Shown here in pieces: positions 1 to 64,000 of a stretch of 64,000 nt of DNA. Origin of the DNA: an uncultured Verrucomicrobiota bacterium (GTDB lineage: Bacteria > Verrucomicrobiota > Verrucomicrobiia > Verrucomicrobiales > DEV007). The notes under the pieces are model-generated. The model had not been told where the DNA came from, did not search any database, and was given only the letters and a program-made list of their open reading frames with translations. Position 1 is the first letter of the stretch. Each line of letters starts with the position of its first letter. The stretch covers positions 1 through 64,000 of the forward strand of contig CACIUL010000005.1 of the NCBI GenBank assembly GCA_902589825.1, read 5' to 3'. The position numbers were made by a program, and so were the translations under genes.

Positions 1-61
1 CCCCACTAGCTGCCCAATCTAAGGATACTCCCCCACCCCCAATCACCCGGCGGGAGGGGTT

Positions 62-1480
62 CTATTCACTCAAGGCAACGCGCATGAACCTTTTATCCCC
101 GGCAAGGGCAAGGGTCAGCTTTAGGTCACCACCCTCAGCCGTTGTCCAGGTGCCTTGCTTGAGGTCATCTGTCTCCTCCACCCTGAGGTTGAGTGTCACC
201 TCGTTGTTTTCCCTGTCGGCAGTCAGCACCACTGATCCTGCACGGGCATCACGCACCTCCTCAAGTGTTGGGCGCTGGGAGAGTTCAGCGATCTGCTCCT
301 GCAACTGCTGGATGGCACCGGCATTGGCAAGCAGGGCAACCTGAGCCTCCAGTGCTGTCATCCTGTCCTCAAGCGAGGTGATCTTGGCATCCTTTTCGGC
401 AAGTTCAGTTTGGAGGTTTAATATTTTCAGCCCGTTTAATCCGATAACACTAGCAAGCGCACCACCAAAGTTTGTGTCGGTGAGGTTAGCGCCTGTAAAG
501 TCAGTATTATCGAGATTGGCACCTGTGAGATCAGTCCCGGTAAGATCGGCACCTGTAAGGTTAGTGGATTCAAGAGTGGCGTCTGTGAGGACGGCGCCTG
601 TTAGATCGGCACCTGTAAGGTTGGCGCCGTTGAGGTAATTACCTTTGAGGTCGAAACCTGAGAGGTCAGCACCAGCAAAATCGACATTATTGAGACTAGC
701 TCCTAGGAGCGTGACACCTGTGATGTCAAAATCCGAAAGATCCAATCCTGTGAGGTCAGCACCAGTAAAATCGACACCCAGGAGAATAGCCTCTGCAAGA
801 TTGGCACCCACGATATTGGCATCGCTGAGGTCTAAGCCGCTGAGATCGACACCGCTGAGGTTGGCACCGCGCAGGTCGGCATCGCTGAGGTTGGCCTCGC
901 TGAGGTCGGCCTTGCTGAGGTCGGCACCGCGGAGGTCGGCGCCGCTGAGGTTGGCATCGCTGAGGTTGGCATTCGTCAGGATCGATCCTTCAGCGCTGGA
1001 ATTTTGGAGGTTAATGCCACTCAGATCTAACCCACCTAGATCGATGGAACCGATAAGTTTGTAGCTGAGGTCGGCCTCTGGCCCGACGAGACATTGACTC
1101 CTCAAAAACCAACCAGTTGGTAGAGCAGATGGTCCATTCTGGATGGCCCCTGAACGCACTCTGGTTAAAACGGCATCTGTAAGGTCAGCACGTTTGAGGT
1201 TGGTAGATCTGAGCTTGGCACCTGTGAGGTTGGCATCGGTGAGGTTGGCATCGGTGAGGTTGGCGCGGTCGAGGTTAGCACCTGTGAGGTCGGCACGGCT
1301 GAGGTCGGCACCTGTGAGGTTGGCACTCTGCAAGCGAGCACCGGGTCCAATCTCATACATCCTGTCATTCACAGTGATCGTCCCAGTCCTGAGACCCGTT
1401 TCAGGATCGGTGACCAGTTCAGCCGAAACAGGCAGCACGGTTAAAACAAACAACAGGGCAAAGGCATTGAGCGTTTTCAT
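62..1480 (-). CDS. Secreted pentapeptide-repeat protein with C-terminal coiled coil
   Basis: About 472 residues. A signal peptide (residues 1-20, ending VSA) is followed by long runs of A(D/N)LxG/T pentapeptides at roughly residues 50-105 and 145-345, expected to form a right-handed quadrilateral beta-helix. A non-repeat insert with PTGWFL and CLVGPE separates the two blocks. A coiled coil follows (about 355-405), then a small C-terminal beta domain ending FMRVALSE that is shared with the protein at 2986-3951. The ATG at 1480 is chosen over the TTG two codons upstream because the promoter box lies exactly 6 nt from it and the paralogue starts at the same place. Role unknown; a surface or periplasmic structural or binding role is inference. 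Confidence 0.88.
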   Translation of the reverse strand: MKTLNAFALLFVLTVLPVSAELVTDPETGLRTGTITVNDRMYEIGPGARLQSANLTGADLSRADLTGANLDRANLTDANLTDANLTGAKLRSTNLKRADLTDAVLTRVRSGAIQNGPSALPTGWFLRSQCLVGPEADLSYKLIGSIDLGGLDLSGINLQNSSAEGSILTNANLSDANLSGADLRGADLSKADLSEANLSDADLRGANLSGVDLSGLDLSDANIVGANLAEAILLGVDFTGADLTGLDLSDFDITGVTLLGASLNNVDFAGADLSGFDLKGNYLNGANLTGADLTGAVLTDATLESTNLTGADLTGTDLTGANLDNTDFTGANLTDTNFGGALASVIGLNGLKILNLQTELAEKDAKITSLEDRMTALEAQVALLANAGAIQQLQEQIAELSQRPTLEEVRDARAGSVVLTADRENNEVTLNLRVEETDDLKQGTWTTAEGGDLKLTLALAGDKRFMRVALSE

Positions 1481-1515
1481 GCTCAATATTTACAGCACTC
1501 AACGCCCGACGGCAA
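1481..1515 (-). promoter_or_regulatory. Putative leaderless promoter of the first pentapeptide gene
   Basis: On the minus strand TTGCCG (1510-1515), a 17-nt spacer, TAAATA (1487-1492) and 6 nt lead to ATG at 1480. The sequence is not a copy of the spacer repeats nearby but has the same geometry. Confidence 0.55.
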
Positions 1516-1547
1516 GACGGCACAAAAAGGCCCTGCCCCGGATAGCT

Positions 1548-1568
1548 CAGGTGGGGCTGGGATAGGGG
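1548..1568. repeat. Partial intergenic terminator-promoter spacer
   Basis: Only the hairpin-side half of the spacer family is left (GGTGGGGCTGGGATAGGGG), just beyond the stop codon of the Sel1 gene at 1569-2144. The matching left arm and the promoter half are missing. Confidence 0.6.
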
Positions 1569-2144
1569 TTATTCGGCTTGGAGTAGGAGTTTCTTGAGAG
1601 CCTTTTTAGCACCTGCGTCTCCCTGATCCGCCGCTTTGCGATACCATTTAACGGCCTCCCCTTTATCTTGAGGGAGGAGACTGCCGTCTTCCACCAAAAA
1701 TCCCATCATGTGTTGCGCCTCTGCTAATCCCTGCTCCGCTGCCTTGCGATACCATTTTGCTGCCTCCTCATAATCCTTGGCAACACCCTTGCCCACTAAA
1801 TAACTAAATCCCAAATGAAATTGCCCATTTACAAACCCCTGCTCAGCTGATTTGCGATACCATTTTGCGGCGAGTGCATCATTGCGTTTACCAGAAAAAC
1901 CCCTGCCAGTGGAATAGGCGACTCCCAGCATATTTTGCGCTTCTGCGTGTCCCTGCTCAGCTGCCTTACGCGACCATCTAACAGCCTCATAATAATCTAG
2001 AGCTACGCCTTCGCCTGAACTGTATAAAGTTCCTAACGCAAACTGTGCCTCTGCATCTCCCCGCTCGGCCCTCTCAAGCAACGTAGGCTTGCTACACCCA
2101 CCCAGCACCGCAGCTAGGCTTAGAACACACAACAACCGTTTCAT
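1569..2144 (-). CDS. Sel1-repeat lipoprotein
   Basis: 191 residues with a lipoprotein signal ending in the lipobox LGGC (Cys17), so the mature protein should be lipid-anchored. It has about four Sel1-like repeats (residues 25-185) with the AEAQ..LG..Y..G.GV...EA.KWYRKAAEQG pattern, which fold as alpha-solenoids used for protein contacts. The signal peptide and upstream DNA are nearly the same as those of the Sel1 and YwqK-like genes at 8789-12021. The start ATG lies 6 nt from a -10 box, with no Shine-Dalgarno sequence. Partner and function are unknown. Confidence 0.88.
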   Translation of the reverse strand: MKRLLCVLSLAAVLGGCSKPTLLERAERGDAEAQFALGTLYSSGEGVALDYYEAVRWSRKAAEQGHAEAQNMLGVAYSTGRGFSGKRNDALAAKWYRKSAEQGFVNGQFHLGFSYLVGKGVAKDYEEAAKWYRKAAEQGLAEAQHMMGFLVEDGSLLPQDKGEAVKWYRKAADQGDAGAKKALKKLLLQAE

Positions 2145-2222
2145 CGCGCAACCCTAGCAAAACCCCCAGCTGCTGGCAATGCTGTTAGACGTATCCCCTC
2201 GGTGGAGGCTGGGATAGGGTGA
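2145..2222. repeat. Terminator-promoter spacer, complete copy
   Basis: Read on the minus strand, a hairpin (TATCCC/GGGATA arms) follows the stop of the gene at 2223-2900. It is followed by TTGCCA (2174-2179), 17 nt, TAGGGT (2151-2156) preceded by TGC, and 6 nt to ATG at 2144. The -10 position predicts a leaderless transcript. Confidence 0.75.
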
Positions 2223-2900
2223 TTAAAAGTCCTTTTCGGAGATTAGCTCATCGTTTTGGTATTGTTTCTCGCTGAGCAGATTGCCATCAGACATCCACGT
2301 GCGAAACAACCCATCCCTTTTACCCCCTTTAAAGCTATATTCTGAGATTTTCTGTCCGTTCTTGTGCCAAAGCACACCCTGACCATGATGTTTTCCGCCT
2401 CTAAATGACTTCAGAAACTTAACTTGATCGTTGGACCACATTGCTTTCGCCCAGCCTGAGTACGGCGTTTGCTGGCTTGGAGCAAAAAACAATCTTTCGC
2501 CCTCGACATTCCGTTCTTGCAATTCGTCTGCATTGGTAGCCTCCGCCAGGATCCTGTCGAATGCCTCAGGATCATCCAAGTCAACCCATGTATCAGGTTC
2601 ATCGCTCAAATCTCCAGTGCTTTGATCCTTTTCTGAGATTAGCTCATCGTTTTGGCATTGTTTCTCGCTGAGCAGATTGCCATCAGGTTCATCATTATAT
2701 TGAGTGATCTGTCGAGGCGCGGCATCCTTAGACGAAAGGATTTTGGATAGCACCGTAAGAATCCCATAAAATAAATATATAAGCGCAATTGTGACAAGGA
2801 TGATGGGTATAAAATCATCTGGACTTGTATACCCATCATCATAAGGGTCAGGTTCAACCATTGGCCACCCATCAGCCAGTAAATACAAGCACTCGATCAT
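2223..2900 (-). CDS. Membrane-anchored YwqK/MORN_2-type protein with internal duplication
   Basis: About 225 residues from the ATG at 2900. Unlike its relatives it has no lipobox. The N-terminus has a hydrophobic stretch and a clear membrane segment at about residues 28-50 (IPIILVTIALIYLFYGIL). The C-terminal half carries the QTPYSGW signature and NGQK/GGKRDG repeats of YwqK-family (MORN_2) proteins. A tail motif (GNLLSEKQ..NDELISEKD) occurs twice, near residue 75 and at the C-terminus, from a 60-bp DNA duplication. The start is uncertain: the -10 box lies 11 nt from the ATG at 2900, and an earlier GTG or TTG is possible. In Bacillus, YwqK is an immunity protein; that role here is inference. 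Confidence 0.75.
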   Translation of the reverse strand: MIECLYLLADGWPMVEPDPYDDGYTSPDDFIPIILVTIALIYLFYGILTVLSKILSSKDAAPRQITQYNDEPDGNLLSEKQCQNDELISEKDQSTGDLSDEPDTWVDLDDPEAFDRILAEATNADELQERNVEGERLFFAPSQQTPYSGWAKAMWSNDQVKFLKSFRGGKHHGQGVLWHKNGQKISEYSFKGGKRDGLFRTWMSDGNLLSEKQYQNDELISEKDF

Positions 2901-2985
2901 TGCTATCACCAACCCTAGCAAAACCCCCGGTTGCTGGCAATGTTCTTACATCTATCCCCTTGGTGGGGCTGGGATAGGGGGATTG
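2901..2985. repeat. Terminator-promoter spacer, complete copy
   Basis: Same module: hairpin CTATCCC/GGGATAG after the stop of the 2986-3951 gene, then TTGCCA (2935-2940), 17 nt and TAGGGT (2912-2917). Here 11 nt separate the -10 box from the ATG at 2900, so a leader of only about 5 nt is expected. Confidence 0.72.
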
Positions 2986-3951
2986 TTACTCCTTTAATGC
3001 AAGGCGCACCCAGTTCTTTGTCTCTGTAAGCGGAAAGCTCAACGTGAACTTACCCCCGGCTGTCTCGGTCCACGTTCCTCCCTCGTAGGCAGTCCATGTG
3101 ACTCCATCCTCCGTTTTCTCCAATCCCAAACTCAAAGACACCTCTCCACTTTGCCAGTCTTTCTCGACAACGATTGATCCCACACGCGCATCCTGTAACT
3201 GGTCCACGGTGGGCCGTTGATCACGTTCTGTGATTGCTGTGTCACGTTCTGTGATTGCTGTGTCACGTTCTGTGATTGCTGTGTTACGTGCAGCATTCGC
3301 AGCTGCCAATTGAGTTTCCAGCTCAGCAATTCGTGGGTCAGGGGTGTTCCAAATAGTGCCGCTGAGGTCGGCCTCCCTGAGGTTGGCATTGGTGAGGTCG
3401 GCACCGCTGAGGTTAGCACCGCTGAGGTCGGCCTCCCTGAGGTTGGCACGTTCGAGGTAGGCACCGCTGAGGTCGGCATCGCTGAGGGTGGCATCCTGGA
3501 GGTTGGCATCGCGGAGGATGGCATCGCGGAGGATGGCACCGAGGAGGATGGCATCGCGGAGGTTGGCATTGGTGAGGTCGGCACTGCTGAGGTTGGCACC
3601 GAGGAGGATGGCCCCCCTGATGTAGGCACGGCTGAGGTTAGCACCGCTGAGGTCGGCCTCCCTGAGGTTGGCACGTTCGAGGGCGGCAAAGCGGAGGTCG
3701 GCATCGCTGAGGGTGGCATCGCTGAGGTTGGCATTGCGGAGGTCGGCATCGCGGAGGTCGGCACGGTCGAGGATGGCACCGCTGAGGTCGGCACCGCTGA
3801 GGTCGGCACCGCTGAGGTTGGCATCCTGGAGGTTAGCATGAGGTCCAATCTGGTAACCATTTACGACTCCGGTTCCATCAGGTCCAATTTGAGCCGAAAC
3901 AGGCAGTGCTGTTAAAACAAACAACAGGGCAAATGCATTGAGGAATTTCAT
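2986..3951 (-). CDS. Secreted pentapeptide-repeat protein, paralogue of 62-1480
   Basis: 321 residues. The signal peptide ([20 protein letters not shown]) is almost identical to that of 62-1480. An uninterrupted pentapeptide block (about residues 40-210; [15 protein letters not shown]) is followed by a short coiled region. That region contains three copies of the heptad AITERDT, encoded by a 21-bp tandem repeat at 3221-3285. The C-terminal domain, ending WVRLALKE, is shared with 62-1480, so the two genes share export signal and tail but have repeat cores of different length. The ATG at 3951 is chosen because a -10 box ends 5 nt before it; an upstream in-frame TTG lies inside the promoter. Confidence 0.88.
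3221..3285 (-). repeat. 21-bp tandem repeat, three copies
   Basis: The unit TCACGTTCTGTGATTGCTGTG is repeated three times head to tail and encodes the AITERDT heptads of the pentapeptide protein. It is in frame, so copy number could vary without breaking the gene. Confidence 0.85.
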
Positions 3952-3987
3952 GCAGCACCCTAGCAACACCCCCGGCTGATGGCAATG
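3952..3987 (-). repeat. Truncated spacer: promoter half only
   Basis: TTGCCA (3980-3985), 17 nt, TAGGGT (3957-3962) and 5 nt precede ATG at 3951. The hairpin half that normally comes next is missing; the stop codon of the unrelated gene at 3988-4284 begins 3 nt away. Confidence 0.75.
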
Positions 3988-4284
3988 CTACTTTGTCACT
4001 GCCCCAAACACATCCAGTTGAGCGTCTACAACCTCACTGTGTTGCGTTTCTGCCTGCTTAAACAGACGCATAAACTCCTCTGACTTGCCGTTCTCCTGGT
4101 ATTCTGCCCCACACGCATCATAACAGGCAGCAAGCCTTGCCAGTTGCTCCACCAAGTCCCGGCAGGCCTGCTCTTGCTCCTCGTTCACCTGAGAGCTGTT
4201 GGCAATCTCGGTGTAGTTATGGATCATGGCGGTAACTCTGACGAGTTTCTCGTGAATGTGGGCCAGTCCTTGGGTTTTTCTCAT
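3988..4284 (-). CDS. Small hypothetical helical protein
   Basis: About 98 residues, no signal peptide, rich in Gln, Glu and Ala, predicted mostly helical (for example EEQEQACRDLVEQLARLAACYDA shortened here to its pattern). It is not recognised. It is the last gene of the minus-strand run integrase - unknown - excisionase - initiator - this gene, so it may belong to the integrated element. A GTG three codons upstream (4293) is an alternative start. Confidence 0.5.
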   Translation of the reverse strand: MRKTQGLAHIHEKLVRVTAMIHNYTEIANSSQVNEEQEQACRDLVEQLARLAACYDACGAEYQENGKSEEFMRLFKQAETQHSEVVDAQLDVFGAVTK

Positions 4285-4371
4285 CAGTGGCACTAAAAGG
4301 TTTCAGAATTTTAAGAAAAGTAACGCGCGGACCCTGTTCTGGTCTTTTGCGCCGGAAAGAACCTAGGAAAA

Positions 4372-5220
4372 CTAAGTCCCGGGAGACGAAATCTTTTCCT
4401 TAAACTCTTTGATCTGAGCCAAAATATCTGCCCTCTGCTCCTCCGTTAGCGGTTTGCTTTCATTTTTCTGGGTTTGCTGTCGCTTGGGTCTACTCATTGC
4501 CTCCTGCTTTTTAGCTTTTTGGGCATCGAGTCCTGTTCTGATTTTAGTGACCAACATGCCTGGAGGATTACCTGCATTTCTGGGGACGTCATCAATAGCT
4601 CTGCGAACCAATGACGGCGTGCATCCCGGTTCACGCGCCAATCGTGTGGCAACCTTTCCTGAAACTCCCTGAGCTATGATCAGTTGTACCACTTGCTCCT
4701 CCTCAGTCTGTTCTTTCCCTCCACCAACACCAAACTTATCAACCAACCCATCTATGGTTGGTTTGGTAATGGGTTTTGGTAATGCTTTTGGTAATGGTAT
4801 GTACCCGTTGAGGGACTGCCGACTGTCTGTAGAGGTACTACCATTGTCTGTGGAGGGACTACCGTTTGTCTCTAGAGGTACTACCGTTTCTGTCGGTTGT
4901 ACCTCTAGAGGTACTACCGTCGGGTTGTATTTGTATCTATTGCGGCCATCTCGACCCACTCTCCGCTTTACTGATATGAACCCAATGCTCTCCAGCTTAT
5001 TAATAATTGGAGCAACGCTGTTGTGGCTAATTCGGCAAGCGTCAGAAATCTGAGCACGTGTCGAATTGCAATACCTATCTCCCCCTGACCAACTGGCAAT
5101 ATGAACAAGCACACTCATCTCGTTCGGTTTAAGACCGCCGTCGGCTATTCCTCTGCCAACAAACAACTCAAAGTCCTTTGATCCCTTGCCCCTACTGGGC
5201 GATGATCCCTTTAGATTCAT
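4372..5220 (-). CDS. Winged-helix replication initiator-like protein (lambda O-like layout)
   Basis: 282 residues, cytoplasmic. An N-terminal winged helix-turn-helix lies at about residues 28-97 (LKPNEMSVLVHIASWSG, then STRAQISDACRISHNSV and INKLESIGFISVKRR), of the HTH_36 type found in plasmid and phage initiators. Residues 101-137 form a low-complexity linker (VVPLE, GSPST, GSTST) encoded by five iteron-like DNA repeats. The C-terminal part has a small helical domain (about 165-215) and a basic tail. An N-terminal wHTH, iterons in the middle of the gene and a C-terminal interaction domain is the layout of phage lambda O. The replication role is inferred from that layout and the integrase context; a transcription regulator is the main alternative. 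Confidence 0.7.
   Translation of the reverse strand: MNLKGSSPSRGKGSKDFELFVGRGIADGGLKPNEMSVLVHIASWSGGDRYCNSTRAQISDACRISHNSVAPIINKLESIGFISVKRRVGRDGRNRYKYNPTVVPLEVQPTETVVPLETNGSPSTDNGSTSTDSRQSLNGYIPLPKALPKPITKPTIDGLVDKFGVGGGKEQTEEEQVVQLIIAQGVSGKVATRLAREPGCTPSLVRRAIDDVPRNAGNPPGMLVTKIRTGLDAQKAKKQEAMSRPKRQQTQKNESKPLTEEQRADILAQIKEFKEKISSPGT
4741..4763. repeat. Inverted repeat beside the iteron block
   Basis: AACCAACC (4741-4748) and GGTTGGTT (4756-4763) form a perfect 8-bp inverted repeat with a 7-nt loop inside the initiator-like gene. Three tandem 12-mers of the form TTTTGGTAATGS follow at 4762-4797. Confidence 0.6.
4810..4918. repeat. Five iteron-like direct repeats inside the initiator gene (putative origin)
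   Basis: GAGGKACTRCC occurs at 4810, 4832, 4853, 4875 and 4908, spaced 22, 21, 22 and 33 bp. The copies fall in all three reading frames of the gene, so the repeat is conserved as DNA, not as a peptide. A 16-bp palindrome GTACCTCTAGAGGTAC (4899-4914) overlaps the last copy. Confidence 0.65.
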
Positions 5221-5227
5221 AACATTT

Positions 5228-5265
5228 GGCCGGTTGTTCTATTGCTTGGGCAGCCGGCCTTTTTT
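5228..5265 (+). terminator. Hairpin plus T-run
   Basis: GGCCGGTTG (5228-5236) pairs with CAGCCGGCC (5251-5259) with one wobble, followed on the plus strand by six T. It lies between two minus-strand genes, so it may stop plus-strand transcription entering the element or act as an mRNA hairpin ahead of the initiator-like gene. Confidence 0.5.
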
Positions 5266-5267
5266 GT

Positions 5268-5519
5268 TCAACTCAGTTCCTGTAAGCGTTCCAGGTCACT
5301 CCACTTAATGCGCCATCCCACAGCACAATTTGTGGCATTTAACCTGCCCTCACTGATCCACTGCCGGATCGTGCGCGGTGATTTATTCAGCCAAGCGGCT
5401 GCCTCATTAACGTCTGCCGGTAAACCTGCCTCGCGAGAACGTGTCGCAATTTTACCATACGTTTCACGCACCTCTGCCCGACTGACATATCTGTTATGAT
5501 TTTCTCTTATTCTCATCAT
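5268..5519 (-). CDS. Excisionase-like helix-turn-helix protein
   Basis: About 83 residues. The C-terminal half is a MerR/HTH_17-type DNA-binding unit: DVNEAAAWLNKSPRTIRQWI, then EGRLNAT and VGWRIKWSDLERL, the recognition helix plus wing typical of excisionases and AlpA-like regulators. It lies between the initiator-like gene and an unknown gene, downstream of the integrase, the expected place for a recombination directionality factor. The start is ATG 5519 or 5516; a GTG at 5528 is also open. A 13-bp palindrome GCTAGGACCTAGC lies just upstream (5574-5586). Confidence 0.72.
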   Translation of the reverse strand: MMRIRENHNRYVSRAEVRETYGKIATRSREAGLPADVNEAAAWLNKSPRTIRQWISEGRLNATNCAVGWRIKWSDLERLQELS

Positions 5520-5573
5520 GATTGACACAATCGCGACGAGGAAAGTTGTTTAAAGCAAAGTTTGTTGTCTTTC

Positions 5574-5586
5574 GCTAGGACCTAGC
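5574..5586. promoter_or_regulatory. Palindrome, possible operator
   Basis: GCTAGG-A-CCTAGC lies between the excisionase-like gene and the gene at 5597-6205. A related CCTAGG occurs near 4363, upstream of the next gene boundary. Operator function is inferred from position only. Confidence 0.3.
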
Positions 5587-5596
5587 AAACGACAAG

Positions 5597-6205
5597 TTAG
5601 CCCTCGTTCGACCTTGGCAGTTTCCCTTGCAGTCTCAGAGCCTTATTAACCCTGCGCCAACCGCTATCCGAACCACTTAAACCTGCCAACTCTCTCAGCT
5701 CACCGATGGTTGGCAGTTTGTGATTTTTTTCAACAAAATCAACCAGCGCCCAATAACAACGACTAATTGGATCATCCTCAAATTTTTCCCAAAACTTATT
5801 TTCGATGCCTCCAGCTGCCTCCAGCTTTACGGCTTTCTCCATCCGTTTAAAAAACTGGTGATTGCCATCAATTAAAGCCTCGCCACATGCTTTATAAAAC
5901 TCCTGCATGTAGTAATGCTCCAGACATTCACCCCGGTCCTGCGGGTGTTGAGGGTGTTTCTTTAAATACTCTTTCTCCTCCTTGGACGCATTAGGGTCCA
6001 TGACGAAAGGCATCCAATGCTCACCTCCCGGAAACCATTGCACCATGCTTGCAAACATCTGCTCCTGAGTCATCCCATAATTTTCATGAACTGGCCGGGA
6101 ATACCCCTCATGAGCCTCATTCACCGTGTCCCACGCATGACGGCACTCAGGTGTGTCAGGACACCCCTCCTTTGCCACATACTGTGCCCATTGTTCGTCA
6201 GTCAT
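5597..6205 (-). CDS. Hypothetical protein with possible C-terminal winged helix
   Basis: 202 residues, no signal peptide, rich in Trp, His and acidic residues. The C-terminal 50 residues (LVDFVEKNHKLPTIGELREL, then SGWRRVNKAL) look like a helix-turn-helix or winged-helix unit. The N-terminal two thirds are not recognised; several Cys and His (positions 15, 21, 23) could bind metal, but no standard motif is seen. It sits in the integrase-excisionase-initiator run, 86 nt after the integrase, so it is probably an element-encoded regulator or replication accessory protein. Confidence 0.55.
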   Translation of the reverse strand: MTDEQWAQYVAKEGCPDTPECRHAWDTVNEAHEGYSRPVHENYGMTQEQMFASMVQWFPGGEHWMPFVMDPNASKEEKEYLKKHPQHPQDRGECLEHYYMQEFYKACGEALIDGNHQFFKRMEKAVKLEAAGGIENKFWEKFEDDPISRCYWALVDFVEKNHKLPTIGELRELAGLSGSDSGWRRVNKALRLQGKLPRSNEG

Positions 6206-6290
6206 GACCTGATTCCCTTACGCAATATGTTGAACTGCGCATGGTTTCTTAAAATTTATACGAACACCGCCGCGATCCTGTCGAGTAAAA

Positions 6291-7484
6291 CTAGGACACG
6301 CGCTCAATCATCTTTGGTGTCTTTGCTCCACTTGGAACTATTTTCCAAAATGCCAGAGCGTCTTTCTTTGTGATCACGTTGAGATAGTGATCATGCAGCA
6401 CCTGGGCGTTGCCTGTGTGACGCATTTCAATCTGCAACTCTGCAATGTTCCTAAAAGCGGCAAGGTGATTGCTGGCGAATGTGTGACGCATGGCATCATG
6501 CGGCCACAACTCCTTGTTGCCGGCCTTGCCTGCCTCCGACTTGTAAAGCCCCACTGATTCACGGCAAGCATACCATTTACGCTGCCATGTCTTGGCAGGC
6601 ATGTCATCAATCGCACCGGAGTCCTTGGCGCAAAGATTTAGCCATTCATAGAGCGTGTCATTGATCTTAACAGGCTGCCTGCGCCGGGTCTTTGATGTGT
6701 CTGAGGTGATCGTGATGATCCGGTCCGCCATGTTTATGTCATCCCATTGCATCCGCCGGATTTCTGTCGGTCTGATGCCAGCAAAGAGTCCCAAAGCAGC
6801 ATATGGCAACATTTCCAGCCAATCCTTTGCCGCAGCATTGAGCAGGTCACGGCACTGCTTGTTGGTGAGCGTCCGCGTTTCGGATTGCTGATACTCAGGA
6901 GCATCAATGCTACTCATGGGATTCTCGCTCATCCATTTCTGCTTCACCCCATAATTGAACCAGCTGCGCAAATGCCTGTAATGGTTGCCAGATGCTGACA
7001 ACGTAAAGTTGCGCATATGCTTGCGGATTGCTGCTGGCTTAATCTCGCTAATCCGCTTGTTCCCGAAAAGAGGCTCATACTGATTGAATGTATTGCGCCA
7101 ATTGCTCACTGTTGCCTCGCGCCGTTCCTGTTTACCCTCCCGGCATTGGTAGGCATCAAATAGTTCAGCAAACGTGCAGCTTTTTGCCTTTTGTTTCTCC
7201 TCTGCAACGATGCGCTTGGCGGCAGCTAACAAGCTAACCCCATACGGCTTTAACAGTTCGGCTGCTTGAGCTGCTTCTGCTGCCAGATCTGGAGCCAATA
7301 ACGTGCCGCTAATACCATGTTTACGCTGCTCATCCTCAATGCGACGTTTCTCGTTTTGCGCAGCCTGTTTGGTTGAATGAAAGGTGCGGATCCTCTCCCC
7401 TGTGGGTGATGCCATTTTGCTGACTGTCAGTTTCCAACGCTCTCGGCTATCGTCCCACTTGATTGATGTTGAGCCTTTTCTCAT
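6291..7484 (-). CDS. Tyrosine recombinase (phage-type integrase)
   Basis: 397 residues. An N-terminal arm/core-binding region (about residues 60-195, including a SAM-like domain with FNQYEPLFGNKRISEI) precedes the catalytic domain (about 205-385). The conserved residues are visible: Arg in LFAGIRPTEIRRM, the HxxR box in HDAMRHTFASNHL, His in MRHTG, and the tyrosine nucleophile in HDHYLNV. It should catalyse site-specific integration and excision of the element. The start ATG is preceded by an AGAGAAAG stretch at a ribosome-binding distance, unlike the leaderless genes around it. The tRNA-Thr fragment at 7619-7663 lies just upstream, as expected for an attachment site. Confidence 0.93.
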   Translation of the reverse strand: MRKGSTSIKWDDSRERWKLTVSKMASPTGERIRTFHSTKQAAQNEKRRIEDEQRKHGISGTLLAPDLAAEAAQAAELLKPYGVSLLAAAKRIVAEEKQKAKSCTFAELFDAYQCREGKQERREATVSNWRNTFNQYEPLFGNKRISEIKPAAIRKHMRNFTLSASGNHYRHLRSWFNYGVKQKWMSENPMSSIDAPEYQQSETRTLTNKQCRDLLNAAAKDWLEMLPYAALGLFAGIRPTEIRRMQWDDINMADRIITITSDTSKTRRRQPVKINDTLYEWLNLCAKDSGAIDDMPAKTWQRKWYACRESVGLYKSEAGKAGNKELWPHDAMRHTFASNHLAAFRNIAELQIEMRHTGNAQVLHDHYLNVITKKDALAFWKIVPSGAKTPKMIERVS

Positions 7485-7618
7485 GATTCTTTCTCTTTAA
7501 TCGGAAAAGTGTCCTGTGCCACTTTGTGCCACTTAAATACTGTCCCTGTTTCATACACTTTGACAGTATATCCTTATTCTACAAGGAATATTGACCGCAA
7601 TCCTTTACGGTTTACACA

Positions 7619-7663
7619 CTCGTAATGAATAGGTCGTCGGTTCAATTCCGACCTTCGGCTCCA
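7619..7663 (+). other. tRNA-Thr(CGU) 3' half, likely attachment-site scar
   Basis: Reads as the end of a tRNA from the anticodon loop on: CTCGTAA loop (anticodon CGT), TGAAT, variable loop AGGTC, T-arm GTCGG-TTCAATT-CCGAC, acceptor CTTCGGC, discriminator T and CCA. The 5' anticodon stem does not pair (ACACA against TGAAT) and no D-arm precedes it, so this is not a functional tRNA. It resembles the E. coli thrW 3' half from memory. Confidence 0.75.
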
Positions 7664-7683
7664 TAACTAACAACGAGTTATGG
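7661..7683. terminator. Hairpin after the tRNA fragment
   Basis: CCATAACT and AGTTATGG form a perfect 8-bp stem with a 7-nt loop, overlapping the CCA end. It may be the original tRNA terminator carried along; no T-run follows. Confidence 0.4.
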
Positions 7684-7762
7684 ATTTAGGCGCGATGTGG
7701 GATTTTTACTGTGCATAAATAGTGCATAATAAAACACCCGTGTTTCCCTCCCCTGCCCTGTC

Positions 7763-7797
7763 TTGTAATGCGATGCGCGGGTTGCTAGGGTGAATGC
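7763..7797 (+). promoter_or_regulatory. Leaderless promoter, plus-strand repeat type
   Basis: TTGTAA (7763-7768), 17 nt containing GATGCGCGG, TGC-TAGGGT (-10 at 7786-7791), 6 nt, ATG at 7798. The spacer sequence is shared with the promoters at 12438 and 22754. Confidence 0.65.
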
Positions 7798-8535
7798 ATG
7801 CAGGCATTACCAACTGTTACAGCAATTGCTTTTAGCGTCGCCGTGCTTGCCTTTTCTAAAGGCCAAAAAGGTGAAATCCTTGAACGGAAAATCATTAATT
7901 ATTCAGTAGGAGACGTCGATCCCTCATCAGAAAAATTTGACCGTATATACACAACCATAGCTGACGCGGATGAAAAAAGAAAACAGGAGGTCAGAAATAA
8001 CCAGTTGGGACCGTGGTGGAAAGTCAAACTTCTACAAAATTTAGGCAAAGGAAAATACAGAGCGAATGACTTTGATAAGGATTTCTTACTGATTCTCAAA
8101 CTTGATGATCCAAATATCGAAAGTGTAGTAGCCATTAATAATTCAGGAGAAACAATCGACCTTAAAAGGGAAAGTTTTGACAAGATTACTGATGGAGAAC
8201 TGTGGGCTTTGCGCTTAAAAAAAACTAATGAGATATACAAGTATATAACAGTTCTGGGAGCTACCCGTACCATTCCAATCGTTAAATTGGTTACTCCTCC
8301 CCCACCAATCAAACGCATGACGAAAGCACAGTTTATTAAAAAATTAAAAGATGGGGAACGCTATGTAACGCAAATAAAGACAAGCACCCGAACCTGTACA
8401 TCTTGCCGTGGAAGAGGGCGCGTATTAAGTCAAGAACCTATCCAACCAGGAAAGCTAAACCGTTCAAGTCTATGTCAAAATTGCAACGGACAAAAAAAAG
8501 AACCTGTCTATACTTATTATCGAATACAATGGTAA
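7798..8535 (+). CDS. Exported hypothetical protein with DnaJ-like zinc-finger half-site
   Basis: 245 residues, visibly more AT-rich than its neighbours. Residues 1-20 look like a signal peptide. The middle is not recognised. The C-terminal 50 residues carry CTSCRGRGRV and, 22 residues on, CQNCNGQKK. This CxxCxGxG...CxxCxG pair is like one zinc site of the DnaJ cysteine-rich domain, and the four cysteines could bind one zinc. No J-domain is present. The start ATG lies 6 nt from the -10 box, which argues for a leaderless transcript. It lies just outside the tRNA fragment; base composition suggests recent transfer. Function unknown. Confidence 0.65.
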   Translation: MQALPTVTAIAFSVAVLAFSKGQKGEILERKIINYSVGDVDPSSEKFDRIYTTIADADEKRKQEVRNNQLGPWWKVKLLQNLGKGKYRANDFDKDFLLILKLDDPNIESVVAINNSGETIDLKRESFDKITDGELWALRLKKTNEIYKYITVLGATRTIPIVKLVTPPPPIKRMTKAQFIKKLKDGERYVTQIKTSTRTCTSCRGRGRVLSQEPIQPGKLNRSSLCQNCNGQKKEPVYTYYRIQW

Positions 8536-8788
8536 GCTCAAAGCCATTTAAATTCTTTAATCCTGCAGGTCTTTATTCTCCCTAAAGCCCGAACGCCGGC
8601 AGCCGCTTGAGGAGGGTTTACAACGGGAAACACGCCCCCATACCCCCTCATTGCTATTGTTGTATCCCCTTTAGGACCGTCATAGCTAGACAGCTACTTC
8701 GACGGAACCTAATAGACGTTTTCGCCCTCAGAAGGACCCACGCATAACCTGGAGGATTGGCTGCCCTCGGTGGGGCTGGGATAGGGGT
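8536..8788. other. Gene-free stretch with repeat remnants
   Basis: Holds an 18-mer CTAAAGCCCGAACGCCGG (8582-8599) joined to GGCAGCCGCTTG (8598-8609). Both occur again, separated, at 12081-12098 and 12408-12419. A truncated array spacer begins near 8764. No gene is seen. Confidence 0.5.
8764..8788. repeat. Truncated spacer: hairpin half only
   Basis: Starts inside the hairpin loop (CCCTCGGTGGGGCTGGGATAGGGG). The left arm and the promoter half are absent. It directly follows, on the minus strand, the stop of the Sel1 gene at 8789-9139. Confidence 0.65.
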
Positions 8789-9139
8789 TTATTCGATCTC
8801 CCATTCATACCCTAGATCCTCGAGAGCCTCTATAGCATCTTTATGCCCCTGCTCCGCGGCTTTACGAAACCATCTGATTGTCTGCGCAAGGGCATAGCCT
8901 CCCTTGCCGCGGCCAGCCCGGTAATCCGATCTATGCCTTATTCCCACAAAGAATTGCGCATCTGCGTGTCCCTGCTCCGCTGCCTTGCGAAACCATTTAG
9001 CTGCCTGGTCATAATCCAGGGTAAGGCCCAACTCGTATTGTGCTTGCGCATCTCCCTGCTCCGCCCTCTCTTGCAACGTAGGCTCACCACACCCGCCCAG
9101 CACCGCAGCTAGGCCCATGACACACAAAAACCGTTTCAT
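8789..9139 (-). CDS. Sel1-repeat lipoprotein, short
   Basis: 116 residues. The lipoprotein signal ends LGGC (Cys17). About two and a half Sel1 repeats follow, the first with the LTLDYDQAAKWFRKAAEQGHADAQ form also seen in the gene at 11581-12021. The signal peptide and the promoter 6 nt upstream of the ATG are nearly the same as in the neighbouring YwqK-like genes. Probably a lipid-anchored solenoid adaptor; the partner is unknown. Confidence 0.85.
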   Translation of the reverse strand: MKRFLCVMGLAAVLGGCGEPTLQERAEQGDAQAQYELGLTLDYDQAAKWFRKAAEQGHADAQFFVGIRHRSDYRAGRGKGGYALAQTIRWFRKAAEQGHKDAIEALEDLGYEWEIE

Positions 9140-9219
9140 CCCGCAACCCTAGCAAAACCCCCGGCTACTGGCAATGCTCTTAGACCTATCCCCTCGGTGG
9201 GGCTGGGATAGGGGGATTG
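9140..9219. repeat. Terminator-promoter spacer, complete copy
   Basis: Hairpin CCTATCCC (9185-9192)/GGGATAGG (9205-9212) lies 8 nt beyond the stop of the 9220-9861 gene. Promoter for 8789-9139: TTGCCA (9169-9174), 17 nt, TGC-TAGGGT (9146-9151), 6 nt to ATG. Confidence 0.8.
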
Positions 9220-9861
9220 TTAAAGACTCTTATCAGAGATCAGCTCGCCGTTTTTGTAAGTCGCTTCGCGGGTCAGTTTTCCATCCTCGTTCCATTTCCG
9301 CGCCAGACCCTCCTCTTTGCCGTCCTTGTAAGTAAACTCTGCCTTTTTCTGACCGTTCTCGTGGAAAGTCACGTTAAACCCGTCGACTGAATCGTCCTTG
9401 TAGTTCACTTCCGCCAATTTCTGTCCGTTTTCATACCACTGCGTCGAGGATCCGTGCCTTTTGCCGTCCTTGTAGTTCCATATCACCTTTTTCTGACCGT
9501 TTTCATACCACTCCGTCATGGATCCATGCATGTTGGCGTCCTTAAATTTGAGTTCCTGGGCTTTCTGTCCGTTCTCGTACCACGTCACATGCACACCATG
9601 CTTTAAACCGTCTTTGACTTGCGCCAAACCCCAAACCCGACCATCAGAATGCATCTGTTTCACCCAGCCTGAATACGGCGTTTGCTTGTTTTTTTCGTAA
9701 AACAACTCCCAATCTTGATCTGGTCCATCCCGGGTTTGCAAGTCATTAATATCAACTGCTTGTGCTATAATCTTGTCGAGTAACTTTGGATCATCAAAGT
9801 CAGGCTTACCACACCCACCCATCAACGCAGCAAGGCCCAAGACACACAAAAACCGTTTCAT
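9220..9861 (-). CDS. YwqK/MORN_2-repeat lipoprotein
   Basis: 213 residues; lipobox MGGC. After a short linker (DFDDPKLLDKI) comes the conserved NKQTPYSGWVKQM segment. Five to six MORN_2 units follow, each about 23 residues with WYENGQK and YKDGK..G, ending YKNGELISDKSL. In Bacillus, YwqK neutralises the partner toxin YwqJ in the cytoplasm. This version is exported and lipid-anchored, and no toxin gene is adjacent, so an immunity role is speculative. One of three similar lipoproteins in the window, with 9943-10539 and 18237-19076. Confidence 0.85.
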   Translation of the reverse strand: MKRFLCVLGLAALMGGCGKPDFDDPKLLDKIIAQAVDINDLQTRDGPDQDWELFYEKNKQTPYSGWVKQMHSDGRVWGLAQVKDGLKHGVHVTWYENGQKAQELKFKDANMHGSMTEWYENGQKKVIWNYKDGKRHGSSTQWYENGQKLAEVNYKDDSVDGFNVTFHENGQKKAEFTYKDGKEEGLARKWNEDGKLTREATYKNGELISDKSL

Positions 9862-9942
9862 GCCGCCACCCTAGCAAAACCCCCGGCTACTGGCAATGCT
9901 GTTAGGGGTTATCCCCTCGGTGGGGCTGGGATAGGGAGATTG
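9862..9942. repeat. Terminator-promoter spacer, complete copy
   Basis: Hairpin TATCCC/GGGATA, then TTGCCA (9891-9896), 17 nt, TGC-TAGGGT (9868-9873) and 6 nt to ATG at 9861, all on the minus strand. Confidence 0.8.
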
Positions 9943-10539
9943 TTAAAACTCCTTATCGGAGATCACCTCGCCGTTTTTGTAAGTCACTTCGCGGGTCAGT
10001 TTTCCATCCTCGTGCCAACGCCGAAATACCCCATCCTCCTTGCCGTTCTTGTAGTTCGATTCCTCATATTTCTGACCGTTCTTGAACCAAGCCACCCCTA
10101 CACCCTCCCTTTTGCCGTCCTTGTAAGTGTACTGCCAATTTTTCTGACCGTTCTCGTACCACAACACAGACACCCCCTCCAGTTCGCCGTCTTTCAATTC
10201 ATATTCCTCTCTTTTCTGTCCGCTCTCGTACCAGCTCACGCCTAACCCATCAAACTTGCCGTCCTTGTATGGAGTCAAGGACTTAACTTGACCGTTGGAA
10301 TACATTATTTTCCCCCATCCTGAATACGGCGTTTGCTTGTTTGGGGCATAAAACAATTTTGCGCCTACAGGACCTCGCGATTGCAACTCGGCCTCATCAA
10401 CAGCCTCATCCAGAGTCCTGTCGAGTAACGCAGAATCATCCAAATTGGGTAGATGCACCTGCTCGGCTCGCTCCCTATTTCCGTCACTACACCCACCCAG
10501 CACCGCAGCTAGGCCCAAAATACACAACAACCGTTTCAT
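9943..10539 (-). CDS. YwqK/MORN_2-repeat lipoprotein
   Basis: 198 residues; signal peptide with lipobox LGGC. The linker contains LDDSALLDRTLDEAVDEAEL, followed by NKQTPYSGWGKIM and about five MORN_2 units (WYESGQKREEY, WYENGQKNWQY, WFKNGQKYEES, WHEDGKLTREV). The tail YKNGEVISDKEF matches the other members. N-terminal linker and C-terminal tail are more alike among paralogues than the middle repeats, so the repeat block may be the variable, partner-facing part; that is inference. Confidence 0.85.
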   Translation of the reverse strand: MKRLLCILGLAAVLGGCSDGNRERAEQVHLPNLDDSALLDRTLDEAVDEAELQSRGPVGAKLFYAPNKQTPYSGWGKIMYSNGQVKSLTPYKDGKFDGLGVSWYESGQKREEYELKDGELEGVSVLWYENGQKNWQYTYKDGKREGVGVAWFKNGQKYEESNYKNGKEDGVFRRWHEDGKLTREVTYKNGEVISDKEF

Positions 10540-10614
10540 CCCGCAACCCTATCAAAACCCCCGGCTGCTGGCAATGCTCTTACACCTATCCCCTCGGTGG
10601 GGCTGGGATAGGGG
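10540..10614. repeat. Terminator-promoter spacer, complete copy
   Basis: Hairpin CCTATCCC/GGGATAGG, then TTGCCA (10569-10574), 17 nt, TAGGGT (10546-10551) and 6 nt to ATG at 10539. This copy has TGA rather than TGC before the -10 box. Confidence 0.8.
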
Positions 10615-11505
10615 TTATTCGACTCCAAGGGCTTTAAGAGCCTCTTTAGCATTTGCATGCCCCTGTTCAGCTGCCTTGCGATACCATTTAACGCCCTCCT
10701 CATCATCCTCAGCAACGCCCCTGCCATGGGCATACATGAATCCCAAAAGTAATTGCGCATCTGCTAATCCCTGATCCGCTGCCTTGCGATACCATTTAAC
10801 GGCCTCCACATCATCCCTATCAACGCCCTCGCCCTTGGAATACTCGACTCCCAAACCGAATTGCGCATCTGCTAATCCCTGATCCGCTGCCTTGCGATAC
10901 CATTTAACCGCCAACGCCCAATCCTGAGTAACGCCCTCGCCCTTGCCATACATGGCTCCAAAAAAGAATTGCGACATTGCATGCCCCTGCTCCGCTGCCC
11001 TGCGCCACCATTTAACGGCCTCCGCTTTATCCACGGCAACGCCCTTGTCAGCATTTAACGGCCTCCGCTTTATCCACGGCAACGCCCTTGTCAGCGCCAT
11101 ATCCACAGCAATTCCCTTGCCAGCACCATACATTTCCCCCAACTCAAATTGCGCCTGTGCATTACCCTGCTCCGCAGCCTTTCCGAGAATGGCGAGCGCT
11201 CTCTCAAAACCACTTGCCGCGATCTCTTTCTTTGCCGGATCTACGGTTCCCAGTCTCTTATATGCCAATGACATAACCAATATAGATTTACCCACTCTCC
11301 AGTTCTCTTTCCCGTATTTATCAGCTGCAATCTTGGCTGACTTTTTCCCGACCTCAATAGCCTCATGATGCCTTTTCTTTGCAGTTAATTCCTCACACTC
11401 CTTGATCATCGCCTCCCACTCTTTCTCAGCGGTGCCAGCCTCCTCCTGGGCGTTGAGAAAACTGACGGTTAAAACAAGTAGCAAGGCACACAACAACCGT
11501 TTCAT
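10615..11505 (-). CDS. Secreted Sel1-repeat protein with frame-restoring tandem duplication
   Basis: 296 residues. The signal peptide (about 1-20) ends LNAQ and has no lipobox. A helical N-terminal region (20-105) is followed by Sel1 repeats from about residue 108 to 290. After the first repeat (GAGKGIAVD) the protein has an out-of-pattern stretch ALTRALPWIKRRPLN and then resumes with DKGVAVDKAEAVKWW. The stretch comes from a 43-bp tandem duplication (11009-11094) whose two copies are read in different frames. Without the extra copy the downstream repeats would be out of frame. The protein may still fold, with a defective second repeat. Confidence 0.82.
   Translation of the reverse strand: MKRLLCALLLVLTVSFLNAQEEAGTAEKEWEAMIKECEELTAKKRHHEAIEVGKKSAKIAADKYGKENWRVGKSILVMSLAYKRLGTVDPAKKEIAASGFERALAILGKAAEQGNAQAQFELGEMYGAGKGIAVDMALTRALPWIKRRPLNADKGVAVDKAEAVKWWRRAAEQGHAMSQFFFGAMYGKGEGVTQDWALAVKWYRKAADQGLADAQFGLGVEYSKGEGVDRDDVEAVKWYRKAADQGLADAQLLLGFMYAHGRGVAEDDEEGVKWYRKAAEQGHANAKEALKALGVE
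11009..11094. repeat. Perfect 43-bp tandem duplication
   Basis: 11009-11051 and 11052-11094 are identical. 43 is not a multiple of 3, so the two copies are read in different frames within the Sel1 gene. Confidence 0.9.
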
Positions 11506-11580
11506 CCCGCCACCCTAGCAAAACCCCCGGCTGCTGGCAATGCTCTTAGACGTATCCCCTCGGCGGGGCTGGGATAGGGG
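11506..11580. repeat. Terminator-promoter spacer, complete copy
   Basis: Hairpin TATCCC/GGGATA (loop variant CTCGGCGGGGCT), then TTGCCA (11535-11540), 17 nt, TGC-TAGGGT (11512-11517) and 6 nt to ATG at 11505. Confidence 0.8.
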
Positions 11581-12021
11581 TTATTCAATCCCTAGTTTCT
11601 TGAGAGCCTCGAGATCCTCTTTAGCCTCTGGGTGTCCCTGTTCCGCTGCCTTGCGATACCATTTAAAGGCCTCCGCATTATCCTTGATAACGCCATCGCC
11701 ATTGGCATACATGCGCCCCAAACTATATTGACCAAGTGCGTATCCCTGCTCTGCCGCTTTGCGATACCATTTCAAGGCCTCCTCATAATCCTTGGTAACG
11801 CCATAGCCAAAGGCATACATGAATCCCAACTCATATTGCGCATCTGCGTGTCCCTGATCCGCTGCCTTGCGATACCATTTAGCTGCCTGGTCAAAATCCA
11901 GGGTAAGGCCCAACTCATATTGCGCATCTGCATCTCCCCGCTCAGCCTTCTCAATCAACGTAGGTCCACCACACCCACCCAGCACCGCAGCTAGGCCCAG
12001 GACACACAACAACCGTTTCAT
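11581..12021 (-). CDS. Sel1-repeat lipoprotein
   Basis: 146 residues; lipobox LGGC. About three full Sel1 repeats: LTLDFDQAAKWYRKAADQGH, FGYGVTKDYEEALKWYRKAA, and NGDGVIKDNAEAFKWYRKAA. The domain closely matches the short paralogue at 8789-9139 plus two more repeats, so repeat gain or loss explains the length differences. Rightmost gene of the compact array. Function unknown beyond probable periplasmic-facing protein contacts. Confidence 0.86.
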   Translation of the reverse strand: MKRLLCVLGLAAVLGGCGGPTLIEKAERGDADAQYELGLTLDFDQAAKWYRKAADQGHADAQYELGFMYAFGYGVTKDYEEALKWYRKAAEQGYALGQYSLGRMYANGDGVIKDNAEAFKWYRKAAEQGHPEAKEDLEALKKLGIE

Positions 12022-12061
12022 CCCGCAACCCTAGCAAAACCACCGGCTGCTGGCAATGCTC
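12022..12061 (-). repeat. Truncated spacer: promoter half only
   Basis: TTGCCA (12051-12056), 17 nt, TGC-TAGGGT (12028-12033) and 6 nt to ATG at 12021. The hairpin half is absent; unrelated sequence follows. Confidence 0.75.
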
Positions 12062-12101
12062 AGGTGGCACTGCTACCCCGCTAAAGCCCGAACGCCGGAA
12101 G

Positions 12102-12299
12102 TTAAGCCGGCTTGACGCTTTCAGCGCACGGTCCCTTAGGACCTTCACCCCGAGTAAATTCTACGGTTTGGCCTTCGTGCAACTCTTCAAAGTTTGCACC
12201 TTCCACTGCTGACCGGTGGAAAAAAAGATCTTTGCTCTCACCGGCAATAAAGCCAAAGCCCTTGTCGGAGATAATTTTTTTAATCGTTCCCTGTTCCAT
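12102..12299 (-). CDS. Cold-shock domain protein
   Basis: 65 residues, the full length of a single-domain CspA-family protein. It is a five-stranded OB fold that binds single-stranded RNA and DNA. RNP1 (KGFGFI) and RNP2 (DLFFHRS) are both present with their aromatic residues. It lacks the leaderless promoter seen nearby; a long AT-rich leader is possible between it and the divergent 12473 gene. Minor oddity: it sits between two separated halves of a sequence that is continuous at 8582-8609. Confidence 0.93.
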   Translation of the reverse strand: MEQGTIKKIISDKGFGFIAGESKDLFFHRSAVEGANFEELHEGQTVEFTRGEGPKGPCAESVKPA

Positions 12300-12437
12300 T
12301 GTAATTTTGATACTGCTTAATAAAATTAGGCGGAGAGCAGTGCTTTTACTATTCCGCGCCTATGTGGTAATACATCCTAAATGCGGATAGGACATCTTTT
12401 TTTTTCAGGCAGCCGCTTGTAAATAGCCTTCCCTGTC

Positions 12438-12472
12438 TTGCAACGTGATGCGCGGGTTGGTATAATTCTTTG
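12438..12472 (+). promoter_or_regulatory. Leaderless promoter with consensus -10 box
   Basis: TTGCAA (12438-12443), 17 nt with GATGCGCGGGTTG, TATAAT (12461-12466), 6 nt, ATG at 12473. This is the best -10 match in the window. Confidence 0.72.
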
Positions 12473-15400
12473 ATGAAGCATGGAAAAGGCTTTCCCATAG
12501 CAAAGTTTGCTATCTTTTTGTTGTTCTCTTGTTTATCTGCTCAGGGCACTGAGGGGAACAGGTTGTCTCATCTCGATGAGCCTAATAATCCTTGGCAATT
12601 TAATAGACAATCAGCCAAGCTCATTACTCCACAGTGGATCGGAGAAGAGGGTGTCGAAGCCGTGGCTGTCCTCGCGATTGATGATCTGTCAGGTGACGGT
12701 CAGCACTTCCGTAATTATCTGACTCCAATCATTGAAAGACTCAAACTTATCGATGGTCGTGGTCCTGTCAGTATTACTTGTAATCGTCCGGAGCCGGATC
12801 ATCCTAATATGCAATGGTTCTTTAAGCAGGGAGTCTCCCTGGAAACTCACACCCTGACTCACCCGTGCCCATTGCTACAGCGGTATGATTTTAGAGGGGC
12901 CCGAGCCAACTACCATGGTTGCGTCGACTTACTCACTTTGATACCAAATAACCGTTCTGTCGGATTTCGCTTTCCGTGCATGGATGGACAAAATACACCG
13001 AGTCCACGCGCTTACGCTGAAATTCTTAATGGGGTCAGTGACCTTGGTAATTTTATGACATCAAGTTCGAGCGTGGGCATTGTCTTCACACCGGAAGATC
13101 CTGAGATTCCCAAATCCATTTTTGAGGATGACCCGGCCGGGGCCAGACGCTTTTCAAAGTATTTGATGAATGGCTTTGTTAATTACGTGGAGAATTATCC
13201 GTACCCTTTTGTTGTTGGTAATCTGATTTGGGAGCTGCCTTTTGTTTATCCAAACGATTATACCGGTCAGACGCTGCACGGCAATCAGAACCCGGTGACG
13301 ATCACGGATTTCAAGGCAGCAGTCGATGCGACGGTCGCCAAGAAGGGAGCCGTCTCCTTGTGCTTTCACGCGGGCGGTTGGATGAGCAGTCAACAGATGG
13401 CAGACATTGTCGATCACTCTGATAAGACTCATGGAAAGAAAGTGAAGTTTCTAAACATGCGTGAGATGGATGAGAGGATCGTAGAAAATATGCTTTCCGG
13501 CCATGCGCTTCGCCGCGCCGATGGAGGGGATAATGGGGTTCGTGTTTTTGATATTAATGGGGACGGGTTCATGGATGTTTTGATTGCCAATAAGAAGGCG
13601 AAGATCACAAGGATTTGGCAACCTAAAAAAGGGAAGTGGCTAAACATTCCTTTCCCGGCGGCGCTTCATCATGATTTGCGCTTCGGAATCCTTGAAGGAT
13701 CGGAAAATCCAGTCGCGCTAACACCAAAGACTGGATGGCGTTTTAGTGGTAAAGCCTGGATCGAGGATAAGACACTCGCCGCGGGTCAGAGTGGGTTCAG
13801 GCTCCTTGATCTTGATAACGATGGCAACTGTGAATTAATTTCTAATGATTCGGTTAAGCAGCGCATTGAGGGCGCTTGGAAATTATTACCTTTTAACCTT
13901 CCTAAGAAAACTGAGATTGAAAGGGAAGACCGTGGAGATGCGGGGATGCGTTTTGCTGACATTGATGATGATGGAAATCAGGATGTGATCTTCTCTAATG
14001 GTGAGTGGTTTGGAACTTGGATCTTTGAATCGATGGAGAAGGGATGGTCGAGGCCTGGTCTCTATGGAATACGCGGGAACAGTGGTGTCGGTAAAGATCA
14101 CCCGCGCGGACGTGATACCTTACCGCCGATCGTGCGGGCGGATGGAACCAATAATGGCGCGTGGATTAAGCGGGGGCACCTTTATTGGCAGAACGAGGAC
14201 ACGGGCGCCGTTATGTCTCATCACATTGATCAGCGCAGCTTCGGTGACTTGATGGGAGATCAGGTTAATTATCCAAGGACTGCCAAAGCTTCACTTAAAG
14301 CCATGCAACCGCGGCCTGGTTTCCGGGTCGAGCTAGTCGCGGCCGAACCGCTCGTTATGGATCCTGTCGATGTGGCATGGGGTCCCGACGGCACCATGTG
14401 GGTCGTTGAAATGGCGGACTACCCGATCGGTATCGATAACAAGGATAAGCCTGGGTCACGGGTCGCAGCCATCACCGATACGGATGGGGACGGGCAGTAT
14501 GATAAGCGAACGCTTTTGGCTGATGGACTTGAGACTGCCAGTTCGGTTCTACCGTGGAGGGATGGAGTTCTGGTTGTGGCACCTCCGAGCGTTTGGTTTT
14601 TAAAGGACACTACTGGTGATGGTAAGGCTGATAAAAAAGAAATTCTTTATGAGGGTTTTGGCAGAGGCAATGAACAGCACCGTGGCAATGGACTTGTGTG
14701 GGGACTGGACGGTTGGATCTATGTTGCCAATGGCGATAGCGCGGGAACAATCCGATCGACTCGCTCAGGTAAGAAACTTAATCTCGGTGGTTTTGATCTC
14801 AGAATCAAACCAGACACTGGAGAGCTTGAGCCCGCCACCGGGGTAACTCAGCACGGACGTAACCGCGACGACTGGGGTAATTGGGTCGCGGGTAATAATT
14901 CTTCTGGATGGCAGATTGCTTTGGAAGATCACGATATCAGGCGTAACCCAAAAGTATCTCAGCCTTCCAATAGACATGGTATTAATGGAGTCATTGACCT
15001 TTATCCGATCAGTCGGGTTTTAAGTCACTACTCAGGTTACAAGGCGCCTCCGGCTGGATCTCCCGGGAAACTGACTTCTGGATGCGGTTATACATTTTAC
15101 CGAGACTCCCTCTTCGATGGGATCATTGAACCATCGGTTTACTATTCCTGCCCGGTCCACAACTGCATTCACCGAGAAGTGATTTCTTGGAACGGCGTTC
15201 TCATGAATACGGGGCGCGCGAGTGATGAGGCGAGGAGTGAGTTTTTACGAAGTTCAGATTCTTGGTTTCGTCCTGCTTCGATTCGCACTGGCCCCGACGG
15301 TGCCATGTATGTGGCGGACCTTTATCGTTTGGTCATTGAGCACCCTGAATGGATTGATGATACGCTGGAAAAAGAGATGATTGCCGATGGCCGATTGCGC

Positions 15401-18124
15401 GCGGGTCATGACAAGGGCCGCATCTATAAGATTTTTCCTGAAGAAGTAAAGTTGCACGATTCAGCAATCCTGGCGGGGAAGGGGCCGGAGGAACTCGCAT
15501 GGTTTATGGATTCGCCCAATGGTTGGCAACGTGATACGGCTCACATGATGTTAACCTGGCTTAATGAAAGTGAGCAAAAGAAGGCCGTTGCGAATCTTCA
15601 TAAAGTTTTAAAGAGTCAGCATCCCGCAGCCCGCGCCCAGGCCCTCAGCGCCTTGACAGATATTGAGGGGCTTTCCGTTGAAGCGATGCGCTCGGGTTTA
15701 AATGATAAGCATCCAGGGGTCCGTCGTAATGCGCTGCGCGTTGGTGGTTATCTATTGAACCAAGACTCAAAGTTGGGGCAGTTAGCTGTGGCTTTACTTG
15801 ATGATGAGGACGCGCACGTTCAGAGACGTGCTGCCTATACTCTTGGCTATTGGGATGATCCGCGTGCTGGTCAGGCCTTAGGCAAGTTTCTTGTTAAGAA
15901 TACTGACCGTCCTTACATGAGGGCTGCGGCATTGACCTCGGCTGGGTCATTTCCTGATGAGGTTTTAATTTCGGTACTGGCCATGAAGCGCACCCCTGCG
16001 ACGGTGGCTCTTAGTAATGAGCTCATGGGGATGCTTGGCAATGATGCAAAAAAGTTTGTGCCGCTGGTCATTGCCAGAATTGCTACCAAGCCGGCGGAAG
16101 GTAAGTCCTACGAGCCCTGGAAGCTTATAGCGGCGACGCGTCTTCTGGAAGCAGTCGGTCAGGATGAAGGGATTCGCGCCAAGGTAGCACCTATGCTCGA
16201 AGGGGCACGCAGCATCGTGACTAATGAAAGCCAAGACCTCGAGAGCCGACTCGCAGCCATTCAACTCATTGAGCAGGCCGCTCCTAAAGCCGAGGAGGAC
16301 ATAAAGCCTCTCTTGAGCCTTTTAAAGTTAACGACTCCAGTCGAACTGCAGGTCGCCATTGCCAAATCAGTTCTGCGTCATGAAGATACCGGGGCCGCGC
16401 CACAAGTTTTGGCAGGCTGGTCAGAGCACGGGCCGGCCTTACGAAGCGCGATCATTGATTCTCTTTTGGCTCGACCGAAGCTCACGGTTCTCTTCATGGA
16501 TTCAGTTGCCAAAAATAAGGAGCTAGCCACTTCGATTGACGTGAGCCGCAGGCAATTCCTTCTAAACCACGAAAGTGAATCGATTCGCAAGAAGGCAGGA
16601 GAACTCTTTGGTGGTGCGACGAGACCGGACCGTGCTGCCGTCATGAAGGAGTATGAAGTTTCATTGTCCAATGAAGGTAACAGGGACAAAGGGCGCGCCG
16701 TCTTTGGTAAAGTTTGCGCTTCGTGTCATAGGCTCGATGGGGTTGGTAAGGTTGTCGGTCCGAACCTCGCGGGGCTTAATAACCGTGCGCCGGCCACTTA
16801 CTTGACAGCTATCCTTGATCCGAACCGAGCCGTTGAGGCGAAGTGGATGATGTTTGTTGCCAAGACTAAGGAAGGTTTGACCTTAGCCGGCTCCGTGGCC
16901 GAGGAGACCAGCTCGGCAATTACGCTGACCGGTGTTGATGGAACTCGCACAAGTATTTCGCGCAGTGATCTTGTTTCACTTGAATCTACTGGTCGGTCCC
17001 TTATGCCGGAAGGACTTGAAACCGCCATAACCCCTAGTGAAATGTCAGACCTCCTGACCTACTTACGCTCCACGGGCAGACCCTTAAAACAGGCCGTCGT
17101 TAAAGGAAATACCGTTGAGCACTTGAGTGCGGATCATGATGGTTTCTACTCAATCAGCTTTGATCCAGTCCCGGGCGCGACGGGTATAGAACTTGAATGG
17201 GTCAATGAAGGAAACTTTAAGCACTGGACGATTCGTGAAATTGAAGCCTATGCGAACTTTGATAGTTTGGTTGATATTGTTTCCGGCAACGTTCTTCCTG
17301 GCCCGGTCCGTACCGTGGATAATGTTTTTGCTAATGCCTTTGATGGGAACCCTGAAACGTGGACCTACCAAACGCAACCCTACACCAACAAGGCTCCTCA
17401 GCGAACTCTCCTTAATCTCGAACCTGGGGCTCACACCTTGGACCGGATTCGTATTAATGATATCGCGGGTAACGATACTAATGGTCGCATGCAACAAATC
17501 ATCGTGCGGGTCACGACCGACACAACCTCTGATCTCGCTGCCCGAAAATACACCGATGTGACTAATGTTTCAGTGCAGATCTTTGGCGAGGTGGAGAACC
17601 AGGTTTCTACCAAGGAAAAGGAACCAGAGACTTCAGGGCCCTTCGGTGGAAAGCCTCAAAGTATTCCAGGAAAAGTAGAAATGGAACACTTTGACGAGGG
17701 CGCTCCCGGCACCGCCTACAAAGATAACGACCCCAAGAATCAGGGCGCTAAATATAGAAAGAACACTCAGGTGGATATTGAAAAACGCAGTGATGCTTCC
17801 AACGGCCATGGTGTTGGTTGGATCAATGCCGGTGAATGGATCAATTATACGGTCGAAGTCAAAGAGTCCGGAACTTACGATATTAAAATTCCAGTCGCCG
17901 CTCAAAAGGTGGGGGGCCTATTCCATCTGGAGATTGGAGGGAAGGATCTTACTGGTCCGATCCGTATCCCTGACACTGGTGGCTGGACAAAATTAAAAAC
18001 TCTTACTCATAAGGAACTCAAACTGACGAAAGGCTCTCACGTGATCAGAGTTGTCATGGATGAGAATGGTGAAAGTGGTTACGTCGGAGACATCGACTGC
18101 ATGATTTTTAGTCGTTCCGACTAG
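12473..18124 (+). CDS. Giant secreted protein: deacetylase-like, VCBS, PVC dehydrogenase-like propeller, HEAT, cytochrome c, CBM6
   Basis: 1,883 residues with a signal peptide (to about 25). Domains in order: divergent NodB/polysaccharide-deacetylase-like barrel (about 60-335; LAIDDLSGDG, ETHTLTHP, CFHAGGW); FG-GAP/VCBS-like Ca-binding repeats (350-545; DINGDG, DLDNDGN, DIDDDGNQD); PVC membrane-bound dehydrogenase-type propeller (about 610-985); HEAT repeats (990-1330); PVC-type c-heme domain with CASCH at 1415-1419; a discoidin-like beta domain (1540-1690); and a CBM6-like module (about 1730-1883). It probably binds a polysaccharide and acts on it by deacetylation and/or oxidation, passing electrons to its heme. 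The propeller-HEAT-heme core is common in PVC bacteria; the N-terminal deacetylase-like fusion is unusual. The ATG at 12473 is preferred over the TTG at 12470 on promoter spacing. Confidence 0.88.
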   Translation: MKHGKGFPIAKFAIFLLFSCLSAQGTEGNRLSHLDEPNNPWQFNRQSAKLITPQWIGEEGVEAVAVLAIDDLSGDGQHFRNYLTPIIERLKLIDGRGPVSITCNRPEPDHPNMQWFFKQGVSLETHTLTHPCPLLQRYDFRGARANYHGCVDLLTLIPNNRSVGFRFPCMDGQNTPSPRAYAEILNGVSDLGNFMTSSSSVGIVFTPEDPEIPKSIFEDDPAGARRFSKYLMNGFVNYVENYPYPFVVGNLIWELPFVYPNDYTGQTLHGNQNPVTITDFKAAVDATVAKKGAVSLCFHAGGWMSSQQMADIVDHSDKTHGKKVKFLNMREMDERIVENMLSGHALRRADGGDNGVRVFDINGDGFMDVLIANKKAKITRIWQPKKGKWLNIPFPAALHHDLRFGILEGSENPVALTPKTGWRFSGKAWIEDKTLAAGQSGFRLLDLDNDGNCELISNDSVKQRIEGAWKLLPFNLPKKTEIEREDRGDAGMRFADIDDDGNQDVIFSNGEWFGTWIFESMEKGWSRPGLYGIRGNSGVGKDHPRGRDTLPPIVRADGTNNGAWIKRGHLYWQNEDTGAVMSHHIDQRSFGDLMGDQVNYPRTAKASLKAMQPRPGFRVELVAAEPLVMDPVDVAWGPDGTMWVVEMADYPIGIDNKDKPGSRVAAITDTDGDGQYDKRTLLADGLETASSVLPWRDGVLVVAPPSVWFLKDTTGDGKADKKEILYEGFGRGNEQHRGNGLVWGLDGWIYVANGDSAGTIRSTRSGKKLNLGGFDLRIKPDTGELEPATGVTQHGRNRDDWGNWVAGNNSSGWQIALEDHDIRRNPKVSQPSNRHGINGVIDLYPISRVLSHYSGYKAPPAGSPGKLTSGCGYTFYRDSLFDGIIEPSVYYSCPVHNCIHREVISWNGVLMNTGRASDEARSEFLRSSDSWFRPASIRTGPDGAMYVADLYRLVIEHPEWIDDTLEKEMIADGRLRAGHDKGRIYKIFPEEVKLHDSAILAGKGPEELAWFMDSPNGWQRDTAHMMLTWLNESEQKKAVANLHKVLKSQHPAARAQALSALTDIEGLSVEAMRSGLNDKHPGVRRNALRVGGYLLNQDSKLGQLAVALLDDEDAHVQRRAAYTLGYWDDPRAGQALGKFLVKNTDRPYMRAAALTSAGSFPDEVLISVLAMKRTPATVALSNELMGMLGNDAKKFVPLVIARIATKPAEGKSYEPWKLIAATRLLEAVGQDEGIRAKVAPMLEGARSIVTNESQDLESRLAAIQLIEQAAPKAEEDIKPLLSLLKLTTPVELQVAIAKSVLRHEDTGAAPQVLAGWSEHGPALRSAIIDSLLARPKLTVLFMDSVAKNKELATSIDVSRRQFLLNHESESIRKKAGELFGGATRPDRAAVMKEYEVSLSNEGNRDKGRAVFGKVCASCHRLDGVGKVVGPNLAGLNNRAPATYLTAILDPNRAVEAKWMMFVAKTKEGLTLAGSVAEETSSAITLTGVDGTRTSISRSDLVSLESTGRSLMPEGLETAITPSEMSDLLTYLRSTGRPLKQAVVKGNTVEHLSADHDGFYSISFDPVPGATGIELEWVNEGNFKHWTIREIEAYANFDSLVDIVSGNVLPGPVRTVDNVFANAFDGNPETWTYQTQPYTNKAPQRTLLNLEPGAHTLDRIRINDIAGNDTNGRMQQIIVRVTTDTTSDLAARKYTDVTNVSVQIFGEVENQVSTKEKEPETSGPFGGKPQSIPGKVEMEHFDEGAPGTAYKDNDPKNQGAKYRKNTQVDIEKRSDASNGHGVGWINAGEWINYTVEVKESGTYDIKIPVAAQKVGGLFHLEIGGKDLTGPIRIPDTGGWTKLKTLTHKELKLTKGSHVIRVVMDENGESGYVGDIDCMIFSRSD

Positions 18125-18145
18125 GGCTGTTCAGTATAATAATTG

Positions 18146-18172
18146 ATGCTCCTGAGAGCGAGCGAGGAGTAA
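18146..18172 (+). pseudogene. Relic of a gene 3' end
   Basis: Reads M-L-L-R-A-S-E-E-stop, almost the same in DNA and protein as the last nine codons of the gene at 19211-20245 (MLLRVSEE). The rest of that gene is absent here, so this looks like the scar of a deleted or displaced homologue. Confidence 0.45.
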
Positions 18173-18175
18173 CAC

Positions 18176-18236
18176 CGACTGCTGCTGGCAATACTCTTAC
18201 ACCTATCCCCTCGGTGGGGCTGGGATAGGGGGATTG
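18176..18236. repeat. Partial terminator-promoter spacer
   Basis: Has the CCTATCCC/GGGATAGG hairpin next to the stop of the 18237-19076 gene, plus the TTGCCA part of the promoter. It lacks the -10 half, and no minus-strand gene lies beyond it. Confidence 0.7.
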
Positions 18237-19076
18237 TTAAAACTCCTTTTCGGAGATTTTCTCGCCGTTTTTGTAAGTCTCCTCGCTAATTAGTTTGCCG
18301 TCCTCGTTCCAACCACGAGCAACTCCCTCTATTTTGCCGTTCTTGTAATGAGCCTCAACCGATTTCTGACCGTTATCGTGCCACAACACAGACAACCCAT
18401 TACCATCTATTATCTCACTGCTTTTTTCACCGTTCGGCTTCCAGATTACACCATTAATTAGCAAGCCGTCTTTCCATTCGTCTCGATAACTTTTCTGTCC
18501 ATTCTCATACCACCCTTCAACCTCCCCATGCAGCTCGCCATCCTTATAGCTTCCTGCTGAACTCTTCTGACCGTTCTCGTGCCACGACACATAGTCCCCA
18601 TGCGGCTCGTCGTCTTTCCATTCGGCTTCAAAACTTTTCTGTCCGTTCTCGTATCCGACTTCAAGAATTTTCTGTCCGTTCTTGTAGTTCTCTTGCCGCT
18701 CCTTCTTTCCGTTCCTGCTCCATTCGATCGATTCACCATGCTTTTCGCCGTCCTTGTAGTTCTCTGTAGCTCTTTTCTGACCGTTCTCATACCAGGAGGC
18801 CATTTCACCATGCGGTAAGCCTTCTTTAAATTGCCCCAAGACCTTTACCTGACCGCTAGAATACATGCTTTTCACCCAACCTGAATACGGAGCTTGCTTG
18901 TTTTTTTCATAATATATCTCCGTGTCAGGACGAGCCTGGTTTTCCCGCTCTTGCAACTCATCAATATCGACAGCCTTCCCAAGAATCTTGTCGAGTGACT
19001 TCGGATCATCAAAGTCGCTTCCACCACACCCACCCAGAACCGCAGCTAGTCCCAAAATACATAAAACGCGTTTCAT
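18237..19076 (-). CDS. YwqK/MORN_2-repeat lipoprotein, longest copy
   Basis: 279 residues; lipobox LGGC. The linker SDFDDPKSLDKILGKAVDID and the NKQAPYSGWVKSM segment match the copy at 9220-9861. About eight MORN_2 units follow (WYENGQKRAT, WSRNGKKERQ, YENGQKSFEA, WHENGQKSSA, WYENGQKSYR, WHDNGQKSVE), ending YKNGEKISEKEF. It lies 6 kb from the compact array but shares signal peptide and spacer, so it was probably part of the array before the giant gene and its flanks arrived. Function unknown; YwqK-type immunity is one possibility. Confidence 0.85.
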   Translation of the reverse strand: MKRVLCILGLAAVLGGCGGSDFDDPKSLDKILGKAVDIDELQERENQARPDTEIYYEKNKQAPYSGWVKSMYSSGQVKVLGQFKEGLPHGEMASWYENGQKRATENYKDGEKHGESIEWSRNGKKERQENYKNGQKILEVGYENGQKSFEAEWKDDEPHGDYVSWHENGQKSSAGSYKDGELHGEVEGWYENGQKSYRDEWKDGLLINGVIWKPNGEKSSEIIDGNGLSVLWHDNGQKSVEAHYKNGKIEGVARGWNEDGKLISEETYKNGEKISEKEF

Positions 19077-19112
19077 GCCGCAACTCTAGCACCACCACCA
19101 CACATCAGACAA
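19077..19112 (-). promoter_or_regulatory. Leaderless promoter of the long YwqK-like gene
   Basis: TTGTCT (19107-19112), 18 nt, TGC-TAGAGT (19083-19088), 6 nt, ATG at 19076. The six bases next to the ATG follow the array pattern; further upstream the sequence diverges. Confidence 0.55.
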
Positions 19113-19160
19113 GAATCACTTGGTTAGTGCAGACCACGCGCCCCCTGATGCACGGGAATC

Positions 19161-19189
19161 TTGCTGTTTGGCGGGTCGGTTGCTAACAT
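19161..19189 (+). promoter_or_regulatory. Promoter with short leader
   Basis: TTGCTG (19161-19166), 17 nt, TGC-TAACAT (19184-19189). The ATG at 19211 is 21 nt on, so a leader of roughly 14 nt is expected, without a clear Shine-Dalgarno sequence. Confidence 0.5.
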
Positions 19190-19210
19190 AGACACTGAAT
19201 CCGAGTTGTT

Positions 19211-20245
19211 ATGAAGCGCCTGATCCCACAATCACTGCTTGTAGGCGCAGTAATATTGACCACGGCACTGCCCACAAGGGCTGATGAGGACGAGGATGAT
19301 GACGGCTTGCCTGATATGGTCGAGACCAACACCGGTATTTTTATTTCAGAAAATAATACCGGGACCGACCCCAATAACCCCGATAGTGATGGTGACGGAC
19401 TGGCAGATGGCGTGGAGACATATACCGGAATCTTTGTCAGCGAGACGGATACCGGGACCGATCCACTCACAAGTGACACTGATGGCGACGGGATCAATGA
19501 CGGTGATGAAATTGCCGCGGGAACCAACGTATTAAATGATTTCTCCTACGCAACAGGAGCAGATGTGAGAACGGATTGGGTGGATGCAGGTATTGCGACC
19601 TATGGCACTATGAGTGTTTGGCCTTACCCTGATCGCAGCGGAGATAGCGGGGCTTTGATTTGGAATATTAGCCCGGATCATATTTTAACTGCCGAGGGTG
19701 GCACCTTAGGCGCAGGGCATTCCTGGTATCAAGTCGAGCCGGGAACCATTATTAATGATGCGTATCTTGCTAAGGCGACAGTCTTTGGCACCTGCTGCAA
19801 TCCCGGCGCCCCTATAAACATGACCATTGGAGAACCCTTTCTGCTCGGTTTCACATTGGAATCGGGCGGAGGAATTTTCGGAGGGGTGCAGACAAGATGG
19901 GGAAGAATTGGTTGGGCTGAACTGGTATTTGATGGTGATAACCTCAAACTGCTCAGGAGCGCTGTTACGGATGGAAATTTTATTATCGCGGGACAAGGCT
20001 TACCACTCCATGTCACTGATGCCGGCAATCTAATTGTAAACGCCACCCGTTTTCCTTCCGGAGAAATTGATCAACTCAGGCTTTCCTTTTTTGCGAGAAT
20101 CACCAGGAGATACAGGATTGAGACATCGACCAACCTTCGGGATTGGGAAACTCTTGAGGCCGGCATCTTTGGTATCGGCGACAGAATTCAACGCCGTTTC
20201 CCCGTCAATCAGAGCAAGATGCTCCTGCGCGTCAGCGAGGAGTAA
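19211..20245 (+). CDS. Secreted thrombospondin type-3-like Ca-binding protein
   Basis: 344 residues; signal peptide (1-24, ending TRA). Residues 25-105 hold thrombospondin type-3-like calcium loops (DEDDDGLPDMVE, DSDGDGLADGVE, DTDGDGINDGDE). The middle beta-rich region (110-290; HSWYQVEPGT, GEPFLLGFTLESGGG) is not recognised. The C-terminus has the RYRIETSTNLRDWETL signature common on Verrucomicrobiota exported proteins, often thought to help surface sorting. Probably a surface protein. Confidence 0.8.
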   Translation: MKRLIPQSLLVGAVILTTALPTRADEDEDDDGLPDMVETNTGIFISENNTGTDPNNPDSDGDGLADGVETYTGIFVSETDTGTDPLTSDTDGDGINDGDEIAAGTNVLNDFSYATGADVRTDWVDAGIATYGTMSVWPYPDRSGDSGALIWNISPDHILTAEGGTLGAGHSWYQVEPGTIINDAYLAKATVFGTCCNPGAPINMTIGEPFLLGFTLESGGGIFGGVQTRWGRIGWAELVFDGDNLKLLRSAVTDGNFIIAGQGLPLHVTDAGNLIVNATRFPSGEIDQLRLSFFARITRRYRIETSTNLRDWETLEAGIFGIGDRIQRRFPVNQSKMLLRVSEE

Positions 20246-20420
20246 CGCCGCTCAAAAAGAAAAAGGACTTCAACTCACCTGTCACAGTCATGCGTGACAT
20301 GCTTTGTAGCCGTTACGGGAACGGATCAGGTTCGGACCACTGAAAGCTTCCGCTCTCCTTCTAACCATTGCGATGCCTCCCCCCTGCTGCCGCAATGCCC
20401 TTAGGGGTTGATGCGTTGGA

Positions 20421-21107
20421 TCATTGAGCCTGTCCCCTTTCTTTTTTGGTCTTGGTATCAATTGGTTGGCTGACCAGGCCCGGGCCAAGACTGGAGAGCC
20501 AACTTTTACCACTCTCGAGAACGATGGTTTCTTTCCCGTGTTTAAAAAAATTGAAAACCACCACAGAACGTGGAGGCTTGTCATCGTCCGACCATCCCAC
20601 CGATCCTGATGAAGGCACGTCCCACCACCCCCACGATGGTCTATTGTAGACAACCTCGGCCATCTGCTCCTGGGCGTGAATAATCACCTTTGTAACGTTC
20701 ATCGAATACGGAAACGAATACCCGATTGGGCAATCCACTTTAAGATCGCCGTCGAAAAACACGCTGATGTGACTCATGGGAACGGCGCCTCCATATCCAA
20801 GTCCGCGCGGTGGCTGGATCACCAACTCGGTCCTGATCTCATGGCCGTCCATCTTCTCAATCCTGGTCACCTTCTTCACGGGCGGCTGACGATCATACCA
20901 GCGAGTGAGGTATTTGCCGTCTTTCTCATGCTCTTTGGCTTTGTCCGTAAACCCATCCACGGCTGGCCTCCCACGAAGATTCTCGTCGGTAATGACAATA
21001 CGGGAAAGTTCCGGTTCAGCCCGATACCAGAGATACGTAGTAAAGTAATCGGCACGAGAGACGGCTTGGCTCAAGAGAGTAAAGAATAGGAAGATAGCTA
21101 TTTTCAT
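20421..21107 (-). CDS. Exported hypothetical protein
   Basis: 228 residues; signal peptide MKIAIFLFFTLLSQAVSRA. The mature part is beta-rich with many Trp and Tyr and no known motif. A 7-bp perfect inverted repeat lies just upstream of the start (21117-21134). The C-terminus is polar and ends QPIDTKTKKERGQAQ. No homologue is recognised, and flanking genes give no operon context because both are on the other strand. Confidence 0.6.
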   Translation of the reverse strand: MKIAIFLFFTLLSQAVSRADYFTTYLWYRAEPELSRIVITDENLRGRPAVDGFTDKAKEHEKDGKYLTRWYDRQPPVKKVTRIEKMDGHEIRTELVIQPPRGLGYGGAVPMSHISVFFDGDLKVDCPIGYSFPYSMNVTKVIIHAQEQMAEVVYNRPSWGWWDVPSSGSVGWSDDDKPPRSVVVFNFFKHGKETIVLESGKSWLSSLGPGLVSQPIDTKTKKERGQAQ

Positions 21108-21116
21108 GTCTTTTTT

Positions 21117-21134
21117 GCGTTATGAATATAACGC
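21117..21134. promoter_or_regulatory. Perfect inverted repeat upstream of 20421-21107
   Basis: GCGTTAT-GAAT-ATAACGC lies 9 nt before the minus-strand start at 21107. The position suits an operator or an mRNA hairpin. It lacks a following T-run on either strand. Confidence 0.45.
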
Positions 21135-21213
21135 AGGCAACACGGCATTTCTTTCATCAACGCAAAGCATCAGATAGTCAGGCATCTTTCAGCCCTTCCC
21201 GGTGCAGAGCACC

Positions 21214-21249
21214 TTGCCAATGCGAAGCCAACGGGGTAAAGCTGTTGGC
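21214..21249 (+). promoter_or_regulatory. Probable leaderless promoter
   Basis: TTGCCA (21214-21219), 17 nt, TAAAGC (21237-21242), 7 nt, ATG at 21250. This supports the internal ATG at 21250 as the true start. Confidence 0.5.
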
Positions 21250-22533
21250 ATGAAATCGCTGGCAAGCTTGATCTTTGTATTGGCGATACCCGGATGGGTG
21301 GTCGGAGCCTCACTTGAGTATGCCCCGGCTCCACCTGACAACCCGCTCAGGGGCCTGGTACCTTACGCGTCGGCATCCGGGAAGGCACAATTCCCCCACA
21401 GCATGGAGTTCAGCTACTTTGCGCTGAAGGACGTTATGAAGGGGCCCCAGAATTTCGATTGGAAGCCGATTGAGAGAACCCTGCAAGAGGTGGGGAAGCG
21501 CGGAAACCAGATGATTTTCCGCATCTACTGCGAATACCCCGGTGAGGAACCCGCCGTTCCTGATTTTTTGGTCGATGCGGGCGTCAAAATCACCAAGTGG
21601 AGCAACAAGACAAACGGCAGGGTTAACCACACGCCGGACTACGAGAACGTTGCGTTGCGTTCGGCCCTGAAAAATTTCATCAATGCAATGGGCACAAAAT
21701 ATGACGGGGATCCTCGAATTGCCTTCATTACTGCGGGATTGCTCGGCTCATGGGGCGAATGGCATACCTTTCCGCGCAACGAATTGTGGGCTTCAAAGCA
21801 GGTACAGCGTGAGGTCATGGACTCGTACGCCGACGCTTTCTCCAAGACAAGGATTCTTCTTCGCTACCCCGCCAGCCCTGAAACGTATAGGCTAGCTGAA
21901 AACCACAGGCGTCCCTTCGGCTACCATGATGATTCATTTTGCTGGGCGACGCTCGACACAGGAAAAAAGAAGGACTCGTGGTTTTTTGAGACATCCCTGA
22001 AGGCAGCAGGAGCGACTGAAAAGTGGAAGCACCATCCGATCGGCGGCGAGATCCGCCCGGAACTGTGGAAGACCAGCTTCACGGCCAATCGCAATCCTCG
22101 TGACCAGGGATTCATCGAGTGCGTCGAGCGACTGCATGCGACCTGGCTCATGGACTCCGGTCTCTTTGACGTTCGCATCCCCATGGACAAATATCGCAAA
22201 GAGGCGGCCCTGAGGGAGACGGCACGGATGGGATACGAATTTCACATCTCGAAAGCGGATTGGCACGAGGGGCGCATATCACTGACCGTCGAAAACCGTG
22301 GAGTAGCACCATTCTACTACGACTGGCTGGTTGAGATCGAGGTGGACGGGAAGATTAGAAAGACCGACTGGAAACTGAGAGGAATTCTACCTGGGAAGTC
22401 GCGCACATGGTCAACCGAGGTGGGGAAGATCGCCCCACTCAAGATCCGTGTCCCAAACCCGATGAAAGGAGGCAAACCGCTCCGCTTTGCAAATCGGGAT
22501 CAGGGCAGGGAATGGCTCCCTGTCACGCCGTGA
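21250..22533 (+). CDS. Secreted DUF4874/DUF4832-type glycosidase-like protein
   Basis: 427 residues from the chosen ATG; signal peptide MKSLASLIFVLAIPGWVVGA. NPLRGLVPYA near the mature N-terminus, then FRIYCEYPG and AGLLGSWGEWHTFP, are hallmarks of the DUF4874-DUF4832 family, a TIM-barrel group related to glycoside hydrolases. A C-terminal beta domain (about 325-425) follows (VENRGVAPFYYDW, LRGILPGKSRTW). The likely role is extracellular glycan processing, but the substrate is not known. The upstream in-frame ATG at 21202 is rejected because it would put the promoter inside the gene and spoil the signal peptide. Confidence 0.78.
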   Translation: MKSLASLIFVLAIPGWVVGASLEYAPAPPDNPLRGLVPYASASGKAQFPHSMEFSYFALKDVMKGPQNFDWKPIERTLQEVGKRGNQMIFRIYCEYPGEEPAVPDFLVDAGVKITKWSNKTNGRVNHTPDYENVALRSALKNFINAMGTKYDGDPRIAFITAGLLGSWGEWHTFPRNELWASKQVQREVMDSYADAFSKTRILLRYPASPETYRLAENHRRPFGYHDDSFCWATLDTGKKKDSWFFETSLKAAGATEKWKHHPIGGEIRPELWKTSFTANRNPRDQGFIECVERLHATWLMDSGLFDVRIPMDKYRKEAALRETARMGYEFHISKADWHEGRISLTVENRGVAPFYYDWLVEIEVDGKIRKTDWKLRGILPGKSRTWSTEVGKIAPLKIRVPNPMKGGKPLRFANRDQGREWLPVTP

Positions 22534-22788
22534 ATGCGCGCGCGAATCGCCTCACGCACCAACGCCGGTAAACGCCGGTAAAGATTTTTCCCTGCCTGCA
22601 AAGCTCTTCTGCCACTCGCCTAAAAAGCGTGGTTCAAAAACCTTAATTGCTCAACGAAATGGCAATATACCAGAGAACCGCCAGCACAATGATCTTGATC
22701 AAATGCCTCTCAGTCCCCTTCCCTACAAGCACCGGCAACAGCTTCAGGGGTTCTTGCAACGCGATGCGCGGATTGGTAGGATCGCGAC
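22534..22788. other. Gene-free stretch
   Basis: Contains a tandem AACGCCGGTA pair (22560-22580) and, at its right end, the promoter of the next gene. No gene is seen. Confidence 0.4.
22754..22788 (+). promoter_or_regulatory. Leaderless promoter, plus-strand repeat type
   Basis: TTGCAA (22754-22759), 17 nt with GATGCGCGGATTG, TAGGAT (22777-22782), 6 nt, ATG at 22789. Confidence 0.62.
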
Positions 22789-24438
22789 ATGAAATCACGC
22801 CAAGCCTTTGCCCTGTTGCCTGTTTCAACCGCGAGGATGAAACTGAACCTGTTTATCCGGGTGGTCGCCTCGCTTGCAATACTGGGTGTTTGCGAAGCCG
22901 TTAATATCGAGCTCGTCACCGTTGGCAATGACGGCAATCCTGCCCGGGGCTCTGGATTTGGCGCCGGCCAGGGCCATGTCGATTACGAATACCATATCGG
23001 AAAGTATGAGGTAACATTCGACCAATACCTTGAGTTCCTCAACTCGGTCGATCCCACCGGCGCCAACACTCTCGGATTGTGGCACGTGAACAACTGGCAC
23101 CTGGGACAAAACGACACCAGCGACTTCGGCTACGAGATTGCCCGGGATCTCAACCGTCCCGAGGGCCAGAAATACTACCTGCACCGAGATCGCGGCGACC
23201 GGGCGCTGAAAAACGTCGACCTGCACGACGCCGCCCGCTTCGTGAACTGGCTCCACAACGGGCAGGGAAATGGAGACACTGAAACCGGATCCTACACCAT
23301 GGCCAGTTTCCCGCAGGGCGCACTCTCCCGCAACCCGGGATGGAAGTATGCCATCCCCACTGTAAACGAGTGGTTCAAGGCCGCCTACCACGGAAATGAC
23401 GGCGTGACCGGTAACTACTACGACTATGCCACTGCCTCAAATGAGGCTCCAAGCGGCACAACGATCAATGCCGATAATGGCAATCACAACTTCGTGGCCA
23501 ATGTCGAAGTGGCCGGAGCAGCCAGTGCCTACGGAGCCTTTCACATGGCGGGCAATGTCCGTGAGTGGGCAGAGAACAGCACCGCCCGCGGAGCAGTCTA
23601 CTACTTCAGTGGCGGACCGATCGACGGCCGTGCGGACCGATTCTACAACTACGGCTGGAACAGCGAATCCTACGAAATCGGATTCCGCGTGGTAGCCTCA
23701 TCCGTGCCGGTTCCCACCCCGGACATCACGGTCGAACAGCCCGCAGGAACAGCGCTGGTGGATGGAGCCACCGCCAATTTCGGAGAGGTGGTGCAAAACA
23801 CATCACACAGCCTCTCCTTTACGATCCGCAATGACGGTGACACGGACCTGACCGGGATCTCTCCGGCCTTCTCCGGTCCCGCCGCCGCCGAGTATGCCCT
23901 GACCACCGCCCCGGCCGGTTCGCTGGCCCCGGGGAAAATGACCAGCTTGATACTGACCTTCACCCCCGTGCAGGGCGGAAGCAGTGAGGCCACCCTGCAA
24001 CTCACAAGCAATGATCCCAACGAGAGCCCGTTCACGGTGGAACTTCGCGCCGCCGTGGTCTCGCTCAATGACGACGCCGATGGGGACGGAATGGGTGACC
24101 ACGCCGAGTTCCTGCTCGCTGACCTGGGTTTCGACTGGCAGCTGGCCCAGCCACAACTGGTGGAGACCTACTACCGGCATGCACCCACGGCGGGACTGAT
24201 TTCAGAGAACCAGATCGAGTCGCTCAGAGCGGAGTCGCTTGCCATCCGGCGCGAGGAATCGACCGGGAAGTTCGTCCTCAAGCTGGATTGGAAACACTCT
24301 GCGGATCTTCTTGGCTTCTCCGACCTGCCAGTCAACGCCGGACAGATATCCGTCAATGCCGAGGGAGACCTTGAGCTAAGAATCGAAGGCGAGAGCCGGA
24401 CAAGGTTCTTTCTAGTGGAAATCAAAAGAGGTGATTGA
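22789..24438 (+). CDS. Secreted SUMF1-like domain protein with ASH-type Ig domain
   Basis: 549 residues. A long n-region precedes a signal peptide (MKLNLFIRVVASLAILGVCEA begins at residue 17, so a second start at 22837 is possible). Residues 50-305 form a SUMF1/FGE-like domain (IGKYEVTFDQYLEFLN, PTVNEWFKAAY, MAGNVREWAEN, GFRVVAS). The cysteine pair used by true formylglycine-generating enzymes is not seen in its C-terminal part, so it probably does not activate the sulfatases. An ASH/choice-of-anchor-D Ig-like domain follows (about 315-430), then a Ca-loop (DDADGDGMGDHAEF) and the verrucomicrobial C-terminal domain. Likely a surface-binding protein. Confidence 0.82.
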   Translation: MKSRQAFALLPVSTARMKLNLFIRVVASLAILGVCEAVNIELVTVGNDGNPARGSGFGAGQGHVDYEYHIGKYEVTFDQYLEFLNSVDPTGANTLGLWHVNNWHLGQNDTSDFGYEIARDLNRPEGQKYYLHRDRGDRALKNVDLHDAARFVNWLHNGQGNGDTETGSYTMASFPQGALSRNPGWKYAIPTVNEWFKAAYHGNDGVTGNYYDYATASNEAPSGTTINADNGNHNFVANVEVAGAASAYGAFHMAGNVREWAENSTARGAVYYFSGGPIDGRADRFYNYGWNSESYEIGFRVVASSVPVPTPDITVEQPAGTALVDGATANFGEVVQNTSHSLSFTIRNDGDTDLTGISPAFSGPAAAEYALTTAPAGSLAPGKMTSLILTFTPVQGGSSEATLQLTSNDPNESPFTVELRAAVVSLNDDADGDGMGDHAEFLLADLGFDWQLAQPQLVETYYRHAPTAGLISENQIESLRAESLAIRREESTGKFVLKLDWKHSADLLGFSDLPVNAGQISVNAEGDLELRIEGESRTRFFLVEIKRGD

Positions 24439-24502
24439 AGCCGTCGGGTTGCATCCCTTATCTTGCTAACAGCATCACTTCACGTCCTCGCTTCTGGAAG
24501 AC

Positions 24503-24537
24503 TTGCCACGCCATGCACAGGTTGATATTCTTGGCTT
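24503..24537 (+). promoter_or_regulatory. Leaderless promoter
   Basis: TTGCCA (24503-24508), 17 nt, TATTCT (24526-24531), 6 nt, ATG at 24538. Confidence 0.6.
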
Positions 24538-24963
24538 ATGTCAGAACACACAACCTTTAATGACTGGTTTACTGAACAACTCGAATTATTAGTCAACTTC
24601 ATGCACTTCCTCGCATCCGTCGCATTAGTTGTCGGGAACGTGTATTGCTTTAAAGCATTCACCCAATACATGGAAGCTGCTGACTTCATATGGATTCATA
24701 TCTTTGGATCCTTTGGAGCGATTGTTGTTTACGTATTATTGATGGGGACAATTACTGTTTTTATTTCAATAAACAAAAATCTACAACGTTTGCTTGTAGC
24801 GCAACACTGGGCGAATTGGTTAGCAGAAAAAACAAAGCAGGCGGAACAGCCCGTCAATGACTCTGGTGACAAGGAAATTAAAGAACTGAAAGAGCGCCCT
24901 AAAGCCATTCCAGGGGACTCAATAAAGTTGAAGATAAAAGGTGACGTGAACCAGGATTCCTGA
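24538..24963 (+). CDS. Small membrane protein, unknown
   Basis: 141 residues. Two membrane helices (about 19-42, LVNFMHFLASVALVVGNVYC; and 50-76, IHIFGSFGAIVVYVLLMGTI) are followed by an amphipathic, charged cytoplasmic tail (from about 85) with KEIKELKERPKAI. No signal peptide or known domain. It stands alone between two secreted-protein genes and has its own promoter. Function unknown. Confidence 0.65.
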   Translation: MSEHTTFNDWFTEQLELLVNFMHFLASVALVVGNVYCFKAFTQYMEAADFIWIHIFGSFGAIVVYVLLMGTITVFISINKNLQRLLVAQHWANWLAEKTKQAEQPVNDSGDKEIKELKERPKAIPGDSIKLKIKGDVNQDS

Positions 24964-25148
24964 AATCTTAGATGGTTTTCGCAGGGAAAAGGTTCTGCCA
25001 TGCCGGCATCATCCATCTTTATCACATACACAAGATTCGCTTCGGCGAATACTAAGCCTGAGTTAAAACAAGCCAGAATCCGCCTCCGACTGCATCGGTT
25101 GCCACTCAATCAATACGACAATCACGCAGTAAGCCCTGCCCCTTTGCC

Positions 25149-26228
25149 ATGAGAAAACGCATACTGGTTCCCCTCGCTGCCGCTGTGTGCGCATGGATGG
25201 GCATGAGGGAATGCCCGGCAAAGCCCGAACACGACAAGCAATGGCGCGCGATACACATCGGCTGCTCAAGCGATGATGACCTGGGGGCCCTGGGCAAGCA
25301 AATGCCGGGCCTTGCTGACATCGGCATCAATGTATTGATCGTGGAGGTGAACTACGGTTTTGAGTATCAATCACACCCGGAGCTGCGGGCCGGGAAGAAG
25401 CCGGTCACAAAAGGCAGTGCCCGCAAGCTGGCCGAAACCTGTCGTGCCCACGGCATTCGTGTCGTCCCGCAGTTCCAGTGCGTTGCCCATCAGTCCGGGG
25501 TCAATGGAGGGCCCACCGGACCGCTCCTGACAAGGTATCCTGAGTTCGACCTTACCCCGGGTGCATTCCCGGGAAACAAAGGCATCTATTGCCGGGAGTG
25601 GGACCCGCTCAACCCGAAAGTGAACAGGATTGTTTTTGCGCTCATCGATGAGCTCATTGACGCCTTCCAGGCAGACGCATTCCACGTGGGAATGGATGAA
25701 GTGTTCCTGCTCGGCAACAGGCATTCCCCTTCCACGAGGGGCAAGGACCCGGCCAGGATCTTCGCCAAGGCGGTCAATGACTACCACGGGCATCTCGTAA
25801 AAAAACGAGGCGTCGAGATGCTGATGTGGGGAGACCGTCTGATCGACGGCAAGAAATTCAAGTTCGGGCCCAACTCATCTTCACTGTGCGGGACCGCCCC
25901 TGCCATAGAAATGATCCCCAACGACATCATTATCTGTGATTGGCAATACGAGTTGAGGCCTGCGTATGGGGAGATCCCGATGTTTATCAAGAAAGGCTTC
26001 CGGGTCCTCACATCAACACATGACAGCATACCCGCAACAAGGGGACTGCTTAACTACAGCAGGGAACAGGAAAGCCCCAGGATACTGGGGAATATATTCA
26101 CCACATGGGGACTGAACCGGGCCACATGGACCATGCGCAACGGCGAGAAGCACTACCCGTTACCGGAATTTCCCCCCATCGTTGCAGGCCTTGAACTGCT
26201 CCTGAAAAACGGGAAACCCGGGAAATGA
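25149..26228 (+). CDS. Secreted GH20-like barrel protein (beta-hexosaminidase type)
   Basis: 359 residues; signal peptide (about 1-24). TIM-barrel features of family 20: an early strand with VLIVEVNYGFEY, and the catalytic-type HVGMDE at residues 179-184, equivalent to the HxGxDE of hexosaminidases where Asp orients the substrate N-acetyl group and Glu is the acid. Later strands include MLMWGDRL and IIICDWQY. It would release N-acetylhexosamine from exported or environmental glycans. It lacks the usual N-terminal GH20b domain and is shorter than typical GH20 enzymes, so substrate is uncertain. Confidence 0.72.
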   Translation: MRKRILVPLAAAVCAWMGMRECPAKPEHDKQWRAIHIGCSSDDDLGALGKQMPGLADIGINVLIVEVNYGFEYQSHPELRAGKKPVTKGSARKLAETCRAHGIRVVPQFQCVAHQSGVNGGPTGPLLTRYPEFDLTPGAFPGNKGIYCREWDPLNPKVNRIVFALIDELIDAFQADAFHVGMDEVFLLGNRHSPSTRGKDPARIFAKAVNDYHGHLVKKRGVEMLMWGDRLIDGKKFKFGPNSSSLCGTAPAIEMIPNDIIICDWQYELRPAYGEIPMFIKKGFRVLTSTHDSIPATRGLLNYSREQESPRILGNIFTTWGLNRATWTMRNGEKHYPLPEFPPIVAGLELLLKNGKPGK

Positions 26229-26292
26229 CACCCCTCATTGCAATCCCTGGCAGGCACACCGGAGAGGTGCCCCCTTGTCGCCTGAATACGGA

Positions 26293-28569
26293 TTAATCCC
26301 CCGGGGAATCACCACTCCATTTTTCCAGGTATGCCTGGTCCTCCTCGCTGAGGGAATCAACAGGCACAACAAACTTCCTGTTGTCATGCCTGATGAGGCT
26401 CACCTTGTTGCCGGACACCGAGACCACCCTGGCCTTGATAGTCGTACCGGACTTGTTGGTGAAGACCCTTAGCGGCCCGGCACTTGCCAACCCCTGCTCA
26501 CACCAGCATGGCAGTGCCTGGAGGGGAATATCAGGCCCCTTATACTGAACGCTCAGGGCTTCCCCTCCACCGCCCTCAAAGAAGAAAACATCAATCCTCC
26601 GCCATCCCTTGCGGAGCTGAACCTCACCGGACTTTGTGACCGGCGCATGAATGCCATTGTTATCGACGATTAGCTGCCCATCGACCAGCAATGCACTCCC
26701 GTCATCGCTGGTGGTCTGGAAAGTGTAGAGGCCCGGCTCCCTGACATCCAGATATCCTGTAAAGGCGAGGGCATAACCATCCGTTTTGTCAGCCACTGCC
26801 AGGGTGAAGTCATCGGTGATTCCCGTCTTGATGGGCTTGAGCTGACTGAAATCGGGTAAAGCCGCCCAGGACCCCTCATAATATTTGTAGCTGACCCCCA
26901 GATCGAGTGTCTTGACCCCGTGCTTGCGCGGCTGGGCCTTGCTGAAAACTGCCTCGGCGACACTGCTCATGACACCATCACTCCTGTAGAACCTGGCACG
27001 CATCGGGGTGGTCTTGCTGACCTTGATCGGATTGGCGTATACCGGTGATGTCTTGTCCGGCAGTGAACCATCGAGTGTATAGTGAATGCTGCCATTGCCT
27101 TCTATGGGCTTGAGCGTGATGGTCGAGGAATTCTTAAAGAGCCTCTTGCCGCTGATTTCCGGGGCACTGCTGCCGGTGCGGAACGGAAAGGCCGGGAGCC
27201 CGGCGCGGTTCTGCAGGTTGGTGTTGGATAAATGATGCCAGCCGAGGCGGACCAGGGATGGCTTGGGCACCTTCTTGCTTGCCACCAGCACGGTATTGCC
27301 ATCGATCAGGGCCCTGGCCGGGTAAAACCTTCCTTCCCCGGCAATCTCAAAGCCACTGACCGGTTCATTTTTCCGGGTAATCAAGCCGCGACCGACATTG
27401 TCAAAGCTCACCCTGATCATGTGCCCCTCGACCTTCATCGACTTGAAGGTAGGCCCACTGAAAGTGATATCCTGCCCGTAGTCCTTCGCGAGTGCCCAGA
27501 GGGCCAGTCGCTCACCCACTCCACGCTTGTTACGGGGATGTACCGGGTCCCCGCCAATATCATTGGTGGAGACAATCCCCGTGTTCTTGATGCTGAGGCT
27601 ACGCGCCTGTGCCTCCCAGAACAGCGGCAGGTTTCCCCCAAGGCCGGGAGCCAACTGCACAAGGTAGAAGGGAAAATCACCCTGCTTCCATATCTGGCGC
27701 CAGGAATCGATAAGCGCCTTCTGTTTATCGAAGTAATTTGCCCGGTCTCCGGCCCAGAAATTCGTCTCGCCCTGATACCATATCGCGCCGCGAATCCCGT
27801 ATGGAATCACCGGTGCTATCATTCCATTATACCAGAAGGCCTGTCCTGAATGCGGCGAAAACTGTTCAATGGGCATTCCTCCCACCGCCGCCGCCACCAA
27901 CCCGACAGTAACGTCCAGGTCCTTGGCGAGTTTCCTGCCAAAGAAATATCCAGTGCCTGAGAAACCGGCAGCCGTCGCGGGTGAAGACACAGCCCATGTG
28001 CCGTTCACATCCTCTATCGGCGCCCTCTGCCAGGTGGTGGCAACCTTGAACAGGCGCAGCCTCGGGTTATCAGCTGAAGCCAACTCCTGCTGGTAATCAA
28101 AAACGCCTTTCCACCATCCTGCCCCGGGCATCAGGCCGACAGGGACCTCCATGTTCGATTGCCCTGAACACAACCACACCTCTCCAGCCATCACGTTGTC
28201 GAAAGTGACGGTATTGCTTGCGCTCACTGTCATCACGTAGGGACCGCCGGCCTTCAGGACAGGTAATTCAAGTCTCCACTTTCCAGCACCATCAGCCGTG
28301 GTATCTACCTTGATATTGAGGCCCTGCCCCCTCAACGTGAGGGACAGGTTCTCCCCCGCCCCTGCCCATCCCCAGACCGGCAGCTTGATCCCCCGCTGGA
28401 GAACCATGTGGTTGCCGAATATCCGCGGCAGGCGAACCTCAGCCTCAGCCGCCATAGTCGCCACGGCCATCAGGACAAGCATCAAGAAAGCCTTCAGCAG
28501 ATTAGGATGAGACAGAGTCTGTGGTGTCATACCAAACAATCTCGAGCGGAAGAGGAATGGTTTTTTCAT
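26293..28569 (-). CDS. Secreted sialate O-acetylesterase-like protein with chitobiase-C, PA14 and SHD1-like domains
   Basis: About 758 residues from the ATG at 28569; signal peptide follows a short n-region (LLKAFLMLVLMAVATMAAEA). The SASA/SGNH esterase domain spans about 45-475: catalytic block CSGQSNM (Ser138), GAIWYQGETN and DPVHPRNK. A chitobiase/hexosaminidase C-terminal-type beta unit follows (HYTLDGSLPD), then a PA14-type carbohydrate-binding domain (about 570-690; GYLDVREPGLYTFQTTSDDG). A C-terminal SLA1-homology-like strand domain ends it (ARVVSVSGNKVSLIRHDN, LSEEDQAYLEKW). It should remove O-acetyl groups from sialic acids or other sugars. An in-frame ATG at 28530 is an alternative start. 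Confidence 0.85.
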   Translation of the reverse strand: MKKPFLFRSRLFGMTPQTLSHPNLLKAFLMLVLMAVATMAAEAEVRLPRIFGNHMVLQRGIKLPVWGWAGAGENLSLTLRGQGLNIKVDTTADGAGKWRLELPVLKAGGPYVMTVSASNTVTFDNVMAGEVWLCSGQSNMEVPVGLMPGAGWWKGVFDYQQELASADNPRLRLFKVATTWQRAPIEDVNGTWAVSSPATAAGFSGTGYFFGRKLAKDLDVTVGLVAAAVGGMPIEQFSPHSGQAFWYNGMIAPVIPYGIRGAIWYQGETNFWAGDRANYFDKQKALIDSWRQIWKQGDFPFYLVQLAPGLGGNLPLFWEAQARSLSIKNTGIVSTNDIGGDPVHPRNKRGVGERLALWALAKDYGQDITFSGPTFKSMKVEGHMIRVSFDNVGRGLITRKNEPVSGFEIAGEGRFYPARALIDGNTVLVASKKVPKPSLVRLGWHHLSNTNLQNRAGLPAFPFRTGSSAPEISGKRLFKNSSTITLKPIEGNGSIHYTLDGSLPDKTSPVYANPIKVSKTTPMRARFYRSDGVMSSVAEAVFSKAQPRKHGVKTLDLGVSYKYYEGSWAALPDFSQLKPIKTGITDDFTLAVADKTDGYALAFTGYLDVREPGLYTFQTTSDDGSALLVDGQLIVDNNGIHAPVTKSGEVQLRKGWRRIDVFFFEGGGGEALSVQYKGPDIPLQALPCWCEQGLASAGPLRVFTNKSGTTIKARVVSVSGNKVSLIRHDNRKFVVPVDSLSEEDQAYLEKWSGDSPGD

Positions 28570-28750
28570 GGTATTAACAAGCAAAGAGGAAGAGGCACCC
28601 ATTGGGCAACAAGATTCAGCCCAACTGGTGCTTGTTGGTCGTTCCTATAAAGGCTGCGCGCGGTTTTTTTTCCCTGTCACTTCTCAAAGCACTCATTTGC
28701 CTGGCTGTTTTCAGCCGGATATTCGGCCTTTTTACCAGGTTGGTAATTTG

Positions 28751-28786
28751 TTGCGGTCACACGGTGCGCCAATACCTTAGAACCAT
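28751..28786 (+). promoter_or_regulatory. Possible leaderless promoter
   Basis: TTGCGG (28751-28756), 16 nt, TACCTT (28773-28778), 8 nt, ATG at 28787. Weaker match than the others. Confidence 0.35.
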
Positions 28787-29242
28787 ATGCTGAAGGAGCA
28801 CATCCCCGAACGATCCCATGCAATGTTCTGGCATGTCGTCCTGCCCATTGTTTTCGGGGCAGCCATCTATCTTGTCTTTCGATCCCGCCACCTTCTCGTT
28901 TTCTCATGGGTCGACCTGGTGGGATTTGGCGACCTCATCAATTCTTTACGCTCGCAAATCCCCACATCCCTGCGCTTGCCGGACTGGATCATTTTCAGCC
29001 TTCCGGATGCCCTTTGGATGTATGCCATCGGCATGTTCTACCTGATCCTCTGGAAGGGAATGAAATCACCAGTTCGATATATCTGGTATGCCATCGCTCC
29101 CCTGCTGGGAATTGGAGGGGAAATCGGCCAGTTGATCGGCTTTGTTCCGGGCACTTTCTGCCTGGTCGACCTGTCCCTGTGCACCGCCGTCCTGACAATC
29201 ACAGTCTTTATTCAGACCAAGAGAATAACCCATGAAAAATAA
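28787..29242 (+). CDS. Polytopic membrane protein, unknown
   Basis: 151 residues with about four membrane helices (near 14-32, 64-88, 95-115 and 120-142). Short motifs LPDALWMYAIGMFY and IGGEIGQLIGFVPGTF lie at helix ends. No recognised family. Its last 11 bases overlap the start of the 29232 gene (ACCCATGAAAAATAA), so the two are almost certainly co-translated. An internal ATG at 28823 would also give a complete first helix. Confidence 0.65.
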   Translation: MLKEHIPERSHAMFWHVVLPIVFGAAIYLVFRSRHLLVFSWVDLVGFGDLINSLRSQIPTSLRLPDWIIFSLPDALWMYAIGMFYLILWKGMKSPVRYIWYAIAPLLGIGGEIGQLIGFVPGTFCLVDLSLCTAVLTITVFIQTKRITHEK

Positions 29243-29885
29243 GAAGTTACTCAACGTCATCTCGTTAATGGCTCTTCCCGTTTTCCTTTTCCTTGCATTG
29301 GGAAGCAGTGAGCCAAGAAAGGCCAACGTCGAAAATATCAACGAGGACAAGAATTTACTGCTCACGGATTTATCGAGCATCAAGCCCAACATGAAGAAGA
29401 CCACTGAAAAAATTTCAGTGGCATATGGGGTATTGAACAACCTGACCAAAGGTGAAAAGAACATCGGAGACAACGAACTGCTCCAGCTCGAAAATCAGCT
29501 TCAACAATTGCAGACCAGTTACAGTACGCTCAAGCAATCACACCGGTCAGCGGAACGCAGGGGAACCGACTACTTCGAGATGCTTCGCCGCAGAGCCGAG
29601 GAAAACCAGACCAAGAGCCTTAAGGACCGGCTGCTTGAAGAAATTCACCCGAAAGAAAAAAGCTTCCTGAGCAATATCACCAAGATCGGTGAAGCCTTAT
29701 CCACCATGGAGAAGCCTATCCAGAAATTTGATGACATCGTTGGCTTCTACCAGGTTTCAAAAGGACTGAAGGATTCCGACTTGGCGACTGAGCCGATCAG
29801 CTCAGTCATTGAGAAGAGTAAAAGCCTTGACGCTGAAGTCAGGGAATATGTCGACATGAGCCTCGATATTATCAAGGACCTCTAA
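29232..29885 (+). CDS. Exported coiled-coil protein, unknown
   Basis: 217 residues. The N-terminal hydrophobic segment (LLNVISLMALPVFLFLALGSS) is a signal peptide or membrane anchor, without a lipobox Cys. The rest is almost all helical and charged (ENQLQQLQTSYSTLKQSHRS, KSLKDRLLEEIHPKEK). The start overlaps the membrane-protein gene by 11 nt, suggesting a functional pair of membrane protein and periplasmic coiled coil. No family recognised. Confidence 0.65.
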   Translation: MKNKKLLNVISLMALPVFLFLALGSSEPRKANVENINEDKNLLLTDLSSIKPNMKKTTEKISVAYGVLNNLTKGEKNIGDNELLQLENQLQQLQTSYSTLKQSHRSAERRGTDYFEMLRRRAEENQTKSLKDRLLEEIHPKEKSFLSNITKIGEALSTMEKPIQKFDDIVGFYQVSKGLKDSDLATEPISSVIEKSKSLDAEVREYVDMSLDIIKDL

Positions 29886-29962
29886 AGGCACTCAAAACCC
29901 ACACGGACCAGGGAAGCTTTCACTGCATGCCCTGCCACTGCCTTGATTGGCAGCGCGCAAAC

Positions 29963-30298
29963 TCAATAGCCGCCATAGTTGTCAAATGCTTCTATGGCTT
30001 GGTTGATGCTCATCATCGCAATTACCCAGAAAATATTATAGATGACAGAGCTCACGGTTCCAACGATACCACAGACCAATCCGCCAATGGCCATCCCGCC
30101 ACCTTCAAAAGATTGAGGATTGGCTTGAATATTCTTCTTCGCCTTTGAGTGGTGCAGAATGGCAATTATGCCCAATATCAACCCCGCAATCGGCACCCAG
30201 CAGACCACAACCGAGATGATCCCGCAGACAAGGCTGCTCACCGCACCCGGGGCACTTGTTTTCGAGGTTGGTGCTGCATGATATTCATTTGTTTCCAT
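29963..30298 (-). CDS. DUF4190-like small membrane protein
   Basis: 111 residues. A polar N-terminus (about 18) precedes two membrane helices: ISVVVCWVPIAGLILGIIAI and GGLVCGIVGTVSSVIYNIFW. The loop contains SKAKKNIQANP. The pattern of GA.SSLVCGI, a hydrophobic hairpin and G.A.GG.VCGI fits DUF4190 membrane proteins of unknown function. A GAGAAAG stretch lies 4 nt before the ATG, so this gene may use ordinary ribosome binding. It converges with the 29232 gene. Confidence 0.68.
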   Translation of the reverse strand: METNEYHAAPTSKTSAPGAVSSLVCGIISVVVCWVPIAGLILGIIAILHHSKAKKNIQANPQSFEGGGMAIGGLVCGIVGTVSSVIYNIFWVIAMMSINQAIEAFDNYGGY

Positions 30299-30425
30299 GA
30301 TCTTTCTCTATCAGTGATTATTTATGGACAGTAACGCCACAATAAAACCTATCCAGAAGAAAAGATAAAGCGTTGATTCTAAACAATACTGCCCCCTTTT
30401 CCCCGCTCATTGCAGCGTCAACCAT

Positions 30426-31997
30426 TCAGAATGCCTTTCCCTGCATATTGGCACGGCACTCCCTGCGGTTCTTCTCAAAGCGCTCCAGTTGCTCCTTGAG
30501 TCTGGTCCCGGCAACGGCGATGAGGGCAGGATCACCCCCGGCACGCTCAATGGCCCTGGAATGGTTTTTGCGCGCCATCGCCTCAAACCGGTCAAGCTCT
30601 GCAAACCTTGCCTTGTAGACATCCTGCACATCCTCCGCATCAATGGAGTGAAGGTAACGCGACATTGCCCAGCGCAGTTCTGATGCCTTGCCGGGCATCC
30701 GCTTGATGAGGTTGTTCTGCTCGCGGTAATCCTTCTTTAGGTTGAAGAGCTTCTCTTCGCCCGTCAGGAGATGCTTCATCAACTTGTAATCGCCCAGCCG
30801 GATCACGCTCAAAGGCGGGGCAAAGTAGCAGGGATAATGAAACACAAACCCCTCCACGGGACGGACCACACTGCCCGCATTGCCCTTTTCAAGGACAGCG
30901 CGCAGGCTGGCTCCATCAAGGTTTCCGGGTAACGGCTGCTCACTGCGGGCATAGTCATGCAGGGTCGGCAGCAGGTCCCATTGCGAGACGGGCACATCAC
31001 ACTGCAATCCCCCCTTCACGCCCGGACCCGCCACGACGAAAGGCACGCGCAGCCCTCCCTCATAGAGGTTGGCCTTGCCTCCACGCAATGTGCCGTTGGG
31101 GGTCAACCCTCCACCATTGTCAGAGGTGAAAATGATCATGGTGTTATCCAGTTGCCCGGTCTTTTTCAATGCCTCCACGATGGCTCCGAGGCCCTCGTCC
31201 ACCTCTTCAAGCATGGCCGCATACTGCAGTCGCCATGAACTGATCAGCCGGCCCCGGGGAATTTTCCCGACCGGCAGATAATCGGCATCGGTGCAGTATT
31301 TGCCGCGTGGCAGCTTGCGGTATTTCTCGATAAGGTCCGCGCGCGCGGCGTGCGGAACGTGTACCGCATAATGCGAGACCATCATGAGAAACGGGCGCTG
31401 ACCGCCGTGTGCGTTAATGAAGTCCACCGATCTTTTCTTCAGTGAAGCCATCCGCTTGGGGTTGTCCGCGGGCAGCGGCGTGCGGTCCTTCAGGCTGATA
31501 AACTCACCATGAAAATTGCCATTGTCAGCGTTGCCATCAATCTCATCGGTAATCTCATAACCGATCGTCTTCATTTGCTCATTGCCCATCCCCTTGCCGA
31601 AATGTGCGGTGATATACCCCGGGTCAGCTGCCTTCACCACGTCGGCCAGCGAGGCTTGATCCTTCCACTCCAGCTTGCGCTGCAGGGCCAGCACATCATG
31701 CACAAAGGTATATCCCAGCCGCCCGGGGGTCTTTCCGAACTGGATACTCTTGCGCGAGGGTGTGCAGGTCGGGGCCGGGGCGTAGGCAGAGGAAAACTTC
31801 ATCCCGCGCCGGGCCAGCATGGCCAGGTGCGGCGTCTGGTGGAAATCACTCGCCGATTCAGGATCACTCTCCATCATGCGCACCGATGTATCCGCCCAGC
31901 CAAGATCATCGACATAGAAGATGACAAAGTTCGGCCGACTTTCCGACAGGGCACCGGATGTCAGTGCAATCAGGAACAAAACAACAAGCAATCTCAT
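30426..31997 (-). CDS. Secreted sulfatase (formylglycine-dependent)
   Basis: 523 residues; signal peptide MRLLVVLFLIALTSGALS. Sulfatase alkaline-phosphatase fold: N-terminal PNFVIFYVDDLGWADT with metal-binding Asp pair, and the activation motif C-T-P-S-R (Cys78) that is converted to formylglycine. Also MIIFTSDNGGG, ASLRAVLE and a C-terminal region (LGDYKLMKHLLTGEEKLFNL). It hydrolyses sulfate esters, probably on polysaccharides, outside the cytoplasm. The maturation enzyme is not in the window. It ends in a charged C-terminal helix (FEKNRRECRANMQG). Confidence 0.92.
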   Translation of the reverse strand: MRLLVVLFLIALTSGALSESRPNFVIFYVDDLGWADTSVRMMESDPESASDFHQTPHLAMLARRGMKFSSAYAPAPTCTPSRKSIQFGKTPGRLGYTFVHDVLALQRKLEWKDQASLADVVKAADPGYITAHFGKGMGNEQMKTIGYEITDEIDGNADNGNFHGEFISLKDRTPLPADNPKRMASLKKRSVDFINAHGGQRPFLMMVSHYAVHVPHAARADLIEKYRKLPRGKYCTDADYLPVGKIPRGRLISSWRLQYAAMLEEVDEGLGAIVEALKKTGQLDNTMIIFTSDNGGGLTPNGTLRGGKANLYEGGLRVPFVVAGPGVKGGLQCDVPVSQWDLLPTLHDYARSEQPLPGNLDGASLRAVLEKGNAGSVVRPVEGFVFHYPCYFAPPLSVIRLGDYKLMKHLLTGEEKLFNLKKDYREQNNLIKRMPGKASELRWAMSRYLHSIDAEDVQDVYKARFAELDRFEAMARKNHSRAIERAGGDPALIAVAGTRLKEQLERFEKNRRECRANMQGKAF

Positions 31998-32059
31998 CGT
32001 GGTTTCAAATGCTGTTTACCGGCTTTCCCGTCAAGGGGTTTTAACCTGACCCCTATCGC

Positions 32060-33124
32060 TTAATCCGGCCGCTTGCCCTGGGGATTGGCGGCATCCGGAT
32101 CTTCTTCCCGCGGGATGCCGGCCCTGGCCAGCGCGGCAGTCGCCCAGCCGGTAGCTGCCATGGAGATAAACTGGTCCTTGCCGTGCGGGTCGCCATTGTC
32201 GAAGAGCTTCTGGATTGGCTTGGAGCGCGACTTCACGAACCATGACCCGTCCTTCTCCTGGGTACGAAGCAGGTAGTTCAGGGCACGCGTGATCGCCCGC
32301 TCCAACTTGGGAGACCGGGCCTCCCCTGCTCTCCCGGCGGCAAGGGCATGCAACGTCAACCCGGTAGCATACGCGTCACTTTCCATGCCGGGTAATTGTG
32401 ACCAGCCACCGTCATCACGCTGCCCCTTGAGAATCGCCTGCCGGGCATCATTCACCCCGGCTGGAGTTCCCCCGAGGGTGAGCAGCGCCTTATACCTGCC
32501 GACATGGTCCTCCTGCGAATGTGGAGTGGATGCAAAGAGCCAGGATCGCGCCTTGTTGCCTGCTGCCTCCACCTTTTTGGCAATGTCTTCTCCCCGGGCA
32601 AAATACTCGGTATAATAAGTAGCCAGGAAAGTGGTGTGGATCCGTGACTCCTCGGAGGGCGGTCGATTGGTCTGCACGTCCCAGTGCCCATCCTCCTTTT
32701 GCTGGTGAAGAATATAGGAGACAAAGGCATCTGAGAATTCATCCTTCGCCTTCTCGCCAAGCTCGAAGACCCACAGGAGATAGGCCGCCGTCAGGCTGCG
32801 CCCGCCAACGGACTTGCCCTTGGCAACCGAATCAAGCCGGTCCTCAAAGCTCTCACGGCTAAACAGTCCCTGCTCGATGAAAAGGTCTTTATCAATTACA
32901 AGGCCGGCATCACTTGCCTCACGCATGGCCAGCATCGGCAGGGTCTGGTGATGACAGGAGAAACAGTTGCGGTTCTCAGGATAATTCCGTGCACCTTTCT
33001 GCACAATGCGCAGCCCTCCCTCAACCGCTCGCCGGACATTTTCCACGGTAAGCTCCTTTTCCCCGGCAATGACCGGTCCCGGCAACACAAGTAAAAAGGC
33101 AAGGACAGGCAATAACTTCACCAT
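32060..33124 (-). CDS. Secreted squalene-cyclase-type repeat protein with CXXCH
   Basis: 354 residues from ATG 33124; signal peptide to about residue 21 (PGPVIAG). NCFSCHHQTLP near residues 53-63 contains CFSCH, a c-type heme attachment motif, followed by an alpha/alpha toroid of prenyltransferase/squalene-cyclase-like repeats (QKEDGHWDVQ, QRDDGGWSQL, QEKDGSWFVK). The catalytic DXDD motif of hopene cyclases is not evident, so terpene cyclisation is doubtful. This FSCHHQT-plus-toroid type occurs in PVC genomes as exported proteins of unknown role. It lies directly upstream of the sulfatase on the same strand. Confidence 0.75.
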   Translation of the reverse strand: MVKLLPVLAFLLVLPGPVIAGEKELTVENVRRAVEGGLRIVQKGARNYPENRNCFSCHHQTLPMLAMREASDAGLVIDKDLFIEQGLFSRESFEDRLDSVAKGKSVGGRSLTAAYLLWVFELGEKAKDEFSDAFVSYILHQQKEDGHWDVQTNRPPSEESRIHTTFLATYYTEYFARGEDIAKKVEAAGNKARSWLFASTPHSQEDHVGRYKALLTLGGTPAGVNDARQAILKGQRDDGGWSQLPGMESDAYATGLTLHALAAGRAGEARSPKLERAITRALNYLLRTQEKDGSWFVKSRSKPIQKLFDNGDPHGKDQFISMAATGWATAALARAGIPREEDPDAANPQGKRPD

Positions 33125-33265
33125 CACTGAACATCCCGCGACTCTGCCGCAAGGTCAACAACGGAGGATACCGATCCCGGAGGACCACTGATAGTTGTTT
33201 TCATTATCGGATTTTTCTGGTATCAATATTGCAATTGATCGCGCGGATTCGGTGCCGTTTTCGTC

Positions 33266-35761
33266 ATGAAACCATCCCTGTTTCTAGTTACCTTACTGTT
33301 CAGCACCACGTTCTGCATCGCGCAGCGCGGTCCGCTCGCGGGATTCAGGTCTGACACCGCCTACCTGATATACTACGGAAACTGGACCGACGAGCAGGCA
33401 GTATTCGCACGCGACCATTACCGCATGGTCATTCTCCACCCCTCTGTCAGCAATGTCACCCCGGCACAGATTGCCACCATCCAGTCCGGCCCTGACAGGA
33501 CAGTAAACACAGAGGATGACGTCCCGGTCCTCGCCTACATCTCGGTCGGGGAGGATGATCGCCCGGGTGGGCCTTTCGCCGGCGATGGAACAGGTCCCAG
33601 GGTCGACCCTCGAAACACGGACAATGACCCACTGGCAGGCATCGCCCCCCTTGGCGACCCATCCCCAGGGGGCACCGGCTTTGCATCCTACTACCTTGAT
33701 GACGGAGTGCTGTCCGATCCCAACAGCACTGCCGGGGACGGGAAGCCCGACCGTAACCGCAACTTCGGGGGCTATTATGTCAATGCAGGGGACCCGGCCT
33801 GGCTGGAAGTCCTTAAAAAAATGACCAAGTCCGGCACCGGGCGCGCAGGACTGGATGAACTGCTCACAAACACGACAGGCAACGGCTACCATTGTGACGG
33901 GCTTCTCCTGGACACCCTCGACACCCCGGCCCCCAACTCCTACGGGGTTACCCAATACGAATGGACAGCCCCAGGCATGCAATCCCTTGTGGGCGGTATC
34001 TCCGCGGCATTCCCGGACAAGATCATCCTCGGCAACCGCGGGCTCTTCTTCTACAACCCGAACCTCAAGCACTACGAGTTCACCCTTCGTCCCTATCTCA
34101 ATCTCCTTCTCTACGAGAGTTATTACACCGACAGCAGTGCATCCGCAGCACCCACGGCATTCTTCGGCGACAACAGGTATAACTTCGCGCCCAAGATCAA
34201 TGCCGAGTCCCAGAGGGCCGATGGGTTCACGGTGCTCTCACTTGGATACACCACCCCCGGTGAACCCGCCAGCCTGTCTGCAGAGGACTTCCTTGAATCC
34301 CAGGGCAAGCAGGGCTGGGCACTTTACCGGACCAACCCGGCGCTGGACAGCACACCGTTTAGCACAGCCGCCGCCGCATGGAACAGCGAAAACCCGGACC
34401 TGAGCGAGCCACTCTGGGACAGCTCCGCCGCGACAAATGCAACCCCGGTCGCTCCCCGGGTTGGGATTCAGGAAGTTGAGGCAGGCAACCGGCAGGTCAC
34501 TGTGCGCTGGGACTTGGCAAGGGACCAGACCGGACCGGTCCGCTACAATATCTACTATTCTGATCAGCCGGACTTCGACTTTGCCTCCGCCATCAAGCTT
34601 GCTGCCATCACGCCGGCAACCCCTGAGAATTACCTGCGCGGAAGCGGCACCGGGCGATTCCCGTTCGAGTTCACCCTCACCGGACTGACCAATGGCATCA
34701 CCTACTCCTTTGCCGTGCGAGCCGAGGATGCCCTCGGCATGGAGGAAACCAACACCGTGGTCCTTGCCGCCACGCCGAAAGGTGCCGTTTCCCACTACCT
34801 CAAGGCTACTGTCGACGGCGACAAAAGCGAATGGGATACCATTCCCGTCTCGCTGAATGACCCAACAGGCGATGGAACCCAGGACATCATCTCGGTCCGC
34901 CTGGCAAACGACACAGACCACCTTTACCTGCTTGTTGAATACGATTCCCTCACCGGAGTAAACACCTTCAACGGGTCACCCAGCACGTTCCTCTCCCTGG
35001 ATACGGATCTGGATACCGGCACGGGATTCGATATCTACGGGCTCGGGCTGATCGGAGCCGACATCGGATGGCAGAACGATTTTCCTTTCAGTCAGGCATC
35101 CGGGATTTTCAATACCAACGCTACCTTCACCGGCGCCGTGGCCATGATATCCCCTTTCAACACCAATGCGCACTTCCAGGAATACGCCATTGGCCGGGAT
35201 GCCACATACAGCATCAACGGATCCCCTGCCCTTAATGTCTTCACCAAGGACTCGGTCAGGGTGGCCTTCTGGACAGATGGCGATCGCCCGGAGTTCTCCG
35301 GGGTCGCCGAGTATCGGTTCGCCCCTGATCCTGAACAAACAACCTATGCCAAATGGAAACGTGCCAGTTTCAGCCCCACGCAATTATCTGACCCGCTCAT
35401 CAGTGGCGACAGGGCTGATCCTGACCGGGACGGGATCCCGGTATTCATGGAATTCGCCTTCGGACTCAATCCCCTGAGCCCTGATAATCGGGCTTTCACA
35501 TCCACCAGCCTTGTCACTGAAGATTCCAGGCAACACCTGACCATTACATTCACCCGGCGCACAGCGAATTCCGGGCTGACCTATTCAGTGGAAAGTTCCT
35601 CCAACCTGCACACCTGGAACGGCGATCCCGGCCAGTTCATCGAGCTTTCCACCAAGCCACTGGAGCCGGGACTCGAGGAAGCCACGATCCGGCTTTCAGC
35701 CGCACTTACCCATTCCACCGAATTTCTCCGGATACGCGTCACCCTGAACGCGTCACCCTGA
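33266..35761 (+). CDS. Secreted GH114-like barrel protein with FN3 and DOMON-like domains
   Basis: 831 residues; signal peptide MKPSLFLVTLLFSTTFCIA. Residues 28-385 resemble the endo-alpha-1,4-polygalactosaminidase (GH114) barrel: LIYYGNWTD, VPVLAYISVGED, GYYVNAGDPAWLEVLKK, HCDGLLLDTLDTP, LLYESYYTD. An FN3 domain follows (about 395-510; NGITYSFAVRAEDALG), then a CBM9/DOMON-like domain (about 515-695; VDGDKSEWDTIPVSLND). A Ca-loop and the YSVESSSNLHTW C-terminal domain end it. It probably attacks amino-sugar exopolysaccharide; the assignment is by pattern only. Confidence 0.75.
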   Translation: MKPSLFLVTLLFSTTFCIAQRGPLAGFRSDTAYLIYYGNWTDEQAVFARDHYRMVILHPSVSNVTPAQIATIQSGPDRTVNTEDDVPVLAYISVGEDDRPGGPFAGDGTGPRVDPRNTDNDPLAGIAPLGDPSPGGTGFASYYLDDGVLSDPNSTAGDGKPDRNRNFGGYYVNAGDPAWLEVLKKMTKSGTGRAGLDELLTNTTGNGYHCDGLLLDTLDTPAPNSYGVTQYEWTAPGMQSLVGGISAAFPDKIILGNRGLFFYNPNLKHYEFTLRPYLNLLLYESYYTDSSASAAPTAFFGDNRYNFAPKINAESQRADGFTVLSLGYTTPGEPASLSAEDFLESQGKQGWALYRTNPALDSTPFSTAAAAWNSENPDLSEPLWDSSAATNATPVAPRVGIQEVEAGNRQVTVRWDLARDQTGPVRYNIYYSDQPDFDFASAIKLAAITPATPENYLRGSGTGRFPFEFTLTGLTNGITYSFAVRAEDALGMEETNTVVLAATPKGAVSHYLKATVDGDKSEWDTIPVSLNDPTGDGTQDIISVRLANDTDHLYLLVEYDSLTGVNTFNGSPSTFLSLDTDLDTGTGFDIYGLGLIGADIGWQNDFPFSQASGIFNTNATFTGAVAMISPFNTNAHFQEYAIGRDATYSINGSPALNVFTKDSVRVAFWTDGDRPEFSGVAEYRFAPDPEQTTYAKWKRASFSPTQLSDPLISGDRADPDRDGIPVFMEFAFGLNPLSPDNRAFTSTSLVTEDSRQHLTITFTRRTANSGLTYSVESSSNLHTWNGDPGQFIELSTKPLEPGLEEATIRLSAALTHSTEFLRIRVTLNASP

Positions 35762-35776
35762 ACTGGGCACAGGGAA

Positions 35777-35790
35777 AGCCTGCAAAGGCT
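35777..35790. terminator. Hairpin between convergent genes
   Basis: AGCCT-GCAA-AGGCT lies in the 45-nt gap between two convergent genes and could serve both. No strong T-run. Confidence 0.4.
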
Positions 35791-35806
35791 CTCCATTGCC
35801 GCAAGC

Positions 35807-36316
35807 TTACTCGAAGGGAGAACGGACAAGCTTATCAAAGGCATCCGCGGTCTGCCCCACCGCATCCCTCGGACCGGTCATCTTGATAAACACGGGACCA
35901 CCGTCAAACTCAATGATTGCCGCACGCATCGCATAACCGGCCTTGGGCACTTTCGCCCCGAATGGCGAGCCGCTCATGAAGGTTCCGGCAGCAGTGACCG
36001 TCGTGATCTTGGCACCCGGAAGCTTTTGCTCCTTCCTCTTGGTTCCCAGCTTCTCCTTGGGTTCCTTGAATTGACCAAGCCAGCGCCCGATGTTGGCCTC
36101 AACACTTCCTCCCACGCCCTTGCCGAAAAAGAACACCACAAGCTCTGCCTCACCCACCTTATACTGCGCCTTGCGCATTCGCGAGCTGGGCTGCTCAGCC
36201 TTCCACTCTGCCGGCACCTTGAAGTTGCGCCCGGCAACCTCAAACCCGGCGGACTTTTTCTGCGCGACAACCACGCCCGTAGTCATCAGGGAAATTATCA
36301 ATACGAAATGTTTCAT
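35807..36316 (-). CDS. Exported hypothetical protein
   Basis: 169 residues; signal peptide MKHFVLIISLMTTGVVVA. The mature part is a single alpha/beta domain with VPAEWKAEQPSSRMRKAQY, VGEAELVVFFFGKGVGGSVEAN and a conserved-looking end, KMTGPRDAVGQTADAFDKLV. This pattern recurs in PVC exported proteins of unknown function that may be lipid- or cargo-binding. No catalytic motif is visible. Confidence 0.62.
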   Translation of the reverse strand: MKHFVLIISLMTTGVVVAQKKSAGFEVAGRNFKVPAEWKAEQPSSRMRKAQYKVGEAELVVFFFGKGVGGSVEANIGRWLGQFKEPKEKLGTKRKEQKLPGAKITTVTAAGTFMSGSPFGAKVPKAGYAMRAAIIEFDGGPVFIKMTGPRDAVGQTADAFDKLVRSPFE

Positions 36317-36486
36317 CTGGCAGGCAATCTAGAAAAAGCACAGGACAATTACAAGCTTATCGATCATCAAAAGAACGTTGCCGGTGCCCTGATATACGAT
36401 TCGTTTGCAAAACGCATCACTTAGAATGTATCATTTCAGGTAAAGCTACATTATCAACTACTTAAGCTGATTAACGACAAGGCACC

Positions 36487-37839
36487 ATGGCAAAATTTCT
36501 TTCCCAGAACTGGCAAATCAACCGTCGCCATGCCTTGAAAGGGCTCGGCGTATCCATGGCACTGCCGCTGCTGGATTGCATGCAACCTCTCCGGGCAGCC
36601 AACAAGGCGTCCCGGCCAAGACGAAGCATTTTCATCTACCTCCCCAACGGGGTGAACACGAATGACTATGAGATCAACGAGGCAGGTGCCGATTATAAAT
36701 TGTCCCGGATTCTTTCGCCGCTTGAAAAACACCGGGCCAATATCACGCCGGTAAGCGGACTGTATCATCCTAATTCCTTTGGGATTGCGCACAAGGCAAC
36801 CCAGACCTGGCTAACCGGTGCAAAGCACGGCCCCGCCGACCGCAATACCATTTCCGTTGATCAACTGATGGCACAGGTCACCGGTCCACAAACGCGCTTC
36901 CCCTCCCTTGAGTTGAGCAACCAGGGGCACCGGCTGGCGGTGAGCGCGGATGGGATCAAGCTTCCCGCCCAGAAAAACCCGGCGGAGGTCTTCAAGGAGT
37001 TGTTCACGGAACCTGCCGGCGGAGTCGACAAGCAGCGTCGAGGACTGAACCGAAAGGAAAGCTTGCTCGACCTGGTCCTCGATGACGCCAAGTCGCTTTC
37101 CGGTAAGCTGGGCAAGGATGACCAGGGACGACTTGACCAGTACCTGACCGCGGTGCGCGAGGTGGAAATCCGCACCAAGCGGGCGGAGGCATGGCTCGAA
37201 ACACCCAGGCCCAAGATCGATCCCGGCATTGCGGGAAAACTCAACCGCAACGTGCCGCTGGAACGGCTCGGGGAATACCTGCGAACCATGTATGACATCG
37301 TGGTTCTGGCCTTTGAGACCGACATGACCCGGGTGGTGACGTTCAATACCGGAAACGAGGGAACCGGGCCTGCCGTTCCGGAAATTGGCGTCAAGCGTGA
37401 CCGTCACTCGCTCTCCCACCACAATGGAAACAAGGAGGCCCTTGAGCAGTTGAGCCGCAGTGACGAGTTCAACGTCCTGCAGTTTGCCTATTTCCTGGAC
37501 CGGCTTTCGGAGGTAAAGGATGGCGCGGGGGCACTGCTCGACTCAACCATGGCCCTCTACGGGAGCGGGCTTTCCTACGGCAACAGTCACGGGACCACCA
37601 GTCTGCCACTGGTCGTGGCAGGAGGATCCGGTCTTGGGATGAAGCATGGCAGCCATGTGGATTACAACCGGCAGGTCAAGGACTTCGGTGGTTACGGCCA
37701 GGGCATCGGGGTCTATCACAGCCCGGTAAATTCCAAGGCGCATTTCAGCAACCTTTTGCTGACCATGGCACAGAAGATGGGAGTGGAAACCGATGCCTTC
37801 GCCGATTCCAACGGCGTGATTTCGGAAGTCCTTGCATGA
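36487..37839 (+). CDS. DUF1552 protein, Tat-exported
   Basis: 450 residues. The N-terminus has a twin-arginine-type start (INRRHALKGLGVSMALPLLD), so it is exported folded. The rest matches DUF1552 of Planctomycetes and Verrucomicrobia: IFIYLPNGVNTNDY, SGLYHP, THSW-type region replaced by THSL-like SHHNG, ALYGSGLSYGNSHG and a C-terminal AQKMGVETDAFADSNG. DUF1552 proteins usually accompany DUF1587/1592/1588/1585 cytochrome proteins, as here (39099-41447), and are thought to form a periplasmic catabolic or redox pair; the reaction is not known. AAGG lies 6 nt upstream of the start as a weak ribosome site. Confidence 0.88.
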   Translation: MAKFLSQNWQINRRHALKGLGVSMALPLLDCMQPLRAANKASRPRRSIFIYLPNGVNTNDYEINEAGADYKLSRILSPLEKHRANITPVSGLYHPNSFGIAHKATQTWLTGAKHGPADRNTISVDQLMAQVTGPQTRFPSLELSNQGHRLAVSADGIKLPAQKNPAEVFKELFTEPAGGVDKQRRGLNRKESLLDLVLDDAKSLSGKLGKDDQGRLDQYLTAVREVEIRTKRAEAWLETPRPKIDPGIAGKLNRNVPLERLGEYLRTMYDIVVLAFETDMTRVVTFNTGNEGTGPAVPEIGVKRDRHSLSHHNGNKEALEQLSRSDEFNVLQFAYFLDRLSEVKDGAGALLDSTMALYGSGLSYGNSHGTTSLPLVVAGGSGLGMKHGSHVDYNRQVKDFGGYGQGIGVYHSPVNSKAHFSNLLLTMAQKMGVETDAFADSNGVISEVLA

Positions 37840-37890
37840 ACGGCCACAGCCCAGCTCACCACCATCAAACCCGCCAATAAGCAAACGGAT

Positions 37891-39102
37891 ATGAAACAGG
37901 TCATTTCCCGCGTCATCGCCGTGATGGCCGTTGGCATCATGCTTCCAGCGATGGATCAAGCTATGGCCCAGGCGGCGCCCGTGGGAGAGAATTCGGTCGC
38001 GACATCGGAGCAACCGAAGGTGGTCAACACCGGCGGTCCTAAACGGGGTGTCTTTCCGGAGAAAGGAGCCGGTATTCATGTGCATGGTGATTTGGTCATC
38101 AGCGATCCGGTCAATCGCCGGGGTGCCCTGCGCGAAAAGCGACACAGTCCGCGGCACTATTTCGCCATGCTTCCCTATGGCATGGTCTGGCATCACGGGG
38201 CGCCGGCGGACATTCGGGATCTGCCGCCTGGTATTCACATGCACGGCCGGTTCCTGCTGCCGATGGAAGGTGAAGAGGAAACGATTCCGCTGACAGAGAA
38301 GCTGCTCAAGAACCATGAAAATCACCGCTACAACCATGCGATCCTGCTGGAGGACGATGTCAGTTTCTATTCGCGACAGGGGCGGTCGTGGAAAGTTCTC
38401 GGGTTTGAGCAGGGTGGCGGCCCCGCTCCCCGACTCAAGCTCTCCGTCGAGCCGGTCGGACCGGAAATTGAGGGCGGCATCAACAAGGCCGCGCTCTTTG
38501 ATATTGATGATTCCACCCGGGTGTGGAAAAACCGGCAACTGGTCAATAAGGACCAGATCAAGGAAGGCATGGACGTCCAGGTCAACCTGACCTGGGGCCC
38601 CTTCGACAGCCTCGCGACCACCGATGTCTGGCTGGACGAAACCAGCTTGCAAGCCAACAGGGAAATACAACGTCAGCGCCATCTGCGAATGATTCGCTCC
38701 CGTTTCCTGCCAGGGTGGATCGATGCGGTCAAAAACAACGACAGCGGAGGCGGCGAGGTCACGGTCACCTTTTTCGGAGGCATGGACCAGGAACTCTATG
38801 ACGACATTCGCAAAAGCCAGAGCCTCAAGATTTGCAATGCGGAAACCACCTTGCGCAGCTGGAATTATCACCAGGAGCATGCCTCACCTGCGACTGTTCT
38901 TGAGAAAAGAGAGCTCAAGGATCCGCCGCTGGGCAGCAGCGGTTTGCAGGTGCGGTTGAAGGTCACACAAATGCTCGATGGGTTCCGCCCCGGCTGGGTC
39001 GTCCGCGTTAAAGGCCCTTGGACCTACGTTCTGCTCCCCTGGGATGAGCATATCAACAGTGCCGAGGCCTATGAGAAATCAAAGAAAATGACCCTGCCAT
39101 GA
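37891..39102 (+). CDS. Exported protein of the DUF1552/DUF1592 locus, unknown
   Basis: 403 residues; signal peptide (1-26, ending AMA). No known domain. Tandem beta-like segments are seen: GIHVHGDLVISDPVNRRG, MLPYGMVWHHGAPAD, VFFGG-type VTFFGGMDQELYDDIRK, and repeated His-rich turns (HVHG, WHHG, HMHG) that could bind metal. It starts 51 nt after the DUF1552 gene and its stop overlaps the start of the DUF1592 gene by 4 nt (ATGA), so the three genes form one transcription and translation unit. Its role is tied to that pair by position only. Confidence 0.72.
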   Translation: MKQVISRVIAVMAVGIMLPAMDQAMAQAAPVGENSVATSEQPKVVNTGGPKRGVFPEKGAGIHVHGDLVISDPVNRRGALREKRHSPRHYFAMLPYGMVWHHGAPADIRDLPPGIHMHGRFLLPMEGEEETIPLTEKLLKNHENHRYNHAILLEDDVSFYSRQGRSWKVLGFEQGGGPAPRLKLSVEPVGPEIEGGINKAALFDIDDSTRVWKNRQLVNKDQIKEGMDVQVNLTWGPFDSLATTDVWLDETSLQANREIQRQRHLRMIRSRFLPGWIDAVKNNDSGGGEVTVTFFGGMDQELYDDIRKSQSLKICNAETTLRSWNYHQEHASPATVLEKRELKDPPLGSSGLQVRLKVTQMLDGFRPGWVVRVKGPWTYVLLPWDEHINSAEAYEKSKKMTLP

Positions 39103-41447
39103 TGCTGACCAGGATAGTCCTTAGCGTGGTCGCGTTCGCTTTGGTCTTACAGCCTGCGAAATCTGCCGACCCATTGGGTGCTGATGCGCAACAATTTATT
39201 AAATCACATTGCATCAAGTGCCATGACGCCAAGAAACAGAAGGGCAAGTTTCGCCTCGACAACCTCTCCGCCGACTTCACCGATCCGCAGATTGCCGAAA
39301 AGTGGAATGAAGTGGTCTTCCGTATCAATGCGGCCGAGATGCCCCCTGAGGATGAGCCTCAGCCATCCGCTGAAGAGATTGGTCGCATGGCTGAATACCT
39401 CACGGGAAAAATTCGTGAGGGGGCAGCATCCCGCATGGCACGGCGTGGCTTGCTGGAACACTACCGGCTGAGCCGCGAAGAATACGCCCACACGGTCTAC
39501 GACCTGCTCGGGGTGGTCTATGACGTCGAGGCACCGGGTGCTTTTAATGAAGATCCGCGCTGGCATGGATTTGATCGAATTGGAGCGATGCTGGCCACGG
39601 CTCCTTCCCATATTGACCGGTATTTCAAAGCCGCGGACACGGTCATCGAACTCGCATCCCTTGGGGGCGAGCCGCCATCACGGGTTCAGCGGAAAGCCGT
39701 CGGAGAAGGGAAACGTTACCTCGCTCAACCAGGTGAAGGCTGGCATTGTTTTGACGTGCGCAAGCCCGGGCGCTACCGGGTAAGGATGCGCTTGAGCAGC
39801 CTGCCTGCATTTACCGGCCGGGCACCGAGGCTGGCACTGTGGCACTATCAACACAAGAAACCCGTCTGGGGAATGTATCTCGTGGCTGAGGAGAGCAAGC
39901 CCGAGACGATTGAATTCGAAATGCTATTCAATCAGGGAGGATACAAGCTTCTCAATTATGCCCGGACCCAAAAGCATCCCAACGGGGCGATCCAGAGATT
40001 CCGGCATGAAGAGGTCGATGCCTCTCAGTCTCTTGCCAGCATGAAAGGCGGCTTTAAATCCGATAAAACGAAAATCGTCGATGAGCTGGGGCGACCCGTG
40101 ATGCCGACCCTGCTTATTGACTGGGTGGAGATCGAGGGGCCCTTGATGACGGAGACCGTGCGAGCCAATAGAAAGGGACTGATGCCGGAAAAGGATGACC
40201 CCCAAGAGGTTCTTGCCTGCCTGAAGCGCTTCGCGCAACGGGCGTGGCGCCGACCAGTAAGCGATGCCGAGATCGATCCGTATATCCAGTTTATTGCGGC
40301 GGAAAAGAAAGCGGGCGAGTCGTTTTCATCCGCCTACAAGTCAGCCCTGTCGGGCATGCTGGTTGCCCGCAGTTTTTTTAATCTCGAGGAAGGATCCCCG
40401 GGCGAGAATCGCCAAAAGGTGAACGATTTTGAACTGGCCAGCCGTCTCTCCTACTTTCTCTGGAGCTCGATGCCGGATGAGGAGCTGTTTGCGGCGGCGC
40501 GTAACGGCGAACTGCGCAAGCCGGGACCACTGGCCAAGGCATTCGACCGAATGATTGCCGATCCCAAGATCGAACGTTTCCTCAATTCCTTTCCGCACCA
40601 GTGGTTACAGCTGCATCGGGTGGGCATGTTTCAACCCGACCCGAATCTCTACCCGGAATACGGACCGTGGCTGGAGGAAAGCATGCTGCTGGAAACAAAG
40701 TCCTACTTTGCGGAAATGTTCCGCAAGAACCTGCCCCTGCGCGAGGCGGTGGATTCCGACTGGACCATGCTGAATAGTCGGCTGGCAGCCCACTACGACC
40801 TGCCGGCGTCTCAGGATCTCGAGATTACCCGGGTGACATTGAAGCCTGAGTCAGGGCGGGGCGGCATCCTGACGCATGCCTCGGTTCTTTCACTGACCTC
40901 CGACGGTACACGGCATCGACCGGTCCATCGTGGCGCCTGGCTTTCCGAGACCATCCTCGCTCGCACCCCGCCACCGCCGCCACCAAACGTGGAGCCCCTT
41001 GAGCCGATTGCATCCGATCAGCCCAAGACCACCATCCGCGCCCAGCTTGAATCCCACGCCACCCAGGCGACCTGTGCCTCCTGTCACGCCAAGATTGATC
41101 CTCTGGGGCTGGCCTTTGAGAATTTTGACGCCATCGGACGGTGGCGAGAAACCGAGAAGGTTGAGGGAGGAACAGGTGAGGATCCTCCGGTCGATGCCTC
41201 GGGGAAACTGCCCGAAGGAAAGGCCTTTTCCGGACCTGCCCAGTTCAAGAAATTACTGGCACAGGATGACAAGCGCCTGGCGAAGGCCTTCGTCGAGCAA
41301 CTGGCGACCTATGCCCTGAGGCGGCTCGTTACCGTGGACGATCAGGAGGAGATCCAAAAAATTGTCTCCTCGACCAAGCCCGGGGGCTATCGCCTGCAGG
41401 ACCTGGTCCGGAGCCTGGTTCTTTCGGACCTGTTCATCAAACGCTGA
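39099..41447 (+). CDS. Secreted multi-DUF cytochrome protein (DUF1587/1592/1588/1585)
   Basis: 782 residues; signal peptide to about residue 22. An N-terminal c-heme domain carries CIKCH (38-42). Then DUF1587 (LLEHYRLSREEYAHTVYDLL), a carbohydrate-binding-like middle part (about 190-330), DUF1595/1592 (RRPVSDAEIDPYIQF, FELASRLSYFLWSSMPDEEL), DUF1588 (GILTHASVLSLTSDGTRHRP) with a second CASCH (659-663), and DUF1585 (VEQLATYALRRLVTVDD). It is a large periplasmic or surface cytochrome, probably working with the DUF1552 protein. Translation is coupled to the preceding gene by a 4-nt overlap. Confidence 0.9.
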   Translation: MMLTRIVLSVVAFALVLQPAKSADPLGADAQQFIKSHCIKCHDAKKQKGKFRLDNLSADFTDPQIAEKWNEVVFRINAAEMPPEDEPQPSAEEIGRMAEYLTGKIREGAASRMARRGLLEHYRLSREEYAHTVYDLLGVVYDVEAPGAFNEDPRWHGFDRIGAMLATAPSHIDRYFKAADTVIELASLGGEPPSRVQRKAVGEGKRYLAQPGEGWHCFDVRKPGRYRVRMRLSSLPAFTGRAPRLALWHYQHKKPVWGMYLVAEESKPETIEFEMLFNQGGYKLLNYARTQKHPNGAIQRFRHEEVDASQSLASMKGGFKSDKTKIVDELGRPVMPTLLIDWVEIEGPLMTETVRANRKGLMPEKDDPQEVLACLKRFAQRAWRRPVSDAEIDPYIQFIAAEKKAGESFSSAYKSALSGMLVARSFFNLEEGSPGENRQKVNDFELASRLSYFLWSSMPDEELFAAARNGELRKPGPLAKAFDRMIADPKIERFLNSFPHQWLQLHRVGMFQPDPNLYPEYGPWLEESMLLETKSYFAEMFRKNLPLREAVDSDWTMLNSRLAAHYDLPASQDLEITRVTLKPESGRGGILTHASVLSLTSDGTRHRPVHRGAWLSETILARTPPPPPPNVEPLEPIASDQPKTTIRAQLESHATQATCASCHAKIDPLGLAFENFDAIGRWRETEKVEGGTGEDPPVDASGKLPEGKAFSGPAQFKKLLAQDDKRLAKAFVEQLATYALRRLVTVDDQEEIQKIVSSTKPGGYRLQDLVRSLVLSDLFIKR

Positions 41448-41535
41448 GGGTGAATCCATTCCTTCCGGGTTTTGCATAAAGGCCTTTTCTCACTTAGAAT
41501 CGGGCAGATTTCCAACCCATACCTGCTTTAAAATA

Positions 41536-42309
41536 ATGATTACAAGACCCGCTATCATCGCACTTTCTGCCACCATTACGGCAACATGCGCCCTCCCCTT
41601 CCAGTCCTTAACGGCAGCAGAGGAAGCCAAGCAACATCCATCAACGGGTTCCCAGGTCCGGCTGGCCTCCTGGTGGTTTGACCGGCATGCGGAGAAAATC
41701 GCCGAGATCGAGAAGGCCAACAACCCGAAGGATGAGCGAAAAATTGAACTGCTCATGGTCGGGGATTCCATCACCAACAACTTTGACAAAAAAGGCCCCG
41801 GTGAGCCGGTCTGGAAAAAACACTTTGCCCCGCTCAATGCCCTCAACCTTGGCTTCGGCGGAGACCGCACCAACCATGTTCTTTGGCGCCTGGAGCACCT
41901 CCCCCAAATAAAGACCGCCCCGCTGGCTGCCTCCCTGATGATCGGCACCAACAACATCTGCTGGGGCAGCGACAAGCCCAGGCAGGCTGCCGATGGAGTC
42001 CAGGCAATCACCCGGAAACTCAACGCGATGTATCCCAAGATGAAAATCCTCGTTCTTGGCGTTTTTCCGCGCCGCGAGCAGCTCAATCACCCGCACCGCA
42101 AGCAAATCATTGAACTCAACTCCTACCTGCCCGACCTGCTCAAGGACATCCCCAATGTCACCTTCATGGACATCGGCAAAGAGTTTTTGGATGACAAGGG
42201 ATTCCTCTCAAGGGAAATGATGCCGGACACGACCCACCCGAGCGAAAAGGCGCACGAGATCTGGGCCCAGGCCATCATCCCTAAGCTCAAGGAAATGATG
42301 GGCAAATAA
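41536..42309 (+). CDS. Secreted SGNH/GDSL hydrolase
   Basis: 257 residues from ATG 41536, which gives a proper signal peptide (about 1-27, ending LTAAEE); longer in-frame readings would overlap the upstream gene. SGNH blocks are clear: MVGDSITNNF (catalytic Ser), LGFGGDRTNHVLWRL, MIGTNNICWGS, and DTTHPSEKAHEIWA (catalytic Asp and His). It resembles PAF acetylhydrolase-like esterases that deacylate sugars. With the acetylesterase at 26293 it suggests acetylated substrates. Confidence 0.88.
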   Translation: MITRPAIIALSATITATCALPFQSLTAAEEAKQHPSTGSQVRLASWWFDRHAEKIAEIEKANNPKDERKIELLMVGDSITNNFDKKGPGEPVWKKHFAPLNALNLGFGGDRTNHVLWRLEHLPQIKTAPLAASLMIGTNNICWGSDKPRQAADGVQAITRKLNAMYPKMKILVLGVFPRREQLNHPHRKQIIELNSYLPDLLKDIPNVTFMDIGKEFLDDKGFLSREMMPDTTHPSEKAHEIWAQAIIPKLKEMMGK

Positions 42310-42352
42310 AGCCCCTCACAGACCAAGGCGAAGGCAGCCAACCGCAGACCGC

Positions 42353-42859
42353 CTATTTCTTGGTCTTTTTACGGCGCTTGTGTTTGCCCGTAAGTTTCAC
42401 GATCAATTTATCTGCACTAAAATAAGACATTTCCCAATCGTGATGATCCTTGTCGATCACGCGATGATGCCCTTTTAACCGGTTGCCATTATCATCATGC
42501 CCATGCCACGTCATGATTTTGTTGGCATCATTCCAGCTGCCATAGACGTTAGAGGTAACTTCAGCAGAAATAACAACGGACCGGTAGTTCTTCTTCCCGG
42601 GATCATAGGTTAATACCCAAACGATGGTGTCCGGAGTTGCCTGTTCCACAACAAAGTTTTTTTCCGGAGACCATTTCCGAACACGGGTCAATTTACTCGT
42701 CTGGCTCTTTGCCGGGTCACCTTCAGGAATAATCGTCATTTCCGAATCCCAGGAACCGGCAAACAATTTCATTACCTCCTTTGGTGACAATGGCTTTTCC
42801 TTATCCGCACCCATCAGGGGTGCGCACAAACCAAACAAAACAGCAGGTAGTATTTTCAT
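42353..42859 (-). CDS. Exported lipocalin-like (DUF1579-like) protein
   Basis: 168 residues; signal peptide MKILPAVLFGLCAPLMGA. LSPKEVMKLFAGSWDSEMTI, then beta strands (VVISAEVTSNVYGSWND, KIMTWHGHDDNGNRLKG), fit the LxxFxGxW pattern of DUF1579/THAP4-like calycin folds. The C-terminus is strongly basic (KHKRRKKTKK). Its ATG overlaps the stop of the upstream sulfatase by 4 nt, so the two are translationally coupled. Function unknown; a ligand-binding or accessory role with the sulfatase is inferred from coupling. Confidence 0.68.
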   Translation of the reverse strand: MKILPAVLFGLCAPLMGADKEKPLSPKEVMKLFAGSWDSEMTIIPEGDPAKSQTSKLTRVRKWSPEKNFVVEQATPDTIVWVLTYDPGKKNYRSVVISAEVTSNVYGSWNDANKIMTWHGHDDNGNRLKGHHRVIDKDHHDWEMSYFSADKLIVKLTGKHKRRKKTKK

Positions 42860-44469
42860 TTCTTGTTTTTCTTTTTCACGTTGACTTCATTCCAAGGCCG
42901 GGCATTCACACGCTTTGCCCATGCATGGTAAACCTTGCGTAATTGCTCAGCCTTTCCCGGCATAATGGAAGAAAGATCCTTGAGCTCACTGCGGTCTTTA
43001 CCCATGTCGTAAAGCTCCCAGGGAGAATCATGAAGGGCCACCAGCTTGTAGTTGCCCCTGCGCACCGCACGGTTTCCCTCGTGTTCCCAGAACAACGTGC
43101 GTTCATCCTGCCGGTCAGCAGCAAACACCGGCAAAAGGCTCTCACCCTCCATGGCCTTGGCAGACAGACCTGCGGCCGCAAGGCAGGTGGGTGCGACATC
43201 GATTATGTGGCTGGGCGCATGGCGCAGTTTGCCCCGGGCCTTCACCCCGTCCGGCCAGTGCACAATCAAGGGTGTCGCCACCCCGCCCTCATGGGTGTAG
43301 CGCTTATACATCCGAAAAGGAGCATTACTCAGGTTGGCCCAACCCCGGCCCGAACTGGATGACCAGCCACCGCGCCTGCCCCATTCCTCGTAATTGTCCA
43401 CGCGCGTTTCCGGGTGCCGACCGTTCTTGGCAAAGAGTCCCCGCCAGTCATGGACACCGGTTCCAGGCACACCATTATCGACCATGAACATAATGAGCGT
43501 TTTATCGAGCCTGCCGGCCTGTTTTAACTTTTCCACAATCCTGCCGATATTCTGGTCCATGCGGTCGATGATTGCCGAATAGAGAGCCATCTTCAGGTCC
43601 AGCTCATCACGCATCTTCTCATCATAGGTTTCCCACTTCGGCGCATCCAGCGGTGAAAGCCCCCACTCCTTCCTGATCAGCCCCATGTCCACCATGCGCT
43701 TGAACCGCTCCTGTCGCAGCTTATCCCATCCCACGTCACGAAAGCGGCCACGGTATTTCTTGGTATCCTCCGTGCGGGCATGCAGAGGGAAGTGCGGCGC
43801 GTTGTAGGCAAGGTAGAGGAATAACGGCTTGTCGGCATGCTTCTCAAGGGACTCGTCCATGAAGTGCAGGGCATAGTCAGTGAAGACATCCGTGGTATAC
43901 CACTCCCGGTCCGGGTGCAGGTGGTTGACCGGGGTCTCCGTTGCCGGCAATACCTCCTTGTCATCAAGGAAGACCTGGCAATTTTTAAGGACGGTAAAGT
44001 AGGAATCAATAAAGTTGCGCGTGCCGTAAAAACGATCAAATCCGCGGGCCACCGGGGACTGGGCAGGCTCCGTGCCAAGGTGCCACTTGCCCGTCATCAT
44101 GGTGCGGTAACCACCCTTCTTCAGACGTTCAGCCAACGTCGGCACATCGGGCAGGATCGTTCCGCGATAGCCGGGAATGCCACGGTCCCTGGCCATGTGC
44201 CCCATCCCCGCCTGGTGCTGGTATACGCCTGTCAGCATTGCTGCCCTTGAAGGGCAGCACCGTCCGGTATTGTAGAACTGTGAAAAGCGAAGGCCTCCAG
44301 AGGCAAGGCTATCCAGTACTGGCGTCTCAATCTCCCCACCGTAACATCCAAAGTCGGAGAAGCCTGCATCATCAGCAAGGATCAGCACGATATCCGGCTT
44401 CTTGCCTGCCGATCCGGCAGCAGGGAGCCAGGAAAGAAAAGAACAAAGCAATGTGATGAGATGCTTCAT
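42856..44469 (-). CDS. Secreted sulfatase (arylsulfatase type)
   Basis: 537 residues; signal peptide to about residue 21. PDIVLILADDAGFSDFGCYG with the metal-binding Asp pair, and the activation motif C-C-P-S-R (Cys71). Then GKWHLG, MFMVDNGVPGTG, RAHE-like LFWEHEGNRAVR and a C-terminal EELYDMGKDRSE-type region (WELYDMGKDRSELKDL). It belongs to the same broad group as the sulfatase at 45665. The tail is basic (VNVKKKNKK). Stop overlaps the start of the small exported protein gene at 42859. Confidence 0.93.
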   Translation of the reverse strand: MKHLITLLCSFLSWLPAAGSAGKKPDIVLILADDAGFSDFGCYGGEIETPVLDSLASGGLRFSQFYNTGRCCPSRAAMLTGVYQHQAGMGHMARDRGIPGYRGTILPDVPTLAERLKKGGYRTMMTGKWHLGTEPAQSPVARGFDRFYGTRNFIDSYFTVLKNCQVFLDDKEVLPATETPVNHLHPDREWYTTDVFTDYALHFMDESLEKHADKPLFLYLAYNAPHFPLHARTEDTKKYRGRFRDVGWDKLRQERFKRMVDMGLIRKEWGLSPLDAPKWETYDEKMRDELDLKMALYSAIIDRMDQNIGRIVEKLKQAGRLDKTLIMFMVDNGVPGTGVHDWRGLFAKNGRHPETRVDNYEEWGRRGGWSSSSGRGWANLSNAPFRMYKRYTHEGGVATPLIVHWPDGVKARGKLRHAPSHIIDVAPTCLAAAGLSAKAMEGESLLPVFAADRQDERTLFWEHEGNRAVRRGNYKLVALHDSPWELYDMGKDRSELKDLSSIMPGKAEQLRKVYHAWAKRVNARPWNEVNVKKKNKK

Positions 44470-44532
44470 GGACTGGTATCTTAAGCCCCTTTCGCAGCAA
44501 CCGGCAATCCAATTGCACGAATCTGCAGTTCA

Positions 44533-44568
44533 TTGCAACGCCGCCGATTTGAATTAACCTCAGGGAAC
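44533..44568 (+). promoter_or_regulatory. Probable leaderless promoter
   Basis: TTGCAA (44533-44538), 16 nt, TAACCT (44555-44560), 8 nt, GTG at 44569. The earliest in-frame start, TTG 44533, would be the -35 box itself. Confidence 0.42.
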
Positions 44569-45645
44569 GTGAAACCGGCAATCATTACCCTTGGATTCGC
44601 AATGTGCCTTGCTCCGCTCAACGCGGATTCCCTGCCTGAAAAATTTGCCAGGCGTGACCTCAACAAGGACAATCAACTTTCACGGGAGGAAGTGCCCGAG
44701 AGCTTCTCCAGGTTCAAGTTCACCCAGGCTGATCGCAACAAGGACGGTCTACTGGATGCGGGCGAACTGGAACAGGTGGCCAGAAAACTATCTGAGAAGG
44801 AGAAAAAAACGACGTCCTCCCCTGCCGACCCGGTCCTTGCCGCAGAGGACACCTTCCGGCTCATGCTTAATGTTGCCTACCGCAAGGATCCCGCGGCTAA
44901 AGGCAATTCGAACAAGCTTGATCTTTACCTGCCAAGCACCAAGGGATTCGCAACCATCATCTGGATTCACGGCGGAGGCTTGCACGGCGGCGACAAGTCA
45001 AAGATCAACAACGTGGCAAGGCGTTTTGTCGCCGAGGGATACGGTGTGGCGGCGGTCAATTACCGGCTTTATCCTGAAGCAATATACCCCACACAAATTG
45101 AGGATGTTGCCAGGGCATTCCAGTGGGTCCATGCCCATATTTCGGCCAAGGGCGGGGATCCCCGGCGGATCTTTGTCGCCGGCGGATCAGCGGGCGGGCA
45201 TCTTGCCGCACTCCTGGCTACCGATCAATCACGCCTGAAAAAGCATGGACTGACACCCAAAGATATCCGCGGTGCCATCGCCATCAGCGGACTCATGGAT
45301 GTCAGCCGGGTTGGAGCGCAACGCAGGAAGGCCATCTGGGGGAATGATCCCGAAAACTACGCTGCAGCCTCACCCCTCCACCATGCCGACAAAGATGTCC
45401 CCGCCATGCTGCTCCTCCACGCAGAGCATGACACCGATGACAGGCGGGCGCAGAACCAGGCCATGCATGATGCCCTCAGGAAAGCCAGTCACCCGGATGT
45501 CAGCATTCATGAGCTTAAGGACCGCACCCATAACAATATCCGTCCCAACCTTGCCGGGCGTGATGATCCCGGTGCCCGGCTGATCCTGGATTTCCTTAAG
45601 AAGCAAATCGCTGCCAGGGAACCGTTACTTGAAAAACATGAATAG
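44569..45645 (+). CDS. Secreted EF-hand/alpha-beta hydrolase esterase
   Basis: 358 residues from GTG 44569; signal peptide MKPAIITLGFAMCLAPLNA. Two EF-hand loops (DLNKDNQLSREE at 30-41 and DRNKDGLLDAGE at 55-66) are followed by a BD-FAE/HSL-type hydrolase: oxyanion HGGG (134-137), nucleophile GGSAGG (Ser207), Asp in LLHAEHDTDD and His in LKDRTHNN. Probably a calcium-bound carbohydrate or acyl esterase. The EF-hand plus esterase fusion is common in Planctomycetes and Verrucomicrobia. It is flanked by two sulfatases, consistent with joint attack on decorated glycans. Confidence 0.87.
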   Translation: MKPAIITLGFAMCLAPLNADSLPEKFARRDLNKDNQLSREEVPESFSRFKFTQADRNKDGLLDAGELEQVARKLSEKEKKTTSSPADPVLAAEDTFRLMLNVAYRKDPAAKGNSNKLDLYLPSTKGFATIIWIHGGGLHGGDKSKINNVARRFVAEGYGVAAVNYRLYPEAIYPTQIEDVARAFQWVHAHISAKGGDPRRIFVAGGSAGGHLAALLATDQSRLKKHGLTPKDIRGAIAISGLMDVSRVGAQRRKAIWGNDPENYAAASPLHHADKDVPAMLLLHAEHDTDDRRAQNQAMHDALRKASHPDVSIHELKDRTHNNIRPNLAGRDDPGARLILDFLKKQIAAREPLLEKHE

Positions 45646-45664
45646 CCCGGGCAGGAAAGTGGTG

Positions 45665-47389
45665 TCAGTCCACCTTCCACGGCCAGGGTTTCACCCGCGC
45701 CCGAAGAGCCCACTTTTCCCACTTGGCCTCCAGCTCCTTGACCCTTTCAGGATGCTCCCCGGCAAGGTCATTCTGCTCGGATCGATCATTGTCCATGTCG
45801 TAAAGCTGCCAGGGGTGCAACTTGGCATTACGCCCTGAATCACCATACCTAACCAGCTTCCACTTCCCATCACGGATCGCCCCGTTGAGGTGATGATCAA
45901 AGTAGAGCGCGTCCTTGCGCTCCAGTTTCCCACCACCAAAAGCGGACCTCAAGCTGATCCCCTCAAGGGGCTGGATCTCATTGCCGTTGAACTCCCTCAC
46001 CGCCTTGATCCCGGCAACATCCACGCAGGTTGCCATGAGGTCGATGAGGTGACCGGGCTGATACTCGATGCTTCCGTTCAGCTTTGATTCAATGCCCTTT
46101 GGCCAGTGGACAATGAAAGGTGAGGAGATTCCCCCCTCATGGGCAAAGTGCTTGTATTCACGAAACGGCGTGTTGGACACATTCGCCCAGCCTCGGCCAA
46201 CACCGGTAAAGCTGTCCTCCGGGCCGGCCATGGCATCGGGGCCATTCTTAACCGGGCGGCCATCGCGTGTCTGCATCGGCGGCCAGATCTTGGTCTGCAG
46301 TCCATCCCTGCCCAGCGGTTTATAATCCGTCCGGTATGGCCTCTTCGACTCGTATCGGCCATATCCCTCCGCGCAGGCCCCATTATCCTGCAGGTAGAAA
46401 ATGAGGGTGTTGTCCAGTTTCCCCTGCCGGTCAAACTCATCGACAATACGCCCGATCCCCTGGTCCATGTTGTCAATCATTGCCGCATAGACTTCCATGT
46501 TGCGAATGTCCCATTGCTTGTTTGGTGCCTTCTCCCAGTCATCAGACTGTTTGGAGAGCTTGGAATCCTTCTTGATGAGCCCCGACTCCTTGAGCCGCTC
46601 AAAGCGCTGGGAGCGGATATGCTTGAAACCCTTATCATAGGCCCCCTTGTATTTGGCGATGTCACGGGGAAGTGCATGCAGCGGCCAGTGGGCGGTTGTA
46701 TAGGATACATAAAGGAAGACCGGTTTATCCGGAGATTCCTTGGCATGTTCCTTAAGGAACATCACCGCATTATCACTGATAGCATCGGTGTAATAATACG
46801 TCTTGGGCTGATACTTCTCATCATTGACCGGGGTAATGAACTGGTTGCCCCGGCATAAAGTCGCCGGGTCAAAGAAACTGCCGGCTCCGATGATGGTTCC
46901 ATAAAACTTCTCAAAACCGCGCTGTAACGGCCAGTTCTCCTTTGGCCCCGTTGGACGCACATGTTTCGTGACGTGCCACTTGCCACTCATGTAGCTGCGG
47001 TAACCACCCGTGCCCAGAGCCTCGGCAATGGTCACCACGTCACGGCCCAGTTCTCCACGGTATCCCGGCAACCTGTTATCCCCCGTCATCAAGCCGATCC
47101 CTGCCTGGTGCTGATACATCCCGGTCAGCAGCGATGCCCTCGTCGGGCAACAGCGCGAGGTGTTGTAAAACTGGGTAAAGCGCAGCCCGTTGGAGGCCAA
47201 CTTGTCCAGTTGAGGGGTTTTAATCTCGCTGCCATAGCAACCAATGTCTGAAAACCCCATGTCATCTGACATGATGATGACAATATTGGGTTTTTCTGCC
47301 GCCTGAAGAGCGCCGGCATGGAAAATAAATGAACCGGCCAGGACCGCCATGGCGACCGGCAACGAAGGTAATTTTACGGGAATTCTCAT
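45665..47389 (-). CDS. Secreted sulfatase
   Basis: 574 residues from ATG 47389; signal peptide to about residue 31. PNIVIIMSDDMGFSDIGCYG, activation motif C-C-P-T-R (Cys80), GKWHVT, LIFYLQDNGACAEG and the C-terminal HPWQLYDMDNDRSEQNDL. It closely follows the layout of the sulfatase at 42856 but has a longer insert around 255-310 (SKLSKQSDDWEKAPNKQW). Longer upstream in-frame readings carry no signal peptide and are rejected; ATG 47404 is possible. Probably acts on sulfated polysaccharide or aryl sulfates. Confidence 0.92.
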   Translation of the reverse strand: MRIPVKLPSLPVAMAVLAGSFIFHAGALQAAEKPNIVIIMSDDMGFSDIGCYGSEIKTPQLDKLASNGLRFTQFYNTSRCCPTRASLLTGMYQHQAGIGLMTGDNRLPGYRGELGRDVVTIAEALGTGGYRSYMSGKWHVTKHVRPTGPKENWPLQRGFEKFYGTIIGAGSFFDPATLCRGNQFITPVNDEKYQPKTYYYTDAISDNAVMFLKEHAKESPDKPVFLYVSYTTAHWPLHALPRDIAKYKGAYDKGFKHIRSQRFERLKESGLIKKDSKLSKQSDDWEKAPNKQWDIRNMEVYAAMIDNMDQGIGRIVDEFDRQGKLDNTLIFYLQDNGACAEGYGRYESKRPYRTDYKPLGRDGLQTKIWPPMQTRDGRPVKNGPDAMAGPEDSFTGVGRGWANVSNTPFREYKHFAHEGGISSPFIVHWPKGIESKLNGSIEYQPGHLIDLMATCVDVAGIKAVREFNGNEIQPLEGISLRSAFGGGKLERKDALYFDHHLNGAIRDGKWKLVRYGDSGRNAKLHPWQLYDMDNDRSEQNDLAGEHPERVKELEAKWEKWALRARVKPWPWKVD

Positions 47390-47690
47390 CAGAAAAAGGA
47401 ACATGGATTGAACCGGCCGTGCTTTCCTGCTGCCGGCCCGGGAAATGTGCGAATTAAGCTTCGACCAAGAGTGTGCCAATGAATGGTGAAAACTGCAATC
47501 CCAATGGCATCCTTTTCCGTTCAGCCACATTTGAATGGTCACCACCTTCGCCCCGCAATCTCGACCCTGAACTGCTGCTGAAAATCAACAGAATGTGAGC
47601 CGTAAGGGCTCATTATTCAGGTGAAATCCGTGCCAAAAAAACAGGAAAAACTCCAGTAAATTGCTGAAAATCAATTTCGAACAATCAAGC
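47390..47690. other. Gene-free stretch between sulfatase and GH9
   Basis: 301 bp, upstream of the sulfatase and downstream of the GH9 gene. No gene, strong promoter match or terminator is seen; it has several AT-rich runs. Confidence 0.4.
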
Positions 47691-49916
47691 TTACCGCGGG
47701 CTTGGCAGTGGTCCCGTGTAAGGACGCGGATTTTTCGGGGCAAGTGCCCCGAACATGACCACGGCCGGGGTAATGGTCTCGCTGACAGTGAACTCGGTCT
47801 GCCCCGGCCACTGGTCGATATCGTAGTAGGAATAAAGGAGAGGGATCACATCCACAGCCGGAGTGGGCGGGTAGATGCCGGTAATCCAGCTCTTGCCGCT
47901 GGACGGCCCGTAAACCCAGATTCCCGGCAGGTATTCCTCCAGACCATCATTCATGGATTCCAGGTATTCAGGATGAAGCAGGTGCCGCTGCCCCAGCCCG
48001 GAGCATTGAACCTGCCCCATGGGATTGGCACCCAGGGCGACATCGGCAGAGGCAGAAAGCAGGTCATAATATTTTCGCTCCCCGGTCATCTTCCACATCA
48101 GTGCCATCCACCAGGCCTGTGCCGTGGATGCCGTCCCGTGCCCGACTGGAGCCCATGGATGCTTAAAATGAACATACCCCTTCTTCAGGGTAAACGCATT
48201 GACCGCCCATCCCACCGCATCCATGCACCCCTTCTTGAGCTTTTCCCGGAAAGCCAGGTCCAGACCCGGCAAGTCGGGCGCAATGGTATTAAAGGTATAG
48301 GCAAGGCTGATATTGTTCAGGTAATCAAGCTTGGCTTTCTTAAGTGTCGGCAGCCGGTCAATCGCCGCGGCATAACCCGGCTCGCCGGTGGCATGAAGCA
48401 ACTCAGCGGCTGCCTCGGCAAGGACGATCTCATCAGCAAGGCTGGACGGCGGAAATTTCCTGGTGCCGCAGGAGAAGGCGCGCGCTGCCGCCTTGAGCAG
48501 TTGGGCTCCCTGTTTTTTTCCTTCAGGAAATTTTCCAAGGATGCGCCCCAGCTGGGCTGCCGATGCGGCAAAGGAGAAACAACTAAAGGCGCTTACCGGG
48601 CGCATGATGTATTCGACACTTTCATTGTCGATGTTGCTGCGCCAGGCATTCTCCGGGTGTTCATTGGTGAAGGGATGGCCGGTTCCCTCACTACCTCCGG
48701 ATATCCCCCCGTCAGGCCACTGGGTCTCCAGGTAGTAGCGGAGCACAAAGGCAGCCTCATCAAGGATATCCGGCAGGCCGTTGCCTGATTCCGGGATGAT
48801 AAACTGCCGGTCAATGAAGGCATCGGGGTTCATCTCATAAACACGGCAAAGCTGCCGGGCGATGGGAATATGAATCGCCCGCCGGTCATAGTCGGCAGCA
48901 TCGTGATAGCCTCCGCACACCTCCCGGTATTTGAGGCTCCCCTCTGCCTTCCCTTTCTTGATAAACTCGGCAATGCCCTTGAAATCAAGCGGCTTCCCAT
49001 ACTCAGGATACTCGCCAATCCGGACGTGCTGCCGGCAGGCGTTACGCGTCCACGGAGTGTATTTTTTATCCAAGGCAATCCCGCAGCGGGCATGGTAAAG
49101 GACCCTGATGCTGCTAAAGAGAGGTTCCGCCATCACATCCCTGCCAATGCGGAAGGAATACGAGCGACCGACCCCGGGAATGCTGATGCAATAAGCCCCT
49201 GGTTTCTTCAGGGCGGAAAAGTCCAGGCCGTAGACATTCTCTCCGGAAAAGTCCTGCTTGTAGGCATCCTCGTTCTTCTGCCCTGCCCTGTGACGCAGCC
49301 TTGCCCTGCCGGTGAACGCAGTCCGCCCGCTCTCGAGGTCGATCACCGAGAAATCCTTCACGGCAGGCTCAAGCGCACCGCCGGTTCCCAGCCACTTGCC
49401 GACATAGGCAAGTCGGATCCCTGCGTCGGGTAAATACCCAACCTGATTCACCTTGATCGCATCGGAGAGAACACTCGCCGGCGACCAGGTCAAGGCGACA
49501 TTGGTATCACGGGCGGCAATCCCCCTGGACCGGAAGGTATATGTTTTCCCCTCTGTCATGGGACGGGCGAGTCGGACATAGATGACCCCAACGAGTGTTG
49601 CCGGCAGGTAGGGCTTCGGAACATGCCCCATGTGGTGCAACTTGACAAAACGCCCCAATACCTTGTGCCCGGTCAATCGCCGACCATCCTCAAGGATGGT
49701 GAAAGCCGCCGGATCATCAAGGCGCCCTGTCAACTTCCTGCCATCCTGGTAATAGACAAATCCCACTGTATCGGCAGTGAGCACCCGCAAGGACTCATTA
49801 TGCACAAGCTGATCATGCGCCCCAAGGGTCATGACCCTGCCGAAACCGTATTTACCCGTACCGGCCGCTGCCACCTTCAAGGTTAAAACCACCAGGCAAA
49901 ATGCAATCGATCTCAT
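47691..49916 (-). CDS. Secreted GH9 glycoside hydrolase with N-terminal Ig-like domain
   Basis: 741 residues from ATG 49916; signal peptide MRSIAFCLVVLTLKVAAA. An N-terminal unknown beta region (20-145) is followed by the cellulase N-terminal Ig-like domain (about 150-265; IKVNQVGYLPDAGIRLAYVG) and a GH9 alpha/alpha barrel (270-740). Catalytic-type residues are visible in CGGYHDAADYDRR (the Asp pair), and the late GH9 blocks appear as ALGANPMGQ and the Glu-rich end. Likely an endo- or exo-acting beta-glucanase or related glucosaminidase. The 53 residues upstream lack export features and are excluded. Confidence 0.87.
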   Translation of the reverse strand: MRSIAFCLVVLTLKVAAAGTGKYGFGRVMTLGAHDQLVHNESLRVLTADTVGFVYYQDGRKLTGRLDDPAAFTILEDGRRLTGHKVLGRFVKLHHMGHVPKPYLPATLVGVIYVRLARPMTEGKTYTFRSRGIAARDTNVALTWSPASVLSDAIKVNQVGYLPDAGIRLAYVGKWLGTGGALEPAVKDFSVIDLESGRTAFTGRARLRHRAGQKNEDAYKQDFSGENVYGLDFSALKKPGAYCISIPGVGRSYSFRIGRDVMAEPLFSSIRVLYHARCGIALDKKYTPWTRNACRQHVRIGEYPEYGKPLDFKGIAEFIKKGKAEGSLKYREVCGGYHDAADYDRRAIHIPIARQLCRVYEMNPDAFIDRQFIIPESGNGLPDILDEAAFVLRYYLETQWPDGGISGGSEGTGHPFTNEHPENAWRSNIDNESVEYIMRPVSAFSCFSFAASAAQLGRILGKFPEGKKQGAQLLKAAARAFSCGTRKFPPSSLADEIVLAEAAAELLHATGEPGYAAAIDRLPTLKKAKLDYLNNISLAYTFNTIAPDLPGLDLAFREKLKKGCMDAVGWAVNAFTLKKGYVHFKHPWAPVGHGTASTAQAWWMALMWKMTGERKYYDLLSASADVALGANPMGQVQCSGLGQRHLLHPEYLESMNDGLEEYLPGIWVYGPSSGKSWITGIYPPTPAVDVIPLLYSYYDIDQWPGQTEFTVSETITPAVVMFGALAPKNPRPYTGPLPSPR

Positions 49917-50198
49917 CTCAAGGAATGAAAGCGGAGAGGGAAGGAATCGAACCAACCAGGGCAGCAGAACTACCCTCAACGGTTTTGAAGACCGCGGAGG
50001 CCACCAGGCACCCATCACTCTCCTTTTTGGAAAGTACCCCAGCTTAAGGGAGTGAGGGAAATTTATCAAATGCACTCTTGCCCATTGATAAATATTCCCA
50101 ACAGAAACACCCGGCTAACCGCTAGCGCGCCTCATTACGCGCGATCCTTGTCAGTTAACCGGGTGTGAATGGTTCCTTGCAAGACGGGCATGTCCCTA
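49917..50198. other. Gene-free stretch with long imperfect hairpin
   Basis: ACACCCGGCTAAC (50107-50119) pairs with GTTAACCGGGTGT (50154-50166), 12 of 13 bases, and the loop holds GC-rich CGCG pairs. It follows the stop of the 50199-52871 gene on the minus strand, so a terminator or RNA-stabilising hairpin is likely. Confidence 0.45.
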
Positions 50199-52871
50199 TC
50201 AGGGGAAAACCGCCTCCAGGGTCACAAAACCGCTTGTATCCTGTAACCTCCAGTCAATGCTCACCTCTCGGCGATCCGTAAATGACTCCTCAAGGAGATA
50301 GCCCAGGGGAGCGATCAATTCCCCGGTCTGCTCAAACAGGTGGGCGATCTCTTGTGAAGAGGCATCATCGTCCAGCATTTCCCTCAACTTGACCGTTAAA
50401 CCAACTCCCTCAGGGAACTCAAGCGGCAAACTGAAGGCAAGATTGACATTGTCCCCGGAAATGGTCAACCGGGGCAGGTATGCCAATTGCTCGGGATCGG
50501 GATGACTGACCCCGGAAATGCCAAGGACATAGGCAAGCCCGTTATTGATGCCGTCCCCGTTGAAATCATCGCCGGCCTTCACCTCATCCAGGGATACAAT
50601 CCCGTCATCAGGATCAGCATCAATGATCTCGGCTTCAAACCAATCGGCAATACCGTCGGCATCCAGGTCAGCGTCATCACTGCCCTCAAACGAACTGCCA
50701 AAAAAGACCGACAAGCTCAATTCTCCCGGCGCGAGGCCCCTGCTCCCCAGGCGCAGGTAATAAACCTCTCCGTCACTGACATCTTCCATGCTCAGGCTCT
50801 CCAACTCGTTTGTATCTGCGGAGTCAGCACGTGAGATAAGTTCACCTTCCGAGTCATAGAGGGAAATCACCCCGTCGGCACCTCCGCTTGCCTTCAAGCG
50901 CACGTTCAGTTTATTGACAAACCTGGGAGTAGTCACCTTGACATAGGCAGGCACGAAACCTCCGGAGGCAAACACCCCGGCATTGATCCTGTCGAGTGAA
51001 AGCTCGTGTATAACCGGTGTAGGAGCCTGAATGGTGAGGGTATAATCCTTCGCTGCCTCAATGATATCCTCAAACTCGGCATAGGCATTAATCTGCCATG
51101 GCTCCCCTGCCGTGTAATCCAGCTCCTCAACGACATCATCGTCAGCGGATTCCGAGCTATCACGCATGTTCATGATAAAGTCACCGGTATCGGCTCTCCA
51201 CAGCGTCGCGGCAGGGTCGAGGTCGGTATCCCCCCCATCCATCACCTTGAGGCTCAAGGCACCTGAAACATCAGAGGCAAAAAGAAAGCTGTCCAAGTCA
51301 TTCATGGCGTAAAAGGTTGACGAAAAGGTGTAGCGACCGAAGGGGTTCAGCTCGATGTCCTGCTCGTTGGTGGACTTGAGAGTCCCGTGCCCCTCCGGAA
51401 GTTCCGGACCCGCCTCGATCCCATTATGGTAAGCCATGGAGGCAATGCGTACCCTGGCGCGATAACTCTCGCTCGCACTCACCTGGGACGTGCTCTTGCG
51501 ATGACTTAAGTAGTAATCAATATACTCAAGGATTCCCAGGCCTGCCTCCCTTTCACTCTTCGATGCCACATCCCACATCCCGGTAAGGTTCCGCCACATC
51601 GAGTAAATGCTCGCACTGAAGGCATCCCCTTCACCGCGCTCGTCATCAGGGTCTTCAATGCCGGAGTCCGCCCAGTCGTACAGGAACCAGCTGACATTGC
51701 CCGCGTAAAGGTGCCCCTCATGGGCATCTCCATAGGGGCGTCCGGACGAGCTGGCACGATCATAATAATCCAGGCTCTTGTCATCAAGAACAGAGTGATC
51801 CGCGCCGTTCTCCTGCAAGGTTGCCGCCTGCACAAAATTTGCCCATCCCTCCTTGAAGGCAATTAACGGTATCTCCTCTGTTCCTGGACTCCATGACTGA
51901 AAAACATTTCCGTCAAATCCGTAACCCGTCTCCCAGGCACGCTGGTTGATGACGTGTCCAAACTCATGCATGTGGAGACCACCATTAGTCCAGCGCACAT
52001 AAGTCTCACCTGATCCAGGGTTGCCGATCCAGAACTCATCAGCTGCCCATCCCCTCCCGGTATATTCTACCTTGGGAAACACCGCCTTGATCTCCCCATG
52101 TTCCGCCTCACGGAACGGAACCTTGGTAGCCGCTCCGAAGGACAGGGAATCGCTGTCATAATCCCAACGATCCCCCTCAAAGAAAACCCGCGACACCTCC
52201 ACGCAGGAAGCAAAAACCATCGCCGCCTGGGCATGTAAATCGTCAAAGGATTGATTGGTCCCGCCAAAATAGGCATTGGCCATTGTGTTGGCACCACCGC
52301 TGTCAATTTTCAGGGGATTGTCATCACTGGCATCAGGATGTTCATATTCATAGGTGGTTCCGAAGACTCCATCCGTGGCAACCCGGAATACACGATCTGC
52401 CACGTCAACCCTGAGGATAAACTTCACTACCAGTTCCAGCTTCGCCCCCTCAAACAGTCCGCCACCAAGATTACTGTAGCTCACAGTCCACGAACCATCC
52501 CTGCCCACCCGGTCCGTCCCCACCAGTTTCTCTCCTATTATTTCCTTTTCATAGACCTCAACCCTGACGTCATAGGCACCAAGCCAGTTTCGGGCATCCT
52601 CATCATGGCTTTCGCTTGGCTTTGCCGCCTTTGGATCACGTTCCCCGGGATTGCCTGACGGGTCAAAGCGCCACTTATGGCAACCATAATAGCGCATGTC
52701 ATTGTAAAAAAGATTCCCTGATACCGAACCACTATATGAAGCCGCATGAACGATTCCTGCACCTGAAATGGAGAAACAGAGAACCAGAAATCGCACCAAC
52801 CATGAAATGAAACGGCGGTTCCGCCTATCACCAACGCCGCAGCGAAGTGGAAATAAAGATAAGGTCTGCAT
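50199..52871 (-). CDS. Secreted zinc metallopeptidase-like protein
   Basis: 890 residues; signal peptide after a basic start (ISWLVRFLVLCFSISGAGIVHA). Residues 45-190 are a beta-rich N-domain. The zinc motif H-E-F-G-H is at 302-306 (GLHMHEFGHVINQ), with a candidate third ligand in FKEGWANF about 45 residues on, a gluzincin-like layout. PPC-like beta domains follow (about 530-650 and 655-760), then a Ca-loop (DADLDADGIADWFEAE) and a C-terminal sorting-type domain. It may process surface proteins or host or algal proteins. Exact peptidase family is not assigned. Confidence 0.75.
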   Translation of the reverse strand: MQTLSLFPLRCGVGDRRNRRFISWLVRFLVLCFSISGAGIVHAASYSGSVSGNLFYNDMRYYGCHKWRFDPSGNPGERDPKAAKPSESHDEDARNWLGAYDVRVEVYEKEIIGEKLVGTDRVGRDGSWTVSYSNLGGGLFEGAKLELVVKFILRVDVADRVFRVATDGVFGTTYEYEHPDASDDNPLKIDSGGANTMANAYFGGTNQSFDDLHAQAAMVFASCVEVSRVFFEGDRWDYDSDSLSFGAATKVPFREAEHGEIKAVFPKVEYTGRGWAADEFWIGNPGSGETYVRWTNGGLHMHEFGHVINQRAWETGYGFDGNVFQSWSPGTEEIPLIAFKEGWANFVQAATLQENGADHSVLDDKSLDYYDRASSSGRPYGDAHEGHLYAGNVSWFLYDWADSGIEDPDDERGEGDAFSASIYSMWRNLTGMWDVASKSEREAGLGILEYIDYYLSHRKSTSQVSASESYRARVRIASMAYHNGIEAGPELPEGHGTLKSTNEQDIELNPFGRYTFSSTFYAMNDLDSFLFASDVSGALSLKVMDGGDTDLDPAATLWRADTGDFIMNMRDSSESADDDVVEELDYTAGEPWQINAYAEFEDIIEAAKDYTLTIQAPTPVIHELSLDRINAGVFASGGFVPAYVKVTTPRFVNKLNVRLKASGGADGVISLYDSEGELISRADSADTNELESLSMEDVSDGEVYYLRLGSRGLAPGELSLSVFFGSSFEGSDDADLDADGIADWFEAEIIDADPDDGIVSLDEVKAGDDFNGDGINNGLAYVLGISGVSHPDPEQLAYLPRLTISGDNVNLAFSLPLEFPEGVGLTVKLREMLDDDASSQEIAHLFEQTGELIAPLGYLLEESFTDRREVSIDWRLQDTSGFVTLEAVFP

Positions 52872-53319
52872 AATATGTAGTGGGATAGGGTTCGTTTGAT
52901 GCTCACATGACGAGTGTGATTTGCGGGTATGCAGGAAAAACTGTCCCTCAATCCTTCGATGCTGTGCGCTCAGGAAAAGGTAATCGTTGAAAAAGCAAGG
53001 GGCTCCGGGTATTCAGATGAAAGACTTACGCCTCCGTATACCGCTCTCCAGCTCTCTATTGCCGGCGACCCGCTGAGCGCTTAGCATTGATCAACCGCTT
53101 TCTTCATCAGGTCCGCCACGCTGTCCTTCCAGCAATCAGGTTACCTCAAGTGAAAAAACGACCAACCCCGGCCAATATGGACGCCTCTTTAGCTTTAAGG
53201 GCAGGTATCCGCCAAGAAATACAGGTATTTCACCTTGTGGGACTTGTGCCATGCCCCATCCCGGAACACTATGAGGGGTTACCTTCACTTCTGAACCAAA
53301 GTCCCCCCACTTCAATCCT
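52872..53319. other. Divergent intergenic region
   Basis: 448 bp between the metallopeptidase and CotH genes, which point away from each other. It must hold both promoters. No convincing gene is seen: the only sizeable reading frame (53087-53323) has no start signal and overlaps the next gene. Confidence 0.45.
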
Positions 53320-56300
53320 ATGAAACTGTTCCCTTTCAAGGCAGTCATTGGTGCCCTTTCATTGGTCATCGCATTAGCCTGCCCTCATGCCCTGGCAGAA
53401 CTCCACATCACGGAATTCATGGCTAATAACAAGAAAACCGTCGAGGATGAGGATGGTGATGCAACTGACTGGATAGAGATCTTCAACTCCGGCACCGAGC
53501 CCATCAACCTTGAGGGATACTTCCTCACCGATGCAGCCGATGCACTTACCATGTGGAGTTTCCCGGCAGTTGAGATTGCCGAGAACGGCTTCCTCCTGGT
53601 GTTTGCTTCGGGTAAGGACCGGCGCAATCCCGACTCCGAGCTGCATACCAACTTCAAGCTTTCCAGCAACGGCGAATACCTTGCCCTTGTCGCCCCGGAC
53701 GGCACCTCCGTCATTGCCGAGTTCGGCACTGAGGAAAACCCTATCCCTGAACAATTTGAGGATTCCTCCTATGGCCTCATGCAGGGAGGTGGGCTGACAC
53801 CAACCGTGTTCATCGGACCGACGCAACAGGTCAGGGTCATTATTCCCTCGGATGACTCACTCGGCGGAGACTGGACAACCCAGGAATTTGATGACTCCGG
53901 GTGGCAATCGGCCCAAATGGGGATCGGTTACGACGAGAACAGCACCTATGCCCAGGAGTTCGGGACAGACGGCAACCTTGGCGATGACTTCAATAATGTG
54001 AATACATCGGTCTATATCCGTGTTCCCTTCGAGGTCAGCGACCCGTCAACGATCACCAACCTCACCCTGAAAATGAAATACGATGACGGGTTTGTCGCCT
54101 ACCTCAACGACACCCTGGTTGCCGATGCCAATGCACCCGGCGGGTTGACCTGGAATTCCGAGGCAACAGGCAACCACTCGGACGGCGAGGCCGTGGTCTT
54201 CCAGGACTGGAACATCACTTCCTTTGTCAACAGGCTCACCGCCGGCACAAACATTCTCGCCATCCACGGGCTTAATGACGGCATCACCAGTTCCGACATG
54301 CTGATCACCGCGGAAATTCGCGGCACCCGGATCACCGACCCGTCGCTGGGAGATCCTGGATACCTCGCCACGCCCTCACCTCGCACCTTCAACGGTGATA
54401 CCTTTGGTGGCTTCGTGGGTGATACCACATTCAATGTGGACCGCGGCTTCTTCGAGGAACCCTTTGACCTTGAGATCACCTCGTCGACCGAGGAGGCGGA
54501 AATCCGCTACACGCTTGACGGGAGCCCGCCAGGACCCAGCAGGGGGCAGGTATACAACGGGCCGATCTCTATAACCGGAACCACCGTGGTGCGTGCCATG
54601 GCGCACCTCTCCGGATTAAGGCCAACTAATATCGACACCCAGACCTACCTCTTCCCCGAGGACGTCGTCAACCAGCCGCGCATGCGCACCTCGGTCACCC
54701 AGTCGGCAACCCTCGGCCCGCAAATGGTCGATTCCCTCAAGGCCGTTCCCACCGTCTCCATTGTCACGGATAATCCCGGTCCTTTCCAGAATGAAGGAGG
54801 TGGCAACATCCGCAGTGAGTCCCCGGCATCCGTGGAGATGATCTTTCCCGACGGCACGCCCGGCTTCCAGGAAAACGCCGGCTTAAAGCACTTCGGCGGT
54901 TACTACACCAACTTCCCGAAAAAGAGCTTCCGTATCGGCTTCCGCTCACAATACGGTGCCACCAAGGTCAACTATCCCCTCTTTGACGGCTTCGACTACA
55001 AGCACTACCCGCCAACGGACCGCTTTGACATCATGGACCTGCGCAGCGGTTCCCACGACATGCGCTCACGCGGGGCCTACATGTCCAACCGGTTCACTGA
55101 CGACTCCATGCTGGACATGGGCAACCTCGCCCCGCACGGGCGCTTCGTGCACGTCTACCTCAACGGCAGCTACTGGGGACAATATCACCTGCGTGAACGC
55201 TGGAATGCCGACATGGCTTCAAGCTATTTCGGAGGTCCCAAGGCGGACTATGACGCGGTCAACCTCAATGACGGCTTCCGCAACGACGAGAAAGTTTACG
55301 ACGGTGACGGCGTCTTCTGGAACGAGGCAAAGGCACTGGCTTCAAGCGGCGACCCGTGGGCAAACAACGACAACAACATTGATGCAGCTAACCTGATCGA
55401 CTTCATGCTGCTTTGGGTAAGCGGCAACTCGGAAAGTGAAGTCAGGCTGCTTGGTTCCAAGGCCCAGGGGCAGCCTTTCCGTTTCCAGATGAAGGACGCT
55501 GACGGCTACCTGCGCAGTACAAATCGCTCGGTAAGCAGCTCCGGTCCCCTGGAACTGATGTCAAGGTTTCGCAGCGGCAACACGGATTTCGCCATGCTGG
55601 TGGCAGACCAGATCCATAAACGATTCTTCAATGACGGGGCACTGACACCGGCGAAAAACATCGAGCGTTTGCAGAAGCGAGTCGATGAGGCGCGGCCCGG
55701 CTTCATTGCCGAGTCGGCACGCTGGGGCAATCGCTTTCGTGAATACCAGGACTGGCTCAACTACCAGAACAACCTGGTCAATAACCACTTCCCCGGCCTC
55801 GCCCAGACCATGATCGGGCGCTTCCGCTCAGCCGGAATGTATCCTGATATTATTGCCCCGGTCTTCAGCCAGCACGGCGGTTCATTATCAGAGGAAACCC
55901 CGCTGACAATGGCCACCGATGCCGACAGGATTTACTACACACTTGACGGAAGCGATCCACGGCTTCCCGGCGGAGCGCCAAACCCGGATGCCCTCATCGC
56001 CTCCTTTGGCGGCGGCCTGCCAAGCCCGGTCACTTACATTGCAAGCGGCCATGAATGGCGTTACCTGGATAACGGCAGTGACCAGGGCGTTGCCTGGAGA
56101 GCCAAGGACTTTGACGACTCCGGGTGGGCCGAGGGACCGTCAGAACTTGGCTACGGTGACGACGGTGAAGGCGCAGGAACAACCGTGAGCTTCGGGCCGG
56201 ATTCCTCAAGCAAGTATCCCACCACCTACTTCCGAACCACTGTCGACATTCCGGACCCCTCAATATTCTTCAACTTCCTGCTGAGGGTCAAATACGACGA

Positions 56301-57576
56301 CGGGATTGCCGTATACATTAACGGCGCGGAAGCACTCAGGCAGAACCTGGCAGCCAATGCCACTTACAGTTCATTTGCCTCCGGAGCCATCAATGATGAG
56401 GATGACTGGAAGGACTACACGATACCGAAATCCTCACTATCCGCGGGCACCAACGTCATCGCTGTCGAAATTCACCAGACCAGCGGCACCAGCTCGGATA
56501 TCCGTCTCGACATGATCCTTCGCGGAGAGACAAGCCAGGGAGGTGGAGACAACGTTTCCGATCCCCTGTTCCTCTCCCAGCCCACGCTCATCCGCACACG
56601 CTCCTACAACACGGCAAGCAGTGAGTGGAGCGCCTTGAACGAGGCCTTTTTCTCTATCGACAGCATTCCTGCCAGTGCCACAAACCTCGTCATATCTGAA
56701 TTCCATTATCATCCCTCCAACCCGGCCAGTGAAGAGGAATCAGCTGTAAGCAATGATCGTGATGACTATGAATTTATTGAGTTTTTCAACCCGGGAACAT
56801 CAGCACTGGACCTTGGTGGAGTTCGTTTCCAGTCCGGAATCAACTTCACCTTTCCCCAGCAGGCAATCCTTCCCGCAGGACAATACATGTTGCTGATCCG
56901 CAACCGTGAAGCCTTTGAGGCAAGATACGGGGAAAGCAATGTTGCCTTTTATGAGTACAGCGGGCGACTGAGTAATGATGGTGAGGCATTACGTATTATT
57001 GACGCGGAGAATACTGCCATACTCGACTTTACCTACAATGACCAGCTACCCTGGCCGACATCCGCAGACGGCGAGGGAGCCAGCCTTGTCTTGATTAACC
57101 CGTCCGGCATACCCGAACACGGTGACCCTGCGAACTGGGCAGCGAGCCGTAACCCCGGCGGCTCACCAGGCACAGCAGAACCCTCCGGCATCACATATGC
57201 AGCGTGGGCCGCACTGAACGAAGTCAAGGGCGAACCCGGAGACGACGACGATGGAGATGACATCAGCAACTACCTCGAGTTCCTTTTCGGATCCAAGCCG
57301 AACCTTGCCAGCGATGCCCCTGCCCCCAGTACCGGAATCACCCGGGTCGGGAATAATGACTACCTCACCATCACGTTTCGCAAAAACCTCGCTGCCGATG
57401 GCCAGCTCAACGTCGAAGTATCAGAAGATCTCGCGACATGGTCCTCCAGTCCCGCCCTGTTCCAAACCCTGTCCAGCACCGACAATGGTGACGGCACGGC
57501 AACTGTTACCCTCAGGTTGGCAGGTCCTGTTGAGACGTTAACAAGAAACGTATTCCTGCGCATGCGCGGCAGCTGA
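53320..57576 (+). CDS. Secreted CotH-kinase-like protein with lamin-tail domains
   Basis: 1,418 residues; signal peptide (1-26, ending ALA). An N-terminal lamin-tail domain (28-140; LHITEFMANN, DWIEIFNSGTEPINL), beta sandwich (about 170-330), chitobiase-C-like unit (375-430; RYTLDGSPP), CotH kinase-like domain (about 480-860; FDIMDLRSGSHD, GRFVHVYLNGSYWGQYHLRERW), a second chitobiase-C unit (865-900), another sandwich, a second lamin-tail domain (about 1120-1270; LVISEFHYHPSN) and the C-terminal Ca/sorting domain. CotH proteins phosphorylate proteins in spore coats of Bacillus. The exported bacterial versions are of uncertain function, probably surface structural or modifying. Confidence 0.85.
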   Translation: MKLFPFKAVIGALSLVIALACPHALAELHITEFMANNKKTVEDEDGDATDWIEIFNSGTEPINLEGYFLTDAADALTMWSFPAVEIAENGFLLVFASGKDRRNPDSELHTNFKLSSNGEYLALVAPDGTSVIAEFGTEENPIPEQFEDSSYGLMQGGGLTPTVFIGPTQQVRVIIPSDDSLGGDWTTQEFDDSGWQSAQMGIGYDENSTYAQEFGTDGNLGDDFNNVNTSVYIRVPFEVSDPSTITNLTLKMKYDDGFVAYLNDTLVADANAPGGLTWNSEATGNHSDGEAVVFQDWNITSFVNRLTAGTNILAIHGLNDGITSSDMLITAEIRGTRITDPSLGDPGYLATPSPRTFNGDTFGGFVGDTTFNVDRGFFEEPFDLEITSSTEEAEIRYTLDGSPPGPSRGQVYNGPISITGTTVVRAMAHLSGLRPTNIDTQTYLFPEDVVNQPRMRTSVTQSATLGPQMVDSLKAVPTVSIVTDNPGPFQNEGGGNIRSESPASVEMIFPDGTPGFQENAGLKHFGGYYTNFPKKSFRIGFRSQYGATKVNYPLFDGFDYKHYPPTDRFDIMDLRSGSHDMRSRGAYMSNRFTDDSMLDMGNLAPHGRFVHVYLNGSYWGQYHLRERWNADMASSYFGGPKADYDAVNLNDGFRNDEKVYDGDGVFWNEAKALASSGDPWANNDNNIDAANLIDFMLLWVSGNSESEVRLLGSKAQGQPFRFQMKDADGYLRSTNRSVSSSGPLELMSRFRSGNTDFAMLVADQIHKRFFNDGALTPAKNIERLQKRVDEARPGFIAESARWGNRFREYQDWLNYQNNLVNNHFPGLAQTMIGRFRSAGMYPDIIAPVFSQHGGSLSEETPLTMATDADRIYYTLDGSDPRLPGGAPNPDALIASFGGGLPSPVTYIASGHEWRYLDNGSDQGVAWRAKDFDDSGWAEGPSELGYGDDGEGAGTTVSFGPDSSSKYPTTYFRTTVDIPDPSIFFNFLLRVKYDDGIAVYINGAEALRQNLAANATYSSFASGAINDEDDWKDYTIPKSSLSAGTNVIAVEIHQTSGTSSDIRLDMILRGETSQGGGDNVSDPLFLSQPTLIRTRSYNTASSEWSALNEAFFSIDSIPASATNLVISEFHYHPSNPASEEESAVSNDRDDYEFIEFFNPGTSALDLGGVRFQSGINFTFPQQAILPAGQYMLLIRNREAFEARYGESNVAFYEYSGRLSNDGEALRIIDAENTAILDFTYNDQLPWPTSADGEGASLVLINPSGIPEHGDPANWAASRNPGGSPGTAEPSGITYAAWAALNEVKGEPGDDDDGDDISNYLEFLFGSKPNLASDAPAPSTGITRVGNNDYLTITFRKNLAADGQLNVEVSEDLATWSSSPALFQTLSSTDNGDGTATVTLRLAGPVETLTRNVFLRMRGS

Positions 57577-57597
57577 TATCACCGCCTGCCACCATTA

Positions 57598-57611
57598 GCC
57601 CCTTCGGGGGC
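57598..57611 (+). terminator. GC-rich UUCG hairpin after the CotH gene
   Basis: GCCCC-TTCG-GGGGC, 22 nt after the stop codon. A tetraloop hairpin that could end the transcript; only a weak T content follows. Confidence 0.5.
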
Positions 57612-57709
57612 AAATGACTCTGGTCAGCTTCCGGTATAATGCCGGCAAGCCCATGCCCCGTTCATAGCAAGTAACTCTGTTCGATGTGGTTATTACTGAT
57701 TTTCTACCA

Positions 57710-57744
57710 TTGCATTATAAAATCCATGGTTCCATAATTGGTTC
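57710..57744 (+). promoter_or_regulatory. Leaderless promoter of the BspA-like gene
   Basis: TTGCAT (57710-57715), 17 nt, CATAAT (57733-57738), 6 nt, ATG at 57745. Confidence 0.58.
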
Positions 57745-60700
57745 ATGCAAAACGGCAAAATTCACAGCATTGCCAAGCTCTGTTTCCTAAGCACACTGCT
57801 CTCTCTGTTCTTTTTCTCCTTCAGTGGATGCAAACCGGCAGAAGAAAAAGAAACCGGAAAAACAAAGCCTCCCGGGCAGAATACTGCCCCTGAACAAAAA
57901 AACCCTTCTGGCCCGCAAACCACCCCACAGGAGAAAACCACCCCACAGGAGAAAACCACCCCACAGGAGAAAACCACCCCGCAGGAAGAAACTCCGCCCC
58001 CGGAGAAAACCACCCCACTGGAGGAATTAGACCTCAGCAAGCTAAAGCCAAACCCAATTGGGGATTTTAAGTGGGAAGTAAAGGGCAACCTGGTCACGAT
58101 CATCAAGTGCAAAGCAAGCGGCACGGTCGTTCTTCCTGAAAAAATTGCCGGTTTCCCGGTCGGCCGTATCGGGTCACTGGCCTCTGATGGCAACACACTT
58201 CCTAGCACCCTTAAGGCAGCAAACGCCATTCCCGACGGGGTAACCCGACTGGTCGTTCCAGAGACCCTGAAAAGCATTGGTGATGGGGCATTCTATAATT
58301 GCAAGAGCCTGACTTTGCTTAACCTTCCAGACCAGCTGAGAAGTATCGGAAGGTATGCTTTTTATGGTTGTGAAAAACTCAGCAAGGTTTCACCGGGCGC
58401 CGGCCTGAGTCATATCGGGGAAGGCGCATTCTACAACTGCTCCAACCTGGAACCACTGGTCCTGCCCAATACCCTCAACAGAATCGATGCGAAGGCATTT
58501 CATGGGTGCAACCGCTTCACGGAAATCACCATACCTGATGCCGTAAACAGCATTTCACATGCCGCCTTTGACGGTTGCAACAACCTTAAAACGATCACCG
58601 TCACTGAAAAGAACGGAACTTTCTCAAGCATCGACGGCGTCCTCTTCAACAAGGCCGGCCAAACACTGGTAAGGTGCCCGCAAACACGCAAAGGTGACTA
58701 CCAGGCTCCTCCCTCGGTAACTGAAGTGGCCACTGCCGCATTTTATCGGTGTTCTTCACTGACATCAATCATCCTGCCTGATGGGGTCGCCAATATCCGC
58801 AATGATGCGTTCCGTGAATGCACTTCACTGAAAACACTGAAGCTCCCGCAAACTCTCACCAGCCTGGGTTCCTCAGCCTTCGCTTTTTGTGAAGCCCTTG
58901 AAAGTGCCAGTATTCCGTCGGGAGTCACCGCAATCGACAAATATGTCTTCCATGGGTGCAAAAGCCTCAAGAGCATTGCCCTCCCGGCAAACCTGACCAG
59001 TATCGGCAGTCATTCCTTCAGGGGGTGTGCCGCAATAACCGGTCTCACACTACCTGCAAAGCTCACTTCCATCGGCAACAGCGCATTTGAGGAATGTGTC
59101 AGCCTGGACAGCCTGACACTGCCCGGAAAACTCTCGACAATTGGCAGGGCTGCCTTCAAGAAATGCAGCGCACTGCAGCAGATCAACATTCCCGACCCGG
59201 TAACCAGCATCCAGGACGCCACCTTTGCCGGTTGCGAAAGCCTGACACGTGCATCGCTGGGCAAGGCAATCACAAATATTGGCAGCCATGCCTTCAGTGG
59301 ATGCTCACAACTCAGGGAACTCCCCATCCCGGATACTGTAACCAGCTTAGGTGCCGGCGCCTTTGCCTCCTGCCAAAACCTTGAGGCAATCATTATTCCT
59401 GAAGGTATCAAGCATACCATTTCCACCTCGGCAGACACGGAGGCAGCAAGCACTCTCTCACCCTTTCACGGATGCAGCGGCTTAAAAAAGGTCACCATCA
59501 TGGTGCCTATGACCAACGGCAATCACACAAGGTGGATCCATGATGAAGCTCTGGGAACCACCGGGATCACCGAGGTGATTTTTGGTGAAGGAGTCACCGC
59601 CATTGGTGGTGATACCTTCCGGGATTGCTCCACACTGGAAACCATTGTTTTCCCCGGGAGCCTGACCACTATTGATAGCGGAGCCTTCCGAGGATGCCGC
59701 AACCTTAAGCGGCTCAGCCTCCCTGGAAGTCTCTCCTCCGTTGGAAACAGTGCATTCAGGGAATGCACCGGGCTTGAAACCGTTGAGCTCCCCTCCGCCA
59801 TTACGGCCATTGCCGACCAGCTCTTCATGGATTGCACCAAGTTAACCGAAATCAGGATGGGAACAGGTGTGACCAGTATCGGAAAGCATGCTTTTGCCGG
59901 CTGCTCTCAACTCAAGAACCTGGCGATCCCGGAGAAATTAATCACCCTTGGTGATGGAGCATTTGCCTCCTGCCAAAGCCTTGAGTCCATCACTATTCCC
60001 GAGGGTCTCAATCACTCCATATCAACAGGCCATTCCGAGGAAACTCTCACGGGAACTTCCCTGTCACCGTTTTACGGATGCAGCTCTTTAACCAGCGTGA
60101 CAATCAAGGTCGCCTCAATCAATACCGGACACACGGCATGGATTGACAATGACCTGCTCAAAACAAATGCCGTCACCGAGATTATCCTCGCTGAAGGAGT
60201 CGATGACATTGGTGACGGAACATTCAGGGACAAGGAAAGCATTGAACAGGTTACCCTGCCTGTCAGTGTAAGCCGGATTGGTTCTGCTGCCTTTCAGGGC
60301 TGCGCCAACCTAAAGGAGATCTCCATCAGCAGGGTAACTGCCAGTATTGCCGGTAACGCCTTTGATGGATGCAGCCAGCTCACAGCCATCAACATTGCCG
60401 CCGGCAACAGCACCTACTCCAGTAAGGATGGCATCCTCTTTAACAAGTCGGGGGAAACCCTGCTCAAATGCCCCGAAGGAAAAACAGGCACCTGCGTCAT
60501 ACCCGAGGGAGTCAAATCCATTAATGGCAACGCATTCCGCAACTGCGCGCTGTTGACGGCAATCACCAGCCCGGAGGGCATCACCGACATTGGGGCACAT
60601 GCCTTCAGCCATTGCACCAATCTTGCAGACATCACCCTACCGGAAAGCACGGTCACTATCGCGGATTATGCCTTTAACTCCTGCAAAAAACTTGCGTCAG

Positions 60701-60981
60701 TTACCATCCCTAAGGCAGTCACTGCAATCGGCACGTTTGCCTTTGCCGGTTGCAGCGCACTCAAGCAAGTGACGATCGGGGAAAATGTCGCCAGTATTGG
60801 CAATGGGTCATTCAGTGACTGCGCCTCACTTACCACCGTCAAGGTTCTTGGCAAAGGCATTCCCGAGGCAACCGGGGCTTTCAACAACTCCCCGGTAACG
60901 GTGTATTATCAGCTCGGAGCACAGGGATGGGGAACCTACTGGAACGAGAAGCCACTCAGGCCCATCGCCGAGCTTCCCTGA
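57745..60981 (+). CDS. BspA-type leucine-rich-repeat lipoprotein
   Basis: 1,078 residues. Lipoprotein signal with lipobox FSGC (Cys28), then a proline- and glutamate-rich stalk (about 30-95) containing TTPQEK repeats coded by an 18-bp tandem repeat. From about residue 115 to 1055 there are many LRR_5/BspA repeats of about 23 residues (IGDGAFYNCKSLTLLNLPDQL type). Insertions at about 565-600 and 760-800 (HTRWIHDEAL, HTAWIDNDLL) pair up, suggesting an internal duplication of a several-hundred-residue block. Probably a surface adhesin or binding protein held away from the membrane by its stalk. Confidence 0.9.
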   Translation: MQNGKIHSIAKLCFLSTLLSLFFFSFSGCKPAEEKETGKTKPPGQNTAPEQKNPSGPQTTPQEKTTPQEKTTPQEKTTPQEETPPPEKTTPLEELDLSKLKPNPIGDFKWEVKGNLVTIIKCKASGTVVLPEKIAGFPVGRIGSLASDGNTLPSTLKAANAIPDGVTRLVVPETLKSIGDGAFYNCKSLTLLNLPDQLRSIGRYAFYGCEKLSKVSPGAGLSHIGEGAFYNCSNLEPLVLPNTLNRIDAKAFHGCNRFTEITIPDAVNSISHAAFDGCNNLKTITVTEKNGTFSSIDGVLFNKAGQTLVRCPQTRKGDYQAPPSVTEVATAAFYRCSSLTSIILPDGVANIRNDAFRECTSLKTLKLPQTLTSLGSSAFAFCEALESASIPSGVTAIDKYVFHGCKSLKSIALPANLTSIGSHSFRGCAAITGLTLPAKLTSIGNSAFEECVSLDSLTLPGKLSTIGRAAFKKCSALQQINIPDPVTSIQDATFAGCESLTRASLGKAITNIGSHAFSGCSQLRELPIPDTVTSLGAGAFASCQNLEAIIIPEGIKHTISTSADTEAASTLSPFHGCSGLKKVTIMVPMTNGNHTRWIHDEALGTTGITEVIFGEGVTAIGGDTFRDCSTLETIVFPGSLTTIDSGAFRGCRNLKRLSLPGSLSSVGNSAFRECTGLETVELPSAITAIADQLFMDCTKLTEIRMGTGVTSIGKHAFAGCSQLKNLAIPEKLITLGDGAFASCQSLESITIPEGLNHSISTGHSEETLTGTSLSPFYGCSSLTSVTIKVASINTGHTAWIDNDLLKTNAVTEIILAEGVDDIGDGTFRDKESIEQVTLPVSVSRIGSAAFQGCANLKEISISRVTASIAGNAFDGCSQLTAINIAAGNSTYSSKDGILFNKSGETLLKCPEGKTGTCVIPEGVKSINGNAFRNCALLTAITSPEGITDIGAHAFSHCTNLADITLPESTVTIADYAFNSCKKLASVTIPKAVTAIGTFAFAGCSALKQVTIGENVASIGNGSFSDCASLTTVKVLGKGIPEATGAFNNSPVTVYYQLGAQGWGTYWNEKPLRPIAELP
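57922..57990 (+). repeat. 18-bp tandem repeat in the stalk
   Basis: ACCCCACAGGAGAAAACC repeats at 57922, 57940 and 57958 with a degenerate fourth unit. It encodes TTPQEK and is in frame. Confidence 0.85.
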
Positions 60982-61109
60982 TCCATCAATTCATGACGGT
61001 TAATATTTCTGCACTAGGTATTACCCATTATCCACTTGACCCAGAGTCCACTGAACGCACAACTTAAGACACATTCAGAATTGCTCTCAAGAGCTGACCC
61101 GAACAAACC

Positions 61110-62048
61110 ATGAAAAAAACTTATCTCCTCATCGCCGCCTTCATTTTCTCGCTGAGCAGCTTTACCGCCAAGGCAGAGCGCCTCGTTCTGGTTGGCGCCT
61201 CCTACGGCAAGAACATCCTTGCTATTTGTGATGCCAAGGGAAAGCCCATCTGGCAACACAAGACCGCCGGACCAAAGCGCGGGCACACCGGTCATCATGA
61301 TGTCCACCTGCTCGCTAACGGCAACATCCTCTTCCACGACACTTGGACCACGTTGAAGGAAATTACGCTCGATCAGAAAGTTGTCTGGGAATACGACTGC
61401 GCAAAGAGCAACGGCAACCAGGGCAAACGTGTCGACGTGCACGCATTCGCCCGCATGCCAAACGGCAACACCGTCATTGTCGAGAGTGGCGTCGGGCGCA
61501 TCATTGAGGTCGATAAATCCGGCAAGCTCGTCCACCAGTTTCCCCTCAAGAAAGGCGGCACCCAGTCCACCCGCTGGGTTCGGCAGACACCCAAGGGAAA
61601 CTGGCTGGTGTGCTCAGAGAACCCGGGTGTCGTTACCGAATATGACAGGGAAGGAAATGTCGTATGGGATTACCTGATCAAGACGCGCGTTTACGGGGCA
61701 ATTCGCCTCAAAAGCGGAAACACCCTGATTGCATCTGGAAGCGGCAACAGCATCGTCGAGGTAACCCCGGATAAAAAAGTAGCCTGGGAGGTCAAGGGCC
61801 AAGTCCCGGGAACGGACATCAAGCTGAAGTGGATGACCTGCCTGCAGGAGCAGGAAAACGGCAACTACATTGTAGGCAACTGCCATGCAGGTCCGGACAA
61901 CCCGCAAATCTTCGAGATCACCAGAGACAAGAAGGTGGTCTGGGAGTTCAATGAATATGAACTGGTCGGAAACGGGCTCGCCTGCTGGCAGGTCCTCGAT
62001 GACAAGCAGTCCGCCATGGTCCGGGAAAAACTCGCTGCATTGAAATAG
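61110..62048 (+). CDS. Secreted beta-propeller protein, PQQ/arylsulfotransferase-like
   Basis: 312 residues; signal peptide (1-22, ending AKA). About six blades with the W-centred strand KxVWEY/W (PIWQHKTAG, KVVWEYDCAK, NVVWDYLIK, KVAWEVKGQ, KVVWEFNEY) and GNIL/GNTV loops. This PQQ-like or arylsulfotransferase-like propeller is common beside exported catabolic genes in PVC bacteria. An early cluster of His and Gly (KRGHTGHHDVHL) could be the active or metal site. The final part contains LACWQVLDDKQS. Function not known; no residue set proves sulfotransferase activity. Confidence 0.75.
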   Translation: MKKTYLLIAAFIFSLSSFTAKAERLVLVGASYGKNILAICDAKGKPIWQHKTAGPKRGHTGHHDVHLLANGNILFHDTWTTLKEITLDQKVVWEYDCAKSNGNQGKRVDVHAFARMPNGNTVIVESGVGRIIEVDKSGKLVHQFPLKKGGTQSTRWVRQTPKGNWLVCSENPGVVTEYDREGNVVWDYLIKTRVYGAIRLKSGNTLIASGSGNSIVEVTPDKKVAWEVKGQVPGTDIKLKWMTCLQEQENGNYIVGNCHAGPDNPQIFEITRDKKVVWEFNEYELVGNGLACWQVLDDKQSAMVREKLAALK

Positions 62049-62341
62049 GATTTTCAGTGACCGTGGAACCTCCTGCTTGCTGCCCCCCTTATATGGGGAA
62101 ATGCCGCATTGTTCTTTACCTTATGCATCCATGTCGGGCTGGCGGCATTATCAATATGGGATCAACGTCGCAGAAAAAATACGAAAAAGACTGGAGCCGC
62201 AAAGGCGGCTGGGATGGAAGCTCAGGGAGCAGCGGTGATTAGCATTTATTCAAAATCTATTACCCGACAATCAACGAATGATACCCTTCCTTGTAAAAAA
62301 CAGGCTTCCACTTTCCAAGTTCTACCTACACAATATATAAC
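62049..62341. other. Gene-free stretch with a possible broken small membrane ORF
   Basis: From about 62057 a reading frame switches at a run of six C (62083-62088). After it comes a membrane-like segment (ALFFTLCIHVGLAALSIW) and a basic tail. No intact start in that frame precedes it. Real small gene with a frameshift, or chance: undecided. Confidence 0.25.
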
Positions 62342-63244
62342 ATGCATAACTTTTCACGACGTCACTTTATCCGCACAACCGCACTCGGAAGCGGTGCCAT
62401 CGCCCTCTCTCCAGCCAGCTTTGCTGCCGACAAGGATGACCCGAATCGCTTCCAGATCGGAATCCAGGAATACACCTTCCATCGCTGGCTGAACGGAAAA
62501 AAGCTCAAGCACCTCGACTACCCGGCACTGGCAAAGGAGAAGCTCGGTATCACCCACATTGAATACTGGAACCGCCCGTTCAGGGGCAGACACACTGACA
62601 AGGCATATGTCGGCGAACTCGTCAAACGCACCACCGGCGAAGGCATGAAAAATGTCCTGATCCTTGTCGACGCCGGAAACCAGCTTGACTCACCTGATGC
62701 CAAGCAGCGGGCCCGCGCAATCGATGAGCACAAGGGATGGGTTGATTGTGCCGCGCAGCTTGGTTGTGATGCCATCCGTGTTAATTGCCGATCCGGCGGA
62801 GACCGGGATATCAACCTTGATAATGCAGCCAAGGGACTGATCCCGCTTTGCGAGTATGCCAAGGGCTCCAAGGTCAAGATTGTCATCGAGCCACACGGTG
62901 GCAATTCCCAGGACCCCGACTGGCTGCTGGCAGCGATGAAAAAAATCAAACATCCCCAGGCTGGTATCCTGCCAGACTTCAACAACTACGGCCGGTATGA
63001 CCGCTACGATGCTGTCACCAAGAGCCTGCCATATGCGCCGGCTGTTTGTGCCAAGGCACTGAAGTTTGACGAGAAAGGCAACGAGACACGGACTGATTTC
63101 TTCAAGATGCTCAAAATTGTCTACCAGTCTGAGTTTTCAGGCGTGATCTCCATTGAATTTGAAGGACATGGCGTTGACCCGGTTGAAGGCGCGCTGAAGA
63201 CCAAGGTCTTGATTGAAAAGGCACTGAAAGCGGCCGCAAAATAA
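62342..63244 (+). CDS. Tat-exported sugar phosphate isomerase/epimerase-like protein
   Basis: 300 residues. Twin-arginine signal (SRRHFIRTTALGSGAIAL) ending at about ASFA. The mature part is a xylose-isomerase-like TIM barrel: IGIQEYTFHRWL, ITHIEYWNRPF, MKNVLILVDAGN, AIRVNCRS, VKIVIEPHGGN with a metal-binding-type Glu, GILPDFNNY and GVISIEFEGHG (second Glu). Exported members act on oxidised or 3-keto sugars in some PVC and Bacteroidota pathways; the substrate here is unknown. Start supported by a weak AT-rich -10 region rather than a clear ribosome site. Confidence 0.82.
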   Translation: MHNFSRRHFIRTTALGSGAIALSPASFAADKDDPNRFQIGIQEYTFHRWLNGKKLKHLDYPALAKEKLGITHIEYWNRPFRGRHTDKAYVGELVKRTTGEGMKNVLILVDAGNQLDSPDAKQRARAIDEHKGWVDCAAQLGCDAIRVNCRSGGDRDINLDNAAKGLIPLCEYAKGSKVKIVIEPHGGNSQDPDWLLAAMKKIKHPQAGILPDFNNYGRYDRYDAVTKSLPYAPAVCAKALKFDEKGNETRTDFFKMLKIVYQSEFSGVISIEFEGHGVDPVEGALKTKVLIEKALKAAAK

Positions 63245-63287
63245 CCGCCCCACAAACACCGGGAAGCAAAAAGCTACCTGCTGATTC

Positions 63288-64000
63288 ATGAGATCCCTGG
63301 CACAGGCCATGCTTGTCTGTACGTTTCTCGGCACTTGCCTTGCCTGCGTGCCCGTGCAGGGATCGGGAGTCAACCGGCCCAATGTCCTCTTCATTGCAGT
63401 GGATGACCTTGCCCCGTCACTGCATTGCTATGGCGACCTAGTAGCCAGGACACCACACATCGATAAACTCGCGGCAAGCGGGGTTCGCTTTGACCGTGCC
63501 TACAACCAATTGCCCCTGTGCAATCCCACCAGGGCCAGCGTGATGACCGGCATGCGCCCGGACACCATCAAGGTCTATGACCTGGATCGGCACTTCCGCG
63601 AAGAAGTGCCGGATGCGCTCACCCTTTCGCAACTATTCATGCGCAATGGATGGTGGGCTGGGCGAGTGGGAAAAATTTACCATTACAACGTACCTGCCAG
63701 TATTGGCACGGATGGATTCGATGACCCTCCCAGTTGGCAGCAAACGGTCAATCCCAAGGGCCGTGACAAGACGGACGAAGCGCTGATTTTCAACGCCGAA
63801 CCGCATCGCAAGATCAGCGCTGCGCTCAGTTGGCTCGCAGCAGAGGGAACAGATGAGGAGCAAACCGATGGCATGATCACCACCGAAGCCATCAAGCTGA
63901 TGGCGGCCAGGAAGGATAAACCGTTTTTCCTGGGAGTCGGGTTCTTTCGCCCGCACACGCCCTATGTGGCACCGAAGAAATATTTCGAAATGTACCCGCT
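63288..64000 (+). CDS. Sulfatase, iduronate-2-sulfatase type (truncated by window end)
   Basis: The first 237 codons are inside the window and the gene runs off the right edge. Signal peptide to about residue 26 (with CLACVPVQG near its end; a lipobox is possible but poor). [19 protein letters not shown] with metal-binding Asp pair, and the activation motif C-N-P-T-R (Cys78, [13 protein letters not shown]), followed by [14 protein letters not shown], the pattern of iduronate-2-sulfatase-like family members. It starts 43 nt after the isomerase-like gene on the same strand, so the two may form an operon. Fourth sulfatase in the window. Confidence 0.88.

Follow-up and report, generated by a model that had tools for sequence, protein, structure and literature searches.

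A NodB-fold domain fused to a DUF7133 propeller, a cytochrome c domain and a CBM6 in an uncultured Verrucomicrobiota bacterium

The PVC-type heme-binding CxxCH proteins, recognised by the models TIGR02604, TIGR02603 and DUF7133, combine a propeller, HEAT repeats and a C-terminal heme domain; a literature search returned nothing direct on DUF7133, on the "PVC-type heme-binding" family or on deacetylase fusions. Cytochromes of PVC bacteria joined to carbohydrate-binding modules have already been reported: He et al. (2017) describe PSCyt1-3 proteins with CBMs in planctomycetes, encoded near sulfatases, and propose a role in carbohydrate use; as far as the accessible part of that text goes, these belong to other cytochrome and PSD families, with neither NodB nor DUF7133 (PMC5615132). 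Among characterised proteins, the one closest to the redox half of the protein studied here is CcPDH of Coprinopsis cinerea, in which heme, AA12 and CBM lie in one chain and electron transfer from PQQ to heme has been reported (PMC4332668). In both proteins a sugar-dehydrogenase propeller is combined with a heme domain and a CBM, and the propeller studied here aligns to 6jt5 at Z 23.3. However, CcPDH has an N-terminal heme b, a CBM1 and no deacetylase, whereas here the heme is of type c and C-terminal, the CBM is a CBM6, and the use of PQQ is putative.

The window analysed is the whole stretch of 64,000 nucleotides, positions 1-64,000 of the forward strand of contig CACIUL010000005.1 (assembly GCA_902589825.1), from an uncultured marine Verrucomicrobiota bacterium (DEV007). 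It contains, on the forward strand, a single open reading frame at 12470-18124 that yields 1884 amino acids counted from a TTG, or 1883 from the ATG that opens the coding sequence 12473..18124; residues are numbered with the TTG at 12470 as residue 1. The domains follow each other in the order NodB fold, FG-GAP/VCBS, DUF7133/TIGR02604 propeller, HEAT, TIGR02603 cytochrome c, unnamed module and CBM6. Since TIGR02604 and TIGR02603 both score above their curated cut-offs in this one chain, the protein belongs with the PVC-type heme-binding CxxCH proteins, to which it adds the N-terminal NodB domain, the FG-GAP region, the unnamed module and the CBM6. An earlier note on this DNA had read a large multidomain gene from the sequence: Pfam, NCBIfam, AlphaFold and motif conservation confirm it, and the domains that it listed are indeed in one chain.

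About 25 other genomes encode proteins with the NodB-VCBS-DUF7133-HEAT-cytochrome order, whose N-terminal third is 38-99% identical to the one here. These genomes come from separate assemblies, which rules out that two genes were merged by assembly, the artefact that the note itself had considered. Most of the relatives that carry a name are Verrucomicrobiota MAGs (Puniceicoccaceae, Roseibacillus, Opitutia), and one record is labelled Blastopirellula. When 388 genomes of the phylum were searched with a profile, only the organism's own genome was listed; these 388 are a sample, genomes known to carry the NodB form are not listed, and the result has little bearing on rarity. One homologous frame, L071:7081-12921 (Roseibacillus SP114), has a stop within DUF7133, which is either a sequencing error or a pseudogene.

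The N-terminus is rich in K and H and continues with FAIFLLFSCLSAQG; read directly from the sequence, this putative Sec signal peptide (12473..12544, forward strand) suggests that the protein is probably exported. A consensus scan predicts a sigma-70-like promoter, TTGCAA-17-TATAAT with TG before the -10, at 12438..12466 on the same strand; it has 10/12 consensus matches and an extended -10. The expected +1 of this promoter falls on the ATG at 12473, so the mRNA may be leaderless. In the homologue L039, TAACAT is also present a few bases 5' of the ATG.

We propose, with a probability of about one half, that the secreted chain binds a glycan, deacylates and oxidises it, and sends the electrons out through its own heme. 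The CBM6 would hold the protein on the polysaccharide, and the NodB domain would use a metal to hydrolyse off acyl groups, probably acetyl. A sugar hydroxyl of the exposed glycan would then be oxidised by the DUF7133 propeller, whose fold and key histidine are those of soluble quinoprotein sugar dehydrogenases; the c-type heme in the same chain would take up the electrons from the propeller and hand them on to the respiratory chain. Both activities, their order and their coupling are what we infer, as are the cofactor (PQQ or another) and the substrate, which would be an acylated, perhaps sulfated, marine polysaccharide.

The first step of this proposal concerns residues 40-350 (12587..13519, forward strand), whose NodB-type barrel is a secure prediction. 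The AlphaFold model of residues 28-605, computed with 26 sequences, has a pLDDT of 90.6 and a pTM of 0.90, and both Foldseek and VIA-align rank polysaccharide deacetylases first. The best VIA match is the polysaccharide deacetylase 3rxz, with Z 20.1 over 245 residues and an rmsd of 3.3, followed by 3qbu (Z 18.6), PuuE-like proteins (18.6-18.0) and chitin deacetylases (17.5). A profile search with the domain also hits the peptidoglycan deacetylase PdaC (E 1e-5), in an alignment that brings the His and RxP motifs into register. Enzymes of the NodB/CE4 type share five motifs: TFDD, H(S/T)xxH, RxPY, DxxDW and LxH. We take D71-D72, H127-x3-H131, R167, D263 and H300 to be the five counterparts, a correspondence that the PdaC alignment checks in part. 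Each of these residues is kept in 27-28 of the 28 aligned homologues; H127, T128 and H131, in the HTLTH metal-ligand motif (12848..12862, forward strand) that aligns with the PdaC His motif, are invariant (28/28). The NodB barrel that the note had read is thus borne out, as are its Asp/His/His metal ligands, and together they suggest a deacetylase activity.

The domain shares its fold (Z 20.1 to 14) and motif residues with the NodB/CE4 deacetylases 3rxz, HpPgdA-like 3qbu, chitin deacetylase 5zns and PdaC 6h8l. It differs from them by an identity of 8-15%, by the additional conserved residues C133, C151, C170 and D172, by its fusion to a redox core, and by Pfam, in which the N-terminal 350 residues have no match even at E 10. 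Consequently, we file it as NodB-fold and CE4-like, not as a member of CE4; and since current models miss it, such fusions go unannotated. This silence of Pfam would also agree with a second reading of the chain, in which catalysis is confined to the dehydrogenase-cytochrome part, the NodB domain being a pseudoenzyme that binds glycans. CE4 pseudoenzymes are known, and BA3943 entries are even among the VIA matches, but here 27-28 of 28 homologues retain the residues of the five motifs, although identity over the rest of the domain falls to about 40-48%, and we consider a loss of catalysis distinctly improbable. Among the frames compared, we saw no stand-alone NodB domain of this type: every complete NodB-like frame also has the VCBS region and DUF7133.

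The FG-GAP/VCBS beta region that follows, residues 350-600 (13517..14269, forward strand), is recognised by Pfam as FG-GAP_3 (447-507, 3 stretches), and Foldseek matches it to the FG-GAP propeller lectins PVL and PAL. The DUF7133/TIGR02604 propeller comes next, at residues 606-991 (14285..15442, forward strand; Pfam DUF7133 at 606-991, E 4e-131; NCBIfam TIGR02604 at 617-991, 239.3 bits against a cut-off of 122.2), and leads into the HEAT-repeat region, residues 1000-1390 (15467..16639, forward strand; Pfam HEAT_2), which is helical in the model. The AlphaFold model of residues 596-1545 has a pLDDT of 83.3 and a pTM of 0.74; its helical repeats swamp a Foldseek search, so VIA-align was used instead. 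With 956 chains aligned to the core, the AA12 pyranose dehydrogenase 6h7t comes first, at Z 24.1, and PQQ-dependent sugar dehydrogenases, CcPDH, sGDH and Asd follow at Z 23.8-21.5 (1c9u, 22.4). The non-redox propellers HHIP and DFPase are next, at Z about 21: a lead of 1-3 Z units is small, and the fold alone is no proof of sugar oxidation.

Further evidence comes from a histidine. In sGDH, residue 144 is the general base. A profile alignment to 1c9u/5min places His737 (14678..14680, forward strand) at that position, and it is invariant in the NodB-fused set, 21/21, whereas the sGDH-type histidine is only partly kept in the wider family and missing in some paralogues. R797-N798 and the Arg of WFRP resemble residues that contact PQQ. 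The propeller thus has the fold and the His at position 144 in common with sGDH and aldose sugar dehydrogenase; those enzymes, however, are single-domain, and their Ca2+/PQQ residues are only partly matched here.

The main weakness of the proposal is the cofactor: genes for PQQ synthesis are not identified. PqqC had no match in 94 genomes of the order, in a search whose control genomes also gave no match and which thus had no working positive control, and PqqE gave only matches below the cut-off in the organism's own genome. Import of PQQ is possible, as far as the accessible part of one report indicates (PMC12124388). The same difficulty could be turned into a different explanation, namely that only the deacetylase is catalytic, with the propeller as a platform for structure or binding, like that of HHIP, and the heme used for sensing or attachment. 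HHIP and DFPase among the fold matches, the PQQ synthesis genes that were not seen and the incomplete conservation of the histidine in the wider family all lean that way; yet AA12 and sGDH do come ahead of those propellers, if only by 1-3 Z units, His737 does not vary in the NodB-fused set, and the heme motifs are kept, with a cupredoxin replacing the heme in paralogues. On balance we regard this explanation as unlikely, although it is the one to be taken most seriously after the deacylation and oxidation of a glycan.

The cytochrome itself, a TIGR02603 cytochrome c domain homologous to Kustd1711, occupies residues 1403-1534 (16676..17071, forward strand), with 115.9 bits against a cut-off of 68.15 in NCBIfam, and Pfam finds Cytochrom_C at 1407-1456. 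Its heme attachment site CASCH (16715..16729, forward strand) has residues C821, C824 and H825, in the numbering of alignment A2, invariant in the homologue alignment; the heme CXXCH and the MPEG/MPDG motifs are retained in nearly all homologues. Met1512 (17003..17005, forward strand), in SLMPEGL, aligns with Met292 of Kustd1711, whose hemes have His/Met ligation with Met292 distal (PMC11791136); by this analogy it is probably the distal ligand. In two paralogues of the same genome, L076:1422-5189 and L083:2141-5485, a cupredoxin of the plastocyanin/azurin type stands in place of the C-terminal cytochrome c, an exchange that fits the role of an electron carrier.

At the C-terminus, Pfam recognises CBM_6 at residues 1760-1881 (17747..18112, forward strand; E 3e-21, 76.4 bits against a cut-off of 28.9). 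Only six relatives have it (L040, L044, L059, L062, L070 and L071), and L065 has a weak match; most lack it, which tells against the proposal. L059, at 99% identity, perhaps represents nearly the same organism, and the frames of L040 and L071 are broken by a stop. The immediate neighbours of the gene, MORN/Sel1 repeat genes and TSP3, are uninformative on function. Elsewhere in the window lie three sulfatases, a SASA acetylesterase with PA14, a GH9, a weak GH20 and a PSCyt/PSD protein, which is the usual repertoire of a glycan degrader.

These genes, together with the CBM6, the LamG of relatives and the sugar-dehydrogenase fold of the core, argue against a substrate other than a polysaccharide. 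Under that hypothesis, the N-terminal hydrolase would have an acylated substrate of another kind, such as a lipid amide or a cyclic amide: the allantoinase PuuE is among the top fold matches, and domains resembling Ceramidase_alk are found in the nearest relatives without NodB. We hold it to be very unlikely. It is thus natural to read the protein as acting on a polysaccharide, as the note did, given its CBM6 and its sugar-dehydrogenase matches; extending this to the whole core family, as the note also did, is not supported.

All 75 genomes searched in the bacterial family have homologues of the core, as many as 36 matches in one genome, but the NodB form is in a minority. In the organism's own genome, DUF7133 occurs as 28 stretches spread over about 25 proteins, and 16 of these paralogues were scanned for partner domains. 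The N-terminal partner is ThuA in L076, L077 and L084, with a remnant in L082, and SGNH/GDSL in L079 and L083; L074 starts with a ceramidase-like and LamG region, and L085 has a C-terminal part resembling DMFA2_C. Among the nearest relatives without NodB, 10 N-terminal extensions were scanned: 8 match Ceramidase_alk, several of them together with LamG. Other such relatives have no long extension. Since the deacetylase shares a variable N-terminal position with other domains, the fusion alone cannot name the substrate of the core family: with several other partners, a minority of NodB forms and a CBM6 in six relatives, the note's hope that it would give the whole family a function is not sustained. 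The core is better described as having a variable N-terminal hydrolase slot and a swappable electron carrier, cytochrome c or, in two paralogues, cupredoxin. The deacetylase form nevertheless offers a good entry point, with two predicted chemistries that can be assayed in one chain and a CBM that should help to find the substrate. The domains resembling Ceramidase_alk, often with LamG, lie ahead of the DUF7133-HEAT-cytochrome core in L130, L134, L135, L137, L138, L141, L142 and L144.

A more general conjecture, which we offer as speculative and rather unlikely, is that the core is a respiratory dehydrogenase of glycans or acyl-glycoconjugates, preceded by a slot for "deprotecting" hydrolases (NodB, SGNH, ceramidase-like, ThuA) and followed by the swappable carrier: the blocking group would be taken off and the uncovered position oxidised, perhaps giving 3-keto sugars for the 3-keto-disaccharide hydrolases encoded nearby. 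If true, these would be a new class of enzymes that deacylate and then oxidise within one chain. A gene next to the 85%-identical homologue in L039 combines a sulfatase with a 3-keto-disaccharide hydrolase domain. Since proteins with this domain are hydrolases of 3-keto sugars (PMC9007349), it is tempting to guess that the core acts as a 3-dehydrogenase. In the organism's own genome, DUF7133 lies within 2 kb of a 3-keto-disaccharide hydrolase in 5/25 cases against 1.6 expected (p about 0.02), and p is 0.05-0.07 at 1.5, 3 and 5 kb. This excess, computed in one genome at several distances and with some approximate gene boundaries, is suggestive only.

On the propeller tree, the NodB label requires 3 changes, against 17.3 in shuffles; these could come from one gain with two later losses or replacements, but do not show a single clean origin. 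The three other members of the genus, L049, L050 and L051, have propellers 75-78% identical to that of the window, and NodB domains at 46-48%, with motifs RMPCCD, PSDW and FHPHGW instead of RFPCMD, PNDY and FHAGGW. On the NodB tree, the window's type forms one clade that excludes these three, with support 100/100. Either a domain exchange or fast change in one branch could have produced this difference, the order of the forks being weak. Distances correlate less between NodB and propeller (r 0.67) than between propeller and cytochrome (r 0.94).

Between the cytochrome and the CBM6, comparison of homologues delimits a conserved, unnamed module at residues 1545-1745 (17102..17704, forward strand), for which Pfam has no match and a profile search of the PDB came back empty. 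Near two homologues, a separate gene contains it twice, at L039:4261-5988 (reverse strand) and L068:4132-6744 (forward strand). No operon partner is conserved over the whole homologue set, and conservation of neighbours is confined to close clades. In Opitutia relatives, a cytochrome gene and, next to it, a separate DUF7133 gene adjoin the fusion, at L067:5074-8878 (reverse strand) and also in L065 and L066.
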